From Desulfomonilaceae bacterium (lineage in GTDB: Bacteria; Desulfobacterota; Desulfomonilia; Desulfomonilales; Desulfomonilaceae), in the NCBI GenBank assembly GCA_031082285.1, contig JAVHLK010000019.1, positions 1 to 64,000 of the forward strand: 64,000 nt of DNA, read 5' to 3'. The position numbers and the translations under genes are program-made. Positions 1 through 64,000 of this stretch are shown here, in pieces (within the stretch, counting starts at the first letter, position 1; the number at the start of each line of letters is the position of its first letter). The notes under the pieces were generated by a model that ran no database searches, was not told where the DNA came from, and saw only the letters and a list, made by a program, of their open reading frames with translations.

Positions 1-390
1 CAACCCTCCCCAAAAGGCAAAAAACATATTTATAATGGTTGAACCGGTGTTGGAGATCCGAGTGAAGCTGTAGAGAAATGCAAGGTACAGCTGCCACGCA
101 CTGTTGCCCGGCTCTGCAAATGCCCATACCTCGTTCCATTTTCCCCGGGCGATCAAGTCCATAATACCCCGGGCGATAAAATTGTGGCGAACTTCGTCCG
201 TATACCAGATGCCGAACAGAGTGCCGGAGATCATTTCATGACACACCGCGTAGAGAAGCCAGATCCATCCGCCGAGAATGATCTTATGGCGAAGATTCGC
301 TGAAAAGATCCGGTGGTTCAGCGTACGATCCACCAAGAGCGGTATGGCCAACGCGGTCAAGAAAATGAGGGGATAGTCAGCGAGATGCAT
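1..390 (-). CDS. Polytopic membrane protein, 3' end outside window
   Basis: An open frame without stops runs from an ATG at 390 to the window edge (130 codons seen). The product begins MHLADYPLIFLTALAIPLL, a hydrophobic first segment, and has further hydrophobic stretches around residues 37-48 and 108-130. It therefore looks like the start of an integral membrane protein. It lies at the head of the surface-glycan locus, downstream of the GT4 gene on the same strand, so a polymerase, GT-C transferase or other envelope role is possible, but nothing diagnostic is visible in the part present. The C-terminal portion is missing because the window ends. Confidence 0.6.
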   Translation of the reverse strand, partial: MHLADYPLIFLTALAIPLLVDRTLNHRIFSANLRHKIILGGWIWLLYAVCHEMISGTLFGIWYTDEVRHNFIARGIMDLIARGKWNEVWAFAEPGNSAWQLYLAFLYSFTRISNTGSTIINMFFAFWGGL

Positions 391-540
391 TTGTAAGTAC
401 AGCACCGGCTAAGTACGGCATTTCACGGTTGTGGTCACGTATTCTGCTTTCTCTCTCAGGTCAGAGACTTGGGACCAGGTCTTCCGGTCACGGAGGGCCC
501 GGGCTACGAAAGACAGGGACCACTCCACCTTGGCGAGTGG

Positions 541-560
541 GACGGGCGTCCCTGCCCGTC
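541..560. repeat. Short inverted repeat at GT4 gene end
   Basis: GACGGGC (541-547) and GCCCGTC (554-560) form a 7-bp perfect hairpin with a 6-nt loop. The stop codon of the GT4 gene lies inside the right arm. No T-tract follows on either strand, so it is more likely a dispersed palindrome than an intrinsic terminator. Confidence 0.5.
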
Positions 561-1842
561 ATTTTGTGGGGACGGTAGTCGTAGACGCAACAGTATTCAT
601 AAAATCTTGTACCAAGGTCTTGTAGAGCGTTTCCAGCCGGGCGAGACAACGCGTGGAATCATAATGCGTCTGCACGTGCCGCCTTCCGATACGTCCAAGC
701 CGGGTTCTCAGTTCAGGGTCCGTCAAGAATCGTAACACGTATGCGCACGCGCTTTCAAGACGGTCGTGGCGAAACAGGTAATCGTGAAAATCCGGCGCAA
801 GTGCTTCTCTGTTCGCCGGAATGTCGCTCGCAACCACCGGTACTCCCACGGCCTGCGCCTCAAGGAGAACATTGGGAAGTCCCTCGCTCTCCGAACAGGA
901 AAGAAACACCGTGGCGGCTCTCAGGAGGTTCAGAACCTCCCTCCTGTCGCGCAAGCCCACGAAATCCACGAATCCCGCCACCCCCAGTTCTTCGGCCAAC
1001 TCCCGGCAGTCCTTTTCATACGTGCCGTGCCCCACAAAAACGAGGCGCGCCGAGGGGACGCTCTTTCGAACCAGTGAGAAGATCCGCAAGGCAAGATCTT
1101 GCCTTTTGGACCGGAGAAAAAAGTTTCCCACGCACACTATGTTGGGACTTGACACTGTGTCGAATCCAGCCGATTGATTCGTAATCGGCCTTACATCCGG
1201 CACTCCGCCAAATCCGCTTGCCCCCTCGCCCTTTGGGAGAGGGTTGGGGTGAGGGATTTTATGAATCGAACTATGAGTATTACCGGGTGAGAAGTACCTG
1301 CAGTCCACACCGGCGGTCCACACCATGAACCGTTGCGGGTTTGATTGCCAACCCGGCCACCGCGCATCGAGTGCCGCCCCTGATACGCCGAGAACATGCG
1401 TGGCGTATCGCTCGATCCAATGCCGTCCCAAGCGGACCACGATGTTGCGGCCAATCCGTGCCAACCGGGTGTTGGCGACTCCCATGCCCTGCGCGCCGGA
1501 CGACCGCAGATGAGCTATCCGCACGGGAACTCCGGCCTGCGCGGCACCACGCAAAATCGGTCCGCTCCATGCATCGAAATGCGCGTGAACAATGTGGTAC
1601 TGTTTCTCATGGATCTCGCGTGCCACGCGGCGGGAAAAAGAGAACAGATTTGGGGACTTGGGGCACGACAGTATCTCGGACCCCAGTTCGCGGGCCGCAT
1701 GTGCGAGAAGACCGGGCTCTGAACCGATCGTGGACGCTTCTATGTGGAACTGCGTGCGGTCATATTCCTTCAGTATCTGCAGGAGCTGAGTTTCCGATCC
1801 CCCTCGGCCGAAAGAGTTGATTACGTGCAGGACGCGGATCAT
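559..1842 (-). CDS. Glycosyltransferase family 4
   Basis: Predicted retaining GT-B glycosyltransferase that moves a sugar from a nucleotide donor during surface-polysaccharide assembly in the cytoplasm. The start was taken at the ATG at 1842 because the product then begins MIRVLHVINSFGRGGSETQL, the classic GT4 N-terminus with a glycine-rich acceptor-side loop; the longer open frame upstream is repeat sequence. The C-terminal half carries the donor-binding motif region (SCSESEGLPNVLLEAQAVGV, with the E-x7-E pattern). Length is about 427 residues, a little over the usual 370-400. The excess lies in the linker between the two Rossmann domains, where residues 195-208 (IPHPNPLPKGEGA) are encoded by an inserted palindromic repeat. 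The substrate cannot be read from sequence. Confidence 0.88.
   Translation of the reverse strand: MIRVLHVINSFGRGGSETQLLQILKEYDRTQFHIEASTIGSEPGLLAHAARELGSEILSCPKSPNLFSFSRRVAREIHEKQYHIVHAHFDAWSGPILRGAAQAGVPVRIAHLRSSGAQGMGVANTRLARIGRNIVVRLGRHWIERYATHVLGVSGAALDARWPGWQSNPQRFMVWTAGVDCRYFSPGNTHSSIHKIPHPNPLPKGEGASGFGGVPDVRPITNQSAGFDTVSSPNIVCVGNFFLRSKRQDLALRIFSLVRKSVPSARLVFVGHGTYEKDCRELAEELGVAGFVDFVGLRDRREVLNLLRAATVFLSCSESEGLPNVLLEAQAVGVPVVASDIPANREALAPDFHDYLFRHDRLESACAYVLRFLTDPELRTRLGRIGRRHVQTHYDSTRCLARLETLYKTLVQDFMNTVASTTTVPTK
1221..1260. repeat. G/C-rich palindromic repeat inserted in a GT4 gene
   Basis: The segment CCCTCGCCCTTTGGGAGAGG and the following GTTGGGGTGAGGG match the widespread bacterial repeat that, when translated, gives PHPNPLPKGEG on one strand and LTPTLSQRARG on the other. 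It lies inside the GT4 coding sequence, in frame, in the interdomain linker. Confidence 0.75.
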
Positions 1843-1964
1843 GAGATGAAGCCTGAAGAGGAGAAAGCAATCAATCCACAGATTACGCAGCGCGGCCTTT
1901 GGCCACAACCAGAAGAGAATCGCCACAGAGGCACAGCGAACGCCAAAAATGCCAAGTCCTCGCA

Positions 1965-2064
1965 ATTCCGGGGACACAATTCGTAGGGGCGGACCCCCTG
2001 TGTCCGCCCTGGGCAGGCACGGGGACCTGCCCCTACGGGCGAAATTGGGTTATGTCCCCGAAAT
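1965..2064. repeat. Nested palindromic repeat element
   Basis: Outer arms CGGGGACA (1969-1976) and TGTCCCCG (2053-2060) enclose middle arms GTAGGGGC (1983-1990) and GCCCCTAC (2029-2036), which enclose GGCGGAC (1988-1994) and GTCCGCC (2002-2008). The outer GGGGACACAATT motif resembles REP-type elements mobilised by RAYT transposases; no such transposase is present in the window. Confidence 0.75.
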
Positions 2065-2133
2065 GTGAGAATTCTTCGTGGCACGACAAGAATTTCAGGG
2101 TTAGTAGAACAGACAAGAAAGACCGGTTTTCAA

Positions 2134-2163
2134 AATCTGTGTCCATCTGTGTAATCTGTGGAT
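2134..2163. repeat. 30-bp direct repeat, copy 1
   Basis: The 30 bases beginning AATCTGTGTCCATCTGTGTA are identical to those at 10180-10209, and both copies are followed within 60 bases by a variant of TTCTTTGTGTCTTTGCGG. Related sequence in the opposite sense occurs near 1873 and 10110. Confidence 0.8.
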
Positions 2164-2344
2164 AAGGTCTTTCTCTTCTCCTTTCTTCTTGGTGTCTTTG
2201 TGGATCGTTCTTTCTTCTCAGCGGTGAACGGTTACCACACTTTCCGGTTCAGCGCTTCCTGAGTATGAACAGGTTGCTTGCATCAATGCCAAGCCTGGCG
2301 AGAAATCCGCGAAAACGCCACAATCGGTCTGCTTCAAGATCGCG

Positions 2345-4297
2345 TCATTCTTTGCCCGAATCCCTTTGCCGCCTTAGACCGGATACTAATCCTTGGAGAA
2401 GCCCCTCATCTCCGCTCCGGACGGTCATATCCGGGTAAATTTTCCAGATCTTGCCCCGATCGTTGCTGGAAACATGTGCCACATCAAGCTTTTTCACCTG
2501 TCTCCCGAACACCTCCTGTCGTCCTGATTCATTGATCCGCCTGAACCCAAAGAAGAAGTGGATTTCTCTTTCACTCCGAGGGTCCAGCGAGAAGACGGAT
2601 TTTCCCTTCCCAGGTATTGGAGTTATTCCGACCATGTCCGTGACGGTCGCCGGTATATCCAACAGCTGAGTGTTGACAGGTGATGTCTTCAAATCTCCCA
2701 CGGCATTCGGCGGTTTGATCAAGAGAAGCGCCTGAGTGCGTTCCATCAGCTGATCCGGAGAACGGTATCCTCTAGTTGTAACGGAAATCTTGTCCGCTAC
2801 ATTCGGTGGTATCTCCGGTGGGGGATAGACTTCACGTTCACTACCACTTCGTTCCCAGCCGTGATCCGAGTGAATGACTATCAGTGAGTCATTGTACCGT
2901 CCTAGTTCCTTCAATTTTGCCAAGAAGCCTTCCATAAGTTTCACCGCACATTGAGCGCTCTCAATGTAGGAACCATTTCCCACGAACCGACAACATGGAT
3001 CCCAATTGTAGGGAATATGTGGCAGCAAGACATGAACGTACACATACTGATCGTACGAAGGTCGCCTTGCCTCATCCTCGATGAATTCCCGCAGCAATGA
3101 GATTTGAGATAAGTCTGGGAACTTGAGGCTCTTCCTTCCAGTCACAGCGATTCCACGTGACGTGTGCAAGGATCCTCGCAACATGTCGATAGCCTTTTGC
3201 CCGATCCACTGGAACTCATGGCGCAGAAAACTGGGAGTTATTCTCAGCATGCATATGCGAACAAAGCCGGTGCTCACCTGAACCTTAGTCCTTCGTATGG
3301 TAATGGACCGGGCATTTCTGTGGGCCAAGTAAACGTAAGGAACATAAAACCATGACGCATACCCGTATCGGTGCAAGTGCTCCACGGCCCCGTTTTTTGT
3401 AGCCAGATCCAACCATCTCACGTAGGATCTGCCATCAAAAAGCGTACCGGTCATATAACTTGGATAGGACAACTTTGACTCTACGTAGTTAGAGCGGTTG
3501 TTCTCGAAACAGGTGAATCCGTCAAAGACGCCTCTTAGATTCGAATTGTTTACGATGTCTAGGAACTCACCTGTTCGGAAGCTGTCGAACACGATTTGAT
3601 AGATGTTCCCTCTCGGCGAGCTTCCTTTATCCGTATACTTTTCAGAGGCGGTGGCGGTGTTGCTTAGACCACCATAAGCAATTGTTGTGCGGGTCGGGAT
3701 GCTTGTCAGCACGGTCAGTATTTGGACCATCAGCAATGCCAAAACCGCCACCGGGCCAATTCGCAGCACGAATTCTGAAGGAATCCTTATCGCACATAGG
3801 ATCACCCCTACTGCAAGAGCAAACTCAATGATCGTCAAATGAATCGGCTCCGCCACTTTGTCGATGACGGACGGGTCCTCGATGAGGTCAAGAGGAACCG
3901 GAGCCAGCAGGTCGGAAAGGGCGAGGTAAATACCGAAGTAGAAGAATGCCAGGGCGATTCGTGTTCTCCAAGTCTGCTTGAAGAGTGCCAGGGAAAATAG
4001 CAGGAAAAATGATACTACGGCTAGAATCATGAACGGGAGGACATGAAGTAGATTCCAGTCGTAGTCCATTTGATTGGGCAGGTATACTGCAAATGGCACT
4101 AGAACGAAGGCAACCAGAGCCGGGAACCAGCCAACGGCAACATACGGCATGGTCTCTTTGAAGCCGTGATAGATTCGTTCGAGTATTTGATATGCGCTTA
4201 TCACTACACTATCTCGACCATAGCATTTGGCTGAAAGTCGACGCTTCGCATTCTCTTCGGTTCCGGAACGTACCGCAAAGCAGCAATTCGGGGGCAA
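2345..4297 (-). CDS. Membrane-anchored sulfatase-fold (alkaline phosphatase superfamily) protein
   Basis: Predicted inner-membrane enzyme with a periplasmic sulfatase/phosphotransferase domain. The N-terminal third (to about residue 230) has several hydrophobic segments. The globular part begins near residue 235 with QIVFDSFRTGEFLDIV, where a metal-site aspartate is expected, and continues with NYVESKLSYPSYMTGTLFDG, the nucleophile region (S/T-S-P-S-x-x-T-G-like). LIVIHSDHGWE near residue 480 is the downstream metal-binding D-H pair. Members of this family sulfate, desulfate or transfer phosphoethanolamine or phosphoglycerol on surface glycans; the substrate here is unknown. The ATG at 4297 may be too early: a GTG at 4204 or ATG at 4150 would start nearer the first membrane segment. 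Base composition is lower in G+C than the flanking genes. Confidence 0.75.
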   Translation of the reverse strand: MPPNCCFAVRSGTEENAKRRLSAKCYGRDSVVISAYQILERIYHGFKETMPYVAVGWFPALVAFVLVPFAVYLPNQMDYDWNLLHVLPFMILAVVSFFLLFSLALFKQTWRTRIALAFFYFGIYLALSDLLAPVPLDLIEDPSVIDKVAEPIHLTIIEFALAVGVILCAIRIPSEFVLRIGPVAVLALLMVQILTVLTSIPTRTTIAYGGLSNTATASEKYTDKGSSPRGNIYQIVFDSFRTGEFLDIVNNSNLRGVFDGFTCFENNRSNYVESKLSYPSYMTGTLFDGRSYVRWLDLATKNGAVEHLHRYGYASWFYVPYVYLAHRNARSITIRRTKVQVSTGFVRICMLRITPSFLRHEFQWIGQKAIDMLRGSLHTSRGIAVTGRKSLKFPDLSQISLLREFIEDEARRPSYDQYVYVHVLLPHIPYNWDPCCRFVGNGSYIESAQCAVKLMEGFLAKLKELGRYNDSLIVIHSDHGWERSGSEREVYPPPEIPPNVADKISVTTRGYRSPDQLMERTQALLLIKPPNAVGDLKTSPVNTQLLDIPATVTDMVGITPIPGKGKSVFSLDPRSEREIHFFFGFRRINESGRQEVFGRQVKKLDVAHVSSNDRGKIWKIYPDMTVRSGDEGLLQGLVSGLRRQRDSGKE

Positions 4298-4451
4298 CCA
4301 GATCTATTGGCATAAACGGTTGCGGGAAGCGACTTCCTGCAAACGGCCGGTTGAAACAACCATAAAATAGAAGGCTCCACCTCACAACGCGATTCCTTGC
4401 GAGCTAAACGGGGTCGGATTGGCTGATCTGCCACGCATACGACCGTTTCTG

Positions 4452-5381
4452 CTATTTGACGAAGAAGATGGACCTTCTCCCAAACGCACTATGAAGAAAT
4501 GCTGCAAGTGGGACCGCCTTTATGAAACCGAACTTTGATAGCAGATCGTAGAGGATCTTGTATCTTCCCGTACTGTTCTTCCAAAGTTGCTTGCCCACAA
4601 ATTCAATGTTGCCGAAATGGGTATTCACGTGCTGAACGATCTGTTTCTTGGTCAAGTAATTGGTCGAATTCTTTAGAAATGCGGAGCTTGACGATGCAGC
4701 CTCTTTCACGCTTCGCCCTTTTAATTGAGTCCTGCCCAGTGTAGAGAACCACAGGTACAAATAAGCATAGTTCCGTATCACCGTAGCGAAAGGAACATGC
4801 ACATGCGGTTCGACCAGCGTATATCGTGAGGGGAAGGAGTGAAAGCTCTTCCCTCCCTGCTTCAAGACTCTTCTTATTTCCGATAAGGCCCGCGAATAGT
4901 CCTGAACGTGCTCGAAGACCACGCTGGATACCACGTAGTCGAACGAATCGGCATCAAAGGGAATGGCATGATCGTCTGTGGTGATGGAACGGAAGATCTC
5001 TTCATCAGGCGTACACAGCCCCTCTTGTCGCAAGAGTTGCTCGAAAAACGAGCTGCGGAGTTCAATGTCCACCCCGAAAGCTTTGTAACCTAGTTTCCTG
5101 TAAGCATAGACCGTATTGCCTTTGCCGCAGCCGAAGTCGAGTATCACTGCATCACTTCCAACAGGAACCCCTAGTTCGGCGAAAAGTTTGAGCTGCCGCT
5201 GTACGTTCTCATGGGCTGCCTGGAAATCCGATTCGTTGACCACTGCGGAGGTTAATGATTCCATACGCACATGTCTTCCGATCTGGTTACGGAACTCCAG
5301 ATCATAGAAACTTCTTGATACGCACAGTCGACTTGACAGACTCCTTGTGTCGGAAGCTGGATCAGGAGGTACTCCCATCAC
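4452..5381 (-). CDS. Class I SAM-dependent methyltransferase
   Basis: Predicted cytoplasmic methyltransferase. Motif I is VILDFGCGKGNTVYAYRKLG (about residues 79-98), followed by an acidic residue at the end of strand 2 (GVDIEL), and the post-II region reads DYVVSSVVFEHVQDYSRALSE, then LKQGGKSFHSFPSRYTLVEP. This is the Methyltransf_11/25 pattern. Its start ATG overlaps the stop of the upstream methyltransferase gene by four bases (ATGA, 5378-5381), so the two are probably translationally coupled. The first 38 residues are weakly characteristic; an internal start at MESLTSAVV cannot be excluded. A role in methylating a sugar or glycan terminus fits the locus, but the acceptor is unknown. Confidence 0.82.
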   Translation of the reverse strand: MMGVPPDPASDTRSLSSRLCVSRSFYDLEFRNQIGRHVRMESLTSAVVNESDFQAAHENVQRQLKLFAELGVPVGSDAVILDFGCGKGNTVYAYRKLGYKAFGVDIELRSSFFEQLLRQEGLCTPDEEIFRSITTDDHAIPFDADSFDYVVSSVVFEHVQDYSRALSEIRRVLKQGGKSFHSFPSRYTLVEPHVHVPFATVIRNYAYLYLWFSTLGRTQLKGRSVKEAASSSSAFLKNSTNYLTKKQIVQHVNTHFGNIEFVGKQLWKNSTGRYKILYDLLSKFGFIKAVPLAAFLHSAFGRRSIFFVK

Positions 5382-6292
5382 GGAAACGCGTAACCGTTTC
5401 CCGCTTCCATCTTGGACTCAGTTCCCGCGCCTTCGATTCTTCTCGGCACTGGTCTGAGCAAGAATACGATGGATCCGCTCATGCCCAGTTGACCGAGGAT
5501 CCTGCGCAATGACCACAAGCGTTCACCCCCTAGCTGGTGAAGAGAGAAAGCCAAACCGCTTGAACGAACTTCAAGTACCCTGAAACCCGACTGATTAAAC
5601 GTGGCGATCCAGCTCGAGCGACGCCAGTTCCACAATTCATGCAACGCAGTCTTTCCGACACCATGAGGCGCGGGCAGCAACCAGCGTGAAGTCAGACCCT
5701 TGACCAACTTGACGCCGACGGATTCTTCTTGCGGCACAAGCGGATTGTTGCTTGGGTGCTTCTTCACGGAACCGCCAAGACCTACCAGTCTCTTAAGATG
5801 AATTAATAATCTCCTTAAGTTTCCAAGGGGTTGAAGAAGGATAGTAAGAAACATGGCCGCACTGGTAGGGAGAACAATTATTGCCTGGCCCGAAGGTTTG
5901 AGGGCTCGGCGTATCTCGCGAAAGGTCAAACTTAAGTAAGGCTTCGGAAGATGTTCCAACACATGTGAGCCAACCACAAGATCGGCTGTGGAGTCGTCTA
6001 GGGGCAGTTCGTGTGCGTAGGCTCGTTCCACCGGAAAATCCAGGGGCTGCCTGGGATTCGGGTCAAAAGATCTGACCGACAGTCCCATGGAGGCCATTTC
6101 GCGGGCCAGGTATCCGGAACCCCCTCCCAACTCAACGACGGTTACGTTTTCCGGAGAGTTCTTGTCCGGAGTGACCAGAACGTCTTTGAAGACCTCGAGT
6201 TCGAGCCGGCGAATCCGTTTGAGGCGAGGATTTACCTGTCCAACCTTGTGCACGTTGCTCAATACCTTCTTGCGATGTGCGGGATCGCACAC
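5378..6292 (-). CDS. Class I SAM-dependent methyltransferase
   Basis: Second methyltransferase of a coupled pair. SAM-binding motif I is VTVVELGGGSGYLAREMASM near residue 50, followed by SFDPNPRQPLDF and the ADLVVGSHVLEHLPKPYLSL segment with the usual E-H-L. The region after RALKPSGQAIIVLPTSAAM contains a hydrophobic, basic helix (LRRLLIHLKRLVGL) that may contact the membrane, as in some enzymes acting on lipid-linked glycans. It begins at 6292 just after a dispersed repeat (6300-6413), so its promoter may lie in or beyond the repeat. The acceptor is unknown. Confidence 0.82.
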   Translation of the reverse strand: MCDPAHRKKVLSNVHKVGQVNPRLKRIRRLELEVFKDVLVTPDKNSPENVTVVELGGGSGYLAREMASMGLSVRSFDPNPRQPLDFPVERAYAHELPLDDSTADLVVGSHVLEHLPKPYLSLTFREIRRALKPSGQAIIVLPTSAAMFLTILLQPLGNLRRLLIHLKRLVGLGGSVKKHPSNNPLVPQEESVGVKLVKGLTSRWLLPAPHGVGKTALHELWNWRRSSWIATFNQSGFRVLEVRSSGLAFSLHQLGGERLWSLRRILGQLGMSGSIVFLLRPVPRRIEGAGTESKMEAGNGYAFP

Positions 6293-6299
6293 CGTAGGG

Positions 6300-6413
6300 T
6301 CCCGCGGAACGCGGGATGCGCACCGTCTCCCCGTCGGGGTTCACGAAAAGAAGAGTAGACTGGGCCCCGGCCTTCGCCGGGGAGACGGTGCGCGCAAACG
6401 CGACCGTACTCAC
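6300..6413. repeat. Dispersed repeat with PAKAGAQ coding signature
   Basis: The intergenic space carries TCCCGCG-GAA-CGCGGGA (6300-6316), then GGGGTTCACGAAAAGAAGAG and GGCCCCGGCCTTCGCCGGGG. Read on the minus strand it encodes SPAKAGAQSTLLFVNPDGE, the signature of a very widespread intergenic repeat family. The inverted arms CGCACCGTCTCCCCG (6319-6333) and CGGGGAGACGGTGCG (6378-6392) enclose it. Confidence 0.75.
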
Positions 6414-6425
6414 GAAATGCTGTGC

Positions 6426-7523
6426 CTATCCAAACAACAAATTGAGATACTCTCGGGCTATGATGTCCACCGAGAACTCTTCCGCTCGTTTCATTAGTAA
6501 TTCTGGGGGAAAAGGAGAATCCAATGCCTTCATAATTCCCTGAGCGATCGCTTCAGGATCACCCATGGGCACCAAGATGCCGTAACGGCCACCTTCGAGG
6601 ACTTCCTGGGGCCCGCTTGGGCAGTCGGTGGATACAATAGTGATCCCGCACGCGAGGGCCTCCGCCAAGACAAGCGGATGACCTTCCCACCTTGAGGAGA
6701 GCACGAAGACTTGGGCTCTTGCCAGATATGGGAAGGGATTAGTGAAAGATCCGGGAAAGCTCACCGAGTCGGAAATGCCAACTTCTCGTGCCAGCGCAGT
6801 CAGCCTGTCACGCTCATTGCCTTCACCCATAATGAGCAACCTAGCCTCTCGATCTGCACTCACGATTCGGAAAGCCTTCAGGAGAGTGCCATAGTCCTTC
6901 TGGGGATGAAGCCGTCCCATGGACACAATAACAGGGGGAGCACCTGGAACGAACCAGCGATGATCAACTGGCTGTTTACGGGACAGAACCACCTTCTCTA
7001 TTGCACACGGGTTGTAGACGGTTCGGATTCTTCTCCGGGGTATATTGAGTGACTCCGATAAGTCGTGTGCGACGCCGTTCGACACAGCGATGATGGCATC
7101 AGCCTTGGGGTATATTCTCCGTGCAACCCACGGAATCCGGCGGCCTCTCTTGGTTGGGGCGTTCCGGGCTGCCCGGCTCATTGTGTTCTCTTGCCTGATA
7201 AGGATACGGGTCTGCACCCGTGCCAGGGATCGAGCGAGGAGAGCGACTATGTTGCAATGCACCATGGATGATATGAGACCGGCAGGGCGTCTCCTGCGAA
7301 GGTACGAGATCAAGGGGATCAGGGCATTCAGGGTTCTCCTGGATTTAAGGTCAACGATATGCACTGCGGGAGAAACGTCCCGGAGAAAGTCGCCTTTCTT
7401 CTCCACCAGCACGAGATCAACAGGGTATCCCAGTGAGGAAAAGTGGTTGGCGAGTTCCACCATGACTCTTTCGGCGCCTCCGGTCTTGAGTGACGGCAAG
7501 AATAGGGCGATGGGATCCGGCAT
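6426..7523 (-). CDS. Glycosyltransferase family 4
   Basis: GT-B fold glycosyltransferase of the GT4 family. The chosen ATG at 7523 gives MPDPIALFLPSLKTGGAERV, in which the GGAER loop is typical; an ATG at 7568 would add 15 residues of no family character. The middle contains FPKADAIIAVSNGV-like sequence (YPKADAIIAVSNGVAHDLSE), then PPVIVSMGRLHPQKDYGTLL at the start of the donor domain and SSRWEGHPLVLAEALACGI with the E-x7-E motif. Length of about 365 residues is normal. It is a stand-alone gene between the membrane GT39-like gene and the methyltransferase pair, all on the minus strand. Donor and acceptor sugars cannot be predicted. Confidence 0.9.
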   Translation of the reverse strand: MPDPIALFLPSLKTGGAERVMVELANHFSSLGYPVDLVLVEKKGDFLRDVSPAVHIVDLKSRRTLNALIPLISYLRRRRPAGLISSMVHCNIVALLARSLARVQTRILIRQENTMSRAARNAPTKRGRRIPWVARRIYPKADAIIAVSNGVAHDLSESLNIPRRRIRTVYNPCAIEKVVLSRKQPVDHRWFVPGAPPVIVSMGRLHPQKDYGTLLKAFRIVSADREARLLIMGEGNERDRLTALAREVGISDSVSFPGSFTNPFPYLARAQVFVLSSRWEGHPLVLAEALACGITIVSTDCPSGPQEVLEGGRYGILVPMGDPEAIAQGIMKALDSPFPPELLMKRAEEFSVDIIAREYLNLLFG

Positions 7524-7709
7524 CGCCGCCTGAGAGCTCCATGATCTGGTTTGAAAAAACTGAGTCATTGCCGTCGAAACCTCTCCTTTGACATGACGTT
7601 CCGCCTTTCAGGCCTCTCTTCCTGTCCTTCCTCGAACGCAATCATATCGCACTAGAGCAGCAGAGTGATTCCAGCCAAGGCAAGACATTGTCACGGGATC
7701 ACACTTGGG

Positions 7710-9101
7710 TCATCCGGAGTGACTCATAGTCTCACCCGTGTCTTTCCATCTCCGCCTTATGACCAAACGCTGTATGGAGAGATACAGTCCGGTACCGGCA
7801 AGTGTACATACTATGGGCATCACGGGATGCCTGAATCTGTAGACATTAAGAGGGCCGACAGACGTGATGGTGAAGTACAACATAATCCCCAATAAGAACA
7901 CTCCTGCCGTCTCCTTATAAAGGCGCGCGCCAACAAGTCCCACTGCGGCCAAGACCATTGCTGTTGCCGTAAAAAGACCGAACATCAGATCAGTCAGGAA
8001 GAATGAAGGACTATCTCTTAGATCGATCATCCTCTTCTCCAGAAAGCTCTTCCCCGTTCTGTCTTTGATAGTGAGTGGAGGAGCACGATATCCAAACAAT
8101 CCAATCGTTCTTTCGGCACCAGGATATAGGAAGAATCTGAAAGCTGTTTTCGTGCCATAGGAAAACACCACCCAAGGATGCTTCATGATGCAATCGGCGA
8201 TCGACGCTTTCATCACGTCATAGTTGGCAGGAGCCTCATGGGGAGGAATGGGCCATTCTTTTTCCGGCAGTCTACGTGATCCGATTATCTTTCCCTGAGC
8301 AATATTTTCCCAGACAGGTACATATATGGAATAGAGGTTCCAGATTCCCGAAGTTGAAAATCCGCCAAAACCCGTTTGGACATAGTTCCTGAGATTCCAT
8401 GCTCCTATCGCGGGCATAGAGATCACCAGATATAACGCGATTATCGCAAGACCGTACAAGGCAGGACGAACCTTGGCCGTCACCCATATGAACAATCCTA
8501 AAGCCAGAATCCAGATGAGAAAATATCCAATTGGCCGCACATATGCCGATGCCGTTAGAGCTACAGCGGCAAAGAGAAGATCTCCGGCGCTCCGAGATTT
8601 CAGGAATCGCAAGAAACAGTACATGAACAAAGCCATCAACGCCGTGAAGAGCGTCTCAGACATGAGGAGACTTGCATAGGTGAAGGATAATGGTTCAAAA
8701 CTGTATAGCAAGGCACTTATCAAAGCCGCCTCTCTACAACCGGTCACCGTGAAAGCCATTTGAAAGACCAACAGAACGGTGAGGGTACTGAGAACTACTT
8801 GAATTATCACAGTCGCGATTTCAACATGACCGACCAGTAGGCCCAAACCCAGAAGTGCCGGATATCCAGGTGTTCTGAATACTTCCGGGTTGCCCTCAGT
8901 ATTGGAGAATGTGGAGGAGGTTAGTATGCTTTGGGCTAGATTAAGGTAGTCTATCGTGTCCGCATCATGGAAAGACAGCGACAAAGATCCGGTTGCCGCA
9001 AATGCAGCCACCGGAATTACCGCCCGAATCATCAACGCGATGAGCAATACTGACAATAGGCATTTTTCTTTGAACTTCATCGGATAAGGACACTTCCGCA
9101 T
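7710..9101 (-). CDS. Polytopic GT-C (GT39/ArnT-like) glycosyltransferase
   Basis: Integral membrane protein of 463 residues with roughly 10-12 hydrophobic segments. After the first membrane segment comes SFHDADTIDYLNLAQSILTS, which has the D-D/E-type acidic loop expected for GT-C enzymes of the PMT/ArnT group, then VFRTPGYPALLGLG, the R-x-P-x-Y-P motif common in PF13231-type proteins. Such proteins transfer a sugar from a polyprenyl-phosphate carrier on the periplasmic side. The window also encodes DPM1-like enzymes that could supply such donors. Family assignment is inferred from topology and these motifs; the substrate is unknown. Confidence 0.72.
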   Translation of the reverse strand: MRKCPYPMKFKEKCLLSVLLIALMIRAVIPVAAFAATGSLSLSFHDADTIDYLNLAQSILTSSTFSNTEGNPEVFRTPGYPALLGLGLLVGHVEIATVIIQVVLSTLTVLLVFQMAFTVTGCREAALISALLYSFEPLSFTYASLLMSETLFTALMALFMYCFLRFLKSRSAGDLLFAAVALTASAYVRPIGYFLIWILALGLFIWVTAKVRPALYGLAIIALYLVISMPAIGAWNLRNYVQTGFGGFSTSGIWNLYSIYVPVWENIAQGKIIGSRRLPEKEWPIPPHEAPANYDVMKASIADCIMKHPWVVFSYGTKTAFRFFLYPGAERTIGLFGYRAPPLTIKDRTGKSFLEKRMIDLRDSPSFFLTDLMFGLFTATAMVLAAVGLVGARLYKETAGVFLLGIMLYFTITSVGPLNVYRFRHPVMPIVCTLAGTGLYLSIQRLVIRRRWKDTGETMSHSG

Positions 9102-9274
9102 ATCATACTGGGTTGCATTTCACGTTCGGGGTTGAGGGTTCCTTTCTCTCGACTTTCCATCCATGATCTTTTATGTTTCTATGGCCTGATATTCTGATTG
9201 CCGGTACATCGGATGAAGGCTGACGGCGTTTATTTGGGTCTCGGCAACGATGAACATGACATGGGGATCGGACG

Positions 9275-10147
9275 ATGTGGACGGTCTACAATTGGTTGAA
9301 TAAAGTATGGCCTTGGTTCAAGAGAGTCATCCCTCCAAAGTACCACGAGTCTGCGCGTGCTCTTGCCAGGCACCTCGTCTCATTCCTCAGCGCGGGGTCC
9401 GGCTTCGAATGTCCAATCTGCAAAGGCCGTTTTCGGGAACTCTGGCCGTGGGGTCGCACAAACGAGTTGGTGCAATGCCCGGGCTGCGCGTCACAGGACA
9501 GAGAGAGAGCCATATATCTGTTTATGAAAAAAAGGACGAACATCTTTAATGATAATCTCAAGGTACTGCACCTTGCCCCTGAGTGGAGTCTTTCACTGGT
9601 TCTGAAAAATCTTCCCAACCTGGATTATGTTTCGGCTGACCTTGCAAAACCCTTTGCCATGGAGAAAATCGACATAACCCGTATCCCGCATCCTGATTCC
9701 TCATTCCACGCAGTAATCTGTTGCCATGTATTGGAACATATTCCCGATGACCGGAAAGCCATGTCCGAGATGTTACGGGTATTGAGGCCTGGCGGATGGG
9801 CACTCATAACCGTACCCGTACGAGATGCAGACACAACATATGAGGATCCCACGATCACCTCACGACAAGGCAAGCTCAAGGCATTCGGAGAGGGAAGTCA
9901 TGTTCGGTGGTACGGGAGAGACTTCAAAGAGCACTTGGCTGCGTCATGCTTTCTCGTCGATGTTGTCCGATTTGGAGAAGTCTTCACCGAACACGAGGCC
10001 CGGATCCACGCACTGATAACCAGAGATGACATGTATGTCTGTTCCAAGAAAACCGAAGATCAAGAAAGCCAACAGAATGAATCTACAGATTGCACAAACA
10101 GGAAGACAGAAGATTTATCCACAGATGACACAGATTCACACAGATGA
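9275..10147 (+). CDS. Methyltransferase with N-terminal zinc ribbon
   Basis: Class I methyltransferase of about 290 residues, one of few plus-strand genes here. Residues about 46-75 contain CPICKGRF and, about 20 residues later, CPGCASQDRER, a likely zinc ribbon. The core follows with VLHLAPEWSLSLVLKNLPNL, YVSADLAKPF, and FHAVICCHVLEHIPDDRKAM, a Methyltransf_11 layout in which motif I is divergent (no GxGxG). The last 25-30 codons (ESTDCTNRKTEDLSTDDTDS) are encoded by a dispersed CCACAGATGACACAGATT-type repeat, so the natural C-terminus was probably shorter, near residue 263. Flanked by minus-strand genes on both sides. Acceptor unknown. Confidence 0.78.
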   Translation: MWTVYNWLNKVWPWFKRVIPPKYHESARALARHLVSFLSAGSGFECPICKGRFRELWPWGRTNELVQCPGCASQDRERAIYLFMKKRTNIFNDNLKVLHLAPEWSLSLVLKNLPNLDYVSADLAKPFAMEKIDITRIPHPDSSFHAVICCHVLEHIPDDRKAMSEMLRVLRPGGWALITVPVRDADTTYEDPTITSRQGKLKAFGEGSHVRWYGRDFKEHLAASCFLVDVVRFGEVFTEHEARIHALITRDDMYVCSKKTEDQESQQNESTDCTNRKTEDLSTDDTDSHR

Positions 10148-10240
10148 GAAGACCCAATAGACCCTTTTCTTATTCTTACAATCTGTGTCCATCTGTGTAA
10201 TCTGTGGATTGTCTGCCTTCTCTTCTTTGTGTCTTTGCGG
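10072..10240. repeat. Inverted pair of CACAGATT/AATCTGTG repeats
   Basis: TCCACAGATGACACAGATTC (10114-10133) and the opposite-sense AATCTGTGTCCATCTGTGTA (10180-10199) flank a short spacer, so the region can fold into a long imperfect hairpin. The 30 bases 10180-10209 are identical to 2134-2163. The left half supplies the 3' end of the methyltransferase gene. Confidence 0.78.
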
Positions 10241-10258
10241 TTTGATTATCCTGATCTG

Positions 10259-11410
10259 TCATATGCGCTCTACCGTGCGCAAGACTTTTGTCCAAGACTT
10301 CTTCCACCGTTCCAAATTGAAGCCGAACTTCGCCGTTTCACGGGCCCTCAACCCAAGTCGTAATCTCTGTTCGTCATCTTCAACAAGCCCACTCAGGGCT
10401 TCGGTTAAGCACTCGGCTTCGGGTTCCACCAGGCGTCCGTTGTAACCATCGATAATAGCATTGGTTAGCCCCCCGACATTGGTGGCGACCACCGCACACC
10501 CGGCAGCCATTGCCTCAGTTGCGGAAAGGGTGATGGCCTCAAAAGCGATAGATGGGATCACTGCGATATCGTATTGCAGATGGACAGCTACCGATTCCTG
10601 GGCCATGTACTTTATAAACCGGACACGCGGATCGCTCTCAAATCGACTTCGGAGCCGATTCAGATCCGGTCCGTCGCCGGCAAAGGTGAGATCGATATTC
10701 GCGTGACGCGCGAGAAGGTTCTCGCCTACGATTTCCATGAGGCGAGAGCCTCTCAGTTCAATGAACCTGCGGGCACAGATAATCCTCACAGGGGTCTTCC
10801 ACGGTCGTGGAAGCTCGGGTTCCAAATCCTCCGGTATTTCCACGAAGTTTGGGATAACCCACACATTACCACTAGGTTTATCCGGTATTTGGGTGCGATA
10901 CCAGTTGAGAAAGTTGTAGTCTGCGCACACGCGATTGGGACAGTTCTCGAAATAGCGTTTCGCACGATATGCAACCCAACGCTTTCTCCAGTTCATTGGA
11001 AACGGCACCCAAAGCGGGATTCTTCTGAGAAAGAACCGGGCAGGAGCGTCCCAACTCAGGCCGTGCTGAATGGATATGCACTTCGGATTTCGGGTAGGCA
11101 CGCTGTCATGATACGCTCCAAATATAAGGATATCCTTTCCATATTCGATCCGGGACACGGCAGCATTATAGAGGTCTCGCCGGAAGTTGCTCCATACGGT
11201 ATTCGCCGTCGCAACGCCGACTACAACGAGAGGGCCGATCTTCCGTTCAAATGGAACAGAGGCGCACTGGAATATCAGTGGCTCTGCTCCAAGCTCGTTG
11301 ATCAAAGCGGCTAGATGCCAAAGGTAGGTTTGTATTCCCCCGATCGTCCTCTCCTGTCCGGTCGCATCGAGGAACTTGTTGTAGATAATGCCTACTTTCA
11401 GGTGGCCCAT
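10259..11410 (-). CDS. Glycosyltransferase family 4
   Basis: GT-B glycosyltransferase of 383 residues. The N-terminus reads MGHLKVGIIYNKFLDATGQE then RTIGGIQTYLWHLAALINEL, the acceptor-domain GGI-x-TYL pattern. The donor domain contains PVRIICARRFIELRGSRLME, LTFAGDGPDLNRLRSRFESD and VIPSIAFEAITLSATEAMAA, with E-x7-E spacing (E-A-I-T-L-S-A-T-E). The ATG at 11410 was kept because family sequence begins immediately. It lies directly downstream (62 bases) of the polytopic protein gene 11473-12933 on the same strand and probably shares its transcript. Sugar specificity is unknown. Confidence 0.88.
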   Translation of the reverse strand: MGHLKVGIIYNKFLDATGQERTIGGIQTYLWHLAALINELGAEPLIFQCASVPFERKIGPLVVVGVATANTVWSNFRRDLYNAAVSRIEYGKDILIFGAYHDSVPTRNPKCISIQHGLSWDAPARFFLRRIPLWVPFPMNWRKRWVAYRAKRYFENCPNRVCADYNFLNWYRTQIPDKPSGNVWVIPNFVEIPEDLEPELPRPWKTPVRIICARRFIELRGSRLMEIVGENLLARHANIDLTFAGDGPDLNRLRSRFESDPRVRFIKYMAQESVAVHLQYDIAVIPSIAFEAITLSATEAMAAGCAVVATNVGGLTNAIIDGYNGRLVEPEAECLTEALSGLVEDDEQRLRLGLRARETAKFGFNLERWKKSWTKVLRTVERI

Positions 11411-11472
11411 AAATCATTCCTCTTCAAAAGAAAGGCATGTAGACGATGCGAAATAGGGCTAAACGAGCGATG

Positions 11473-12933
11473 TCACTTCGGTGGCGGGAACTGAACCACG
11501 CCGGTGAGTCCTAAGAGCAAACCCATGAACAATTGGCCGGCAAACAGCAACGCCAGGATGCCTATCGTGCCCTTGGAGTGATCAAGAGCCGGCCTCAACT
11601 TGTGATCAATACCTACCAGAGCACCAAAGACTGAAACGTACAACAGAGGCGTGAAAGCACTCATATATCGAGCTAAGGACCCTACTGTTGTCGAGACCAT
11701 GACCAACGTCGTCACAGATGAGAGCAGACAGGCTATGGCCGGCAGTCGAAGCGAGCGGCCTTTCGGAAGGTACTTGAAATACCAAGGGAGGACAAGACAG
11801 AGTAGGAGAAGAGGGGTAGTGATGAATATCGAACAGGCAAGTTGAAGATATATATACACATCACCATAAATCAGGTCTCCGAATGGGTACCTCAGGTAGG
11901 GGAATTTCTCCGTAACCGCGGGGAGTGCCAATAGATAATGATATAACTGAAATGGGATTCGGCGCAGACTGAAGTAGTCGCCGTGCAGGATGGTGTGCAC
12001 GTACGTAATGTAGCGTGGAAACATCAGGTGCGATCGCCCAAAATCAAAGAAACTTCCAAACCTTAGATAGTTGTAAGTAAGCAGACCTGTGCCAAATATG
12101 CTGACAGGTACTGCCAACACACATAGTTGTTTAGACCGTAACCAGAACTCGCCACCCCGAGTGAGGGACCAAGCAAAATACAGAAAGCAGAAAGTTATCG
12201 GATAGATTGCCAACTCTGCTCTGCACCCGATTGAAGACCCGAAGAGAATCCCGGAAAGAGCGAAATTCATTGTAGTATGACGGCGGTCGACCAATCCTCT
12301 CAGCAAGAAATACGATCCCGCCAGAAGAAAGGCACAGCCCATTGCCATTGACTCGTTGTACACGACCGGTGCGCCGGCGAGGTAAAGCTGTGGTCCTGAT
12401 ATGCCAAAACCTGCCCACACGTAATAGAATACCCAGACTCTCGAACTTGGCCATACGACTTGTCGAATCTTCCACATGATGCTTCCCATGGACAGAAAGC
12501 TTAACCAGACGCTTAGAACAACTACTGACCCTGTCGAATATGAAGTACCCGTAAGCTTCACGGATAGGACACGAAAGATAGCGGGCAATGGCTCGTGCTG
12601 GAAGTAGTACTTGCCGTTGAATATGAGGCCGTCCATCAAATAAGGGTAAGGCAGGCTTGGGTCCAAGGGATCGTGCGCCTTGAGTCGAGACGGATCAACC
12701 GGTTGTTTGAGGTGGAGTTGACCGGACAAAAAGCTTTCTGCAAGCATCTCGTAGTTCGGCACTCCGGGCCGTTCGGTAAACCGAAATGAAAACGACGTGT
12801 TGAGAAATAGGTACACAAGAAGTAACACGGAGGCAAGCGCAGCCGACAAGATTATCCTGTTCCGGCGGGTGTGAGCTTGCCGATTGCCTGAATAATTGGC
12901 GACTTCCCGGGGATGCAAGGATTCTTGAGACAT
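11473..12933 (-). CDS. Polytopic membrane protein, possible GT-C transferase
   Basis: 486-residue protein with about 11-12 hydrophobic segments. After the first membrane helix (near residues 28-48) a long periplasmic-type loop contains YEMLAESFLSGQLHLKQPVD, DPSLPYPYLMDGLIFNGKYY and FQHEPLPAIFRVLSVKL, a loop pattern I recognise from uncharacterised membrane proteins of glycan loci. The topology resembles GT39/GT83-like GT-C enzymes, but a clear catalytic acidic motif is not visible, so function is left open. The final residues (TGVVQFPPPK) are proline-rich. G+C is lower than in the housekeeping genes to the right. Confidence 0.65.
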   Translation of the reverse strand: MSQESLHPREVANYSGNRQAHTRRNRIILSAALASVLLLVYLFLNTSFSFRFTERPGVPNYEMLAESFLSGQLHLKQPVDPSRLKAHDPLDPSLPYPYLMDGLIFNGKYYFQHEPLPAIFRVLSVKLTGTSYSTGSVVVLSVWLSFLSMGSIMWKIRQVVWPSSRVWVFYYVWAGFGISGPQLYLAGAPVVYNESMAMGCAFLLAGSYFLLRGLVDRRHTTMNFALSGILFGSSIGCRAELAIYPITFCFLYFAWSLTRGGEFWLRSKQLCVLAVPVSIFGTGLLTYNYLRFGSFFDFGRSHLMFPRYITYVHTILHGDYFSLRRIPFQLYHYLLALPAVTEKFPYLRYPFGDLIYGDVYIYLQLACSIFITTPLLLLCLVLPWYFKYLPKGRSLRLPAIACLLSSVTTLVMVSTTVGSLARYMSAFTPLLYVSVFGALVGIDHKLRPALDHSKGTIGILALLFAGQLFMGLLLGLTGVVQFPPPK

Positions 12934-13022
12934 TACAGTTTACACAGAACCTGGTTGAAAGCGATTACCGGCCTCAAAACGATAACCGAACGCACTCATT
13001 CTTGTTGTTGCAACCGGAAGGA

Positions 13023-13976
13023 CTATCGGTTCAAGACTCGTGTGTCTCTCAGGAAAGTCAAGTAGCCGACGGGCAACATGATTCCCCAAAGAACTTTGGC
13101 CCAACTGTTCTTGAGATCTCGTACCTGAGCACGTAAGCTCAGCCCACGATGGAAACAGAAGCGGCTGTAGTGAATTGCAGACTTGGAATAAAAGATGGGA
13201 GCACGGAAGAACCAGTCCAATTGTTCATTAAGACGAACCAAATGGAGCAGGCTTACAGGACCGGCAATAACCGACGGATCAAGCTTCCTCGAGATCGACT
13301 GTGGGTGCACCCAGTAAATTCTCAGAATCTCGTTCACCCATCTGATTTGGTATTTGCGAGCCATCCTGAAAAGGATGACACTTTCCGGGATACTCCGGAA
13401 GTCAGGCATTTCGGGAAATGGGAACTCCCTCATGACTTCGGTGCGGATCGCCAACCACTTTTCCCCCCTCACCTTGTGACTGTGCCAGAGATCCAAAAAG
13501 TCTGTGTCCATAACGTCGAGAGGGAATTTCGAGCCCACTAGATCTCCGTTTTGATCCCGGCATAAAACTCCTATTCCTGCGTAGTGCTCCTTCGTATCCT
13601 CGGGAATGGAATCCCAATAATGGTTGAGTCTTTCCAGCGCTTCGGGAATGCATTCGTCATCCGCGTCGAGTATAATGAAGAGTCTGCCTAGGGCCTTTTG
13701 CACGCCGAAGTTGATCGCGCCGTGCTTGCCGGTGTTGGGCAGGCGGTAGTAGCGTATTGGAAAGGAGCAACCTTCTTCCTGCCAAGCTCTCACGAGGACA
13801 TCGGTTTGGTCAGTGCCCATATCGACCACAACCCATTCAAAATCTTGAGAGACCTGCCGTCTCAAGCTTTCGAAAGGTCTGTGGATAGTGTCCGCAGCTT
13901 GGTAAGCCGATGTGAAAACTGTGAACAGAATCGAAAATTCTCTGTCACAATCTCCCTGTCGAGGGGAATTCATCAC
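13023..13976 (-). CDS. Glycosyltransferase family 2
   Basis: Inverting GT-A glycosyltransferase, about 317 residues. The start of the fold reads ILFTVFTSAYQAADTIHRPF, followed by LRRQVSQDFEWVVVDMGTDQ (nucleotide-binding loop), NTGKHGAINFGVQKALGRLF and IILDADDECIPEALERL, in which DADD is the metal-binding DXD. C-terminal sequence FPEMPDFRSIPESVILFRMA and RWVNEILRIYWVHPQSISRK is typical for single-domain polysaccharide GT2 enzymes. It lies 57 bases downstream of the flippase gene on the same strand. Substrate unknown. Confidence 0.9.
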   Translation of the reverse strand: MMNSPRQGDCDREFSILFTVFTSAYQAADTIHRPFESLRRQVSQDFEWVVVDMGTDQTDVLVRAWQEEGCSFPIRYYRLPNTGKHGAINFGVQKALGRLFIILDADDECIPEALERLNHYWDSIPEDTKEHYAGIGVLCRDQNGDLVGSKFPLDVMDTDFLDLWHSHKVRGEKWLAIRTEVMREFPFPEMPDFRSIPESVILFRMARKYQIRWVNEILRIYWVHPQSISRKLDPSVIAGPVSLLHLVRLNEQLDWFFRAPIFYSKSAIHYSRFCFHRGLSLRAQVRDLKNSWAKVLWGIMLPVGYLTFLRDTRVLNR

Positions 13977-14033
13977 CGGGTTCAGACTCTCAATGCGGTC
14001 ATTGTCTTCTGAGGCATCGAAGTAATAGCTGAA

Positions 14034-15536
14034 TCAACGAAAAGGCCTGGCTACCTGTCCGGCGAGATTCAGGCACCAGGGTCTGAGTGTTGGTGAGGAC
14101 AATGCCACTGCGACAGAGGCAAGACCGGCTAACAAAGCTATGCACGCAGCTTGGCCAATAGAGGATGCCGGCATCGGAATAGCCACTCGACCCAAGGTGA
14201 CAACCGCCAGCGATACGGTCAGTGGCCACAGCAAACCGAACACAATGTAACGGCCCAGTCTGCCGGGAATAAGGCGCTTGTGCATCACGGGTAAGCCTAC
14301 CAAGAGCATTCCAAGATTTCCCAGTATACTCGCACCGGCGGCCCCCATCCCACCACAGCGGTTAGCCAGCATAATAAAGGAGGGAATCCAAACCAAGAGT
14401 GTCCCGGAGTATACGGCAACAGCGAGAGAAGTCCATCCATAAGCATATTGAAGAGTCACCGGCATCCACATCAGCTGAGTCAATAATGTTCCTATAGCGA
14501 AAAGGGTTAATATGGGACCGGCCTGTCCCGCAATTGAAGGATCTCTCGTCCACAGCACAAGAATCTCATGCGAAAAGAAGGCCAGGGTAAGGCCTGCAGG
14601 TATCAAGACCGCGGATAGGAGCTGGCAAGTGAAGTGATAGAGGCCGTCCAACTGATGCTTCGCATCCTGTTGGATCAGACCCGCGAACTTGGGAAACAGG
14701 GCAATGCGTATGGGGCTCACAAGCAGTGGCAAAACCTTCGCGGCCGCAGTAGCTACACTGTAGTAGCCAACCACTTCCAACGGTACGAGTTTAGTGAGCA
14801 TAATCTTGTCGAGTCTCGTCATCACCATTCCGATTACATTGATGCCCAGAATCCCCGAAGAAAAACGCCAGATATCACGGAAAAGTCCAATGCGGAAGCG
14901 AGCCGTGTGACCGCTCATAGGTAGGCTTAACCACAGCGCCGCACCAAGAACTGCCGTTTCAATCAAGTTCATGAAGATCTGACACGCCAGGAATACCTGA
15001 ATTGTAGGCGCCCCGAGCCATAACAGACACACTGTACCCACATATCGTACGGTACTGGTGACGGCGGTGATAGCCTTGGCGAGAACCTGTCTCTGCAGAC
15101 CCAGTAGGCCTCCCGTATAGAAGCCTACCGGCCAATGGAGCCCAATTGCCACAGCCCCAAGAATCATTGCCTGATGAACGGTATCTTGCGAAAGCTTTCC
15201 GTGGTTAATCCAGTGCTGCGAAAGGGGCGATGCCAGAAGGATCAAGCCAACAAGAACCACGGCTGAGACGAGCCCTCCTAACATCTCCACCGTACGGACC
15301 ATGTCTCTGGATTGCGCCCTGCCGTTTTCAACAACCGACAGTCGGGCCAGCTCACGATTCAAGGTAAAACCTACGCCCAGATCCATAACGCCGGCAAAGC
15401 CTTTGATCGCCCCCACGAGCCCCACGAGACCGTACGCTTCTATTCCCATCATCTTTATGAAGACCGGTGCAAAACACAGACCCAACAAGGCCTGCCAGCC
15501 CGCCCCAAAGTAGTTCGCGACAACGTTCCACTGCAC
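14034..15536 (-). CDS. Oligosaccharide-unit flippase (Wzx/MVF superfamily)
   Basis: 500-residue integral membrane protein with about 12-14 hydrophobic segments. It begins MQWNVVANYFGAGWQALLGL and contains IKMMGIEAYGLVGLVGAIKG, the G-x-E-x-Y/F-G pattern in the first repeat of polysaccharide-biosynthesis flippases (PF01943/PF13440). These proteins move undecaprenyl-diphosphate-linked oligosaccharides across the inner membrane. It is the only flippase in the window, which suggests that the products of the surrounding transferases are exported by a Wzx-type route. A tyrosine-kinase/Wzz or Wzy partner was not recognised inside the window. Confidence 0.86.
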   Translation of the reverse strand: MQWNVVANYFGAGWQALLGLCFAPVFIKMMGIEAYGLVGLVGAIKGFAGVMDLGVGFTLNRELARLSVVENGRAQSRDMVRTVEMLGGLVSAVVLVGLILLASPLSQHWINHGKLSQDTVHQAMILGAVAIGLHWPVGFYTGGLLGLQRQVLAKAITAVTSTVRYVGTVCLLWLGAPTIQVFLACQIFMNLIETAVLGAALWLSLPMSGHTARFRIGLFRDIWRFSSGILGINVIGMVMTRLDKIMLTKLVPLEVVGYYSVATAAAKVLPLLVSPIRIALFPKFAGLIQQDAKHQLDGLYHFTCQLLSAVLIPAGLTLAFFSHEILVLWTRDPSIAGQAGPILTLFAIGTLLTQLMWMPVTLQYAYGWTSLAVAVYSGTLLVWIPSFIMLANRCGGMGAAGASILGNLGMLLVGLPVMHKRLIPGRLGRYIVFGLLWPLTVSLAVVTLGRVAIPMPASSIGQAACIALLAGLASVAVALSSPTLRPWCLNLAGQVARPFR

Positions 15537-16321
15537 GTGTGATCCGGATTTGTGTCTCTTGATCGTTATCCTATTCCCCGTGCAAGTCTCCCGGTTGAAA
15601 ATCTGGCTTCCGATTCAATAAACGGCCCATGAAGGCGTGCTCCTAAAGCGTCCAAGATCATTGTGGATCGCTTGTGGGGACAAGAACAAGGCACTCTCAC
15701 TCGGAATGAACCAATCATGGAACGGCGTCGGCCACTCTTCCAACGCTTCAGATAGCCGGCAACGTGAAATGGCTTCACTACAAAGCCGGATCAAACCGAC
15801 GACAGTCAAAGGGAATCCGTACCGGCCCATAAGCCTCCTGAGCCAAAGTAAGACCCCCAAGGCCATTATTTCCAAACGGCAGACCCGGCGGATAACACAA
15901 AGACTTGAAATTTGGTTGATAACGAACCGGCATCCATGAATTTTTACCGGACGAATGAAGTGATCTCGGTCGCAATGTGAGCTATGGATTGCTTCGTCTG
16001 AGAAGTGTTCTGGAGCAATTGAGATCTTCAGATGCCGTGTTCATTCACAAGGGCACAGGTGATCCGGGTCATTGTACACAACTCCGTCCCATAGGCTGGA
16101 CGATATGTCATTGATTTTACGCACATTAACAGGCGTCCGCTCACGAAGTCCGTCGTCCGGTCCTCTGTTGCATCTTTTTTGCTTCCGCCATAGCAACCAA
16201 AGTCATTATAGAGCCGGCTCGCAGTCCGGTCAAGCTGAGGGGAAGCCGCCGACTCATTTCGAAGTGAACGGCTTTCGGGATTTCGGGCTCGTCAATTTCC
16301 CGTCTCGACAAAGAGGCTGCG
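15537..16321. other. Gene-poor stretch, possible gene remnant
   Basis: About 785 bases without a supported gene. The longest open minus frame (from a stop near 16055 to 15615) encodes LRRLMGRYGFPLTVVGLIRL and EEWPTPFHDWFIPSESALFL but has no convincing start, no Shine-Dalgarno sequence and no family I recognise; it may be the decayed end of a lost gene. No palindromic repeat of the types seen elsewhere was found here. Confidence 0.5.
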
Positions 16322-17110
16322 TCAGGTTCGTGAACCGATCAGCATGAGCGAAGCGCCAATCGGCACACGAGCAATCAGCCTCGTTTCCAGCTTCATGGCC
16401 AACTTTAGGAGCCGGTTAACCGCGTTGTTGGGAGGGCGAAACCCGCATTCAACGGTTCGGGCGACAGAGTTCGGGCGTCGAAGAATCCTATTTCTTAGGA
16501 AAAGCAACGGCACCAGGAAACCGCCCCAGTATCGAATGTCTCGGACCATAAGGGGGACGCCATCGAGAACCCTATTCAAACTCACCTTATCGTACCTTCT
16601 CAAATGGCCGGTTGCCTTATCATAGGCCCCCAGAAAGAGACTAAGAGCCGGAACGTTGATCATCAACAGACCGCCCGGCTTCAGATGACGGACAGCGGAA
16701 AGGACGAGACCGGCATCATCCGGAATATGTTCAATTATGTCGAACAACAAGACAATGTCATACGTTTCGAGGTATTCCTTGCACTCCTGCCTTATATCGT
16801 AGAAGAGTTTTCTCCCCCGCCCCGTTACGGCTTTCTGGAGGACGGACAGGTTCAGATCCACCCCGTCAATTCTCCACTGAGTAACCTGTTCCAACTGCTT
16901 AATCAGAATGCCTGTGCCGCACCCGACCTCCATGACTTTCAAAGGCGCCTCAATGTTGACGTCCATATCTCTGAGGGAACACATAAGCACGTTGAACCGC
17001 CATTCAAACCAGAAGTGGTCCGCGGATGCCGCTCCGTACCACTCGTCAGCAAAGCTCACCTCACCGGTCAACGGGCTTATGAATTGTATGTCTTTATCGG
17101 TTGTAGTCAA
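16322..17110 (-). CDS. Class I SAM-dependent methyltransferase
   Basis: 262-residue methyltransferase of the Methyltransf_23 type. It begins with ISPLTGEVSFADEWYGAASA and DHFWFEWRFNVL, then motif I LKVMEVGCGTGILIKQLEQV, DGVDLNLSVLQKAV, and the core YDIVLLFDIIEHIPDDAGLV. KPGGLLMINVPALSLFLGAY and ATGHLRRYDK follow, a signature also seen in proteins next to dolichol-phosphate mannosyltransferase homologues. Indeed its start lies only 4 bases after the stop of the DPM1-like gene 17115-18149, so the two are one transcriptional unit. Acceptor unknown; a polyprenyl-linked glycan is plausible from context. Confidence 0.85.
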   Translation of the reverse strand: MTTTDKDIQFISPLTGEVSFADEWYGAASADHFWFEWRFNVLMCSLRDMDVNIEAPLKVMEVGCGTGILIKQLEQVTQWRIDGVDLNLSVLQKAVTGRGRKLFYDIRQECKEYLETYDIVLLFDIIEHIPDDAGLVLSAVRHLKPGGLLMINVPALSLFLGAYDKATGHLRRYDKVSLNRVLDGVPLMVRDIRYWGGFLVPLLFLRNRILRRPNSVARTVECGFRPPNNAVNRLLKLAMKLETRLIARVPIGASLMLIGSRT

Positions 17111-17114
17111 AGGC

Positions 17115-18149
17115 CTACTCTTCCCGCGGAACGGCCGGGCCTGATCCCGAAGCTTGCTCGGACCGCACGGACTTGCCGCAAATCAATTCTTGGATGATGT
17201 ACGTCGGACGGGCCTTTGCCTCCAGGTATGACCGCCCGACATACGCGCTGAGCACGTACAGGCAAAACGAAATAACGGAAAAGCCGAGGCTGATGAAGAC
17301 AAACAAGAGTGACAGCCATAAGGCGAGTTCGTCGTCTCGCCTTGTAGTCAGGTGCCCTATTGCAATTGTGGTTGAACAGGTGAGTGTGACCACGAACAGC
17401 ACAAAACTCAAAAACTGAGTAATTTTAAGGGGGCGAAGACTTAGCCAGGCAATGCCGTCCGTAGCCAGAGAATAGAGCTTATGCAAAGAATACTTCGACT
17501 TGCCGGCAATCCTGGGAGGGCGGTCATATTCGACACCGGTCTGCCTGAATCCGACCCAAGCTCGCATCCCCCTGTGAAACCTCAGTCTCTCCGGAAGAGA
17601 CCGAATGGCGTCAACCACTTTCTTATCCATGAGACAAAAATCGCCGGCGTCAGCGGGAAAGGAGACTTCGGACATGAGCCTTACCAGCCTGTAAAAAAGC
17701 CAATAACCTGCCACCACAAACGGATTCTCTTTTCGCTTCTTTCGTATTCCGTAGACTACGTCGTAGCCTTCTCGCCATTTCTGAAACATGTCCAGAATCG
17801 TCTCCGGGGGATCCTGAAGGTCTGCATCCATGACTGCCAAGAGATCCGCCTGCGATTGTTCCATCCCGGCGGTAATGGCCGCCTGGTGTCCAAAGTTCCG
17901 TGACAGCATAACCAATTTGGCCGAAAGGCCCTCCGCAATACGCCGAGCAATTATGTCGCTCGTTGAATCCCGGCTCCCGTCGTCAACAAAGATGTAGGTC
18001 ACGGAACGAATTCCATGATCCCTGAGCGTGCTTTCAGAAAAAACGAAGTCGAGTCGGTCGAACAGACGGGCGAGCATTTCACCTTCATTGTAAGCCGGGA
18101 TGATGATATCCAAGCTGAGGGGGCCGCTGCGTGTCGTTCTCGTGACCAA
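17115..18149 (-). CDS. GT2 polyprenyl-phosphate glycosyltransferase (DPM1/GtrB-like)
   Basis: Predicted to move a hexose from a nucleotide sugar to polyprenyl phosphate at the cytoplasmic membrane face. Motifs: SLDIIIPAYNEGEMLARLFD, TYIFVDDGSRDSTSDIIARR, MLSRNFGHQAAITAGMEQSQ and LLAVMDADLQDPPETILDMF, where DADLQDPPE is the hallmark of the DPM1/GtrB/ArnC group. Two hydrophobic segments follow near residues 235-255 and 275-300, as in GtrB. The 344-residue length suits this subgroup. It is followed after 4 bases by a methyltransferase gene and preceded by the GT-C-like gene 18192-19550, its likely client. The sugar carried cannot be told from sequence. Confidence 0.9.
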   Translation of the reverse strand: MVTRTTRSGPLSLDIIIPAYNEGEMLARLFDRLDFVFSESTLRDHGIRSVTYIFVDDGSRDSTSDIIARRIAEGLSAKLVMLSRNFGHQAAITAGMEQSQADLLAVMDADLQDPPETILDMFQKWREGYDVVYGIRKKRKENPFVVAGYWLFYRLVRLMSEVSFPADAGDFCLMDKKVVDAIRSLPERLRFHRGMRAWVGFRQTGVEYDRPPRIAGKSKYSLHKLYSLATDGIAWLSLRPLKITQFLSFVLFVVTLTCSTTIAIGHLTTRRDDELALWLSLLFVFISLGFSVISFCLYVLSAYVGRSYLEAKARPTYIIQELICGKSVRSEQASGSGPAVPREE

Positions 18150-18191
18150 AGTAACTACACCTTTATGGTACGATGTGCGGCGCTTACGCCG

Positions 18192-19550
18192 TTATCCCGC
18201 GGAACGCGACTCTTGCCTTGATGTCCCCTCGGGCACTTTTCGAAGATGCCGCCTTCCGTAATCCACCCACAACCGATATGTGCAGGTTATGACGGCAAAG
18301 CATATCAGCGGTTGAAACGGAAGGGAATACCTCGGGCTCTCTCCGTAGGCTACCAGAGCCTGGGCCAACGACACGCTCAACACGGTTGCGACGATGAGCA
18401 TCTGAAGAGAGGAACTGCACTCATCGTTCACCTTTCGCCGGGCAATCCACAGGAAAGGCAACGTGAGAAACAAGAAGTTTACTCCTGCGAGGGTGTATTT
18501 CTCTATCCGACAGATCGTCCGGACGATTTCGTCACGCAGGCCGCGGTACCTCGCCTGAATTCCCCATTTCGATACATGCCAGAAGTTGGTCCACGCTTGG
18601 AATGCCGATCCGGCGTACCGCAAAGGGTGTTGGAGGATCAGGCCAACCGACATTCGAGTGAGCACCCGGCTCAGTTCGGCATGGGAAAGCCCCGTCTGTT
18701 CCATGAGCGTCTTGCGAATTCCCCAGATCGTCTGGGCAGGATGACCGGTCCGGGCAGTGTGAGCCTCCCTGGCAGGAAGGAACGTTTTCTTGATTTCGGA
18801 ATACTCCTCGGGAGCGCTTTCAATAAACGCACCCGTGTGACCTACGAGTGCATAGCCCAACATGGTCGAGGGGCCGAAGTGTCCAACGGTGGAATAGTTG
18901 AACGTGCTCCAGCCAAGGATAGGAAGAGCCGCCGCGCAGCTGAAAGCAATAATTCCGTAGAGTTTGGCCCTCCTCATGAGTCCATCCCGCCGGCGCCTCA
19001 GGAACAGGAAGGAGAAATAGACGGCAGGGAGTATCTGAAGAAAAGGTTTGGTCAGTCCTATTACGGCAGTGACCACTCCAAGGAGTGCGTACGATGCTGC
19101 CCGTTGCTCTGACGTCTGTATGAGACGATCGCACTGAAAAATCGAACCGACAACCAGCACGGTGGTGAGCGCTTCAGCCATTACAGCGCCTTCGATGAGG
19201 ATCTGGTTGACGGCCAATGCGTGCGTTAGGGCAACCAGGAAGGCAAGTCGCTCATTGTGTGTGTGTCGCAACGCCAAGGCGAAGAGCAATAAACATGTGA
19301 CGACTCCCAGCACGGACTGTACCAGCATAATCGTGAAATAATTCATTCCGCAAAGCAGCATGAACACCGGATATACGGGAGTCCTCTCCCCGTCATATGT
19401 GCTGAAGTCAAGAGATCTGATGCAGTCTGCGACCAATTCATAGCTGGGGGTGTCCAGCGACACGATAGGGTCACTATCATAGTGGACGAAAACTCGGGCT
19501 GCCGCGGCAATAATCACGAGCACCAGCATTAACTTGGTTTGAGACTTCAT
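18192..19550 (-). CDS. Polytopic GT-C (GT39/ArnT-like) glycosyltransferase
   Basis: 452-residue membrane protein with about 10 hydrophobic segments. The first periplasmic loop reads DSDPIVSLDTPSYELVADCI, containing the acidic pair expected of PMT/ArnT-type enzymes, and then FSTYDGERTPVYPVFMLLCG with an R-T-P-x-Y-P motif shared with the protein at 7710-9101. It probably uses a polyprenyl-phosphate sugar produced by the DPM1-like enzymes encoded on either side. The last residues (ESRSAG) and the stop codon fall inside a partial copy of the TCCCGCG palindrome (18195-18201), hinting that repeat insertion reset its C-terminus. Confidence 0.74.
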   Translation of the reverse strand: MKSQTKLMLVLVIIAAAARVFVHYDSDPIVSLDTPSYELVADCIRSLDFSTYDGERTPVYPVFMLLCGMNYFTIMLVQSVLGVVTCLLLFALALRHTHNERLAFLVALTHALAVNQILIEGAVMAEALTTVLVVGSIFQCDRLIQTSEQRAASYALLGVVTAVIGLTKPFLQILPAVYFSFLFLRRRRDGLMRRAKLYGIIAFSCAAALPILGWSTFNYSTVGHFGPSTMLGYALVGHTGAFIESAPEEYSEIKKTFLPAREAHTARTGHPAQTIWGIRKTLMEQTGLSHAELSRVLTRMSVGLILQHPLRYAGSAFQAWTNFWHVSKWGIQARYRGLRDEIVRTICRIEKYTLAGVNFLFLTLPFLWIARRKVNDECSSSLQMLIVATVLSVSLAQALVAYGESPRYSLPFQPLICFAVITCTYRLWVDYGRRHLRKVPEGTSRQESRSAG

Positions 19551-19585
19551 AGTACGACAATATCCGAGAAAAAGGACAGTGTGAC

Positions 19586-20317
19586 CTACCCATTACCCCG
19601 TCGTTGATAGCTCGTCGAGAAAATGGTTCGATAGGTGAGCCACATGTCGTTGATCGTGGCCAAGATATTCTTCGGGGTCGTGGACGTGCTCTTCCCGAAT
19701 GTTCGAGGAAACGTCTGTATCCCCACTTCTCCCACATGATAGCCTTTGAAATAGGTCTTTATGGCCAGCTCCGCGCCGATAAATGGACTGGTCGATACCA
19801 GATCCAAGTCCTCAACCACGTGCTTCCTCACCATCCTCAGGCCGGTGGATATGTCTCGAAACCGTGTTATGAACAAGAATCGCAACACCTTGTTGTAGAC
19901 CCAGGAAACAAAAGTCCGGTAGTTTGAATAGATCTTCTTGTACCGGAATGTAATAATCAAATCATAATGATGAGCCACTTTGAACAGATCCTGGAAATCC
20001 CAGACGTCATACTGGCGATCTCCGTCTATCATACAGATCCACTCACCGGAAGAGTTGCTCATGCCGGTCCTGAGTGCGACTCCGTATCCGAGATTCCGAG
20101 GGTGATGGATGACTCGAATGAAGTCAAATTCCGCAGCCAGCCGATCCGCGATTTCGCCCGATCGATCCTGCGATCCGTCGTTGACGATGAGAATATCGAA
20201 TCGGCAGCCCAGCTCGCTCAGCATATCGCGCGCATCCATTGCCACCTGCCGCACCGTTCCCTCATCGTTGTACACGGGATAAAAGAACGTGACCGAGTCT
20301 ATGCAGGATTCTCTCAT
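19586..20317 (-). CDS. GT2 glycosyltransferase, DPM1-like
   Basis: Compact GT-A enzyme of 243 residues lacking obvious membrane helices. Motifs: SVTFFYPVYNDEGTVRQVAM, FDILIVNDGSQDRSGEIADR, HHPRNLGYGVALRTGMSNSS and EWICMIDGDRQYDVWDFQDL, where DGDRQYD is the DXD-containing region of the dolichol-phosphate mannosyltransferase group. It starts on the base after the stop codon of the SDR gene (20318), so it is translated from the same mRNA as the DprE-like pair. A role in loading a sugar on polyprenyl phosphate is inferred. Confidence 0.88.
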   Translation of the reverse strand: MRESCIDSVTFFYPVYNDEGTVRQVAMDARDMLSELGCRFDILIVNDGSQDRSGEIADRLAAEFDFIRVIHHPRNLGYGVALRTGMSNSSGEWICMIDGDRQYDVWDFQDLFKVAHHYDLIITFRYKKIYSNYRTFVSWVYNKVLRFLFITRFRDISTGLRMVRKHVVEDLDLVSTSPFIGAELAIKTYFKGYHVGEVGIQTFPRTFGKSTSTTPKNILATINDMWLTYRTIFSTSYQRRGNG

Positions 20318-21052
20318 CTAGAACCTCATTCTCTTGTGAATGAACCATGGAGTCATTTTCAGAGCGGTGCAGACCAATCTCCAGTATTTTGGGTAGTACA
20401 CAAACCCAATGTCCCGATGAAGATTCTCGATCACCAGCGAACTCAGCAATCCGGGATCCGCCTTGGCAAAAGGAAGGTTCATTCCGTACGCGAGAGACGT
20501 GTCCATGTACCCCAGTGTATAGAATTGCACGATAACCCCGGATTCGGCCTCACAGTGGCGAAGACTCTGGAAGTAGCTCTCCAACGCCCGCTTGGATGCC
20601 GAATAGTGCACATTGCCACACCGGCCCCGTGAAGCCGCCACACTCCCGAACGCGGTTATACATGAACCAGGGGAATTTCTCAGCATGGGAAGAAATGCCT
20701 GAACGATCTCCACAACCGAAAGAAAGTTGATGCGAACAAGGCGTTGAATCTTGTCGATGTTGAGTCCCGGCACATCATCGGAATGAATCGCGCCCACGGG
20801 AAGGATGAGGCCGTTCGGCATGCCCGAAACTATTGACTGCTCAACCAGCGAGTCGACGGGAATCTGCTCCCTTCCGAGATCCATTTCAAGAGCCTGTACG
20901 TTTACCTCGTACCGAAGCCGCACATCGCAAGCAATTGCATCCAAGTCGCGCGGGTCTGATGAGACGAGCGTCAAGTCCGCGCCTCGCCGCGCCAGACCCT
21001 CAACCAGGCGACGGCCCAAACCTGCCGTGGCTCCCACGACCACGTAGTTCAT
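20318..21052 (-). CDS. SDR oxidoreductase, DprE2-like
   Basis: Short-chain dehydrogenase/reductase, 244 residues. The nucleotide-binding loop is VVVGATAGLGRRLVEGLARR (G-x3-G-x-G variant), the middle has NGLILPVGA and the catalytic part is CITAFGSVAASRGRCGNVHY then SASKRAL, giving the Ser, Tyr and Lys of the SDR triad. The C-terminal end VYYPKYWRLVCTALKMTPWF resembles the DprE2 tail, where a similar W/Y-R-x-V-x-x-x-L-K-x-x-P segment occurs. Its ATG overlaps the stop of the FAD-oxidase gene by 4 bases. In mycobacteria DprE1 oxidises decaprenyl-phosphoryl ribose and DprE2 reduces the 2-keto product to the arabinose form. Here the pairing suggests the same two-step epimerisation, on an unconfirmed substrate. 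Confidence 0.82.
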   Translation of the reverse strand: MNYVVVGATAGLGRRLVEGLARRGADLTLVSSDPRDLDAIACDVRLRYEVNVQALEMDLGREQIPVDSLVEQSIVSGMPNGLILPVGAIHSDDVPGLNIDKIQRLVRINFLSVVEIVQAFLPMLRNSPGSCITAFGSVAASRGRCGNVHYSASKRALESYFQSLRHCEAESGVIVQFYTLGYMDTSLAYGMNLPFAKADPGLLSSLVIENLHRDIGFVYYPKYWRLVCTALKMTPWFIHKRMRF

Positions 21053-22389
21053 AGGCCCAACCTGATCGAAAGCTCGGACCGGTAGAGACGACGGGGGTCA
21101 AAGTCCGCGAGTCGTTGCTTCATAAGTTCGTACTCCGGATAACAGGAGGCCGTTGTTTCCGCGGTGAGTCGGGAGTCTTTGACGATGTTGGGGATGGCTC
21201 CGGTCTTCAGCATAAGAGCGTCCAGCTTACTCAAGAACCGAAGCGCGCTCGAGTTTCGACACAAGTCGATCGTGAAACAGAGACCGTCGTTCTCAAAGCT
21301 CAAGAGTCGATTCCGTCCGCTGAACAGCTTCAATGAGATCATGACTGACGGCGGATTGTCCTCAACGAGTATGCGCTCGATTTCCGTCAAGAATAGCGGG
21401 ATATTCTCATACGGGACGATCAACTGGCTCTCGAAAAGCCCCGGTTTCGCATACAGGGAAAAATACGCCCAACTGCCGACAAATGGAAAAGTGCCGTCAA
21501 ACAAGGATTTGGTTTCCACTCTCGGCCGTCGTCGTTCCAGTGCAGAGAAGGCCTTCAGCAGATATGGGGTTCTGCCCGGCCCCCATATGGAAAAAGGCAG
21601 GAACCTGCCACGCCAAGGATCAACGTGTTTCGGCATGCTCCGCTGCCGCCCTTCATGCCCTGGAGTATGGATCAGGTCGGCGGCATATACCCACCCGTTC
21701 CCCACAGTGCCCCGCACAGGGTACGCAGGGTGGAACGAGTATGCGAATTCAGATGAGCCGGCCCTTTTCGTCAACTCCGATACCGCATCTTGAAGAGAAC
21801 GGACCGGGCATCGCTCGATCCTGACGGCATTGCCTTGAAGGGTTTCCAGTGCCAGCTCGGCGCTCACGATGGTCCCGGTCAGCCCGTAGCCCCCGACGGT
21901 CAGGTCGAATATGTCTCGTTCGTCGTCCCTGGAGACATTCACGAACCCTCTGTCCGGGTGATACAGGAGCAGACTCTTGAGCACTCGCCTGAACGTTCCG
22001 TGCAGGAATGGATTCTTGCCGTGCACATTTGCCGCAATGCACCCCCCCACCGTTATTCCGGGATAGCCGGGTATCACCGGCAGCCAAAACCCTCGGGCGA
22101 TAAGAAAGTGAAACAGGCTCCCAAGAGAGATGCCCGCCTCCACCTCAATGGTTTTCTCAGAAGGCCGAAATCCGACCACTCGATTGAAGGACGACAAGTC
22201 CTGTACTCGAGCGCCCCCGCCGAAGCCCGCGGCCGCGTACGAATATCCGCCTCCGCGGACAATACGACACTCGTCTCCTCCGCAGCTTTCTACAGCCCGA
22301 TATCGATCCGGACGCTCGACCCAACAGGCCTCTTCATGACTTCCGTCGAACGATCTGTATGTCTTCCGTTCAGCTCGTGAAATGCCCAT
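21049..22389 (-). CDS. FAD-linked oxidase, DprE1-like
   Basis: Predicted FAD-dependent oxidase of the VAO/PCMH fold (446 residues from the ATG at 22389). The FAD domain contains CRIVRGGGYSYAAAGFGGGA, then LPVIPGYPGITVGGCIAANV and HGKNPFLHGTF, matching the HGKN-containing FAD region of mycobacterial DprE1, and DLTVGGYGLTGTIVSAELAL. The substrate domain has ISLKLFSGRNRLLSF and PNIVKDSRLTAETTASCYPE; the K-D-S-R-x-T-A-E-T string is shared with DprE1. At the position of the mycobacterial active-site cysteine (Cys387, target of benzothiazinones) my alignment gives Thr, with a Cys two residues earlier. The alternative ATG at 22476 adds 29 residues with no DprE1 similarity. Confidence 0.82.
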   Translation of the reverse strand: MGISRAERKTYRSFDGSHEEACWVERPDRYRAVESCGGDECRIVRGGGYSYAAAGFGGGARVQDLSSFNRVVGFRPSEKTIEVEAGISLGSLFHFLIARGFWLPVIPGYPGITVGGCIAANVHGKNPFLHGTFRRVLKSLLLYHPDRGFVNVSRDDERDIFDLTVGGYGLTGTIVSAELALETLQGNAVRIERCPVRSLQDAVSELTKRAGSSEFAYSFHPAYPVRGTVGNGWVYAADLIHTPGHEGRQRSMPKHVDPWRGRFLPFSIWGPGRTPYLLKAFSALERRRPRVETKSLFDGTFPFVGSWAYFSLYAKPGLFESQLIVPYENIPLFLTEIERILVEDNPPSVMISLKLFSGRNRLLSFENDGLCFTIDLCRNSSALRFLSKLDALMLKTGAIPNIVKDSRLTAETTASCYPEYELMKQRLADFDPRRLYRSELSIRLGL

Positions 22390-22582
22390 TTGAATGCAAT
22401 TATTCCGAGCCACGGTCAGGAAGTCAATAGCTTTGCCGGCCGATACGTAATAGAATCCCGGGGGCGGGTCCTGCACATAGGCGGCTGCACGTGAAGCGGG
22501 ACCGGCGATTCCCGTGTCGTGACGGGAAGGGACGCATCAAGCTCGGTACGGGACCTCGGACGTCCGCCGGAGGAGGCTGGAA

Positions 22583-23665
22583 GTGGAGGGTCGGGAAGGA
22601 AAATCAACCAGAGGGAAAAGACTTCGTAGTGTGACGATCTTCTTGGTTTATGTGTACGTGGCCGGAATAGTCATGTTCTGTTTTGTTCTCCGAGGAGGAC
22701 TCAGTTCCCTAAACTTCCGGGATGACAGCTACATGTCGTACACGAAGATGATCAATTGGACCGCGGAGTGGCCGTATGTGTACAGAACTCTACTACCGAG
22801 CCTTGTGAAATTTGTCGGCGCGCTGACACCTACGGCCGTCAAGCAACGAGTCAACTCCTATGCCGAGAACAAGCCGTTCCTCAAGAAGATCGGTTGGACG
22901 ACCCGGTATTCCTACGAATGCCTGGTATCTTTGGGATTCATCTTCGTTGTGTGGATTGCGTTTGCCTACTCTGTTCGGCATCTCGTTCAGATGGTATACG
23001 TGACGGATCCGGCAGTATCGGACATGGCTCCCGTTGCGGCCCTTCTTCTGGTCCCGGCTTTCTTTCTCGAAAATTGGACGGCAATCTACGATCCCATGGT
23101 GGTGCTTATGGGGTCGCTGGGCCCATTACTTATCCTGAAGCGCGAACACAAGTGGTACTACGTGTTCTTTCCCCTTGCAGTGCTCAACAAAGTGACGGCC
23201 GTGATATTCACGTGCGCTTTCGCGGCTCGAGAATTCAGATACATGTCCGGTGTCCGTTTGGGTGCTCACATTGCGGCCCAGATCATGATTTGGGCCGGGC
23301 TGATGGCCCTCCTGGGTTTTCTGTTCAAGGACAACCCCGGCACCAAGGCTCATTTCCAACTTTTCTGGAACCTGGGCGGGTTTGTACTGAGCGTTTCGCT
23401 CCTTCACACGCTCTATTCACTTGCATTTTTCGCCGGATTCGCCTTCTTGATCGGGTACCAGTGGAAAAAGAAACCAAAGGTATTACGACAAGTTTTCCTC
23501 GCCATGGCGTTGCTGTTCATTCCCGCGGTCATGATGTTCGGAAGGGCAATGGATGAGCTTCGGGTGTGGTACGATCTGTATCCGGCCGCTTTCCTCGTGG
23601 CCTTACCGAGCATCTGCTCTATTCTGCAGATAGAGATGACATCACGCCCGGAATTCGACGGCTGA
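22583..23665 (+). CDS. Polytopic membrane protein of unknown function
   Basis: 360-residue membrane protein with 8-9 hydrophobic segments, transcribed divergently from the DprE-like operon. The start is a GTG at 22583 preceded by a strong GGAGGAGG Shine-Dalgarno sequence. The first loop after membrane segment 1 reads LNFRDDSYMSYTKMINWTAE then WPYVYRTLLPSLVKF; the D-D pair followed by Y-R-x-L-x-P recalls, but does not prove, the GT-C arrangement. FFLENWTAIYDPMVVLMGSL and AVLNKVTAVIFTCAFAAREF are further conserved-looking stretches. Function not assigned. Confidence 0.65.
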   Translation: MEGREGKSTRGKRLRSVTIFLVYVYVAGIVMFCFVLRGGLSSLNFRDDSYMSYTKMINWTAEWPYVYRTLLPSLVKFVGALTPTAVKQRVNSYAENKPFLKKIGWTTRYSYECLVSLGFIFVVWIAFAYSVRHLVQMVYVTDPAVSDMAPVAALLLVPAFFLENWTAIYDPMVVLMGSLGPLLILKREHKWYYVFFPLAVLNKVTAVIFTCAFAAREFRYMSGVRLGAHIAAQIMIWAGLMALLGFLFKDNPGTKAHFQLFWNLGGFVLSVSLLHTLYSLAFFAGFAFLIGYQWKKKPKVLRQVFLAMALLFIPAVMMFGRAMDELRVWYDLYPAAFLVALPSICSILQIEMTSRPEFDG

Positions 23666-23716
23666 CGCGCCTCGATCCCCCACCGCGGCTCGAACGGGCC
23701 GAAATTTCAGTCCGAA

Positions 23717-24430
23717 TCAACGACACACGAGGACGACGGTGATGTCGTCGTCTCCGCCTCTCAGTAGTGCCTGGTCGAGCAGTTCCTTACAGATGAAATC
23801 GGGTTCACCGGCGCGCTTCACGATCTCCAGAATGGTCGAATCTTCGAGCATCTCGGTAAGACCGTCCGAACACAGCAACAGGCATTGCCCTTCGTGCCAA
23901 CTCACATGGGTGACTTCCGGCCGGATATCGTCGTCCACCCCGAGAGCCATGGTGAGACCGTGCCGAGCATCGTGGGTTCTTGCCTGCTGCGGGGTAATGC
24001 GACCTTCTTGAAGCCACTCGGCCACGAAGGTATGGTCCCGGGTCAGTGGCTGAATCTCACCGCGGCCGATAAGATACACTCGGCTATCTCCCACGTGACA
24101 CACCCACACTTGGTCATCTTGTACGAGCACCACCGCGACGGTGGTCCCCATATCTCTCCGACTCGGGAATTTCACAGAGTTCTCGAATATGGCATTGTGC
24201 GCCCTCAGTACGGATTCCTGCAAGAGAACGGACGCGTCGTCGGCCGTTCCAAGTCCTTCACGAACAGCCCTCGAGATTTCGGACACTGCGATGGAGCCGG
24301 CTATTTCACCGGCGTTGTGGCCTCCCATGCCGTCGGCCACGATGAAAAGACCGGCCTGTTGGTCAACGAAGAACCTGTCCTGGTTTACCCTTCGATTCCT
24401 GCCGATACGCGTTTGATGTCCGACTCTCAC
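23717..24430 (-). CDS. PP2C-type serine/threonine protein phosphatase
   Basis: Stp1/PppA-like metal-dependent phosphatase of 237 residues, the usual size of the bacterial single-domain form. Metal and catalytic motifs in order: RRVNQDRF (N-Q-D), LFIVADGMGGHNAGE, RRDMGTTVAVVLV, VCHVGDSRVYLIG, LLLCSDGLTEML and GGDDDITVVLV. The GTG start at 24430 has an AGGAGG sequence 6 bases upstream. No Hanks-type kinase gene is adjacent, so its partner must lie elsewhere. It probably dephosphorylates Ser/Thr-phosphorylated cytoplasmic proteins. Confidence 0.93.
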   Translation of the reverse strand: MRVGHQTRIGRNRRVNQDRFFVDQQAGLFIVADGMGGHNAGEIAGSIAVSEISRAVREGLGTADDASVLLQESVLRAHNAIFENSVKFPSRRDMGTTVAVVLVQDDQVWVCHVGDSRVYLIGRGEIQPLTRDHTFVAEWLQEGRITPQQARTHDARHGLTMALGVDDDIRPEVTHVSWHEGQCLLLCSDGLTEMLEDSTILEIVKRAGEPDFICKELLDQALLRGGDDDITVVLVCR

Positions 24431-24789
24431 ACACGCCTCCTTCGACTCGCCGGCAGGCCGTTCGCGGGCTCCGCGGCGCGATGAACCATGCCCGGATCAT
24501 GAATGTAGTGAATTTCCACTGGAACGGGCGGAATGAATCCGCCAATCCGGGCCGGCACTCGTTGCTCGGTCACCGAATGCTCTGTTCTTCTCTATAGCTT
24601 ACAACAGAACTCGGGATTTGAGACGATAGAACGCGAAATTTGCCGCGAGTGCCCGGCATCCCGCGCAGAACGCGGGACGGGACGCTACCGAGCGTTTAGA
24701 GGAATAGGGGACCGAATTTAGTGAATCCCGCACTCAGGTGCGCGGTGACCCGGTCGGCATTTGTGCGCCGAGGATTGCTCTCGGGGTCC
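24431..24789. other. Intergenic stretch with one palindromic repeat
   Basis: No gene is supported. The only structure seen is the palindrome TCCCGCG-CAGAA-CGCGGGA at 24659-24677. A long plus-strand open frame beginning at 24721 runs antisense to the secreted protein gene and is not credible. Confidence 0.55.
24659..24677. repeat. 19-bp palindrome, copy of a dispersed family
   Basis: Seven-base arms TCCCGCG and CGCGGGA around a CAGAA loop. The same arms occur at 6300-6316, 44913-44931 and 48730-48748. Confidence 0.75.
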
Positions 24790-25284
24790 TCAATGAACCT
24801 TACGCACAACCTTGCGAGGGGGGCGCGGATCTTCCCGTACCTTGAACCACTGCGGACGCATGACTCGCTCGCGAACCACCTTGGGCTGTATCACAAGATC
24901 CGGCACCGGGACGCCTCGGACGACCGGAACGACCACATCGTGTGTAGCCGACCGGAAGGACGGTTTCGGGTAGCAATGCACACACGGGCCGGCACCGTCG
25001 GGGCATCCGACGGGGATCTCGCTTCGCAATACGGGGAGACCTCTTTTGGAGGAAAACGGTACGGGATAGACGGGAACCACACGCCTTGGAACGGGGATCT
25101 CTTTTTCGAGGACACATGGAACCATCTTCTGAACATACGTTTCACAAGACCCCGGCTCCGGCTTGATGAAGAAGGTGTATTGCCCGGTGAGAGCGAGTAT
25201 GGCTTCACCTTCGGCCAAGGCACCGGCAGGGAGAATCATCGCCATGAGCATGACGAGCGCTAATATAGATGGTGGTTGCGGCAT
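24790..25284 (-). CDS. Small secreted protein of unknown function
   Basis: 164-residue protein with a clear signal peptide (MPQPPSILALVMLMAMILPA, cleavage near GALA-EG). A GGAGG sequence lies 6 bases before the ATG. The mature part is rich in Val, Pro and Arg, has six cysteines and contains repeated V-V-P/V-P-V-P stretches (VPRRVVPVYPVPFSSKRGLP, VVVPVVRGVPVPDLVIQPKV). No family was recognised. It is divergent from the Cys-rich secreted protein at 25514 and shares with it a low-G+C promoter region (25285-25370). Confidence 0.65.
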   Translation of the reverse strand: MPQPPSILALVMLMAMILPAGALAEGEAILALTGQYTFFIKPEPGSCETYVQKMVPCVLEKEIPVPRRVVPVYPVPFSSKRGLPVLRSEIPVGCPDGAGPCVHCYPKPSFRSATHDVVVPVVRGVPVPDLVIQPKVVRERVMRPQWFKVREDPRPPRKVVRKVH

Positions 25285-25455
25285 GTTAGTCCTCCAATAT
25301 GGTACCTTAGTATATCATAGTGAAGTTGTAATCTCAATAGTTTTCCATAACTAAGCAAGTTTACCTATGAAAATGGCAGCAGATGCCGGGGCTTTTTCTT
25401 GCCTTCGGGTTAACGGTCGTTCGCCGTCGGATCGTCATTCCCATCAAGGGAGACG

Positions 25456-25485
25456 TTGCATCGGAGGGGGCTCATGTGGTATTGT
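25456..25485 (+). promoter_or_regulatory. Candidate sigma-70 promoter
   Basis: TTGCAT (25456-25461) and TATTGT (25480-25485) are separated by 18 bases and lie 28 bases before the start codon of the small secreted protein gene. Confidence 0.4.
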
Positions 25486-25513
25486 CCTGCTTGAAAAAGG
25501 GAGAGCAGGAACC

Positions 25514-25801
25514 ATGATGGGATTATCAAGAAGTGCGGTTGTCCTTGCCTTAGCAGCAGTTCTTCTGGCGGGTTCCCACGTGCCCGTGTCCGCAGAGCAG
25601 GTATGGACCAAGTGTCATATATCGTGCCGTTGCCTGCAGAATGATTCGGTGGGGAACTTTGCCTTTATGATCCCGGTTGACCGGTCGCCCGACATTCACT
25701 TCAGCGCGGATCAGGCGTGCAAAGCGTACGGCGAACGGGTCTGTCTTGACGGCTGCAACAGCAGGAAGTTCACGTTTACGTACCAGGTGACGAGTCCGTA
25801 A
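25514..25801 (+). CDS. Small secreted cysteine-rich protein
   Basis: 95-residue product starting at the ATG at 25514, preceded by GGGAGAGCAGG. An N-terminal signal peptide (MMGLSRSAVVLALAAVLLAG, cleavage probably after VSA) leads to a mature protein of about 68 residues with six cysteines: KCHISCRC near its start, one in DQACKAY, and VCLDGC near its end. The even number suggests disulfides or metal binding in the envelope. No family recognised. A longer upstream open frame to 25367 adds a non-characteristic N-terminus and was rejected. Confidence 0.68.
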   Translation: MMGLSRSAVVLALAAVLLAGSHVPVSAEQVWTKCHISCRCLQNDSVGNFAFMIPVDRSPDIHFSADQACKAYGERVCLDGCNSRKFTFTYQVTSP

Positions 25802-25902
25802 CTCCCCTGAGCATCCCGCCCGGATCTTCAGTAATTGAGGGTATGGGCCTGCCGGAAGACTCAGCCTTCCGCCCCCTTGGTACGGATCGGGGGGCACGCG
25901 GC

Positions 25903-26136
25903 TCAAGAGTATCCGTCCGAATCTTTTCGATCCCTGCCAATGATGATCAGAATGGCCGCAACTACGAGCAGCCCGGCGCCGGCTGCGGCTTCGGACGTGC
26001 GCCCCTTCATGTAGAGAAGAACGAGTCCGACCGCGGCTACACCGATCATGAGAAGAGCAAACCAGGTACTAGTGATTATCCTTCCGAGCATAAACCGGGT
26101 ACCCTTATGGACAAAGCGTTCGCTGAGGGTCGACAC
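25903..26136 (-). CDS. Small inner-membrane protein
   Basis: 77-residue protein with two hydrophobic helices, STWFALLMIGVAAVGLVLLY and AAAGAGLLVVAAILIIIG, joined by a short MKGRTSE loop, and a charged tail GRDRKDSDG. The GTG at 26136 gives the longest form; the ATG at 26091 (MLGRIITSTWF) is an equally good start. No family recognised. Confidence 0.5.
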   Translation of the reverse strand: MSTLSERFVHKGTRFMLGRIITSTWFALLMIGVAAVGLVLLYMKGRTSEAAAGAGLLVVAAILIIIGRDRKDSDGYS

Positions 26137-26265
26137 GCTGCGACGATGAAACCGGAAACGTCTTTGGGCCGAGCAACGACCGAGTCAACGAGGCTTGCGC
26201 CGGACGGACGGTCTCATGTGAGATCCGAGGAAGAGCTGGCCTATGGTGCCGCCGGCCGGCCCGCA

Positions 26266-28716
26266 TCATTGACGTGAAATGGTGTTGGAAACTCTGGACT
26301 TGTGTTTCAAATCGATGAATCGGGAATAGTCGATTTCTTTCAACGCTTCCATTGCCTGAAGATAGAGCTTCCCGGCCAGCTCGGTCCGTCCCATCTTGGC
26401 ATGAAGAACAGCACTGTCTGCAAGCATGGAAGCCGAAGCTCGCTTGTAATAGTTCAGCGCATCCTGGTTTCGCCCGCTCTGTTCATAGATGGTGCCAAGC
26501 TGGAACAGTGCGCGTGTCTCTCCAATACCGTCGGCTTCCTTCCTTGCCGTCCACAGCGAGTCGAACGCCTGGAGAACCGTCTTCGGGTCAAGTCCGATTT
26601 GGCTCGCGGATTTCTGCATCCCGGCTCGCAAAGATTTCATCTCGGATGGGACCCGTGCCGCTCCGAATGCGAGAGCTCTCGAAAAGTCCTCCAGGCCTTC
26701 CGCGCTGCGACCGAGTTTTTCCTTGACGAGTCCGCGCTGTTCCAGCGCTTCGCTCAGGCCCTTGGTGAAGCGCAGGTCGTCGCGGAACCCAATTGCCGCG
26801 TCAAGGCAGTGGAGCGCTCTTGAATAGTCGTTCACCTTCAGGTAGCGTTGGGAGAGACGCTCCAGAACAACGATCATTTTGCGTTCATCTTGTTGTCCCT
26901 TGAGTTTTCTCAAATTATCGAGATCCTTCTGGAGATCCGTCTTTGCGCTCAGTCTTCCCAATGTCTTAGATTTCTTCGACGAATCGCGAGCCGGTGTCGG
27001 CATTGCGCTCTTGGCCTGGAAAACGACACGCTTCGGCTGAGGCTCGCTTTGGGATTTCTTGGTCTTCCGGGAAGAGGAGACCGCGGGGTCTCCGGTCGCC
27101 GACGTCTTGCGGGACTTCCCGGCTCTATCGCCCAATCTGACGTACCAATTGGTACCTGTGCCTACTTTCTCCAGACTGAGCCGCGGGGAGTCCGCTTCTT
27201 TGGCTCGCAAGGCTCCTTTGTTTTTGTCTTCCGCCGTGACCCCGGAGCCGGGTGAGGGCCCGACCGGCTTCTTCGTCACCGCTCTGCTCGACTTCTGTTC
27301 TTGAGCGGTCGCACGTGTTTCCCCTCCGCCTCGTTCCAGCGGTTTCGCACCGGACGCCGTTGCTTCTGAACCCTGTACCGAAACGTCGGCCTTTTCAATC
27401 GTCTTCCGGGGTCTTTCGCGTTTTCCCGCGGATGCATCGTCGATCGCTCGGGCCAGTGAGTAATGACCTGAGGACACGGCCATTTCTATGGCTTTCCGGA
27501 AGGACGCCGCGGAATCGCTCTTCCCGCGTGTCACACTCTGATTTCTTGCCAGTTCGGTCATTGCAAGGATAGCCTCGCTCTTGGCTCCCAGCCGTTCAAA
27601 AAAGAGGACCGATTCCTCAAGATACGGGGTCGCGCCGTGATGTTGGCCCAACGCGGAATAGGCCCGGCCGATCTCCAGATCGCTCCAGGCAACACCGTAA
27701 TGGCTCTGCTTGCGACGCTCAAGTTGCCGTGTGTCTTCAAACCTGACCAGTGCTTTGGCGGTATCGGATTTCTCCAGGAATTCCCGACCCTGAGCGTAGA
27801 TTTCCGCGGACACCGATGAGAGCTTTCCGATCGCCCTGCGCCTTACTTGATCGTCCAATTCCTCGATCGATGAGATCTCCGTCGTGTCTTGGCTCTCGTC
27901 CGTAACCGCGGACTGCCTCGAACCCTCCGATTCCGAGCCGGCCCTAACAATAGATCGAACCGTTGAAGGCCGACCTCGCGGCTCCGGCCGTGAGCCTCGT
28001 TGATCAGCCGAGCCGGTTTCGGGCTGAATCTCGGTGCCCGGGGAGGACTGAGGACCGGGAGATTGAGTGCCGCGCAAGTCTTGTTTCAAGCCGGCGATAC
28101 CGCGTTCGATCTGTTTTCTGACTTCCGGGTCCTCATTCAACCCCAAAGCAAGGTGATAGACCTTCAAAGCCTTATCCAAAGACCCCATTCGGCGCAAAGA
28201 TTCCGCAAGAAACAGGTAAGACCTGTGATCCGTGGATCCGAAGGAAATGGCTCGGCTAAACTGCGTAACCGCTTCCCGGTGGTCCCCTTTGCCTGCGTAT
28301 GCGATACCCAAGTTGTTGGAAACTCGTGCTTTAAGCGTTTCGCTCTTCATTGCCTTGGTAAGGTCGGCGATGGCTTCATCCAATCGTCCCAGGGCAATAT
28401 ACGCGACACCCCGGTTATTCAAGGCATTCTCGTAGCCCGGATTCAGTTCGAGAGCCTTTGCATAGTCTGAAAGAGCGGCCTCAAGATTGCCCGCCCTCTT
28501 GTACGCCACTCCTCTATCGTTATAGTAGCGATAATTGGAGGAATCTTGTTGAATCGCCTCGGTGAGAAGTGCAATGGCAGAGCCGGTGTCGCCGTTCTTC
28601 AAGGCCGCTATCCCGGCACGATACGGATCTCCGCCTTTGCCGTCCGGTGCCGCACCATGCGAGTTCCCCGCGTAAACGGTGAGCAACAGGATCAGAAGCG
28701 CCATTATGGATTTCAT
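26266..28716 (-). CDS. Large exported TPR-repeat protein
   Basis: 816-residue protein with an N-terminal signal peptide (MKSIMALLILLLTVYAGNSH) and a CGAGGAAT Shine-Dalgarno sequence. Residues about 30-205 form a first TPR array (for example YRYYNDRGVAYKRAGNLEAA, NALNNRGVAYIALGRLDEAI). A long low-complexity, charged and proline/serine-rich region follows (about 210-300 and 425-590), interrupted by another helical repeat block (about 305-420). A last TPR array occupies residues 620-800 (ALHCLDAAIGFRDDLRFTKG, ALNYYKRASASMLADSAVLH). The architecture indicates a periplasmic or cell-surface scaffold. A second TPR-like lipoprotein is encoded at 40993-42978. Specific partners are unknown. Confidence 0.82.
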   Translation of the reverse strand: MKSIMALLILLLTVYAGNSHGAAPDGKGGDPYRAGIAALKNGDTGSAIALLTEAIQQDSSNYRYYNDRGVAYKRAGNLEAALSDYAKALELNPGYENALNNRGVAYIALGRLDEAIADLTKAMKSETLKARVSNNLGIAYAGKGDHREAVTQFSRAISFGSTDHRSYLFLAESLRRMGSLDKALKVYHLALGLNEDPEVRKQIERGIAGLKQDLRGTQSPGPQSSPGTEIQPETGSADQRGSRPEPRGRPSTVRSIVRAGSESEGSRQSAVTDESQDTTEISSIEELDDQVRRRAIGKLSSVSAEIYAQGREFLEKSDTAKALVRFEDTRQLERRKQSHYGVAWSDLEIGRAYSALGQHHGATPYLEESVLFFERLGAKSEAILAMTELARNQSVTRGKSDSAASFRKAIEMAVSSGHYSLARAIDDASAGKRERPRKTIEKADVSVQGSEATASGAKPLERGGGETRATAQEQKSSRAVTKKPVGPSPGSGVTAEDKNKGALRAKEADSPRLSLEKVGTGTNWYVRLGDRAGKSRKTSATGDPAVSSSRKTKKSQSEPQPKRVVFQAKSAMPTPARDSSKKSKTLGRLSAKTDLQKDLDNLRKLKGQQDERKMIVVLERLSQRYLKVNDYSRALHCLDAAIGFRDDLRFTKGLSEALEQRGLVKEKLGRSAEGLEDFSRALAFGAARVPSEMKSLRAGMQKSASQIGLDPKTVLQAFDSLWTARKEADGIGETRALFQLGTIYEQSGRNQDALNYYKRASASMLADSAVLHAKMGRTELAGKLYLQAMEALKEIDYSRFIDLKHKSRVSNTISRQ

Positions 28717-28777
28717 GATTAATTCCTCGAGGCCTTCCGTAATCGACCAAAGCCGGCTATAAACCCATTACTCGATC

Positions 28778-29044
28778 TTAGGGATTGGTATGCTTCCCAA
28801 GACCGAACTGGCTGAGTATGTCCCTCACGGCAAAAGCGACTTCGTCAATAATCTCGGGGTACTTTTGCACAAAGGAAGCATCCTTGATTGCTTCACACAC
28901 TCCTTGTCCGGTTTTTGGATAGACTCTGGCCTGAGACTGCCGATCGACCCTTGCATCATGACTCTCGTAGCCGACCGCGTGCAGGCCCACGGTACCAAGG
29001 AGCAGAACCGACGCTGCCGTAATTGCGATGAACTTGACTCTCAT
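28778..29044 (-). CDS. Small exported protein of unknown function
   Basis: 88-residue protein with a signal peptide (MRVKFIAITAASVLLLGTVG, cleavage near LHA). AGGAAAAGG lies immediately upstream of the ATG. The mature part has one cysteine (GQGVCEAIKDASFVQKYPEI) and an amphipathic C-terminal helix (DEVAFAVRDILSQFGLGKH). It lies 61 bases upstream of the TPR gene on the same strand, so the two may be co-transcribed. No family recognised. Confidence 0.6.
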   Translation of the reverse strand: MRVKFIAITAASVLLLGTVGLHAVGYESHDARVDRQSQARVYPKTGQGVCEAIKDASFVQKYPEIIDEVAFAVRDILSQFGLGKHTNP

Positions 29045-29278
29045 ACCTTTTCCTCCATAGCGACGACGGACATATAGAGTATTTTATTATAATCATACCA
29101 TAAGCTACCGAAAAAGAGAAGTCTTATCGTCAGAAACGGCGAACGGGTCAGTCTCACGGGCGCACGCAATCGAATGCATGCCGAGGCGAACGGTATGCAA
29201 CTTTTCCATCAATCCTGCATCAAACAGAATAGAGCGGGAGGACTCGTCGACCCGTGACAATATCCAGAGAGGACTCTG

Positions 29279-29641
29279 ATGAAAAGCATACGAGAAATCA
29301 TGAAGGACAAGGATGTAGCCAACCTGATCGATTGGGATCTTCACCCGTTCGACGCGGTTACGAGGTACTTGGAATGGGGAACAAACTGGTCTCGAGGATT
29401 GGATCACGCGAAATCGTGCAATGAAGAGTGCGTCTATTTCAAGATCAACGCGACGGAAAAACCGGCTAAGCTCATGATTGTCCGTCAGAGCCACAAAGAT
29501 TACGAAGTCCTTTCTGAAGTCCGGGCTCCGCAAGAGCTTATCGATCAGTCGGTGGAGTTCTTTGCGTGCAAGAATCGCGCGTGCGGCCTCACCGAAGAGC
29601 TCAAGAAGTGGCTGAAAACCGAAGCGTACAAGACCGCATGA
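29279..29641 (+). CDS. Conserved hypothetical protein, possibly DVU0772-like
   Basis: 120-residue soluble protein starting MKSIREIMKDKDVANLIDWD, with an AGAGAGG Shine-Dalgarno sequence. It contains LHPFDAVTRYLEWGTNWSRG, a short cysteine-bearing stretch (SCNEECVYFKIN) and a second pair later (FACKNRACGLTEELKKWLKT). I associate the overall look with the small DVU0772-type family of sulfate reducers, but this is recalled, not checked. The longer minus-strand open frame over the same bases (29105-29749) lacks protein-like character and is taken as the shadow. Confidence 0.65.
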   Translation: MKSIREIMKDKDVANLIDWDLHPFDAVTRYLEWGTNWSRGLDHAKSCNEECVYFKINATEKPAKLMIVRQSHKDYEVLSEVRAPQELIDQSVEFFACKNRACGLTEELKKWLKTEAYKTA

Positions 29642-29856
29642 TACCAACAATCGCGTGCGCGGAAGACCGGGAAGCATGATGGTCCATGCCCGGTGGCGCG
29701 CAACTGCGACGCTTCGACCCGGAAGATGTGGTGCAGGGCGGTGAAACACGTCGGGCCGGCCTGGATTGTATTGCCCTGTAAGAATCCCGTACTTCGATCA
29801 AAGCAAATCGGCTCCAGAGGGGAGATATTCACATCCGGAAATGCGGTTCATTCCCG

Positions 29857-30717
29857 TCACGATCTCGTGAAGTCCACTTCCAGCCACGTGTTGTTTATGC
29901 GCCTGGACAAGGTGAAGCGGTCGCGAATCTGTTCGAGGGTTATGGGCAGCCCCACGCATTGAATTTCTTTGAGAATCAACTCCGCTGCGTGCCGGAAGTT
30001 CATCCTCTGAAGCACCTGATGGATCGTGAATACCGATGTGTTGACGCTTGGAGGGTCCGCACGCAGCAGCTCCGGGGACGTCACCCGGAAGGTCAAGACG
30101 ACCCGATACGCCCCCACGTTGGTCGATATGTGTACTACCCGCTCGGAAGATTCCGACGTCGAGTCCCCCTCGAGGTAACGTCGAAAGATCTTCTCGGTCA
30201 GATTCTGTTGGCATAGGTACAGCGTGGACGAAAGATCGTAGATGTCGAGCGGTCGTTGTTCGACTCGTTCAACGTAGGAGTTGCCGTACGGCCGGTTTAT
30301 TCGATCCGGAAACGGATCGTTCTTGTTGACGATGAGATCTATGATCGTGTTGCCAAGCGAGCATGACAAACAGATGGGATTATCGCCGGAATCAATGCCT
30401 TGCTTCCGGATCTTTGTCAAGATCAGATCGTGCGCGTGAGATGCGGTAATTCTCTGGATCACTTGCTGCATGAAAAATGGGTTGGTGTTGAATTTCTCGG
30501 ACAGAATGATCCGTTCCATCTTCTGGACGTGCATTTCCACAAAATAGCGCGGAGCTTCCACGTACAGACTGATCGAATCGGTTTCAACATCCCTAGGGAG
30601 GTAGCGCTTCCAGATCTCCCTCCAATTGTATTCTTTCATGAGGCCGAGAATCGTTATCAGGTCAAATCCGTCAACCATCCGATTCTCTTCCGCACACACA
30701 GGACAATGTGGCTCCAT
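29857..30717 (-). CDS. Protein of unknown function with two CxxC pairs
   Basis: 286-residue cytoplasmic protein at the end of the SpoIIE operon. It begins MEPHCPVCAEENRMVDGFDL, with CPVC at residues 5-8, and has a second pair in NPICLSCSLGNTIIDLIV near residue 117, so zinc or iron-sulfur binding is possible. No catalytic motif is recognised. It lies 83 bases downstream of the SpoIIE phosphatase gene on the same strand, which suggests a linked role. Upstream of its ATG no strong ribosome-binding site is visible. Confidence 0.62.
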   Translation of the reverse strand: MEPHCPVCAEENRMVDGFDLITILGLMKEYNWREIWKRYLPRDVETDSISLYVEAPRYFVEMHVQKMERIILSEKFNTNPFFMQQVIQRITASHAHDLILTKIRKQGIDSGDNPICLSCSLGNTIIDLIVNKNDPFPDRINRPYGNSYVERVEQRPLDIYDLSSTLYLCQQNLTEKIFRRYLEGDSTSESSERVVHISTNVGAYRVVLTFRVTSPELLRADPPSVNTSVFTIHQVLQRMNFRHAAELILKEIQCVGLPITLEQIRDRFTLSRRINNTWLEVDFTRS

Positions 30718-30800
30718 ACGGGTACTACTTTCTGATTTCCGAACCGACGACGTGACCGGTTTCCTGCTGAGTCATCCTGTCGTCGCCAAGACCGTTGTGA

Positions 30801-31958
30801 TTAATGAATCTCCAGTGTTACTTCCTTGCCTCGCTCCTTCAGCAGGTTGGCGATGGCCTGCACGCTCCTGCTCTTGAACCCCATTTCCTGCGGAAGGTTG
30901 GGATTCAGGTGCGCGGGATTGATCGCCTGGCCCAACAGTATGCTGATCGAATCGGCATAGAGAAATTCCCACGCAAGTCTGCTTGCTCCATCCCGCTCCC
31001 CGACCAGTGCGTCAATATCGTTGACGGTCTGCAATATTTCCAGACAGTGGTTGACCGTGTGAACTCCTTCCGTGACAAGGTCGACGCCATCCAACTTTCC
31101 GGTGGGAGGTATCTTGTCGGTCATGCTGGAAAGATCGACAATGACATCCTTCTCTACGGTCTTGCCGACGATACCGGCCGTGGTCCCTCCACTCACGATC
31201 CTGCGGCCGGGCTGATCCAGGAACCGGTGCACAACCTCCCGATCTTCCCCTTTGTTTACCGGAGGGCCGATCATGAATGTCGCGAATCGTTTGGGGCGTA
31301 TCTTGAGGACACCCGCAGTCGTATCGTCTCCGGGCCGATTCTCGTACAGATCGTTGGCCTGGTTCACCAGAACCTGGGCAACCTTTTGCGCGGACGCGTC
31401 CTCATAGACTTGAGTTTCGAGAAACTTGGCAATCTTTTCCCAATCCCAACCGAGGTTCAAGAGACCGCCGATACCCGCGTGAATCTCACCGTCGCTCACG
31501 GTTACCAGCCAGTCGCCGGCATCCACATGAACGTGAGCCTCACGAATCTTCCTTGTCCCGTAAACTCGTTCCTTGTAATGGAGTTCGCTTACATACCCCC
31601 GTTTAAGGAAGAACGTGGGCGGGTTATCGAACTCGGCCAGATAGACTCTTCCGTCGTCCTGGACCTTGAGCAGCGTAAACGTGCTGTACGCGATTTTTCG
31701 TACCTTGCACTCGGGCAGCGTGTCGCTTAAGGTGTCGACGACCTCCTCCAACGGCAGACCTCGTTCCATGAGTCTGGTGGCAATTTTCGTGGTCAACGTC
31801 GCCAGGATATTGGCCTTGACTCCGCTGCCCAAGCCGTCTGACAACACCATGATCTTTCCGCCTTCGATAGGCGCCACGGAGAGCGAATCGCCGCAGAGAA
31901 TCTCCCCGTATTTACTTATGTTCGCTCCACCCGACTCGATGAACAATTGTTCGCTCAT
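30801..31958 (-). CDS. SpoIIE-family protein phosphatase
   Basis: 385-residue protein with an N-terminal PP2C/SpoIIE phosphatase domain: CGDSLSVAPIEGGKIMVLSD, GLGSGVKANILATLTTKIAT, AYSTFTLLKV, DWLVTVSDGEIHAGIGG and ENRPGDDTTAGVLKIRP supply the metal-site aspartates. After about residue 215 comes a further 170-residue region (GRRIVSGGTTAGIVGKTVEK, GVHTVNHCLEILQTVNDIDA) that I cannot assign. Its ATG overlaps the stop codon of the sensor gene by four bases, so they are translationally coupled. In anaerobes such phosphatases sit next to [2Fe-2S] and PAS proteins in putative hydrogenase-linked regulatory cassettes; the target here is not visible. Confidence 0.87.
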   Translation of the reverse strand: MSEQLFIESGGANISKYGEILCGDSLSVAPIEGGKIMVLSDGLGSGVKANILATLTTKIATRLMERGLPLEEVVDTLSDTLPECKVRKIAYSTFTLLKVQDDGRVYLAEFDNPPTFFLKRGYVSELHYKERVYGTRKIREAHVHVDAGDWLVTVSDGEIHAGIGGLLNLGWDWEKIAKFLETQVYEDASAQKVAQVLVNQANDLYENRPGDDTTAGVLKIRPKRFATFMIGPPVNKGEDREVVHRFLDQPGRRIVSGGTTAGIVGKTVEKDVIVDLSSMTDKIPPTGKLDGVDLVTEGVHTVNHCLEILQTVNDIDALVGERDGASRLAWEFLYADSISILLGQAINPAHLNPNLPQEMGFKSRSVQAIANLLKERGKEVTLEIH

Positions 31959-34252
31959 CTGGCCTCTCCCTCTTGTCCGGCCAGCTTAATGAGCTCGAAA
32001 AGCGCCGCTTTGGTCTCCGCCGTCGTCTCTCCCAACAAACCGGCAATTTCCTGCGCCACACGCATTTGCTGGTGAATGACCTGTTGAGCACGCGTCAGCG
32101 TTTCGGTCCTCAGCACGTCGGCCCGCTGATCTTTCTTCACCGTGTCCGTGACGTCCAGCAGCATGAGAACTCTCAAGTCCTCTTCAGGGAGCTTGAAATT
32201 GTAGAGCTTTGCGGTACGGCCGACCTTCTGGAGCTCCAGCCATCTTGAACCGCCCGATTCTTCGCCGGATTCCAGAGGATCCACTCCGAAAAGTTCCTTG
32301 AAGGTTTTTCCCCGCACACCTTCCTGACCGTCTCCCGATGCCAGATCGATGAATGCGTTGTTGTGGTAAACGACCCTATGGGCTTTGTCTGCAAGAGCAA
32401 TGGCAACCGGCACGCGTTGAAATATGGTCTCCGCCCTCTGCTGTGCGTGTTCCTGGCGGCTCTTGTCCAGCAGTTGGCGAGTTTGCAGGGCCGTGAGCAC
32501 CATCAGTGAAATCTGATGCGGACCGAAGGGCTTGGGAATGTAATCGTATGCTCCCAGTTTGACGCACTCGGCCGCCTCTTCCGTATCTTTGAACGGAGTG
32601 GTAAAGATCACGAGGACTTCCGGTTGACGGTACTTGATCTCTTTGAGCAACTCCCGACCGGTCATCTCCGGAACGTCCACCGCGGTCACCACCACATCGT
32701 AGAATTCTTTCTCCAACTCTGCCAGAGCGCCTCGAGCGGAATCAGTAAGCTTGACTTCGAGGCCTTCGTCTTCCAGAACTCTTCGGCAAGTCTCGAGCAC
32801 CTTCTCATCAGGATCCAACACGAGTATCCTGCTCGTGGCGCTCCCGTCTTCCGAGGCACTGAATCCCACCAGGGGATCCGAAATGTGAGCCATGATATGG
32901 GCCATGCCGTCGGCCATTTTCTCCAATGAAGCCAGCTTCTTGATTCGCTCCACCTGCTCGCGGGCTTGGGCAAGTTCTCCGGTCTGAGCATCCACCTTGC
33001 TGGCCAGCTCCTTGCCCCATTGCTCAAGTTTGTCTCGAGATATCGCGAGATTTCGAATCATCAGGTTAAACGTTGCGGCAAGTTCTCCCACTTCATCGCG
33101 CGCAATGACGGGGACTTCATGACTAAGGTCGCCTTCCGCGGCCCTGCGCGCGGCATGGAGCATCTGATCCAGCGGCCGGTTGATCCAGGTTACCAGGAAG
33201 TAGGTGATTGCGCCCATCAAGATTACTCCCAGGAGGCCGACCAGGAGAAACGTGGCCAGCAGCCTGTCGATAACCCAGTTGATAGGCTCTTCCTGAGTCG
33301 CAACCTGAATTGCTCCGAGGACATGGCCGTCCGCGCCCCGTATCGGCGTCGATGCGGAAAGATACTGTACACCGCTCTGAGTTTCCCACATCATCTCGGA
33401 TCGATCGTCTCCAAGCATCTGTGCACGAACGTGCTCTTTCACCTTGGCGCCCACGAGAGGATAACCATCTTTTCCCCTCAACGTGGTACTCACCACACGA
33501 TCGCCCTGGTAGATGGTGACGAACCCAAGGTCTTTCCCTGCGTATTTGTTTCCCTTGAACAAGAGGTTCGACACGCGATCCACAATGACGTTATTGTTGT
33601 TGAGCAGTTCACCTCCGTAGAGCGCACCGACGACCTTTCCGTCAACCTTTAACGGATAGGCGGACCCCACGATCATTCCTTCTTTTTCGGTCTCACCGAT
33701 GAGTTTGACGAGCAAAGGGTTCTCGCGCTTAAGCCGTTCCACGGGAACCAGCGTTACACCTGATGTACTCGCACCCTCCAGGGCCTTGACGATAAGGTCG
33801 TCCTTCCCGAGGTCCTCACCGGGCCCGGCCTGTGGATTGAACGACCGGACCAGGACTCGTCCCCGAACGTCCGTGACGGAGAGAAAACCGAAATCGTTCT
33901 CGAGGGCCACCATGGTCAAGAGCTTGCGGACTTCCTCCACATCTCCCCTCTCAACTGCATGTGATAGGCCCTCGGTGTTCACCAGCAACCGGATTTTCAA
34001 ATCAAGGATGTGCTCGACATTCTTAAGGACAAAGGTTGCGGTCGCGAGATCGCTGTTCAAACGTTCTCGAGCCGTATTGATGATGGTTTCACGGGCAAGT
34101 CTCGTACCGATCAGGGCGGTGACAAGTCCCACGAGCACGACCACGCCCAGAAATCCTCCCAACACCTTCTGCCTCAAGGAGAAATCTTGAGCCCATCCGG
34201 TGAAATCACTCCAACTCTTCCACGGCACCCGGTTCTTTGTTCCCGCGTCCAT
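31955..34252 (-). CDS. Membrane sensor: Cache-HAMP-pseudoreceiver-PAS
   Basis: 765-residue inner-membrane sensor. The ATG at 34252 was chosen: AGGTGAGAAG lies just before it and overlaps the stop of the preceding gene. Order: TM1 about 25-45, a periplasmic Cache-like domain about 50-320 (GDRVVSTTLRGKDGYPLVGA), TM2 about 345-368, HAMP (WINRPLDQMLHAARRAAEGD), a coiled coil, a degenerate H-box (EKMADGMAHIMAHISDPLVG), a receiver-like domain (RILVLDPDEKVLETC to YIPKPFG) and a PAS domain (FQRVPVAIALADKAHRVVYH). No ATPase domain of a histidine kinase follows, and at the phospho-acceptor position the sequence is VVVTAVDVPEMTG, so Ala replaces Asp. Output probably goes through the coupled SpoIIE phosphatase. 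Confidence 0.85.
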   Translation of the reverse strand: MDAGTKNRVPWKSWSDFTGWAQDFSLRQKVLGGFLGVVVLVGLVTALIGTRLARETIINTARERLNSDLATATFVLKNVEHILDLKIRLLVNTEGLSHAVERGDVEEVRKLLTMVALENDFGFLSVTDVRGRVLVRSFNPQAGPGEDLGKDDLIVKALEGASTSGVTLVPVERLKRENPLLVKLIGETEKEGMIVGSAYPLKVDGKVVGALYGGELLNNNNVIVDRVSNLLFKGNKYAGKDLGFVTIYQGDRVVSTTLRGKDGYPLVGAKVKEHVRAQMLGDDRSEMMWETQSGVQYLSASTPIRGADGHVLGAIQVATQEEPINWVIDRLLATFLLVGLLGVILMGAITYFLVTWINRPLDQMLHAARRAAEGDLSHEVPVIARDEVGELAATFNLMIRNLAISRDKLEQWGKELASKVDAQTGELAQAREQVERIKKLASLEKMADGMAHIMAHISDPLVGFSASEDGSATSRILVLDPDEKVLETCRRVLEDEGLEVKLTDSARGALAELEKEFYDVVVTAVDVPEMTGRELLKEIKYRQPEVLVIFTTPFKDTEEAAECVKLGAYDYIPKPFGPHQISLMVLTALQTRQLLDKSRQEHAQQRAETIFQRVPVAIALADKAHRVVYHNNAFIDLASGDGQEGVRGKTFKELFGVDPLESGEESGGSRWLELQKVGRTAKLYNFKLPEEDLRVLMLLDVTDTVKKDQRADVLRTETLTRAQQVIHQQMRVAQEIAGLLGETTAETKAALFELIKLAGQEGEAR

Positions 34253-34259
34253 GTTCTTC

Positions 34260-34514
34260 TCACCTTTGGTTTTTCTTTTGGAGAATCTCCGTTTCGAAGA
34301 TACGCTTGGCCTCTTCAACGCTGCCCACGTGGTACAGCTCCTCATCTACGAGGAGGTTGGCTCCGTCCGTACATTGATCCATGCAAAAGGTGCCCTTGAG
34401 TTCGACTTCTTTTTCCAGTCCTGCACGCTGTATCGCTTCTTGAAAGTATTTGATTATCTCGTGAGAGCCCTTCAAATGGCAAGCGCTGCCCACACATACG
34501 GTGATTACTCGCAT
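34260..34514 (-). CDS. Thioredoxin-like [2Fe-2S] ferredoxin
   Basis: 84-residue protein starting at the ATG at 34514, preceded by a strong AAAGGAG. It has the NuoE/HndA-type thioredoxin fold: CVGSACHLKGSHEIIKYFQE supplies the first two cysteines (C-x4-C) and GTFCMDQCTDGANLLV the second two (C-x3-C), together binding one [2Fe-2S] cluster. It is the promoter-proximal gene of the sensor-SpoIIE operon, which suggests that it supplies a redox input or electrons to that module. Longer open frame upstream (to 34619) has no family similarity. Confidence 0.88.
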   Translation of the reverse strand: MRVITVCVGSACHLKGSHEIIKYFQEAIQRAGLEKEVELKGTFCMDQCTDGANLLVDEELYHVGSVEEAKRIFETEILQKKNQR

Positions 34515-34877
34515 AGTTGCGAACTCCTTTCCCAAGTTGGCAGATCGACCTGACCGCGTCGGCGCTTCCACCGGAAAATTCTTGGGTTGCGATACCTTAG
34601 CCGACTCTCTTGCCGGCAAAGGTATTCCGGTCGGCAGGAATCCTCAAACCGACTTCAGCACTCGCACACCGATCCGGCCCGCGTCCGTCGGCTCGCTCTT
34701 CCTTATGATGTTCCTACAGAAGATCGGCATGCTCCGTATTATATACACCGGATGCCGGAGACACTGTCATGTAAGAGGGGTATCCGACCGCCGAGAACAG
34801 TTTACCACAAATGAGAGTCACGGTTCTTTCAAAATCGTCTCGTCGGAAGGGAAAGCCTTTGTAAGAAATTCCTTTCG
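34515..34877. other. Intergenic region with candidate promoter
   Basis: About 360 bases between the activator gene and the [2Fe-2S] gene, both on the minus strand. The minus strand carries a perfect -10-like TATAAT (34743-34738) preceded by a weak -35 (ATGACA, roughly 20 bases upstream). This could start the ferredoxin-sensor-SpoIIE operon with a leader of about 220 bases. No terminator hairpin was found. Confidence 0.4.
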
Positions 34878-37800
34878 CTACGCGGAACCAACCGAGAAGC
34901 GTCGAGAAGGCGACGATCCGCGGCGGAACGCGAAATGATCTCTCACCTGTTCCATGAACGCTTCCAACCGCGTCTTTTCATTGGTTTTTTTCAGTCCGTC
35001 GTAAACCAGCGTCAGCATGGGCGTCCCCGGACGTTTTCTCAACTCTCGCAGAAGCGCCGCGGTCACCACGGTCCCGTACGAGCAGTTGAGCGTGATCAGA
35101 TTCAGGAGCCCGTCGGCTCCCTGATCGATATGGTCCAGGGCCGTCACGATTGGAGCGGTTATCCCCGCAGGCAGTTTGGTATGGGCATGCTCGGCGGCTG
35201 ATTTCCACATGTTGCGACCCATCAGGTCCAAAGGTTCCCGGAAGGCTCGTTTGATTGACGGAGAGCCCTTCACCCTAAATTCGGCAATCGCCAACAGCCC
35301 GTACAAGAAGCTCTTTCTCGCTGTCTCGAATGACAGGCCGTTCGTGAGCCCCCATGTGACGTCTCTCAGTGCTCCCAGCTTGACGCAATCGGAAAATGTG
35401 GGCGGCGGCAGCACCGTGGCGCCCAGTTTTTCTATCTCTCGGTACACGTCATTGTTGGCGAAGGGAACGACCCGCGTGTAGTAATCCCCGGTCACCGAGA
35501 CTATCGGCCCCGGTTCGGCATCGATCACCGGAACATTCGCGAGATCGTGGAACACCTCTTCCATGCCCTGCCGTACCCGACCGTTGCACACGGCTTGAAA
35601 CAGCTTGTCCCGACACCCTTGGTACACTTGCCCAATATTGATCTGAGCTTCGGCTCGCGGGCGAATCCGGAGAAACGCACGGAGCAATGCATCGTAAGCA
35701 TGCAGACTTTCCCAGGCCCTGAGAAACACCCGCTGCCTATTTCGGACGGACAGGCCGAAAGCCTGCAAGCCCTGATCGACCTCCCAGATGACTCCGATAC
35801 CGAGACCGAGGCTCTTTCTGACCTTGTCGATATACAGAGGATACTGCCCCAAACGGCACGCCGACGGGCCGAGAATGTAGAAGAGCGACCGTTCCGCCAC
35901 ATGAGGCGACACGGTCTGAGCCAGTTTGAGATAATCTCCGAGGATCAGCACGTAGGGATGGCACTCGCCTCCCACCAGATGCGGACGACCGAGCATTTCC
36001 GATTCGTGATCCGGCTGCGGGAGGACCTTCGCGTCGATGCCGACGGATTGAGCCGCCGCGGCGAACCCGTACGCGTGATCGCACATGTACGGCAAGTACA
36101 GAGTATCCGCAGTTCTGGTGCTCCGAACCTTCTCCCACGGCTTCTGATGCCGGACATTCCCCGTCGTCTCTCCCTCCCAGCCGCGCGGCGTCCCCGGGTC
36201 CCTTCCGGCAGCACGCGGAGAAGAGACGGGCACCGCGGCGGGCGCAGTTGACAACGAGGCCGTTTCCGTCAATACGTTGTCGTACTTCCGTCGCGATTCA
36301 CTCCGTCTTCCGATCCGCTCGAGAAATGCCTCGATTCTGGTGATCAAACCGGCCCTGGACGTGTGTTCGTCCATTTCCAGTACGAGCAGGGGTTTCGACC
36401 CCAGTTTGTCCCTGATGTGCCTCAATGTGAAGGGATCCGGGCCGCAACCAAAGAAGGTAATCATTATGGGGAACAGGCGCGGGTCCTGTGAGATGGCTGC
36501 AGCCGTTTGAATCATGCGGCCCTGATGCTTCCAATACACCCCCGGCTCGCCGGAGGTCATGGAGAGAGGATAAAGATCCGAAGGAAGCGCGCGTATCCCC
36601 AGTCTGGTAAAGATGCTTCCCAAGTTCATATTGAGAAACGCGTCGCTCGTATGATAAGGCTTGCCAAGCACAACCAGAGCCTGGTCGTCCTCGTCGAGGG
36701 CATTCAGGAATTCCGCACCCCATTGACGAATTCGGGCATCGAAGTCGGCCAGACTTTTCATCCCCTCTCTGAAGGCATCCGCTGCACGCGTGCGGGAGAA
36801 TCCCAGGTCTACGGCAAAGCGGACATGCTCCCGTCGGAAGGCGTCGGAATCGAGAGCAAAGCTTATGACCGGTTCCTTCCATTCTATGTCGAACGCACCC
36901 CGATAGAACTGGGAGGAGGCCTGGATGTAGGGACAATGTTCCAATGGCTCACCGCCGACTTCGGGCGGCTGCTCGTTCAAGATCGAGGGATAGAAGAGCG
37001 TTTGAACACCCGACTGAACCAGGTCGTCTATCTGGCCTGCCGGTGCTTTCATGGGAAGGCACGTTTCAACCCTGAGGAATCGTGATCCTTTCTCAAACTG
37101 TTTTCGCGTCGTACGAGGGGCAACTACAAGAGATATGCCGAGTTCCCGGCAGAATCCGTGCCAGAATGGGAACCATTCGTAAAACTGCGGAGAGCGAACC
37201 ATACCCCACACGACGGATCCTTCCCCTGGCGAGGCCCGGACGTAGTCATCCAGCAGGGAGATCCTTACGGCAAACGGGTCGGTACCGTTGCCGCCGGCGG
37301 ATACCCGGTGCTCCTGTTCCCATCGGTCGCACAGCCCTCCTTGAAACACGGTTCTTTCACGGACGCCGTACTTGAGGATACTGCACCGATTTGTACAGCC
37401 TTTACAGGTAAACTGCTCGGATGTAATCCGTTCGCGCTCCAGGGCGACGCGCCGACGCCGGCGAGCCTCTGTATCCCCGGTTTTCAATTGTTCCAAGGCC
37501 TTAAGTGCGGCTCCGAAGGCCCCGGAGACGGTGAAGAACTCCGGTACGCAAAACTCACGACCGGTCTGTTGTTCAAACGCGGCCTTCACCGCGGAGTTGC
37601 CCGCCACCCCGCCGAGGAAGAGAATTCGGTCACCCAACGGCTTGTTGTTCGCCACCCTCTCCAGATAGTTCTGCACGATGCTGATGCATACCCCGGCGGC
37701 AAGGTCATGCGAAGACGCCCCGTTATTCTGGTGGTGCACCAGGTCCGACTCCATGAACACCGTGCATTTGGTACCAAGGTCGGCAGGTGCGGCGGAAGAA

Positions 37801-39221
37801 AAGGCCGCGTCGGAGAAGCCTTGTCCCATGGGAAGATCGAGCCGTTGGGCCTGCGCCATGAGAAAGCTTCCGGTACCGGCCGCACACACCCGGTTCATCT
37901 CGAAGTCCCGCAACCCTTCCCGATCGAGCGAGATCCATTTGGAATCCTGCCCTCCGATTTCCACCACGGTATCCACTTCTGAAGAATAGCTCATCGCGGC
38001 TTTGGACTGTGCGCTGATTTCGTCGACGATCACATCGGCATCGAGAAGTCGTCCGACGAGATGCCGACCGCTCCCGGTGACGGAAACCGCGTCAAGTGTC
38101 GGCACGTCTCTTGTCAGCGCCTTGAGTACCCGATCGACCGAGTCGAAGGTACGTGATCTGGAAAGGAGGTATTCCCGTCTGATGATTTCTCCCCGTCCGT
38201 TTACGATGACTCCTTTCACGGAGACCGATCCTACGTCCAATCCAAGAACGAAGGGGGGATCGAGGCTCTCCGCGGGGGCTGTGTTCTTCAGTGAAGCGGG
38301 TTCTTGCCGGCACGACCCGTCCAACGGTGGGAAGCACGAAGTTGTCAAAGGAACGCGCATCGCCTTCCGAGCGCGATCAATGAGTTGGTTCAGCGAAGCG
38401 GGGCTCCCGTTCGCATATCGCTTGGCCAAGACGGCCGATCCCAGGGCCCCCAGAACTTTGAAGTGAGGCGGGATGACGACCTGCTCGGGGGACAGGCCGA
38501 GAAGTTGTCTGAACGCGTAAACCACCGCGGAGTTACTCATGACGCCGCCTTGCAGGGACACAAGGGGATTGATGGACTCTCCTTTGACCAGGGTCGCGAC
38601 ATAATTCCTGACCAGTGCAAATGCCAGCCCCAAGAGAATGTCCGGCAGCGGCGTACCTTCCTGGGCCTGATGGATCATGTCCGTCTTGGCGAACACAGAG
38701 CAGCGTCCGGCTATTGAAGCCGGAGTCGTGCTTTGAAGAGCCGTCGATCCAAATGATTCGACCGGCAAGCCCAGTCTTTCGGCTTGCTCGTCGAGAAACG
38801 CTCCGGTACCCGCCGCGCAGATCTCGTTCATGCGGAAGACGGGAACGCGGGGAATGTGGCTTCCAGGGCTGGGTTCGATGGTAATGAACTTGGAGTCCTG
38901 CCCCCCGATTTCAATTATGGTTCGTATATGTGGATTGACGCGGTGAGCACCGGTGGCGTGGGCCGTGATTTCGTTGATGGCCGGAAGTTTCAAAGCCGAG
39001 GATAGGAGATCTCGGCCGCTGCCCGTGACGAGAACGCCGGCCGTAACCGGATGAATACCGCATACGGCCTTGAGTTCCTCAACGGCTGCAATGAATTCTT
39101 TCAGCGGGCGTCCCCGCGTTCGTCGGTACACGGTGAGAGGCTCACCCACGCCCTCTTTCATCAATACAAGGTTAATGCTCACTGATCCACAATCGATCCC
39201 GAGATACCACTTCATGGTCAA
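34878..39221 (-). CDS. Fused double activator of 2-hydroxyacyl-CoA dehydratase type (BcrA/BadF + DUF2229)
   Basis: 1447-residue protein of the CoA-enzyme activase superfamily. Two ASKHA ATPase domains lie in tandem: residues about 4-265 (MKWYLGIDCGSVSINLVLMK, GGQDSKFI, NEICAAGTGAFLDEQAERLG) and about 320-590 (FVLGLDVGSVSVKGVIVNGR, GGQDSKWI, NRVCAAGTGSFLMAQAQRLD). Each carries the two cluster-ligating cysteines (CAAGTG and GRCSVF or GTKCTVF), so one chain could form the pseudo-dimer that normally needs two. The rest matches DUF2229 and COG3581-type regions, with a CKGCTNRC motif near residue 610. Such proteins use ATP to drive low-potential electron transfer to a dehydratase or related enzyme. 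No dehydratase gene is adjacent, so the client is unknown. Confidence 0.88.
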   Translation of the reverse strand: MTMKWYLGIDCGSVSINLVLMKEGVGEPLTVYRRTRGRPLKEFIAAVEELKAVCGIHPVTAGVLVTGSGRDLLSSALKLPAINEITAHATGAHRVNPHIRTIIEIGGQDSKFITIEPSPGSHIPRVPVFRMNEICAAGTGAFLDEQAERLGLPVESFGSTALQSTTPASIAGRCSVFAKTDMIHQAQEGTPLPDILLGLAFALVRNYVATLVKGESINPLVSLQGGVMSNSAVVYAFRQLLGLSPEQVVIPPHFKVLGALGSAVLAKRYANGSPASLNQLIDRARKAMRVPLTTSCFPPLDGSCRQEPASLKNTAPAESLDPPFVLGLDVGSVSVKGVIVNGRGEIIRREYLLSRSRTFDSVDRVLKALTRDVPTLDAVSVTGSGRHLVGRLLDADVIVDEISAQSKAAMSYSSEVDTVVEIGGQDSKWISLDREGLRDFEMNRVCAAGTGSFLMAQAQRLDLPMGQGFSDAAFSSAAPADLGTKCTVFMESDLVHHQNNGASSHDLAAGVCISIVQNYLERVANNKPLGDRILFLGGVAGNSAVKAAFEQQTGREFCVPEFFTVSGAFGAALKALEQLKTGDTEARRRRRVALERERITSEQFTCKGCTNRCSILKYGVRERTVFQGGLCDRWEQEHRVSAGGNGTDPFAVRISLLDDYVRASPGEGSVVWGMVRSPQFYEWFPFWHGFCRELGISLVVAPRTTRKQFEKGSRFLRVETCLPMKAPAGQIDDLVQSGVQTLFYPSILNEQPPEVGGEPLEHCPYIQASSQFYRGAFDIEWKEPVISFALDSDAFRREHVRFAVDLGFSRTRAADAFREGMKSLADFDARIRQWGAEFLNALDEDDQALVVLGKPYHTSDAFLNMNLGSIFTRLGIRALPSDLYPLSMTSGEPGVYWKHQGRMIQTAAAISQDPRLFPIMITFFGCGPDPFTLRHIRDKLGSKPLLVLEMDEHTSRAGLITRIEAFLERIGRRSESRRKYDNVLTETASLSTAPAAVPVSSPRAAGRDPGTPRGWEGETTGNVRHQKPWEKVRSTRTADTLYLPYMCDHAYGFAAAAQSVGIDAKVLPQPDHESEMLGRPHLVGGECHPYVLILGDYLKLAQTVSPHVAERSLFYILGPSACRLGQYPLYIDKVRKSLGLGIGVIWEVDQGLQAFGLSVRNRQRVFLRAWESLHAYDALLRAFLRIRPRAEAQINIGQVYQGCRDKLFQAVCNGRVRQGMEEVFHDLANVPVIDAEPGPIVSVTGDYYTRVVPFANNDVYREIEKLGATVLPPPTFSDCVKLGALRDVTWGLTNGLSFETARKSFLYGLLAIAEFRVKGSPSIKRAFREPLDLMGRNMWKSAAEHAHTKLPAGITAPIVTALDHIDQGADGLLNLITLNCSYGTVVTAALLRELRKRPGTPMLTLVYDGLKKTNEKTRLEAFMEQVRDHFAFRRGSSPSRRFSVGSA

Positions 39222-39400
39222 ATCCCCTCCCTGTGGATAGTCACAGCAATTTTAGACGAACCGGCCGGGACGGATGTTCATGCCCTCACTTGAGGCAACC
39301 GCGACTGAAAGCCGAAACGCTCCGGCCGGATCGGATTTCGAGGTCAGGTTCGTTCACTCGTGTAGTGACATTCGGCTCTCAAAGACAATGGGAGCCCATG

Positions 39401-40336
39401 CTACAGTGCGCGAAGAAATTCCGGCCTCAGTTTTCGTTCGTCTCGTGATTCGATGACCCGGTCGATGGCACGAAGGATTTGTGCCTTGTCTTCCGGGAGA
39501 GTCGCCTTTATCGGCAAGTAGTTTGACGCGTGATTTGATCTGAATACGCAATGGGTGAAAGATGACTCATTGACCATGATCCTCAGCTCGTTAATCAGGC
39601 CGAAGGGATCCGGAAGTCTGAACCTTCCCTGCACATATTCTTCGTGGAGAGGCGTCCCCGGGACGACCATGACGCTCAGCGCGCCGACATAGTCGGGATC
39701 CATGTCCGTCAGGATCCGAGCGGTTTCCCGAGCATGTTTTTCGCCGGCTTCAACACCCCCGATACCGAGCAGCACGGTCACCGAGAGGAGGATCCCCGCT
39801 TCCTTCACCTTGTGTGCCGCTTGGACCAGCTGATCGTAGGTCGCCCCCTTGCAGATCTTCTCCAATAGTTCCGAGTCGCCCGTTTCCACTCCCAAATAGA
39901 TTATTCCAAGCTTTCGCTCCTTGAGAGCCTTAAGATCTTCGAGAGACTTCTTTTGGATGTTGCCCGCGTTGGCATAGACTCCTATCCGTTCCACCGACGG
40001 TATGTACTCGTTCACGGCTTCCACTATCTCCAGCAAACGCCGCTGAGGGATGCACAGAGCATCTCCGTCCGCCAAGAACACCCGGTCCACGGGCCCCATG
40101 TAGCGCACTTCCTCGAGGTCGCGACGAATCTCGTCAATGCCGCGAATGGCAAAACGCTTGTCCCGGTAGCTTCCACAAAAGGTACATTTGTTGTGGTTGC
40201 ACCCCACGGTTGCCTGAATAATCAGGCTTTGAGCTTCACTTGGAGGTCGATAGATGGATCCAATGTATCTCACGGTACTTTCCTTCACTGCCGGCCGATG
40301 TGCGACGAAGTCAACACGTGCCGTGTCGGCCGCCAT
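39401..40336 (-). CDS. Radical SAM protein (variant C-x4-C-x2-C)
   Basis: 311-residue radical SAM enzyme, start ATG at 40336, 11 bases after the stop of the lipoprotein gene. The cluster motif reads ATVGCNHNKCTFCGSYRDKR, i.e. C-x4-C-x2-C rather than the usual C-x3-C-x2-C; I recall this as a regular feature of a COG1032/COG0731-related subfamily. RVFLADGDALCIPQRRLLEI, GIIYLGVETGDSELLEKICK and LLGIGGVEAGEKHARETARI follow the TIM-barrel order, with G-V-E-x-G at the SAM site. No C-terminal extra cluster is apparent. The upstream extension of the open frame to 40555 runs over the lipoprotein gene and is rejected. Confidence 0.85.
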   Translation of the reverse strand: MAADTARVDFVAHRPAVKESTVRYIGSIYRPPSEAQSLIIQATVGCNHNKCTFCGSYRDKRFAIRGIDEIRRDLEEVRYMGPVDRVFLADGDALCIPQRRLLEIVEAVNEYIPSVERIGVYANAGNIQKKSLEDLKALKERKLGIIYLGVETGDSELLEKICKGATYDQLVQAAHKVKEAGILLSVTVLLGIGGVEAGEKHARETARILTDMDPDYVGALSVMVVPGTPLHEEYVQGRFRLPDPFGLINELRIMVNESSFTHCVFRSNHASNYLPIKATLPEDKAQILRAIDRVIESRDERKLRPEFLRAL

Positions 40337-40347
40337 ACGCGGTGAGG

Positions 40348-40956
40348 TCACAAATACTTGATGTCCTCGTTGACAAATCTTTCGAACTTCTCCCGAGCGG
40401 ATGGGATGACGTCTCCATCGGCTCTCAAAAGAATATAATATATATATGGGTCGCCTTGCACCAGATACAAGACCTTTTGCTGGGGAATGACGGGCCCGTG
40501 CAGCACTCGTATCGTTTCTCCGGTCACCGGGTCCTCCATCTTTGCCGAGGTCCATCCTTCGGGTATTGACGTGGAATCGGTCGCGGAGTTGTTCTCAACG
40601 CGCTTTCGTTTCCGGATATATTTGGTCCGAAAAACCACCCTGTATGCATTCTTAGCACCGACTTTCACGTATTCCTCTCTGTCTCCGGGCCTGATAATTT
40701 CTCCGCCCGGAAACAGAGAACGGTAGTGGACCGCCAAATGTTCAACCGGCTTGGAAACCCCGGTTTTTCTCACTTCTACGAATGCACTGTCGTCGGAATT
40801 GCCGAATCTTGCGGTGGAATCATCCTCATAGATCAGAGGGTACGGGCTCGCGGTAATCTCGTTCAACCCTCGAGATCCGAGGCAGCTCGTCAGCAGCAGC
40901 GTCAAGGCAAGAAGCACAACACATCTCGGGACGATCATCGATGCATATCCGCCCAT
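40348..40956 (-). CDS. Putative lipoprotein
   Basis: 202-residue protein with a lipoprotein signal peptide ending in the lipobox LTSC (VVLLALTLLLTSCLGSRGLN). The residue after the cysteine is Leu, so outer-membrane retention is likely if Lol rules apply. The mature part contains no recognised domain; TGETIRVLHGPVIPQQKVLY and YIYYILLRADGDVIPSAREK look like beta-rich stretches. It lies between a larger lipoprotein gene and the radical SAM gene on one strand. Confidence 0.7.
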   Translation of the reverse strand: MGGYASMIVPRCVVLLALTLLLTSCLGSRGLNEITASPYPLIYEDDSTARFGNSDDSAFVEVRKTGVSKPVEHLAVHYRSLFPGGEIIRPGDREEYVKVGAKNAYRVVFRTKYIRKRKRVENNSATDSTSIPEGWTSAKMEDPVTGETIRVLHGPVIPQQKVLYLVQGDPYIYYILLRADGDVIPSAREKFERFVNEDIKYL

Positions 40957-40992
40957 CAGGTGCTCCGTTCACTGGCCACCGACCACGCGAAA

Positions 40993-42978
40993 TTACTTGC
41001 GAACATATTGCCCCGGATCCGCGACGCTCGCGGTATCCCGCCGCGAAATGTTCGAGACATTGATTTTCAACGCGGGATGGTCCAGGTGGTGAGGAGCGGG
41101 CTCGTTTCGCATCAGGTTTCGAACGTTGGCTCTGAACTTTGCGGGATCGACTTCGGCATCCTGCAGATCGAGAACGGTTTTGAGCGTTTCGCGTCGACTG
41201 ATCCTCAGGCTGTTGTCCTCCGGTCGAGACTTTACGGCCTCAGTGAAATCGTCCACAACTGCAAGCAGTTTCCGCTCCAGTTCCTTCTGGAAGCGGTCGA
41301 TTGCCTTGAGCAGTACGTCGATACGGTCGGCGGCCTTTGTAGAGCCGCTCCTCAGCAGCGCGGTATCGCTGCGCGTCAGTCTCCCTCGCTGCTCCAATCT
41401 GCTGAACAGTTCCCGGATGTCTTCCTTTCCAAAATGCTCGAAATCGTTCTTGATCCTTTTGAGGTCGTCTTCCACGAGTTTCATTCGGGCCAGAGCCCTG
41501 AGTTCACGAACCGCCGGATACCGCGGCTCCTGAGCAAGGATCTTGTTGTATTGACTCAATGCTTTCGTTTCGACTCCGGCAAGCTGCAGGGTCAATCCCA
41601 TAAATAACCTTGCATCGAGATCTCCTTCGTTGCGTCCAAGTGTGGCATCCAAATCGCTTGCCGCCCTGGCAAGAAGCGTCTCACGATCGATGTCGTCTTT
41701 GGGCTTGGCCATGGCCATTGCCAGAAATGCAAGTCCTCTGTTGAACGTGCTCTGTTCCACGAACTTCCGAAATTGCGATGGGTCGTCGACCGATTCATGC
41801 AAATGCTGCAGCAACCTGTAGGACTTCACGGCGGCCTCCAGATTGCCCTTTTTCTGCAATTCCACCCCGTCGGCCAACGCCCGTCGGAAGCAGCTCAAGA
41901 TATCGTAATCCAGTGATTTTTCAGCCTCGGCGGAAAACTGGTTGTTGTTCCGATCTTGAACGGTCACCCGCAGGCGGAACTCGGTTCCGAGGGAGCCGCC
42001 GGCCGGCGTCGATGGTACCTGAAGCTTGAGCACCGTTCCTTCGGGACGTATCTCAGGTTTGGCTGCAGGATCGTCGGACGCATCTTCCATGGGTACGAGC
42101 AGTTCTCTTCCGTCCCTAATTCCGACCAGGTGGGTCTCAACCCGAACCGGCTCCGAGTCGGATTTCACCGTAAAGGAAACATAGCTCTGTTGAAGCGGAC
42201 ACACGGACTCAATCGCGGTCTCGCCCTGAGGATCTTCAGTGATCTTGATGTTGCCGATCCGTCCTTTGGTTCCCTTGAAGTCGTGGGAAACCGGGGGCTC
42301 GACAAATTTGACGATCCTGCGGTACGGGAAAAAGTTGTACCCGTCTTTTTTCGGTATGAGCTTGAAAAAGCCTTCAGCGGGAATTTCGATTGCGAACCTT
42401 CCATCTTGTCCTGACCGTGCCGTGTGGAGCGGTTTGTCCTCGTCCAATTTCGACAATTCCAGTTCAGCATCCGGCAGAACGGCGCCGTCGCCGGAGGTCA
42501 GGTGTCCTTCGATGGTATTTGCGACACGGAAGGCAGTGGTCGCGATCTTTTCCTGATTGTCGACGAGCATTTTGGCCGAGACCTTGTATTGCCCGGCGTC
42601 AAGCTTCTTAACGACGCGTTCGCCGGTGCCCAGTGGGGCTCCCTGCTTGATGGCGGCACCGTGGTACAGCGTCCAAGTCACCTTGGGCTTGACCGTCCCC
42701 GGAGGACTCGGCACAACCGCTTTGGCTTCAAACACAATTTCCTGCCCGACCGGGTGAACCGAGTTTCTTTGAGGAGAAACCAGAGTAAGCTCGATCTTAT
42801 CGGCCCGACCTTTTCGCTCGGCCATCGCTTTCTTTGCCCGGCCTTCCTCCGAGGACATGACATCCTTTAACGTGTCGGGAACTTTCCGTTCGATCATTTC
42901 CTTGGGATCGCAGCCTGTGAGGATGAGCACGACAACCGTCAACGAAACGGGTACCAGGTATCGTAAGTACATTTTCAT
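40993..42978 (-). CDS. Lipoprotein with carboxypeptidase-regulatory-like and TPR-like regions
   Basis: 661-residue envelope lipoprotein starting at the ATG at 42978, with GGGAG upstream and a lipobox LTGC (VSLTVVVLILTGCDPKEMIE). Residues about 60-150 look like a beta-sandwich (HPVGQEIVFEAKAVVPSPPG). A carboxypeptidase-regulatory-like domain follows (IEGHLTSGDGAVLPDAELEL, SGQDGRFAIEIPAEGFFKLI). Residues about 370-500 form TPR-like helical repeats (AVKSYRLLQHLHESVDDPSQ, ALSQYNKILAQEPRYPAVRE). The C-terminal 150 residues are helical and charged. The aspartate after the lipid cysteine would favour inner-membrane retention under the E. coli rule. Function unknown. Confidence 0.75.
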   Translation of the reverse strand: MKMYLRYLVPVSLTVVVLILTGCDPKEMIERKVPDTLKDVMSSEEGRAKKAMAERKGRADKIELTLVSPQRNSVHPVGQEIVFEAKAVVPSPPGTVKPKVTWTLYHGAAIKQGAPLGTGERVVKKLDAGQYKVSAKMLVDNQEKIATTAFRVANTIEGHLTSGDGAVLPDAELELSKLDEDKPLHTARSGQDGRFAIEIPAEGFFKLIPKKDGYNFFPYRRIVKFVEPPVSHDFKGTKGRIGNIKITEDPQGETAIESVCPLQQSYVSFTVKSDSEPVRVETHLVGIRDGRELLVPMEDASDDPAAKPEIRPEGTVLKLQVPSTPAGGSLGTEFRLRVTVQDRNNNQFSAEAEKSLDYDILSCFRRALADGVELQKKGNLEAAVKSYRLLQHLHESVDDPSQFRKFVEQSTFNRGLAFLAMAMAKPKDDIDRETLLARAASDLDATLGRNEGDLDARLFMGLTLQLAGVETKALSQYNKILAQEPRYPAVRELRALARMKLVEDDLKRIKNDFEHFGKEDIRELFSRLEQRGRLTRSDTALLRSGSTKAADRIDVLLKAIDRFQKELERKLLAVVDDFTEAVKSRPEDNSLRISRRETLKTVLDLQDAEVDPAKFRANVRNLMRNEPAPHHLDHPALKINVSNISRRDTASVADPGQYVRK

Positions 42979-43182
42979 GAAACTCCCGCCAAAGAATGCT
43001 CGCACGGGCGGCCCTCGCCCGGTCCTTCCGTCCGTATCCAACCAAAGATTACAATGCCTTTCGGTCATCCGTCAAGGCGTCAGTTTAGTACGGGGCGGGC
43101 GTATGTTCAGATCACGACGGATCCGTACCACAAGGTCCGCCTTTCATTCGGTTCGCCGGGACGACGCGGCCGGCCCGGACGC

Positions 43183-43656
43183 TCACATTGCGTCCATCAC
43201 CCATTTGACTTGATGCAAGGACAGCAGTATCGCCATCAAGACCACCACGACGACGGACGCAATAACGAGGAACTCGGGCAGTACGGAGAACTTTGCCTCC
43301 CCTCGGTTGATGTGCCTCCTTACCGAGAGGAAACGCGCTCCCGATATCACCATGGTCACACCGGCCAAGAGAAACGCGAGGAAACTGAGATAGAGAATCG
43401 TGGCGTGCGAAGCCGTATGAGTACTGATTTTCTCCAAATGGAGAATGTGCCGAATGAAAATTTCAAAGCGTTCCATGACAAAGCCGAAAGCGAGAAGCCC
43501 GATACTCGTTCGTGACCATGACAAGAAGGTTCTCTCATTCGCCATATGGGTGCGTTGCCATGCCAAGAGGGTCCGGTCGTCCGACATGATATGAGGCGGT
43601 CGTGACTGCCCGCTTTCGTATTGGACGCGAGTGACCTGATCCGTATGATTTGTCAT
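43183..43656 (-). CDS. DUF202-family membrane protein
   Basis: 157-residue protein starting at the ATG at 43656 with GGGGAGG upstream. The motif DDRTLLAWQRTHMANERTFL followed by SWSRTSIGLLAFGFVMERFE is the DUF202/YidH signature, leading into the first membrane segment. Two further membrane helices follow (YLSFLAFLLAGVTMVISG and EFLVIASVVVVVLMAILLSL). Members are small inner-membrane proteins of unknown function. The first segment is interrupted by an unusual duplicated R-T pattern, AWQRTHMANERTFLSWSRTS. Confidence 0.83.
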   Translation of the reverse strand: MTNHTDQVTRVQYESGQSRPPHIMSDDRTLLAWQRTHMANERTFLSWSRTSIGLLAFGFVMERFEIFIRHILHLEKISTHTASHATILYLSFLAFLLAGVTMVISGARFLSVRRHINRGEAKFSVLPEFLVIASVVVVVLMAILLSLHQVKWVMDAM

Positions 43657-43848
43657 CGTAGCCGCCTCCCCTGACGCAACCGGTACTTCGCAGGTTTGCC
43701 TTGAATCCATCGTATCATACCCACTATGATGTCTCCAACGGCGCGTTTCCGTCCAAGAGCACGTACAAACGCACCCCCTACTCGTGATATGTGATACTCA
43801 CCATGCGAGCCCGACAGCCCGCCGGCCTCCGCATGGTTAGGAGCACCC

Positions 43849-44805
43849 GTGAGGCTTGAGTACCAGATCGTCATCGCCTTCGCGTTGGATATGTTGATCG
43901 GGGATCCCAGGCGGATTCCGCACCCGGTCCGCCTCATTGGACGTATGGCCGAGCGGCTGGAATCTCCTTTGAGACGGAACTTCGCGGACCCCAAAACCGC
44001 GGGCGTGCTCGCGGCCGTACTGGTCATAGGAATTACCGCGTCGGCAACCGCATTGATCCTTCTTGGGGCCTATGCCGTGCACGAGATCGTCGGCACGGTC
44101 GTCTCCATCCTTTTGCTCTACACCGGTCTCGCGGCCAGGGACATGATCGACCACAGTTCCGACGTGCAGAGAGCTCTTGAATCAGGCGACCGTGCAGAAG
44201 CTGCGCTTAGGGTCGGCATGATTTGCGGCAGGGACACCGACCGGTTGGACGAACCGGGAATGGTAAGGGCTACGGTGGAAAGCGTGGCCGAGAACGTGGT
44301 GGACGGAGTCACCGCGCCGTTGTTTTTTGCCGCGTTGGGCGGTCCCATCGGTATCATGATCTACAAGGCGATCAACACGCTGGACTCAACCTTCGGGTAC
44401 AAGAACGAAAAGTATATCCGGTTTGGATGGGCCTCTGCAAGACTCGACGACATCGCGAACTTCGTGCCCGCCCGCGTGACCGCCTGTCTTGTTCCAATAG
44501 CGGCGTTTTTCCTTGGCATGAGGCCGGCAGCATCGCTCACCGTTTACTTGAGGGACCGGCACAAGCATCCCAGCCCGAACTCCGGACACACCGAGGCGGC
44601 ATTTGCCGGTGCATTGGGCATGGTGTTGGGCGGACTCGGCTACTACGGAGGGGTCCCCTCGCAAAAGCCCACCCTGGGAGATCCCATTGTTCCGGCCTCG
44701 TCCTCTTGTATCGGCCGGGCGAACCGGCTCATGGTTGTGACGGTCATCCTGGTCCTGGCCGTGTACCTGGCGGTGAGAGCCCTGTGCGTCGCTGCGTTTG
44801 GATGA
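43849..44805 (+). CDS. cbiB: Adenosylcobinamide-phosphate synthase
   Basis: CbiB/CobD family membrane enzyme of 318 residues that attaches aminopropanol (or its phosphate) to adenosylcobyric acid in cobalamin synthesis. It starts at a GTG (43849) with GGAG upstream. Diagnostic sequence: LDMLIGDPRRIPHPVRLIGR at the N-terminus, then RDTDRLDEPGMVRATVESVA, ENVVDGVTAPLFFAALGGPI, NTLDSTFGYKNEKYIRFG and DRHKHPSPNSGHTEAAFAGA. Four to five membrane segments are predicted. No other corrin gene is adjacent and no cobalamin riboswitch was recognised upstream. The window also encodes a likely B12-dependent radical SAM enzyme (50392-52020). Confidence 0.95.
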   Translation: MRLEYQIVIAFALDMLIGDPRRIPHPVRLIGRMAERLESPLRRNFADPKTAGVLAAVLVIGITASATALILLGAYAVHEIVGTVVSILLLYTGLAARDMIDHSSDVQRALESGDRAEAALRVGMICGRDTDRLDEPGMVRATVESVAENVVDGVTAPLFFAALGGPIGIMIYKAINTLDSTFGYKNEKYIRFGWASARLDDIANFVPARVTACLVPIAAFFLGMRPAASLTVYLRDRHKHPSPNSGHTEAAFAGALGMVLGGLGYYGGVPSQKPTLGDPIVPASSSCIGRANRLMVVTVILVLAVYLAVRALCVAAFG

Positions 44806-44912
44806 CCGATGCCCGTGCCGCGGCCGACGTGCCGCCCCGTCCGTGAACCGCAGGCTTGATGAGGTGCGGGAAGGTGACCGCACCATTCGGGGAATTGTCC
44901 CGCGAGGCATTG

Positions 44913-44931
44913 TCCCGCGTTTCGCGCGGGA
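44913..44931. repeat. 19-bp palindrome, copy of a dispersed family
   Basis: TCCCGCG-TTTCG-CGCGGGA, same arms as at 6300, 24659 and 48730. An additional left half-copy lies 15 bases upstream. Confidence 0.75.
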
Positions 44932-45004
44932 ACCCTGCCGATTCCGGGTGGAGGGAAGGCTCCCTGCTTCATTCCTGCGCGGCGGCGCTTCCGAGTCATT
45001 TCAG

Positions 45005-45032
45005 TTGACATTCGAGTTCCCGCTAGTACACT
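45005..45032 (+). promoter_or_regulatory. Sigma-70-type promoter before ileS
   Basis: Perfect -35 TTGACA (45005-45010), 16-base spacer and -10 TACACT (45027-45032). It is the only clear promoter between cbiB and ileS and probably drives ileS and lspA. Confidence 0.6.
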
Positions 45033-45217
45033 AACAGTTTTCCATACAGGCATTGATGTGCTACAAGCTCACCAATGTATGAACAGGCCCGTCAGAGGCT
45101 CTCGTGCCGGCCGATCGTCCACTCCCAAGAAGCATGGATGGTGCGTGCGAATCGTGCCCGCGAGACGATCTTCGTTGACCGGTAATGCCTCTGTTCCAAC
45201 GCCGGAGGACATTGATA

Positions 45218-48028
45218 ATGGACTATAAGGACACGCTGAACCTCCCAAGTACCGCGTTCCCGATGAGGGCGAATTTGCCGAAACGGGAACCTGAAATGCT
45301 CAGACAATGGGAAGCGGACGATATTTACGGGAAAATTCTGCAAATCAGTCAAGGCAGAGAGAAATATATACTGCATGACGGACCTCCGTACGCGAATGGT
45401 CACATCCATCTCGGAACCGCCCTGAACAAGATACTCAAGGACATGATCGTGAAGTCCAGGTTTATGGCCGGTTATGATTCGGACTATGTTCCCGGATGGG
45501 ACTGCCACGGCCTGCCCATCGAGCATCAGGTGGACAAGGAACTCGGGTCCCGGAAGCACCACATGACCAGTGTGGATGTGCGCAGACATTGCCGGAGATA
45601 CGCCGAGAAGTTTATCGACATACAACGAAACGAGTTCAAGCGCCTAGGGTGCTTCGGCGAATGGGACAACCCATACCTCACCATGAATCATCGGTATCAA
45701 GCCGTCATCGTGAGGGAACTTGGGAAGTTCTTCGAGTCCGGCGCCGTGTATCGAGGAAAGAAGCCGGTTTATTGGTGCTCGTCGTGTGTTACCGCGCTGG
45801 CTGAGGCCGAAGTCGAGTATATGGACGCAGGGACCCCGTCAATCTATGTTCGATTTCCTGCACGGGACGATTTCTCCCGCGTTGTTCCGGAAGCGGCGGG
45901 CAAGAATACCTACGTGGTTATCTGGACCACCACTCCGTGGACCATTCCCGCGAATCTGGCGATTGCCGTTCATCCCGACGAGACCTACGCGGCGGTCTTG
46001 GCGGGAGAGGATCTCTATGTGCTTGCGGAACGACTTGTGGCGATCAACATGGAAACGTTCGGCATCACGGATTACCGGGTGGTTGCGACGTTTAAGGGAA
46101 CCGAGCTCGAAGGGTTGAAATGCTCCCATCCACTCTATGACAGAGAGTCCGTGATGATCCTCGGTTCCTTCGTCACGCTCGATACGGGAACAGGCTGTGT
46201 GCACGTCGCGCCGGGACACGGCCAAGAGGATTACGAAGTCGGTTTGAGGTACAACATTGACGTGTACGCGCCTGTTGACGATCACGGAGTCTTCACCGAC
46301 GAGGCTGAATTTTTCTCGGGCAAGTTCGTGTTCGACGCCAACGACGATGTCATAGCAAAGCTTCAAGAGTCCGGAGCACTCCTGGCATCGGAAGACATGC
46401 GTCACAGCTATCCTCACTGCTGGCGCTGCAAGAAGCCGGTCATTTTTAGAGCCACGCATCAGTGGTTTATCTCCATGGAAGCCACGGGCCTGAGAGAGAA
46501 GGCTCTTGAGGCCATCGATACGGTCACGTGGATTCCCAAATGGGGTCGCGACAGAATCCACGGAATGATCCTCCACCGGCCCGACTGGTGCATTTCCCGC
46601 CAGCGCAGCTGGGGCGTACCCATCACGGCCATGAGGTGTGCGGAGTGCGATACGGTCACGTCGCCCCCGGATCTCTTCGACAGAGCTGCAACACTCTTTG
46701 AAGAGCACGGCGCGGACATCTGGTTCGAAGCAACGGTGGAAGACCTGGCTCCGAAAGGGATGACGTGCCCGTCGTGCAAGAGCGCGTCTTTTGTCAAGGA
46801 GACGGACATTCTGGATGTCTGGTTCGACTCCGGAGTCAGCTGGGCCGCGGTCTGTAAGAGCAGGGACAACCTCGTGTACCCGACCCAGTTGTACCTTGAA
46901 GGGAGCGATCAGCACCGGGGATGGTTCCACAGCGCGTTGCTGACATCGGTCGGGACCCAAGGGCGAGCGCCGTATTACAACGTGCTGACTCACGGATTTG
47001 TGGTGGACGGTCAGGGGAAGAAGATGTCCAAGTCGCTGGGCAACGTGATTCAGCCGCAGGAGCTCATTGAGAAGTACGGTGCGGATATACTCAGATTGTG
47101 GGTCTCCGCGGAAGATTATCGAGATGATATCAGGATTTCGCGTGAAATTCTGGAGAGGCTGTCAGAGGCGTATCGCCGGATTCGAAACACGTGCCGATTT
47201 CTCCTGGGAAACCTTGCGGACTTCGATCCGGACACGCACATGATGTCTCCCTCGGAAATGAGAGGCTTGGACCGTTACGCGCTCGACAGACTCAATCGGG
47301 TCATAGATCGTGTGACCAAAGCTTACGACAACTTTGACTTTCACGTCGTGTTCCATACCCTGTACAACTATTGCACGGTCGATCTTTCATCCCTCTATCT
47401 CGACATTCTGAAGGACAGACTGTACGTCGAGACCACCGACGGGAAATTGCGAAGATCGGCTCAGACGGCCCTGCATCACATACTTTCCGCGCTGGTGAGA
47501 CTGATGGCGCCCGTGCTCGTCTTCACCGCTGAAGAAGTCTGGTCCTCGTTCAAGACCGACGGACGGGAGTTCACGAGCGTCCACATGACGAGTTTTCCCC
47601 GTCCCGTTGAGGAACTGAGCCTCACGGATGAAGAGCGACGGACATGGGACTCCATGACGGCACTGAGACAGGAAGTCTCCAAGGCTTTGGAAGAGTCTCG
47701 GGCGGCAAAGCTCATCGGTTCCTCACTTGAGGCGATGGTGGTCATTTACGCTCCTGCAGAGGCGGCCAATACGATAAGATCCATGGAAGATCCGGAAGGC
47801 TTCTTCATTGTATCCCAGCTCCTGATTCATGAAACGGACGAACCCGCGGCAACCGTCGAAGAAGGAAAGGGCATTCCGGGGGTGCGCATCGAGGTGAAGA
47901 AGGCCGAAGGGGACAAGTGCCCCCGATGCTGGATATGGAACCCTCGGATAGGTTCCGACCGCGAGTACCCGGACGTGTGCCCCCGGTGCGCCGGCGTGTT
48001 GAGAGAATCGGGTATCACACCCGAATAG
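45218..48028 (+). CDS. ileS: Isoleucyl-tRNA synthetase
   Basis: Class I aminoacyl-tRNA synthetase of 936 residues, the bacterial IleS length. Start ATG at 45218 with GGAGG 10 bases upstream. HIGH motif: [16 protein letters not shown]; editing domain (CP1) includes [20 protein letters not shown] and [34 protein letters not shown] motif [15 protein letters not shown]-terminal zinc site CPRCWIW ... CPRC near residues 905-930. It charges tRNA-Ile and edits Val-tRNA-Ile in the cytoplasm. Followed by lspA, the ileS-lspA order common in many bacteria. Sequence reads intact. Confidence 0.97.
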
Positions 48029-48166
48029 GGTGGGGCAAGACCAAGGCTGCAACTTGCTGAGTTAATTGCATTCCGCGCGAGAGCCCCAGCCAAGACCGGA
48101 CGGAGCCCGGAAGGCGGGAATTCCCGGACAGGAGCCGGGAACGAGATACGAACGGGGAGGGCAATC

Positions 48167-48679
48167 ATAAAAAACAGCACAAAATTTCTCATATTCGCGC
48201 TTATCGTTCTCGCAGTGACGGTCGTCGACCAGGCGTCGAAGTACCTGGTCGTTTCCTCCATCGCCTTGAACAGCGGCTTTGAACTGGTGCCCGGATACTT
48301 GGACATCGTTCACGTGAGAAACAAGGGAGCCGCGTTCGGGCTCCTGTCCCAATCGACCTGGGCCTTTCGCTCAACACTTTTCCTTGTCGTCAGTCTCGTT
48401 GCGCTCATTGTGATACTCAGGCTCCTGGCCGTCACGGAAGCCCCGGATTGGTACCTGCTCGGGGGATACTCACTCTTCTTCGGCGGCGCTCTCGGAAATC
48501 TGATTGATCGATTGCGTTTCGATGAAGTGATCGACTTTCTGGACGTGCACATCGGTAATCTTCATTGGCCGGCCTTCAATGTCGCGGATTCAGCGTTGTG
48601 CGTGGGTGCCGTGCTCTTTTTCGTCCACTTCGTTCGTGCCGGCCGACGGGTCGGTCGAGATTCCGGTAGTGCACCTTAG
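48167..48679 (+). CDS. lspA: Lipoprotein signal peptidase II, non-canonical start
   Basis: LspA, inner-membrane aspartyl protease that removes the signal peptide from prolipoproteins. Conserved parts: TVVDQASKYLV in TM1, IVHVRNKGAAFGLLS, GGALGNLIDRLRFDEVIDFL with the first catalytic Asp region, and WPAFNVADSALCVG with the second. Four membrane segments are present. The frame is open upstream of the only standard start (GTG 48215), which would remove most of TM1. GGGGAGG at 48154-48160 lies 6 bases before an ATA at 48167 that would give (M)KNSTKFLIFALIVLAVTVVD, a normal LspA N-terminus of 170 residues. No ATG, GTG or TTG exists in frame at a usable distance. AUA initiation or a sequence error (G to A) explains this. 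Confidence 0.9.
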   Translation: MKNSTKFLIFALIVLAVTVVDQASKYLVVSSIALNSGFELVPGYLDIVHVRNKGAAFGLLSQSTWAFRSTLFLVVSLVALIVILRLLAVTEAPDWYLLGGYSLFFGGALGNLIDRLRFDEVIDFLDVHIGNLHWPAFNVADSALCVGAVLFFVHFVRAGRRVGRDSGSAP

Positions 48680-48715
48680 TGCTTCATGGCGCGAAGTGAA
48701 CGGCATCTCCCAAGA

Positions 48716-48810
48716 CGTTGAGATTGCTTTCCCGCGTTCTGCGCGGGACTGCGCTGTTCGCAATGACATGCTCAAGGTTGTCTTTGCGAGCGAAGCGAAG
48801 CAATCTCGGT
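48716..48810. repeat. Dispersed ASEAKQS-type repeat
   Basis: Sequence between lspA and the permease gene contains TCCCGCG-TTCTG-CGCGGGA (48730-48748), then CGCAATGACATG and TTTGCGAGCGAAGCGAAGCA. In one frame it encodes VFASEAKQSRL, the hallmark of a widespread intergenic repeat. It lies after the lspA stop and before the permease start. Confidence 0.75.
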
Positions 48811-48891
48811 TGATGGGAATACCAGCCGCATATATCACCTCCGGTGCACAGCTTTCCCTCGATGATGATTCCGGCGACCGTATCTGATAAG

Positions 48892-50058
48892 ATGTCTTAC
48901 ATGGAACTATTCGTGACCATCATGTGCGCGAGCTGGGACTTCTTCCGTGAGGCTTCCATATACTTGCTGCTTGGCTTTCTCATGGCCGGCATTATCAGAG
49001 TGTACCTGACCCCCGATTCGGTTGCCCATTACTTTCGTCATGGAAGGTTTTCCTCAGTCCTCTATGCGTCATTACTGGGGATTCCCATACCTCTCTGATC
49101 GTGCGGCGTCATCCCCGCAGTTACGGGTCTCAAGAAGCAGGGAGCAAACAACGGCGCGTGTCTATCGTTTCTCATTTCCACGCCGGAGAGCGGTGTGGAT
49201 TCCATAGCACTGACATACTCCCTGCTGGACCCGATCATGACGGTCATCCGACCGATTACCGGATTCGTCACGGCTTTGTCTGCCGGAATCACTCAAAATT
49301 TCGTGTCAAAAGCGCCTGATGACCCTCAAGACGGAGTGCCCGATCGAACTTGTCCGGTGGACGGCTGTTGCGACGGCGTCGATTGCGACCCGGCTGAACA
49401 CCGCCGGCACCACTCGTTCGGAGAAAAGCTCCGCGCGGGCAGTCGGTTCGCGATGAACGAGCTTCTCGAGGACTTGGCGACATGGTTTCTCATCGGAGTC
49501 ATACTCGCCGGGACTATTTCCGCTCTTGTTCCCGACTGGTTTATCGCTCACTCACTTGGATCGGGGTTTCTCGCGTACCTTGCCATGCTGGTCGCGGGGC
49601 TGCCCATGTACGTGTGCGCCACCATGTCCACCCCCATTGCCGCCGCGCTTATCGTAAAGGGATTGAGTCCGGGCGCGGCGCTGGTGTTCCTCGTTGCAGG
49701 ACCGGCAACCAATGTTGCGACAATCACCATGGTCGGCGGATTGCTGGGAAGGAGGACCCTCGGGATTTATCTGGCCTCCATCGTGATTTGCACGTTACTC
49801 ATGGCTTTTGTCACCGATGCGGTCTATACTGCCGCCGGAGTTTCGGCCGGAGCCCAAGTGGGAGCCGCATCCGGCGAGCTGGTTCCGTACTGGCTCGAGA
49901 TTGCCGCGGCCGGCGTGTTGGCGCTACTGATCGCTCGCGTCTACTGGAACGGGATTCGCAGACGACTGTCGGAGTCGGTTCAGAAGCAAGACTCCGATGA
50001 TGGGCTTGAATCCGCTTCCGCATGTGGGTGCGGGCACGAACCCCCGGGTGACGGCTGA
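48892..50058 (+). CDS. SO_0444-type metal permease, predicted selenoprotein (in-frame UGA)
   Basis: Predicted inner-membrane permease of the SO_0444/ArsP-related (PF03773) group, associated with Cu/Zn or oxyanion efflux. A single in-frame TGA at 49096-49098 separates 68 N-terminal codons from 319 downstream codons in the same frame with no other stop. The junction reads LLGIPIPL-(UGA)-SCGVIPAVTGLKKQGA, where family members have P-L-C-S-C-G-V, so the UGA replaces the first conserved Cys and probably encodes selenocysteine (position 69). Later FLISTPESGVDSIALTYSLL and LPMYVCATMSTPIAAALIVK confirm the family. A Cys/His-rich cytoplasmic loop and a CGCGHEPPG tail could bind metal. Possible starts are ATG 48892 or 48901. 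The alternative is a nonsense-mutated pseudogene. Confidence 0.85.
49102..49130 (+). promoter_or_regulatory. Candidate bacterial SECIS element
   Basis: Just after the in-frame UGA, CCCG (49114-49117) and CGGG (49124-49127) form a 4-bp stem around the loop CAGTTA, which contains the GU expected in bSECIS loops, about 16-19 bases after the UGA. A competing 5-bp stem TGCGG/CCGCA (49102-49106 and 49115-49119) lies closer. Not folded by computer. Confidence 0.4.
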
Positions 50059-50246
50059 CGGGCCGATCGCTCCCCGTGAGGGAGCGCGCGGTTGACCGCG
50101 GAAATCCTTTTACCGTGGGATGAGCAAGGTGATCGTGAGCGGTCCGCGACGGGGTGCCGAGCGGTTCCTGCCGAGATCTCGATGAAAAAATCCAGAGGGT
50201 GCAGCGAGTTCTTGTTTGAATCCTGAAATGTCTGGCTGCGCGGACC

Positions 50247-50325
50247 CAAAATCCCCCCTGCCCCCCTTTGCTAAAGGGGGGGTGAAGCCGGTTCCCCCTT
50301 AGAAAAAGGGGGTTAGGGGGATTTG
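50247..50325. repeat. Dispersed CCCCC/GGGGG repeat
   Basis: Tandem inverted elements AAATCCCCCCTGCCCCCCTT and AAAAAGGGGGTTAGGGGGAT flank TTGCTAAAGGGGGGGT and GGTTCCCCCTT. On the minus strand it encodes the familiar NPPNPLFLRGNRLHPPFSKG pattern of a widespread repeat. It fills the space between the permease and the radical SAM gene. Confidence 0.78.
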
Positions 50326-50391
50326 CCGGCTCCAGATTCACCCAAGACGGAAGAGCGCGGCACCCAAATCCAGGGAGGTTGCTTGAAAGAG

Positions 50392-52020
50392 ATGTGTGCC
50401 GTTACGGGCGGTCACCTGAATCGACACGTGGTATTGATCCATCCGCCCGCCATAAGCAAGCGATACCTCAAGACAAAATTCATGCCTTACGGCATGTCGG
50501 TGCTCTATTCATTTCTCAGGGAACACGGCGTTGCCTTAGAGCAACACGATTTCCTCATGGAATACCTCTTCCGGGCAGATGAGGACATAGATTATCACAA
50601 TCCCGAGAAGACGTTTTCGGAACGGGATTTCTTTTCCTTCCTTGACGGTTCGGCATCGAGTCAGGACTTGGAGGCGTTCACCGCGAAGTACGGGAATCGT
50701 ATCCGTCCAGATGCGCAAATCTATGCATTCTCCATTGTTGCGTACCATCAGTTCTGGGCAAGCCTCCTCCTGGCTCGGCATCTGCGGTCGATCAATCCCG
50801 GTTCGGTCATCGTGTTCGGAGGGCCCTTCATCACCATCAAGCCCTCCCGTTCTTACGTGATGTACGGTCAGGCGGATTACTGGATCAAGGGAAGCGGCGA
50901 GATTCCGCTCTTGATGCTCCATCGCATGATGTGCGGCGACCGGAGGATATCCGTCGAGCAGATTCCAGGTCTTGTCGCGGTCGACGGCAACCGGCTTCAA
51001 GAGTTCGGGGTTGCACGCTTGCCCGCGGAACAGGAGCGCATGCCGGATTTCCACGGACTCGCACTGGAACCCTACCGGTACAATCATCCCGTGAGCGGTA
51101 CGCACACCCTGTTTCTCCCGTACCGCGTGTCGAAAGGGTGCCCGTCGAGGTGCAGCTTTTGCACCGGGCGACTGGTTGACCGATACGATCACAAGTCAGT
51201 GGAGAAGATCGTCAACGAAGTGAAGGCGCTCGCCGAGAAATACGGCACCCACACGTTTCAGTTCGCGGATGCGTCGATAAACGGGAATCCCGGCCGTCTC
51301 GCCGAAGTATGTGACAGGCTCGCTCAGGAGTTCCCCGAAATCAGGTGGTACTCGTATGCCAAGGTGAACGGCTTCACCCGGGAACTGCTTTCAAAAGTCA
51401 AGAATGCAGGGTGTTTTGCTCTGTTCTGGGGAGTGGAGTCCGCCTATCAGCCCACGATAAGACTCCTCGGCAAGCGATTCGATGTTGAGAACTTGTACGC
51501 ACTGATTGACCATTCAGGTACCGTGGGCATCAAGAGCTACATTCACCTTATCTACAATACCCCCCACGAATCCGAGCACGACGTGAGAGCCCTGACCGGG
51601 CTCATTGAACGATATATCGACTCCGACCACGTGGTGTTTCTTCCCCAGCGGTTCCTGCTGGAGGCGCACTCCCTGATGTACGAACATCCCGACCGATACG
51701 GTCTTTCCAACATACGCAAAGTCGAGGCAGGCGTGTTCGAAAGGGAGCAATTCCTCTACGATGAAACATCGGGCCTGACGAGTGAGGACGTGAGAAAACG
51801 GAACGAGCGACACAGGGCCATGCTCGCGGATCATCTCGAATGGATTCGATATCGCAACATGGTGAACGGTTCATCCGGAGGTTGGATTTCACGGCTGCCC
51901 CCCAAGCTCCTCGTGCGGTCGGGAAAGCTGGCCCGGCGTTCCGGCCTGGCCCGGAAGGTGCACGAAGGACTGGTGGGATGGATCCAGGCTCGTTCCCCGG
52001 ACATTCGCGAACAATTGTGA
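50392..52020 (+). CDS. B12-binding-type radical SAM enzyme
   Basis: 542-residue protein of the COG1032 class: an N-terminal Rossmann (cobalamin-type) region beginning HVVLIHPPAISKRYLKTKFM and AQIYAFSIVAYHQFWASLLL with VIVFGGPF, then the radical SAM core with YRVSKGCPSRCSFCTGRLVD (C-x3-C-x2-C), FQFADASINGNPGRLAEVCD and ALFWGVESAYQPTIRLLG. The D-x-H-x-x-G base-off motif for B12 is not obvious, so B12 binding is inferred from family order only. A TTG at 50383, 4 bases after GGGAGG, is an alternative start. Substrate unknown; a methylation or ring modification is possible. Confidence 0.85.
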   Translation: MCAVTGGHLNRHVVLIHPPAISKRYLKTKFMPYGMSVLYSFLREHGVALEQHDFLMEYLFRADEDIDYHNPEKTFSERDFFSFLDGSASSQDLEAFTAKYGNRIRPDAQIYAFSIVAYHQFWASLLLARHLRSINPGSVIVFGGPFITIKPSRSYVMYGQADYWIKGSGEIPLLMLHRMMCGDRRISVEQIPGLVAVDGNRLQEFGVARLPAEQERMPDFHGLALEPYRYNHPVSGTHTLFLPYRVSKGCPSRCSFCTGRLVDRYDHKSVEKIVNEVKALAEKYGTHTFQFADASINGNPGRLAEVCDRLAQEFPEIRWYSYAKVNGFTRELLSKVKNAGCFALFWGVESAYQPTIRLLGKRFDVENLYALIDHSGTVGIKSYIHLIYNTPHESEHDVRALTGLIERYIDSDHVVFLPQRFLLEAHSLMYEHPDRYGLSNIRKVEAGVFEREQFLYDETSGLTSEDVRKRNERHRAMLADHLEWIRYRNMVNGSSGGWISRLPPKLLVRSGKLARRSGLARKVHEGLVGWIQARSPDIREQL

Positions 52021-52079
52021 ATCTCCGGTGGACGTACACGTTCCACGATGTACAGGACGCCGGCCGCCCCCGGCCGAAC

Positions 52080-53516
52080 TCATGGAGGAGGAAGTCTAAC
52101 CGTCACCGCCGTGCCTCGTCCTTCCACGGATCGGATCGTGATGGTTCCGCCGAGGGATTCGATTAACCCGAGACATACCGCCAAGCCCAGACCGGTTCCT
52201 TTACCCGGCTCCTTCGTGGTGAAGAAGGGATCGAAGATCCGATGCATATCAGTCTCAGGTATTCCCACACCCGTGTCTTCAACTTCGATCTCTATACCGT
52301 CGTCGCGCCGGCGGGTCCTCAGTGATATGGTTCCGCCCTCGTCCGGAATCGCATCCACCGCATTGAAGATGAGATTTACGAGGACCTGTCTGATCTTTTC
52401 CGGTTCGGTCTTCACCGTGGGGACATCCGGATCCGGACCATATTCGAATGTAATGTTCCTGAAGCCTTTTCTCCCGTCAATCAGCGAGCCGCACTCTTTG
52501 AGTAATTGATTGATGTCACAATCAAGTACCGCTTCTTTCATGGGCCCGGCAAAATCGAGGAGCCTCCGCAAAATCTCGTGTATTCTCCGGAGTTCCTGAT
52601 CCATCCTCGGAAGTATGTCGTCCATCCGCTTGCGGTCCAAGCTCTTTTGGAGAAGCTCTTGGTACCCCATTACGATCTGCAGTGGATTGCCGATCTCGTG
52701 GGCCAGTCCTGCGGCAAGCCTGCCTACCCCGGCCAGTTTTTCCGAACGAATCAGCCCTTGTTGAGCTGCCTGCAGGTCACGGTTTGCCGATCGGAGTTGG
52801 TCTACGAGCGCTTCCATTTTCCGGCGGTCCTCTACGATCTTCACTATCATGGCCCGTAAGCCGGATGAGATCTTTTGGATATCTCCCTTGGATTCGATGT
52901 CCGCGGTCAGTTCCTGAAATTCCGTCAGCCCTGACGCCTTTCCCGCGAGTCGAGCAACCTCCTGAACGGGACCAATAACGGTCCGATGAAAGAGGATGTA
53001 TCCGAGAAAAAACAGCGCGGCCTGGGTAAGGATGAGGTAACCCCCAAAGAACTTCCACGCCGGCGAGAAGACCTTTGACGGAATCTGCAGAATGGCTCGG
53101 AAAGACCTCACGCCGTGGGGAAACTCGTCAGTGACGTCGAGCATCACCACCGGCGGACGAGACAACCAGGACGGCCATCGCGGCCGCTCAATACGGATTC
53201 TTCGGCCGAATTTGTTCTGTTCGGGCGCTCCCAGAACCGAATCGGGACCGCATCCTCCCAGAGTATCGCCGGAAGATCCGTAGACGAGAATTCTCGTCCC
53301 GGACTGACTCCTGCACAGCGCACGCACATCGTTCCATAGAGCCCCCGACGATTGAGCTGAACGAAGCCTGCTTTCAAAGAGATCGGCCACGGCCGTGGCC
53401 TGTTTGATTCCCAAGTCGATTGCGGATCTTTCCAGGGAGGCGCTGAACACCAAGAAGAGGAGAAACCCGCTCACGGCAAGGATAACGGCAAGGTTTGCAA
53501 GTATGCCCCATCTCAC
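52080..53516 (-). CDS. Sensor histidine kinase
   Basis: 478-residue membrane histidine kinase. TM1 about 5-27 (LANLAVILAVSGFLLFLVFS), a periplasmic domain about 30-150, TM2 about 160-180 (ILTQAALFFLGYILFH), a HAMP-like linker, coiled coil, then the H-box GVGRLAAGLAHEIGNPLQIV and N-box LVNLIFNAVDAIPDEGG, followed by DTGVGIPETDMHRIFDPFF and GKGTGLGLAVCLGLIESLGG. All catalytic motifs are intact, in contrast to the sensor at 31955-34252. No response regulator gene is adjacent in the window; the next gene is a CarD-type regulator. The signal is unknown. Confidence 0.92.
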   Translation of the reverse strand: MRWGILANLAVILAVSGFLLFLVFSASLERSAIDLGIKQATAVADLFESRLRSAQSSGALWNDVRALCRSQSGTRILVYGSSGDTLGGCGPDSVLGAPEQNKFGRRIRIERPRWPSWLSRPPVVMLDVTDEFPHGVRSFRAILQIPSKVFSPAWKFFGGYLILTQAALFFLGYILFHRTVIGPVQEVARLAGKASGLTEFQELTADIESKGDIQKISSGLRAMIVKIVEDRRKMEALVDQLRSANRDLQAAQQGLIRSEKLAGVGRLAAGLAHEIGNPLQIVMGYQELLQKSLDRKRMDDILPRMDQELRRIHEILRRLLDFAGPMKEAVLDCDINQLLKECGSLIDGRKGFRNITFEYGPDPDVPTVKTEPEKIRQVLVNLIFNAVDAIPDEGGTISLRTRRRDDGIEIEVEDTGVGIPETDMHRIFDPFFTTKEPGKGTGLGLAVCLGLIESLGGTITIRSVEGRGTAVTVRLPPP

Positions 53517-53818
53517 GCGACTGATTCCTCAAGGAATGTCTTTGCACCCATGGATCTTGCCACAAATTCCGCTGATTATGAACAGGATCGATCAAAGACG
53601 GGTCGCCCGGGAAACCGATCGGAGTGCGTGGGCCCACTTGGGTCTCTCGAATGCGCAGGCGGGAGACGGAAGATGAAAGGGGGACGACCACATGGGAACG
53701 CCCGGTTGAAGCGAGGTTAGCAACGCGGGCCGGCCGATTCGCCAACACCCTCCACCTGTTCGTTGAGGGGAATCCCGGCTGAAACTTCCAGTGCAAGATC
53801 AGCTCGGAACACCGTCCG
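53517..53818. other. Intergenic, nothing recognised
   Basis: About 300 bases between two minus-strand genes. No gene, repeat of the dispersed families or clear promoter was recognised. Confidence 0.5.
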
Positions 53819-54343
53819 TCAGTTGCCGGCGTCATCCTCCTCGGCACGCGTATTCGAGCGACGGATGGCGCTTATTATGTACCGCTCCACCTCCTCCTCG
53901 TCCTTCTGTTCCGCTATGGACAATTCTTTGATAAGGAGGTTCCTGGCCTGGTCGAACAGCTTGCGCTCGCTCAGGGACAAGTCCTTCGTTTCCTTGAGAA
54001 GACTCAAGTCCTTGTACACCTCGGCGGTCTCAAAAATATCTCCGCTTCTCATCTTGTCCTGGTAATGACGATACCTCTTGCTCCAGATCTGCGGCTCTTC
54101 CCGTCGTCTACGCTGCTTCAGAAACTCTATGACGGGAGGAACTTCCTCACCCCTCAGGACTCTCCGTACTCGATTGGATTCCACCTTATCGACGGGGAGC
54201 TTGATGACGGGCCTTTGCGGGGTTGATTCACTTTGGAGAATATAACACTGCTGCTCGGACCCCCCGATAATAACGTTCTTGATGTCGACAATCCGCGCAA
54301 CTCCGTGGATCGGGTAAACAACCATCTCCCCAACCTTTAACAT
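53819..54343 (-). CDS. CarD/CdnL-type RNA polymerase-binding regulator
   Basis: 174-residue transcription regulator. The N-terminal RNAP-interaction domain reads MLKVGEMVVYPIHGVARIVD then QQCYILQSESTPQRPVIKLP, as in CarD, CdnL and the TRCF RNAP-interacting domain. The C-terminal helical domain contains IEFLKQRRRREEPQIWSKRY, RHYQDKMRSGDIFETAEVYK and LSERKLFDQARNLLIKELSI, the part that contacts promoter DNA. Such proteins stabilise open complexes, often at rRNA promoters. A long inverted repeat lies upstream of its start (54391-54461). Complete and in the normal size range. Confidence 0.93.
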   Translation of the reverse strand: MLKVGEMVVYPIHGVARIVDIKNVIIGGSEQQCYILQSESTPQRPVIKLPVDKVESNRVRRVLRGEEVPPVIEFLKQRRRREEPQIWSKRYRHYQDKMRSGDIFETAEVYKDLSLLKETKDLSLSERKLFDQARNLLIKELSIAEQKDEEEVERYIISAIRRSNTRAEEDDAGN

Positions 54344-54390
54344 TTTCCAGCTCCATTCTCATGTTAGATAAAGTCGGCCGGGACAGTAGG

Positions 54391-54461
54391 GGGTTCGGCG
54401 CACCTTCCGTTCGTGCGCCGGTGCAGCGGCGATGAACGGAAGGTGTGGATGCAGAGAACCC
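54391..54461. repeat. Long inverted repeat upstream of carD-like gene
   Basis: CACCTTCCGTTC (54401-54412) pairs perfectly with GAACGGAAGGTG (54434-54445) around a 21-base G/C-rich loop, and outer arms GGGTTC (54391-54396) and GAACCC (54456-54461) pair as well. It lies 48 bases upstream of the carD-like start, so on the minus strand it could lie in the mRNA leader or act as a protein-binding site. Confidence 0.65.
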
Positions 54462-54906
54462 CGAATTACACTAAGCAGCGATACTACTTACCTCTACCCG
54501 GACATCGTCTTCCATGCGCACCTGACTCCCGGAATTCGGGGGGACTATATACAAGGTATTGTGGTAAGTCAATAAGAAAACTCTATATGGAGTGTTCGCG
54601 GTGGTAACTTAGGGAAAAGACGAATTCTTTTCTTTAGATCCTCCCATTATATTCTCTATCAGATCGACCGCGCTCCTGTCAATTTTTTTTTTCAAAGGCC
54701 GCGGCCGCAATTCCGCTATGCCTGAAAAGTTTCCGACGATAAGACGCGGTTCCGAATCCTGCGCGGAAAATGGGTTGGATTAATCCCGGTACGCGGAGAC
54801 TGACGCGTCAGAGAGTCTTTGAGATTAAGACACCACTTCGTTCCTCCCAATGACATGTTTTCGCATCTTTTTTCCAGAGGACCCGAAATGCGTGCAACGC
54901 TTCTTC

Positions 54907-54930
54907 GCTCGTCGATTTTCGACGAGCTTT
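54907..54930. terminator. Candidate hairpin, possible terminator
   Basis: GCTCGTCGA-TTT-TCGACGAGC is a perfect 9-bp stem (54907-54927) followed by TTT on the plus strand. No plus-strand gene ends near it, so its role is uncertain. Confidence 0.35.
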
Positions 54931-55015
54931 CAGACCGCACGGTCTTTTCTTCTCCCTTAAGGTGTGGTATCATTCGACTGTTTCGTATGATGAAGTAATC
55001 ATTGGGGGTGTTCAC

Positions 55016-55279
55016 ATGAACCACAAAGGAAGGATCGTCGTGTCTTTGTTGGTGGTTGCGGCGGCCTTGGGGCTGCTTGTGGGCAACGCGTGTGCATGGA
55101 CCTGTTGCGGACCGCCCGTCCCGTCGCCTGTGTACTGCGGACCACCTGTCGTAGTCTGTGGACCGCCTCTTCCCGCGCCGTGTCTGCCGGTCCCGCCGCC
55201 GTTGTGTCTGCCGGTTCCGCCGCCGTTGTACTTGCCCCCGTTGCCGGTCCCGGTAGTGGAATTCGGGCCGTGCAGGTAG
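55016..55279 (+). CDS. Small secreted proline/cysteine-rich protein (CGPP repeats)
   Basis: 87-residue product starting at the ATG at 55016, preceded by GGGGGTG. The signal peptide is MNHKGRIVVSLLVVAAALGL, with cleavage near CAWT. The mature part consists of C-G-P-P and P-x-P-P-L repeats (WTCCGPPVPSPVYCGPPVVV, PVPPPLCLPVPPPLYLPPLP) and nine cysteines in about 65 residues. Function unknown; a surface or cell-wall-associated, possibly disulfide-linked role is a guess. It resembles the secreted protein at 24790-25284 in its proline/valine-rich nature. Confidence 0.62.
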   Translation: MNHKGRIVVSLLVVAAALGLLVGNACAWTCCGPPVPSPVYCGPPVVVCGPPLPAPCLPVPPPLCLPVPPPLYLPPLPVPVVEFGPCR

Positions 55280-55454
55280 ATTTCGTACCTTGGAGCATGA
55301 ATTGGGTGACGTCTGGTTCGCGGTCACCTACGACAGTGAATAAGCTCTCACAACCCCGTACGATTCGGGGGAACGCGCGTGAGGCCGCGTGGGCCGGGCC
55401 TCGAATGACGAGACGTTCACGGGAAGACCGGGCATTTCTTAAGGGGACGCTTTT

Positions 55455-56156
55455 ATGCAGGCGCGCGACATAAAACCGAAACAAGCTGTGAAAGACATCC
55501 GAGCCGGCTTGGACGACCAGGCGCTCATGGACAAGTACAAGCTTTCCGCCAAGGGATTACAGAATCTCTTCGACGAACTCGCCTATCTGGGCTTTATTTC
55601 CCAGGAGGAACACCGCGAGGTCAAGCTCCCCAAGCGAAAGATAAGCGCTTCGGATTTCGTCGACGACGTCCGCGGGGGCATGTCTCAGGTCGCGGTCATG
55701 GAAAAGTACGGCCTGTCTTCCAGGGGACTGGTCAGTGCGTACCGGAAGCTCGTAGATGCCGGCATCCTTCAGCCTGCAGAAGTCCCGCAAGATCTCGATC
55801 GTGACGACGTCGAAGTGGTGGAGGAGCTTCGGGACGAGGTTCGCTGCCACTTGGATTTCGAATTGCCCGTCATCGACGTAGGATCATCCGAGGTCCAAGG
55901 GAGAGTCAGGGACATCACGGTGAAGGGTCTGGGGGTCATCGGTATTCCGGCCGAAATCGACGAACTGAAAACCTTCATGGTGTTTCATGAGAAATTCGCG
56001 TTGATCAAGCCGTTCCTCATCGAGGCCAGGTGTCGTTGGGCGAAGAAGGAAAGCCTGAACGGCCGTTACATCGCGGGATTCGAAATAACGAACACTTCGG
56101 AGAAGGATCTCGAGCAGCTCCGCAAGCTGGTGAAAATCGTACGGCTGTGCAGCTGA
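55455..56156 (+). CDS. PilZ-domain protein with duplicated helical module
   Basis: 233-residue cytoplasmic protein. Two similar 35-residue modules occur: residues about 14-48 (DIRAGLDDQALMDKYKLSAK) and about 70-104 (DVRGGMSQVAVMEKYGLSSR), each with a helix-turn-helix-like M-x-K-Y-x-L-S-x-x-G-L core. The C-terminal part looks like a PilZ domain (GRVRDITVKGLGVIGIPAEI, CRWAKKESLNGRYIAGFEIT), although the N-terminal RxxxR of c-di-GMP binding is replaced by the sequence RCHLDFELPVIDVGSSEVQG and is not intact. A role as a signalling adaptor or regulator is possible. A terminator follows at 56176. Confidence 0.75.
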   Translation: MQARDIKPKQAVKDIRAGLDDQALMDKYKLSAKGLQNLFDELAYLGFISQEEHREVKLPKRKISASDFVDDVRGGMSQVAVMEKYGLSSRGLVSAYRKLVDAGILQPAEVPQDLDRDDVEVVEELRDEVRCHLDFELPVIDVGSSEVQGRVRDITVKGLGVIGIPAEIDELKTFMVFHEKFALIKPFLIEARCRWAKKESLNGRYIAGFEITNTSEKDLEQLRKLVKIVRLCS

Positions 56157-56175
56157 AGCGATTCCCGGAAAAAGG

Positions 56176-56202
56176 AAGCGGAGGACCGAGCCTCCGCTTT
56201 TT
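56176..56202 (+). terminator. Rho-independent terminator
   Basis: AAGCGGAGG (56176-56184) and CCTCCGCTT (56191-56199) form a 9-bp stem with loop ACCGAG, followed by a run of T (56198-56202). It lies 20 bases after the PilZ gene and just before the end of the convergent outer-membrane gene. Confidence 0.8.
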
Positions 56203-56228
56203 CTCCCCGGTTGTCGGCAACTCAAGGG

Positions 56229-57953
56229 TTAGAATTCACCGTTCACCAAGATCTGCCATTGCCACACAGGGTCGATGGACCGGTTGGGATTGATGCCCCA
56301 GTCCGCCGGGTTGGTGCTTCCCGGTGCGCCCGCCACTCCCCAGTTGACCACGGACTTGTCGATACAGGCAAATTTGTACCAGGCTCCCGGCTGCCAATAG
56401 CCGAGCGTGCTGCTGACCACCAATCCCTCGAGGAGCTTCCAGTCAAAGCCCAGATCGATTTCCCAGCCGAGCGCAGTGTCGGGGATGTTGGGTGCACCGA
56501 CACGATCAGCGTTGGCGGTTCCCCTCATGACGATACTCCCGTCGGAGGCACCGGTGTCGGGAGCGATGGCACCCCATCCGAAGCCGCTCTTGGATTGGCG
56601 TTCCGCCCAGAAAAACGTGCCGTAAACATTGAGGTTTGCTGCAAGGGCATAGTCGGCACGGGCGGCGAAGACCACCGCATCCTCCATGTACCCGTTGCCG
56701 GTATCGCCGTTTATGAACATTCCCGTCCCATACTGATACGCCAGGATGAGACTATAAGGACGGAAGAGGCCTGAGTTGGCGAACGAATTCGATCGAAGAC
56801 TTCCACGTCTGTCAATATACGTGACGTTGCCCGGGGCCTGCACCCCATTGAGGAATTGTCCGCCCCGCCGATCGTCGCCCTGCAACCACGCGTGCAACAG
56901 TGCCACTCTCGCCGGACCTGCAAGGACGGATGCCTCGACGACGTAACGCCAGTGCTCGATATAGTCGTCCCTGGTGCCGGGTGCGGGACCTCCACCGGCA
57001 ATCTTGCGCCGGTTACGAGTGGTCTGCTCGTACCACGTCACCTCACTATTGAAAAAGAACCTTCCATTATAGTACTTGAAGTACACTCCGGAATACAGAT
57101 CGTCTCGGTCCCTGTAATTCTGGGTGAGCCTGGCGGCTGGATTTCCACCGGGATCCGGGACAAAGGCCTCACCGCCGCTGTGGCGGTTGATTAGGACATA
57201 CTGAACGCCCAAATCAATAGGTCCGCAGCGGTAGACCAGGTTCGGTATGGTGATATCCCAGAGGCGTGAATTGCTCTTGTCCACATCCCGGTTGTAGTAC
57301 TGAACCGACCCGACGTTTCCTCGCCTTGACGGATAGAAGGATATCTGGAAGCTCAGTGGACCGTAGAAGGTCCTCAAGGCTAATGACTCCGAGCTGCGCG
57401 ATTCGTCTCCGTTCCATGACAGGCCGGTGCCCCACGCGGACGGACGTTTGCCGAATGCCACTTGTCCCCAGGGAAGCTGAGCGGTAAGCCACAGAGTGTT
57501 CCAGTAACCGGGAGAAAACGACTGCTGAATGCCCGGGAAACTCTGATTAAGGTATTCCGATGCCACCAGCAGGCCCGTACCGTCAGGATTCCAGGCCCCG
57601 ATATAGTAAAGTCCCCTGATCCGAAGCGCCTTGTTCATCCTCAATTCCATGTTGACACCCATGTACTGGGTGTTCCAACCCGCGTCGGAGCCGGACACCA
57701 CGCCCGGTGTACCCACATCCGGGCTGCCGATCCAGAAATTGTACGGCGCGTAAAAACCGGGGAGTTGCACTCCGCTTCCCGCGTCCACATCATACGGCCC
57801 AAAGAAGCCGTTACGGCCTGTTTGTCCCATTTCTTCGAGCTCAAAGGTAAAAGCACCGTCCATGGCGAACTCCCATGCCCGGGCCTGCGAGCCGGACACA
57901 CAGAGTAAGAGGCCCACCATGACCGCCACAGCGACCGACCTGACCCTATTCAT
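56229..57953 (-). CDS. Outer-membrane beta-barrel protein (porin-like)
   Basis: 574-residue protein with a Sec signal peptide (MNRVRSVAVAVMVGLLLCVS, cleavage near ARA-WE) and an AGGAGG sequence 7 bases upstream of the ATG. The mature protein is rich in alternating aromatic/polar strands with many Tyr, Trp and Gly, for example YYNRDVDKSNSRLWDITIPN, GVYFKYYNGRFFFNSEVTWY and EIDLGFDWKLLEGLVVSSTL. It ends in WQWQILVNGEF, with the C-terminal phenylalanine that BAM recognises. It is similar in size to alginate-export or large porin proteins of Deltaproteobacteria; transported solute unknown. Confidence 0.82.
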   Translation of the reverse strand: MNRVRSVAVAVMVGLLLCVSGSQARAWEFAMDGAFTFELEEMGQTGRNGFFGPYDVDAGSGVQLPGFYAPYNFWIGSPDVGTPGVVSGSDAGWNTQYMGVNMELRMNKALRIRGLYYIGAWNPDGTGLLVASEYLNQSFPGIQQSFSPGYWNTLWLTAQLPWGQVAFGKRPSAWGTGLSWNGDESRSSESLALRTFYGPLSFQISFYPSRRGNVGSVQYYNRDVDKSNSRLWDITIPNLVYRCGPIDLGVQYVLINRHSGGEAFVPDPGGNPAARLTQNYRDRDDLYSGVYFKYYNGRFFFNSEVTWYEQTTRNRRKIAGGGPAPGTRDDYIEHWRYVVEASVLAGPARVALLHAWLQGDDRRGGQFLNGVQAPGNVTYIDRRGSLRSNSFANSGLFRPYSLILAYQYGTGMFINGDTGNGYMEDAVVFAARADYALAANLNVYGTFFWAERQSKSGFGWGAIAPDTGASDGSIVMRGTANADRVGAPNIPDTALGWEIDLGFDWKLLEGLVVSSTLGYWQPGAWYKFACIDKSVVNWGVAGAPGSTNPADWGINPNRSIDPVWQWQILVNGEF

Positions 57954-58462
57954 TTGATATTCCTCCTCACATTAAATACAAACTGAAAAAGCCGACAATC
58001 CCGCTTTAACCGTTCATCCACGGCTCTCCCGCTTGCCGCGGGAAACGCGCTGGTTAGAATTCGGTTGCCGGCATCAGAGCACTGACAGTAGGGATAGAGA
58101 CAGCCTAAAGAAATCAAGGGCAACAGTCAAGTCACTTCTCGGTGTTCGTGCTGAAAAAATGTGAACCTATTATGATCTTCATCTCGTTACTGAACAATAA
58201 TGTACACTTTGTCTTGCCTGCGGGTCACAATAAGTATGATTTTGTAAGTATGCCTTACTCGCCAAGTGAACAACGCGAATCTTCCAACGAGCAGCGCGCA
58301 TGGAAGGCCGGTGCCTGGATGTCGGCCAAGTGCCTCGGAACGACTCTCAGGCTAAAGTCGAAGCTCGAAATCCGATCCTTCCCGCCGTACTTTCTTGATA
58401 AGCGGCGTCGATCACGTTAAAGTGGTTTCCGCGCGGAGGAGATAGGAAAAGGGTTTGAAACA
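57954..58462. other. Divergent intergenic region
   Basis: About 500 bases between the outer-membrane gene and the MBL hydrolase. It carries the promoter at 58102-58130 and a partial TCCCGC palindrome (58027-58042). A 92-codon open frame at 58142 is low in protein character and not annotated. Leader RNA of the outer-membrane gene contains GCCG/CGGCTTTTT arms that could form an attenuator-like hairpin. Confidence 0.45.
58102..58130 (-). promoter_or_regulatory. Candidate promoter of outer-membrane gene
   Basis: On the minus strand, TTGACT (58130-58125) and TAGGCT (58107-58102) are separated by 17 bases, about 150 bases upstream of the porin-like start codon. Confidence 0.5.
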
Positions 58463-59224
58463 ATGGAGATCACGGTGCTCGGCAGCGGCACGGTCACGCC
58501 GAGCCTCAAACGAAATGCATCGGGGTTGGTCGTCCGGACTTCGGAAGCCTGGGTGCTCGTCGACATGGGGCCCGGCACAATTCGTCGCATGTGTGAGGCC
58601 GGTATAGACTATAGGAACATAGATGTGATACTCGTCACGCATTTCCACCCGGACCACGTTTCCGATCTCGTGCCCTTTCTGTTCGCGTCGAACTACGATT
58701 ACGAGGCCGTCCGGGAAGAGCGGTTCCATCTGGTAGGACCAACGGGAATGGAACAATTCTATGAGGCTCAGGTCGGAATGTATGGAGACTGGATCGTCCC
58801 GAAGGGCGACCGACTGGTGATCAGGGAGATGGATGCCCGTCAGCCCGATACGTTTGAGATCGAAGGTCTGTGGATACGATCGCGGCCGGCCGCGCATACG
58901 TTCCCGAGCTTGTCCTACCGGATTGAGGCGGACGGATCCTCGGTCACGGTAACGGGAGATACCGATGTTTCGGATGACCTCGTTCATCTCGCTCGGGGTA
59001 CCGATTTGTTGGTCTGCGAATCATCCATGCCCGACGATATGAAAGTCAGGGGGCACCTGGTCCCGTCGGAGGCGGGAAGGATTGCGTCTTCAGCTCGCGC
59101 GAAGCGGCTCTTACTGACACACTTCTATCCGCCGTGCGATGAGGTCGATGTAGTGTCCCAAGCTGCCGCGGTCTTCTCCGGCGAAATCTTCCGAGCGGAA
59201 GACTTGATGGTGCTGAGAGTATAG
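58463..59224 (+). CDS. MBL-fold metallo-hydrolase (RNase Z-like)
   Basis: 253-residue metallo-beta-lactamase-fold hydrolase. It starts MEITVLGSGTVTPSLKRNAS, as in the RNase Z/ElaC and MBL nuclease-like group, and carries VILVTHFHPDHVSDLVPFLF (H-x-H-x-D-H zinc site), SVTVTGDTDVSDDLVHLARG (third-site Asp), DLLVCESSMPDDMKVRGHLV and RLLLTHFYPPCDEV (final His). The exosite arm typical of tRNase Z is not evident, so a small-molecule or other phosphodiester hydrolase is equally likely. A weak AAGGG ribosome-binding site precedes the ATG. Confidence 0.87.
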   Translation: MEITVLGSGTVTPSLKRNASGLVVRTSEAWVLVDMGPGTIRRMCEAGIDYRNIDVILVTHFHPDHVSDLVPFLFASNYDYEAVREERFHLVGPTGMEQFYEAQVGMYGDWIVPKGDRLVIREMDARQPDTFEIEGLWIRSRPAAHTFPSLSYRIEADGSSVTVTGDTDVSDDLVHLARGTDLLVCESSMPDDMKVRGHLVPSEAGRIASSARAKRLLLTHFYPPCDEVDVVSQAAAVFSGEIFRAEDLMVLRV

Positions 59225-59329
59225 CCGAGCAATTAGGGGCCAGTGCGGTCATGCTCGAGACGGTTTCCCGCATGGTCGCAGCTCCGGATATTGGAAATGA
59301 CGCACCCATTGCAGATGGTATAGGTAAGC

Positions 59330-62236
59330 ATGATGCCGACGTTTGTGAGACGAATTCTTGGACGGGGTTTATTCAATGTGTTTTTCCTGATTCCGCTTGT
59401 CGTACTGGTGGAAATCCCGATCTTCTGTGCCGGAGCGGGAGTTGCGGCGTATCTCGTCTATTCCAATGACTTGCCCCGGATTCCTCATTTGGCCTCATAT
59501 TTGCCCAGGACGGTATCGACCTTCTATGCGGATGACGGGACCGTGATCGGGGTTTTCTATCATCAGAAACGCTTTGTTGTGGATTTGGAGCAGATCCCGC
59601 CTCATGTCGTCGAAGCATTCCTGGCGGCCGAAGACTCTCGCTTTTACGAGCACTCCGGTGTCGATTGGCAAGGCTTTGCACGGGCGGCAATCGCAAATGT
59701 GAAATCCGGTCGCATCGTGCAGGGGGGAAGCACCATCACGATGCAGGTTGCGCGCAACTTATTCCTGACACGTGAGCGGAGGTTGTCTCGGAAGATCAAG
59801 GAAATCTTGCTTGCGTACGAATTGGAGCGGTTGTGGGGCAAGAAAAAGATTCTCTATATCTATCTCAATGAGATCTATCTCGGTGAGGGGTGTTACGGAG
59901 TGGAGGCGGCAGCGCGCGGCTACTTCGACAAGCCCATCGAACAACTGAACGTTCCGGAAGGTGCTCTTATCGCGGGTCTCGTTTCAGGCCCCTCCAGAAA
60001 TAATCCGTTCAAGAATGGGAGGCTCGCCCGAGGAAGACAACTGTACGTGTTGGGAAGAATGGTTGCCAACGGCTTCATCACCAATGCGGAATACCAACAG
60101 GCCAAATACGAACAAGTGGCCATCAAGAAGGATAACACCAAACCGTTCGACCTGGTTCCCGATTTTGCCGAAGAGGTGCGACGGTATATTGTCAGGAAGT
60201 ACGGTGCCGACAGATTGTACAACGAAGGGCTGAAAGTCTTCACCACGTGTCGGGTCGACTACCAGCGCATGGCTCACGAGGCTTTGGAAAAAGGACTCAA
60301 GGAAATTCGTGCGAGGCAGAAAAATCTGGCTATTCTCAGGACCCTGCCGGCCAATGAAATTTCCGAGCGTCTCAAGAGGCGGTCGTCGCCCGAATTGAAA
60401 GAGGGCAAGGTGTATCAGGGGGTCATAGTAAAGATTGCCCAAATGAAAAAGCAGACTGAGCTTCATGTCGCGTTGAGCAAGAGCGTGCGGGGCCGCGTGC
60501 ACATCCCGAAAGCCGAGGCCGCGCCGTACAAGGTTGGGCAAGTGCTCGCGCTGCGGTTTGACAAGTTCGCCGACGAAAGCGCGTTCTTCACGCTGGACGA
60601 CGATCCAAATCTTGAGGGGGCGCTGGTGTGCATCGAGAACAGGACAGGCTACGTCAGGGCCCTGGTGGGAGGGGCCTCGAGGGAGCATTTCAAGTTCAAT
60701 CGGGCCACTCAGGGCAAGCGTCAGCCGGGCAGCGCGTTCAAGCCGATAATCTATGCCGCGGCGGTGGAGAAGCGGAGCTACAGCCCTGCAACCGTCATTG
60801 TGGACGAACCGATTGTAGTGGATCTTGAAAACGCCGCGGAGGAAGAGTGGGAGCCGAAAAATGCCGGAGGCAATTTTCTGGGACCGATAAGTTTCCGGAG
60901 CGCATTGGAATTGTCTCGAAATATCTGCACCATCAAAGTTCTCATGGACACGAAATTCGATCCGGTCATCGAGATGGCGCGCAAAATGGGCATTTCCGCC
61001 CCATTGGGACGAAATCTCTCCTTGAGTTTGGGTACCTCGGAATTAAGTTTGTACGAAATTACCTCGGCCTACACGGTGTTTCCCAACAGCGGGGTGTATG
61101 TAGAGCCGATCCTGGTCAAACGAATTGAAGATCGATTCGGAAACGTCCTGGAAGACAATACGGACCTTCCGGTCCTGAATGCTTCGGAGATCCCTCACCC
61201 GGCACCCAGAGATGAATTCAAAGAGATCGTGCAACAAGACCTGCAGGAAGAGGATGTGGACGATGACGGTGAGATAGGTATTGAACGCTCCGCACACGAT
61301 GCGAACCCATTAGATCGCGGTCGTGGGCTTGCAGACGAGAAGCGTTCTCCACGAATCGTCAGACCCGCCATGTCGCCGCAATCAGCTTACGTTATGACAT
61401 CTATGCTTCAGGGAGTGGTCCGGCGCGGAACGGGCGCGGGTCTGCGGAGAATACTCGACCGCAAGGATCTGGCCGGGAAGACGGGGACGACCAACAACGC
61501 GGAGGACACGTGGTTTATCGGCTTCTCGCCCGAGTTCACCACCGGTGTTTGGGTAGGGTTCGACGAAAAAAGGCCGCTTGGCAGGAGAGAAGGCGGGGGA
61601 AGGGCAGCTCTTCCGATCTGGGGTTACTTCGCAAAAGATGTTCTCAAAGGCGTGCCCGTCAAGGAATTCCCCGTTCCGCCCGACATTTCTTTTGAAGAGA
61701 TGACCACGTACGTGGGAAATCCCAAGGATGGTTTTTTCCCCGGCACTGTGACCGAGCCCGTGTACAGCCGGACGGCCGGGTTCACCCTGGTCATGTCTCC
61801 GCTTGACAGTCCCGAGTCGCTCCGAGATTACAGACCGGCCGTTCCCGATTACGATCCGCAAGCCCAGGCTTATCTCCCTCCGGGCCGCGTTCAGTACGGA
61901 CCCGGGAATCCGATCTATTCCACACCGCCTCAACAGGTCGTTCCCGTACACCCCATGGTAGGCGGTGGTTACCATCGGGGTCAAGCGACACCTCATACGG
62001 GCCCGCCCGGGTACGGCCCGACGCAGGCCCCGGTCACTCGGTGGGACCAACCGCCCGGTGCGTTTCAGGGGCAGCCCCCGGGTCAGCAACCGCCGGCGCC
62101 GATGCAGGATTCCCAACCCTATGAGGAGGAGGACCATGAAGACGACGGGGAGCCGTCGGAAGATGCGGAACTTCCCCAACTACCTGATTTTGATTCCCAG
62201 CCCGGCGTCGCGCCGTACTTCCCCGGGAATCGGTGA
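59330..62236 (+). CDS. Penicillin-binding protein 1A (bifunctional)
   Basis: 968-residue class A PBP that polymerises and cross-links peptidoglycan in the periplasm. TM about residues 14-40, GT51 domain with AFLAAEDSRFYEHSGVDWQG, GGSTITMQVARNLFLTRERR and LNEIYLGEGCYGVEAAARGY; transpeptidase domain with GKRQPGSAFKPIIYAA (S-x-x-K), LELSRNICTIKV (S-x-N) and LAGKTGTTNNAEDTWFIGFS (K-T-G). An OB-like insert (about 350-430) is as in PBP1A. An acidic linker (QQDLQEEDVDDDGEIGIERS) and a 130-residue C-terminal tail rich in Pro, Gly and Gln are additions. It is likely essential for cell-wall synthesis. Confidence 0.95.
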   Translation: MMPTFVRRILGRGLFNVFFLIPLVVLVEIPIFCAGAGVAAYLVYSNDLPRIPHLASYLPRTVSTFYADDGTVIGVFYHQKRFVVDLEQIPPHVVEAFLAAEDSRFYEHSGVDWQGFARAAIANVKSGRIVQGGSTITMQVARNLFLTRERRLSRKIKEILLAYELERLWGKKKILYIYLNEIYLGEGCYGVEAAARGYFDKPIEQLNVPEGALIAGLVSGPSRNNPFKNGRLARGRQLYVLGRMVANGFITNAEYQQAKYEQVAIKKDNTKPFDLVPDFAEEVRRYIVRKYGADRLYNEGLKVFTTCRVDYQRMAHEALEKGLKEIRARQKNLAILRTLPANEISERLKRRSSPELKEGKVYQGVIVKIAQMKKQTELHVALSKSVRGRVHIPKAEAAPYKVGQVLALRFDKFADESAFFTLDDDPNLEGALVCIENRTGYVRALVGGASREHFKFNRATQGKRQPGSAFKPIIYAAAVEKRSYSPATVIVDEPIVVDLENAAEEEWEPKNAGGNFLGPISFRSALELSRNICTIKVLMDTKFDPVIEMARKMGISAPLGRNLSLSLGTSELSLYEITSAYTVFPNSGVYVEPILVKRIEDRFGNVLEDNTDLPVLNASEIPHPAPRDEFKEIVQQDLQEEDVDDDGEIGIERSAHDANPLDRGRGLADEKRSPRIVRPAMSPQSAYVMTSMLQGVVRRGTGAGLRRILDRKDLAGKTGTTNNAEDTWFIGFSPEFTTGVWVGFDEKRPLGRREGGGRAALPIWGYFAKDVLKGVPVKEFPVPPDISFEEMTTYVGNPKDGFFPGTVTEPVYSRTAGFTLVMSPLDSPESLRDYRPAVPDYDPQAQAYLPPGRVQYGPGNPIYSTPPQQVVPVHPMVGGGYHRGQATPHTGPPGYGPTQAPVTRWDQPPGAFQGQPPGQQPPAPMQDSQPYEEEDHEDDGEPSEDAELPQLPDFDSQPGVAPYFPGNR

Positions 62237-62314
62237 CGCTGACCGCGTCCCGCCGATTCCTATGCGCCGAAAAGAATAAGCACCACGACCACGCCCGTTG
62301 AAAAGGTATCATTG

Positions 62315-63436
62315 ATGAGCGGAGCTGGAAAAAACCGAATGAGAGTCGCCGTCGCCATGAGCGGAGGCGTGGACAGCACCGCATCCGCTCTGCTGCTGAA
62401 GAAAGCGGGCTTTGACGTCATCGGGCTTCACATGAGACTGCATCCGCATTCCGATGCGGTTGCACGCAATGCGGGATACGCTGCCGGCCAAATCGGGGTT
62501 CCTTTGTTCGTTTTCGACCTTTCCGCGGATTTCAGAAACCTGGTAGTCGAGCCGTTTCTTCGGGAGTATTCCCGCGGCCGAACTCCGTCCCCCTGTCCTC
62601 TGTGCAACCGACTGATCAAGACAACGCTTCTCTTCGAGAGAGCCCGGGAGCTGGGCTGCGAGAAATTGGCTACGGGCCACTATGCACGCATCGAGCACAC
62701 GGCGGGCCTGCCGTCTCTCTTGAGGGCCCTCGATCGGGCCAAGGACCAATCGTATTTCTTGTTTACCTTGACGACGGAAATTCTCGAGAGAACCCTTCTG
62801 CCGCTCGGGCGATACACGAAGACATATGTGCGGGAATTCCTTCGGTCCGAGGGCGTCACATTGATACACGACGAAGAATCCCAGGAATTGTGTTTCATTC
62901 CCGACAATGATTATAAGGCTTTTTTGAAAAGGCACGCCGTGGTTTCACGGCCCGGGCCCATCGTTGACCTGGAGGGAAACGTATTGGGCAGACACGGGGG
63001 AATCTGTGACTACACGGTCGGCCAGAGGAGGGGATTGGGAATTTGCGGACCCATGCCGCATTACGTGGTCCGAATCGACCCGGATACGAACGTGGTGGTC
63101 GTGGGGACACGAGAACAGACGTATTCCTCCACGGTCAGGATATCGGCGATCAACTCCCTGGAACCACAATGCTTGATCCCGGGTGCTCGGTTTGAGGTTA
63201 AGATTCGTTCAACCGCTTCACCGGTCCCCTGCACTTTGATCAATGCGTCGAAGGACTCCCTTGACCTGGCCTTCGACACGCCTCAGTCGGCCGTAGCTCC
63301 GGGCCAGGCGGCCGTTCTCTACGTTGGGAATCGTGTCGCGTGTGGGGGCTGGATAGGAGAAACGGACCATCAGGCGTGCACAAATGATCTCCAAGTACGG
63401 CAATATGGCGGGACATCGCTTCAATCCTTGATCTGA
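62315..63436 (+). CDS. mnmA: tRNA-specific 2-thiouridylase
   Basis: MnmA catalyses 2-thiolation of U34 in tRNA-Lys, Glu and Gln. The start was placed at the ATG at 62315 (a TTG precedes it directly). The PP-loop is RVAVAMSGGVDSTASALLLK. The catalytic cysteines are in TPSPCPLCNRLIKTTLLFER and ESQELCFIPDNDYKAFLKRH. GICDYTVGQRRGLGICGPMP gives the central domain motif; C-terminal beta-barrel follows. At 373 residues it is a complete, normal-length enzyme. It lies 78 bases after the PBP gene. Confidence 0.95.
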   Translation: MSGAGKNRMRVAVAMSGGVDSTASALLLKKAGFDVIGLHMRLHPHSDAVARNAGYAAGQIGVPLFVFDLSADFRNLVVEPFLREYSRGRTPSPCPLCNRLIKTTLLFERARELGCEKLATGHYARIEHTAGLPSLLRALDRAKDQSYFLFTLTTEILERTLLPLGRYTKTYVREFLRSEGVTLIHDEESQELCFIPDNDYKAFLKRHAVVSRPGPIVDLEGNVLGRHGGICDYTVGQRRGLGICGPMPHYVVRIDPDTNVVVVGTREQTYSSTVRISAINSLEPQCLIPGARFEVKIRSTASPVPCTLINASKDSLDLAFDTPQSAVAPGQAAVLYVGNRVACGGWIGETDHQACTNDLQVRQYGGTSLQSLI

Positions 63437-63486
63437 CGGACCAAGACAGGGTAAAATAGGGCGAATTCTCCGCAGAGCACCGGAAC

Positions 63487-64000
63487 ATGAATGACCGCGA
63501 AGCGACCACCTCTCCCATAACGTGGGAATACACACCGGATTTGACGGATCCGGTCGTTGTTGTGGGTTTCCACGGATGGTCCAACGCGGGCGGGGTCTCC
63601 AGCGATACCGTTGAATACTTGATTGACGCGCTGAAGCCGAGAAGGTTCGCTCGACTGAGCGAGGAGCTGTTCATCAATTGTACCCTGGAGAGGCCCATCG
63701 GCCACATAGAAGACGGTGTTATCCACGATTTGGAATCCATGAACGCCGACCTCCACGATTGGAATAATCCCGACGGTGAACACGATCTCATTCTGCTGCT
63801 CGGAAGAGAGCCTCATTACAACTGGTCCGGTTACTCGCGCATTCTGCTGGATGCAATGGACAAACTCAATGCAACAAGGCTCTACACCATCGGGGGAGTT
63901 CAGGACACCATATCCCATACCGTCCCACCCATCGTTAGTGTGGTGGCGTCATCTCCCCATATTGTGGCCGAGACCGCGAGGCTTGATGAAGGAATTCGCG
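63487..64000 (+). CDS. PAC2-family protein, 3' end outside window
   Basis: Partial gene, 171 codons seen from the ATG at 63487. The product reads MNDREATTSPITWEYTPDLT, then VVVVGFHGWSNAGGVSSDTV, DALKPRRFARLSEELFINCT, HDLILLLGREPHYNWSGYSR and YTIGGVQDTISHTVPPIVSV, matching the PAC2 (proteasome-assembly-chaperone-like, PF09754) pattern of bacterial proteins, whose role in bacteria is unknown. It lies 50 bases after mnmA. Opposite-strand open frames over the same bases are shadows. Confidence 0.83.
   Translation, partial: MNDREATTSPITWEYTPDLTDPVVVVGFHGWSNAGGVSSDTVEYLIDALKPRRFARLSEELFINCTLERPIGHIEDGVIHDLESMNADLHDWNNPDGEHDLILLLGREPHYNWSGYSRILLDAMDKLNATRLYTIGGVQDTISHTVPPIVSVVASSPHIVAETARLDEGIR

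Follow-up and report, generated by a model that had tools for sequence, protein, structure and literature searches.

The window, a stretch of 64,000 nucleotides of bacterial DNA, carries the gene of an SO_0444-family permease that, in our best explanation, is a selenoprotein: selenocysteine (Sec) occupies residue 69 in place of an otherwise invariant cysteine, a second Sec probably lies at the annotated stop codon, and we infer a function in metal efflux. We are confident of this explanation as a whole, and its parts are graded separately below. The reading frame 48892–50058 opens with ATG, is interrupted by one internal TGA (49096–49098) and ends with TGA at 50056–50058; across 1.17 kb it contains no further stop or frameshift. 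Around the internal TGA the sequence reads ...GIPIPL-U-SCGVIPA.... When read through, the permease scores 389 bits against NF033936 (cut-off 300) over the full length of the model (profile positions 2–350 of 351) and 154 bits against PF03773, the ArsP_1 family, which confirms the original prediction that one TGA breaks an otherwise open frame of an SO_0444/PF03773 permease. The SaoE model NF040736 also matches with 180 bits, far under its cut-off of 325, and the window permease is therefore not a SaoE. In an alignment of 57 homologues the P-L-[CU]-S-C-G motif and a cysteine of the second half are invariant (C69(U), C71 and C242). One Cys-form permease (L141) carries C-C-C at the site instead of U-S-C. 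The other PF03773 gene of this genome, L001 on contig C73, lacks the TGA and is only distantly paralogous to the permease gene of the window, which no metal-resistance operon surrounds. The coordinates of all features are collected in Table 1.

Table 1. Features of the permease gene, with window coordinates, strand and the evidence on which each assignment rests
Feature	Coordinates	Strand	Basis
SO_0444-family (NF033936) permease gene, frame through both UGA codons	48892..50079	+	Profile scores; extension argued from terminal hairpin evidence
UGA read as Sec69, aligned with otherwise invariant Cys	49096..49098	+	24 TGA / 98 TGC or TGT in 122 homologues
Cys71 codon, second Cys of the U-S-C motif, invariant	49102..49104	+	Homologue alignment
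Sec69 SECIS hairpin CCCG-CAGUUA-CGGG, weakened copy	49114..49127	+	Clade covariation, fold, energy
Cytosolic Cys/His-rich loop TCPVDGCCDGVDCDPAEHRRHH, presumed metal-binding	49348..49413	+	Near-invariant C154, C159, C160, H170, H174
Cys242 codon, invariant; internal-repeat counterpart of Sec69	49615..49617	+	Profile alignment of halves
Terminal UGA, probable second Sec codon (residue 389), then RADRSP	50056..50058	+	Hairpin, clade and family comparison
SECIS-like hairpin CGCUCCC-CGUGA-GGGAGCG	50068..50086	+	Clade conservation/covariation, fold, selD spacing
Next in-frame stop (TGA), probable true translation end	50077..50079	+	Reading frame

Homologues were gathered by searches of the window's taxonomic family, class and phylum and from named genomes, and 122 of them bear the motif. 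At the column of the internal UGA, where the original prediction had proposed a comparison of homologues, these carry TGA in 24 cases and a Cys codon in 98 (TGC 48, TGT 50); artefacts of the C-terminal tail aside, no in-frame TGA was found elsewhere in them. Nine other species of the window's taxonomic family have TGA at the same codon. On a maximum-likelihood tree of the permeases, in which the Sec residue was masked, we counted eight changes between Sec and Cys, at least five of them on well-supported branches. Sec appears to predate Cys within the window's family, where the Cys forms (L008, L011 and L018) make up a nested group. A comparison of the window gene with its Sec relatives gave a pN/pS of ~0.25/0.74 3′ of the UGA and similar values 5′ of it; the part past the UGA is thus under purifying selection and therefore translated. 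As for selA/B/C, whose absence from the genome the original prediction had named as evidence against itself, the outcome was the opposite: selA, selB, selD (with a TGA of its own) and one tRNA-Sec with the anticodon tca are all encoded. SelB was found in 18/18 genomes of the window's family, those with Cys forms included, and tRNA-Sec in 16/18. With SelB also in 69 of 75 other genomes sampled, its presence is nearly universal and for that reason cannot separate Sec from Cys forms. Genomes G011 and G012 each contain two SelB-like genes, one of them more divergent, and on contig C38 of G012 a second tRNA-Sec-like gene lies near the second SelB.

The Sec relatives share a hairpin of the form CCCGC-AGUU-GCGGG, 17–33 nt past the UGA. 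In ten sequences 95% of the cells are paired and two of the six pairs have changed on both sides, a signal that is abolished when the pairing partners are slid against each other as a control. The copy in the window is weaker. Its loop-closing pair, C-G in all nine Sec relatives, is unpaired in the window only (C49118/A49123); the underlying change from GCG to ACG replaces Ala by Thr. This leaves a stem of 4 bp with a 6-nt loop and a folding energy of −5.7 kcal/mol versus −8.1 to −12.5 kcal/mol in the Sec relatives. The loop G falls within the first two positions in 9/9 Sec relatives of the window's family and is the third base in the window copy, a departure from the usual pattern. The UGA plus 40 nt folds no better than shuffled sequences and a 61-nt segment at this site gives no signal (z 0.38), the informative part being the local hairpin only; an Rfam search found no SECIS family either here or at the terminal UGA. 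The window hairpin may act less efficiently as a SECIS or be drifting, or it may contain a base error, and this is the main caveat on Sec69. A SECIS-like hairpin is also retained after Cys69 in the Cys forms L008–L010. The exchange of TGA and Cys codons at one column, the selection on both sides of the UGA, the Sec machinery and the covarying SECIS of the relatives uphold the proposal of Sec at the first Cys of P-L-C-S-C-G: the UGA is very probably decoded as Sec69 by SelB and tRNA-Sec via the nearby downstream hairpin.

The codon that closes the originally predicted frame is also a TGA, and it is followed by a hairpin of its own. This hairpin has a perfect 7-bp stem; its loop, with a G within the first two positions, begins 19 nt past the U of the terminal UGA, and the fold reaches a z of −2.2. 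In this genome the selD gene has a SECIS, a hairpin read by eye, with its loop at about 20, which is nearly the same spacing. Comparing the window gene with four relatives of equal spacing, we found CCCCGUGAGGG (11 nt) to be 96% identical between flanks of 27–29% identity, a contrast matched by 0 of 2000 shuffles. In the same five sequences and two further relatives three of the five stem pairs have changed on both sides. The YCCCCGTGAGGGR pattern is not a repeat, as it occurs a single time in the 5.6-Mb genome. End codons follow the Sec/Cys state within the window's taxonomic family: TGA in 10/10 Sec forms and TAG in 5/5 Cys forms. The latter (L008, L009, L010, L011 and L018), nested in the Sec clade, jointly lack Sec69, the terminal TGA and the terminal hairpin. 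L014–L016, the three Sec forms that diverge most within the family, end in TGA without the hairpin, and only 3 bp of it are left in L006, which belongs to the same clade as the window. A phylogenetically independent pairs test on the terminal hairpin was one-directional with a median p of 0.125 and is underpowered. Because 50056–50058 is a TGA with a SECIS-like hairpin after it, the coding frame probably reaches 50079; of the frame first proposed for this gene the reading holds and the end codon probably does not. The permease would then comprise 395 residues if both UGA codons specify Sec, with 388 residues before the terminal one. We consider it fairly probable that this UGA encodes a second Sec served by its own hairpin and that the protein ends in ...CGCGHEPPGDG-U-RADRSP. 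For the window gene the case, which on balance we favour, is built on the hairpin with its spacing and covariation, and on the joint absence with Sec69 in Cys forms.

In order to place the terminal UGA in the wider permease family we used 160 non-redundant permease ends (97 TGA-, 36 TAA- and 27 TAG-ended) and a fixed description of the hairpin: at least 5 bp, a loop of 4–6 nt with G in the first two positions, and a loop start 18–24 nt after the stop. Such hairpins follow 33/97 TGA-ended permeases, 0/36 TAA-ended and 0/27 TAG-ended ones (TGA versus TAA/TAG, 0/63, p = 5e-9), and 7/190 TGA-ended unrelated genes at the same loci (versus permeases p = 1e-11); both p-values are optimistic because the counts take in related sequences. 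In held-out homologues, for which the hairpin prediction had been fixed beforehand, the hairpin was present in 9/29 after TGA versus 0/20 after TAA/TAG (p = 0.005). Cys at the second codon past the stop occurs in 25/97 TGA permeases, 2/63 TAA/TAG permeases and 4/190 unrelated TGA genes; this had been predicted beforehand as well, and in the held-out set alone it was not significant (2/29 versus 0/20). Many homologues of other orders have a C-x4-U-x-C tail that spans the terminal TGA, with both Cys codons in use, for example CASPG-U-GCSS, CAAPS-U-KCS, CSGAT-U-GCSSGPVGP, CSEKT-U-GC and CAKDT-U-GCSDGPVGS. We read the annotated stop in these genes as often being a Sec codon a few residues before the true end. 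This terminal Sec would be independent of Sec69, since many of the proteins that bear the tail have Cys at residue 69.

It is possible, although we doubt it, that Sec69 alone is real, the terminal UGA being an ordinary stop and the hairpin a 3′ structure of the mRNA such as a terminator, a stability element or a regulatory element. Hairpins at 3′ ends are common, the short tail of the window protein shows no sequence conservation among its relatives, and the U-x-C motif of other orders is missing from this tail (RADRSP) and from the window clade. However, hairpins with this spacing were found after TGA only and never after TAA or TAG in the 160 permeases, and position and spacing match the selD SECIS; no T-run follows the hairpin, and in other orders the C-x4-U-x-C peptide is conserved across the same UGA.

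A further site came to light in the cytosolic Cys/His-rich loop. Five held-out homologues contain a TGA in this loop with an equally spaced hairpin after it, and the second half of the permease is intact in each. The context is PGCG-U-P in L166, L172, L173 and L175; in L160, where position 69 is a TGA as well, it is DAST-U-ADNHCSCG. This loop TGA is a probable third Sec site of the permease family. Judged from sequence comparison, many family members annotated as Cys-only permeases are then reasonably likely to be C-terminal selenoproteins, the window protein a double selenoprotein, and the family one that places Sec at up to three metal-handling positions (intramembrane, cytosolic loop and C-terminal tail), each with its own SECIS.

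What Sec69 may do is suggested by the architecture of the protein. Its two halves are homologous: a profile alignment sets residue 69 on residue 242 with an E-value of 2.2e-13, versus 0.22 for the reversed control. In an AlphaFold model computed with Cys at position 69 (mean pLDDT 86.5) the helix breaks exactly at 69 and at 242. Since Sec69 matches Cys242 and both lie at breaks of membrane helices, the transport path probably contains a single metal or metalloid site that these two residues line together with Cys71. A sequence search found no solved structure, and we make no claim about the fold because Foldseek matches were weak (best E 0.04; elevator-type carriers with a probability of 0.8–0.96 and a TM of about 0.35). 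SO_0444 of Shewanella oneidensis, the namesake to which we liken the window gene by family and description, is required under Zn and Cu stress (PMC3219624), and a relative is induced by Cd and Cu (PMC10092412). SO_0444 lies in an operon with the ZntR-like regulator SO_0443, whereas the window gene has no such adjoining regulator. The window product is likely an SO_0444-family efflux permease of the inner membrane, with soft metals as its putative substrates. The Cys/His loop and the C-terminal tail with its Cys and Sec residues would bind metal in the cytosol and pass it on to the intramembrane site, an arrangement that suits an exporter of soft metals. A selenolate would increase the affinity for soft ions (Cu+, Cd2+, Hg2+ or As/Sb) or speed up their exchange.

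A different substrate is conceivable, if rather unlikely: the selenoprotein could carry a metalloid or an organometal, as do ArsP and SaoE permeases, with the product of the adjacent B12-binding radical-SAM gene making or modifying it. PF03773 is the ArsP_1 family, and SaoE, which belongs to the same PF03773 superfamily and whose sao partners include selenoproteins, gives a match to the window permease. The radical-SAM gene (50323–52020) lies just 3′ of the permease gene in the same orientation in four of the six genomes examined (the window's own, G013, G011 and G017). However, the SaoE score stays far below its threshold, the radical-SAM protein matches many B12 radical-SAM models and passes no NCBIfam cut-off, and the best-characterised homologue responds to Cu and Zn (PMC3219624). 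Between the two genes, at 50250–50330, lies a C-rich/G-rich inverted repeat, noticed by eye, that resembles an interspersed repeat.

We regard it as very unlikely that the gene is a pseudogene or that the internal TGA is a mutated or misread TGC/TGT. The assembly consists of 314 contigs and one SECIS pair is damaged in the window copy, but the shared TGA in nine other species of the family, the purifying selection after the UGA and the intact 1.17-kb frame argue against decay or error. A genome-wide reassignment of UGA, for example to Trp or Gly, would account for an in-frame TGA inside a conserved gene but is barely credible, given that TGA is the commonest stop of neighbouring genes in the window and related loci (190/415), that the genome has a complete Sec machinery, that the homologous column holds Cys rather than Trp or Gly, and that a scan of the window yielded no other convincing read-through gene, that is, none with one domain spanning a TGA.

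A Sec69-type selenoprotein in NF033936 is already known, which answers a question left open by the original prediction: the selenoprotein table of a 2026 review lists an ‘SO_0444 family Cu/Zn efflux transporter’ (NF033936, UxC, one Sec, WP_014809615.1, GenBank annotated; PMC13188914). The proposal of Sec69 was thus right but not new. Desulfomonile is the name on the records from which close relatives of the window gene were taken. The accession WP_014809615.1 presumably falls in the range of Desulfomonile tiedjei. The listed protein and the window protein share the family, the U-x-C motif and Sec at the first Cys; they differ in that the listed form has one Sec, whereas for the window we propose a second, C-terminal one at the annotated stop. 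No description of a C-terminal Sec in the SO_0444 family was found in the open-access literature searched. The UXX-star and KCU-star families (PMC13188914) likewise have a near-terminal UGA, which annotation can mistake for the stop, and a few residues after it. However, they are unrelated proteins, whereas here the tail is that of a polytopic permease in which an intramembrane Sec is also possible.

The new part is the probable C-terminal Sec together with the use of Sec at several sites in the SO_0444 family; Sec69 itself bears out a transporter selenoprotein that is listed but has been little studied, and it documents repeated exchange of Sec and Cys. If the terminal Sec is true, annotation pipelines truncate these proteins at a stop-like Sec codon, and counts fall short for the selenoproteome of prokaryotes as well as for the metal-binding tails of SO_0444-type pumps. 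With selenium at several sites of a single efflux pump, there would also be a direct handle on the contribution of the selenolate to soft-metal transport.
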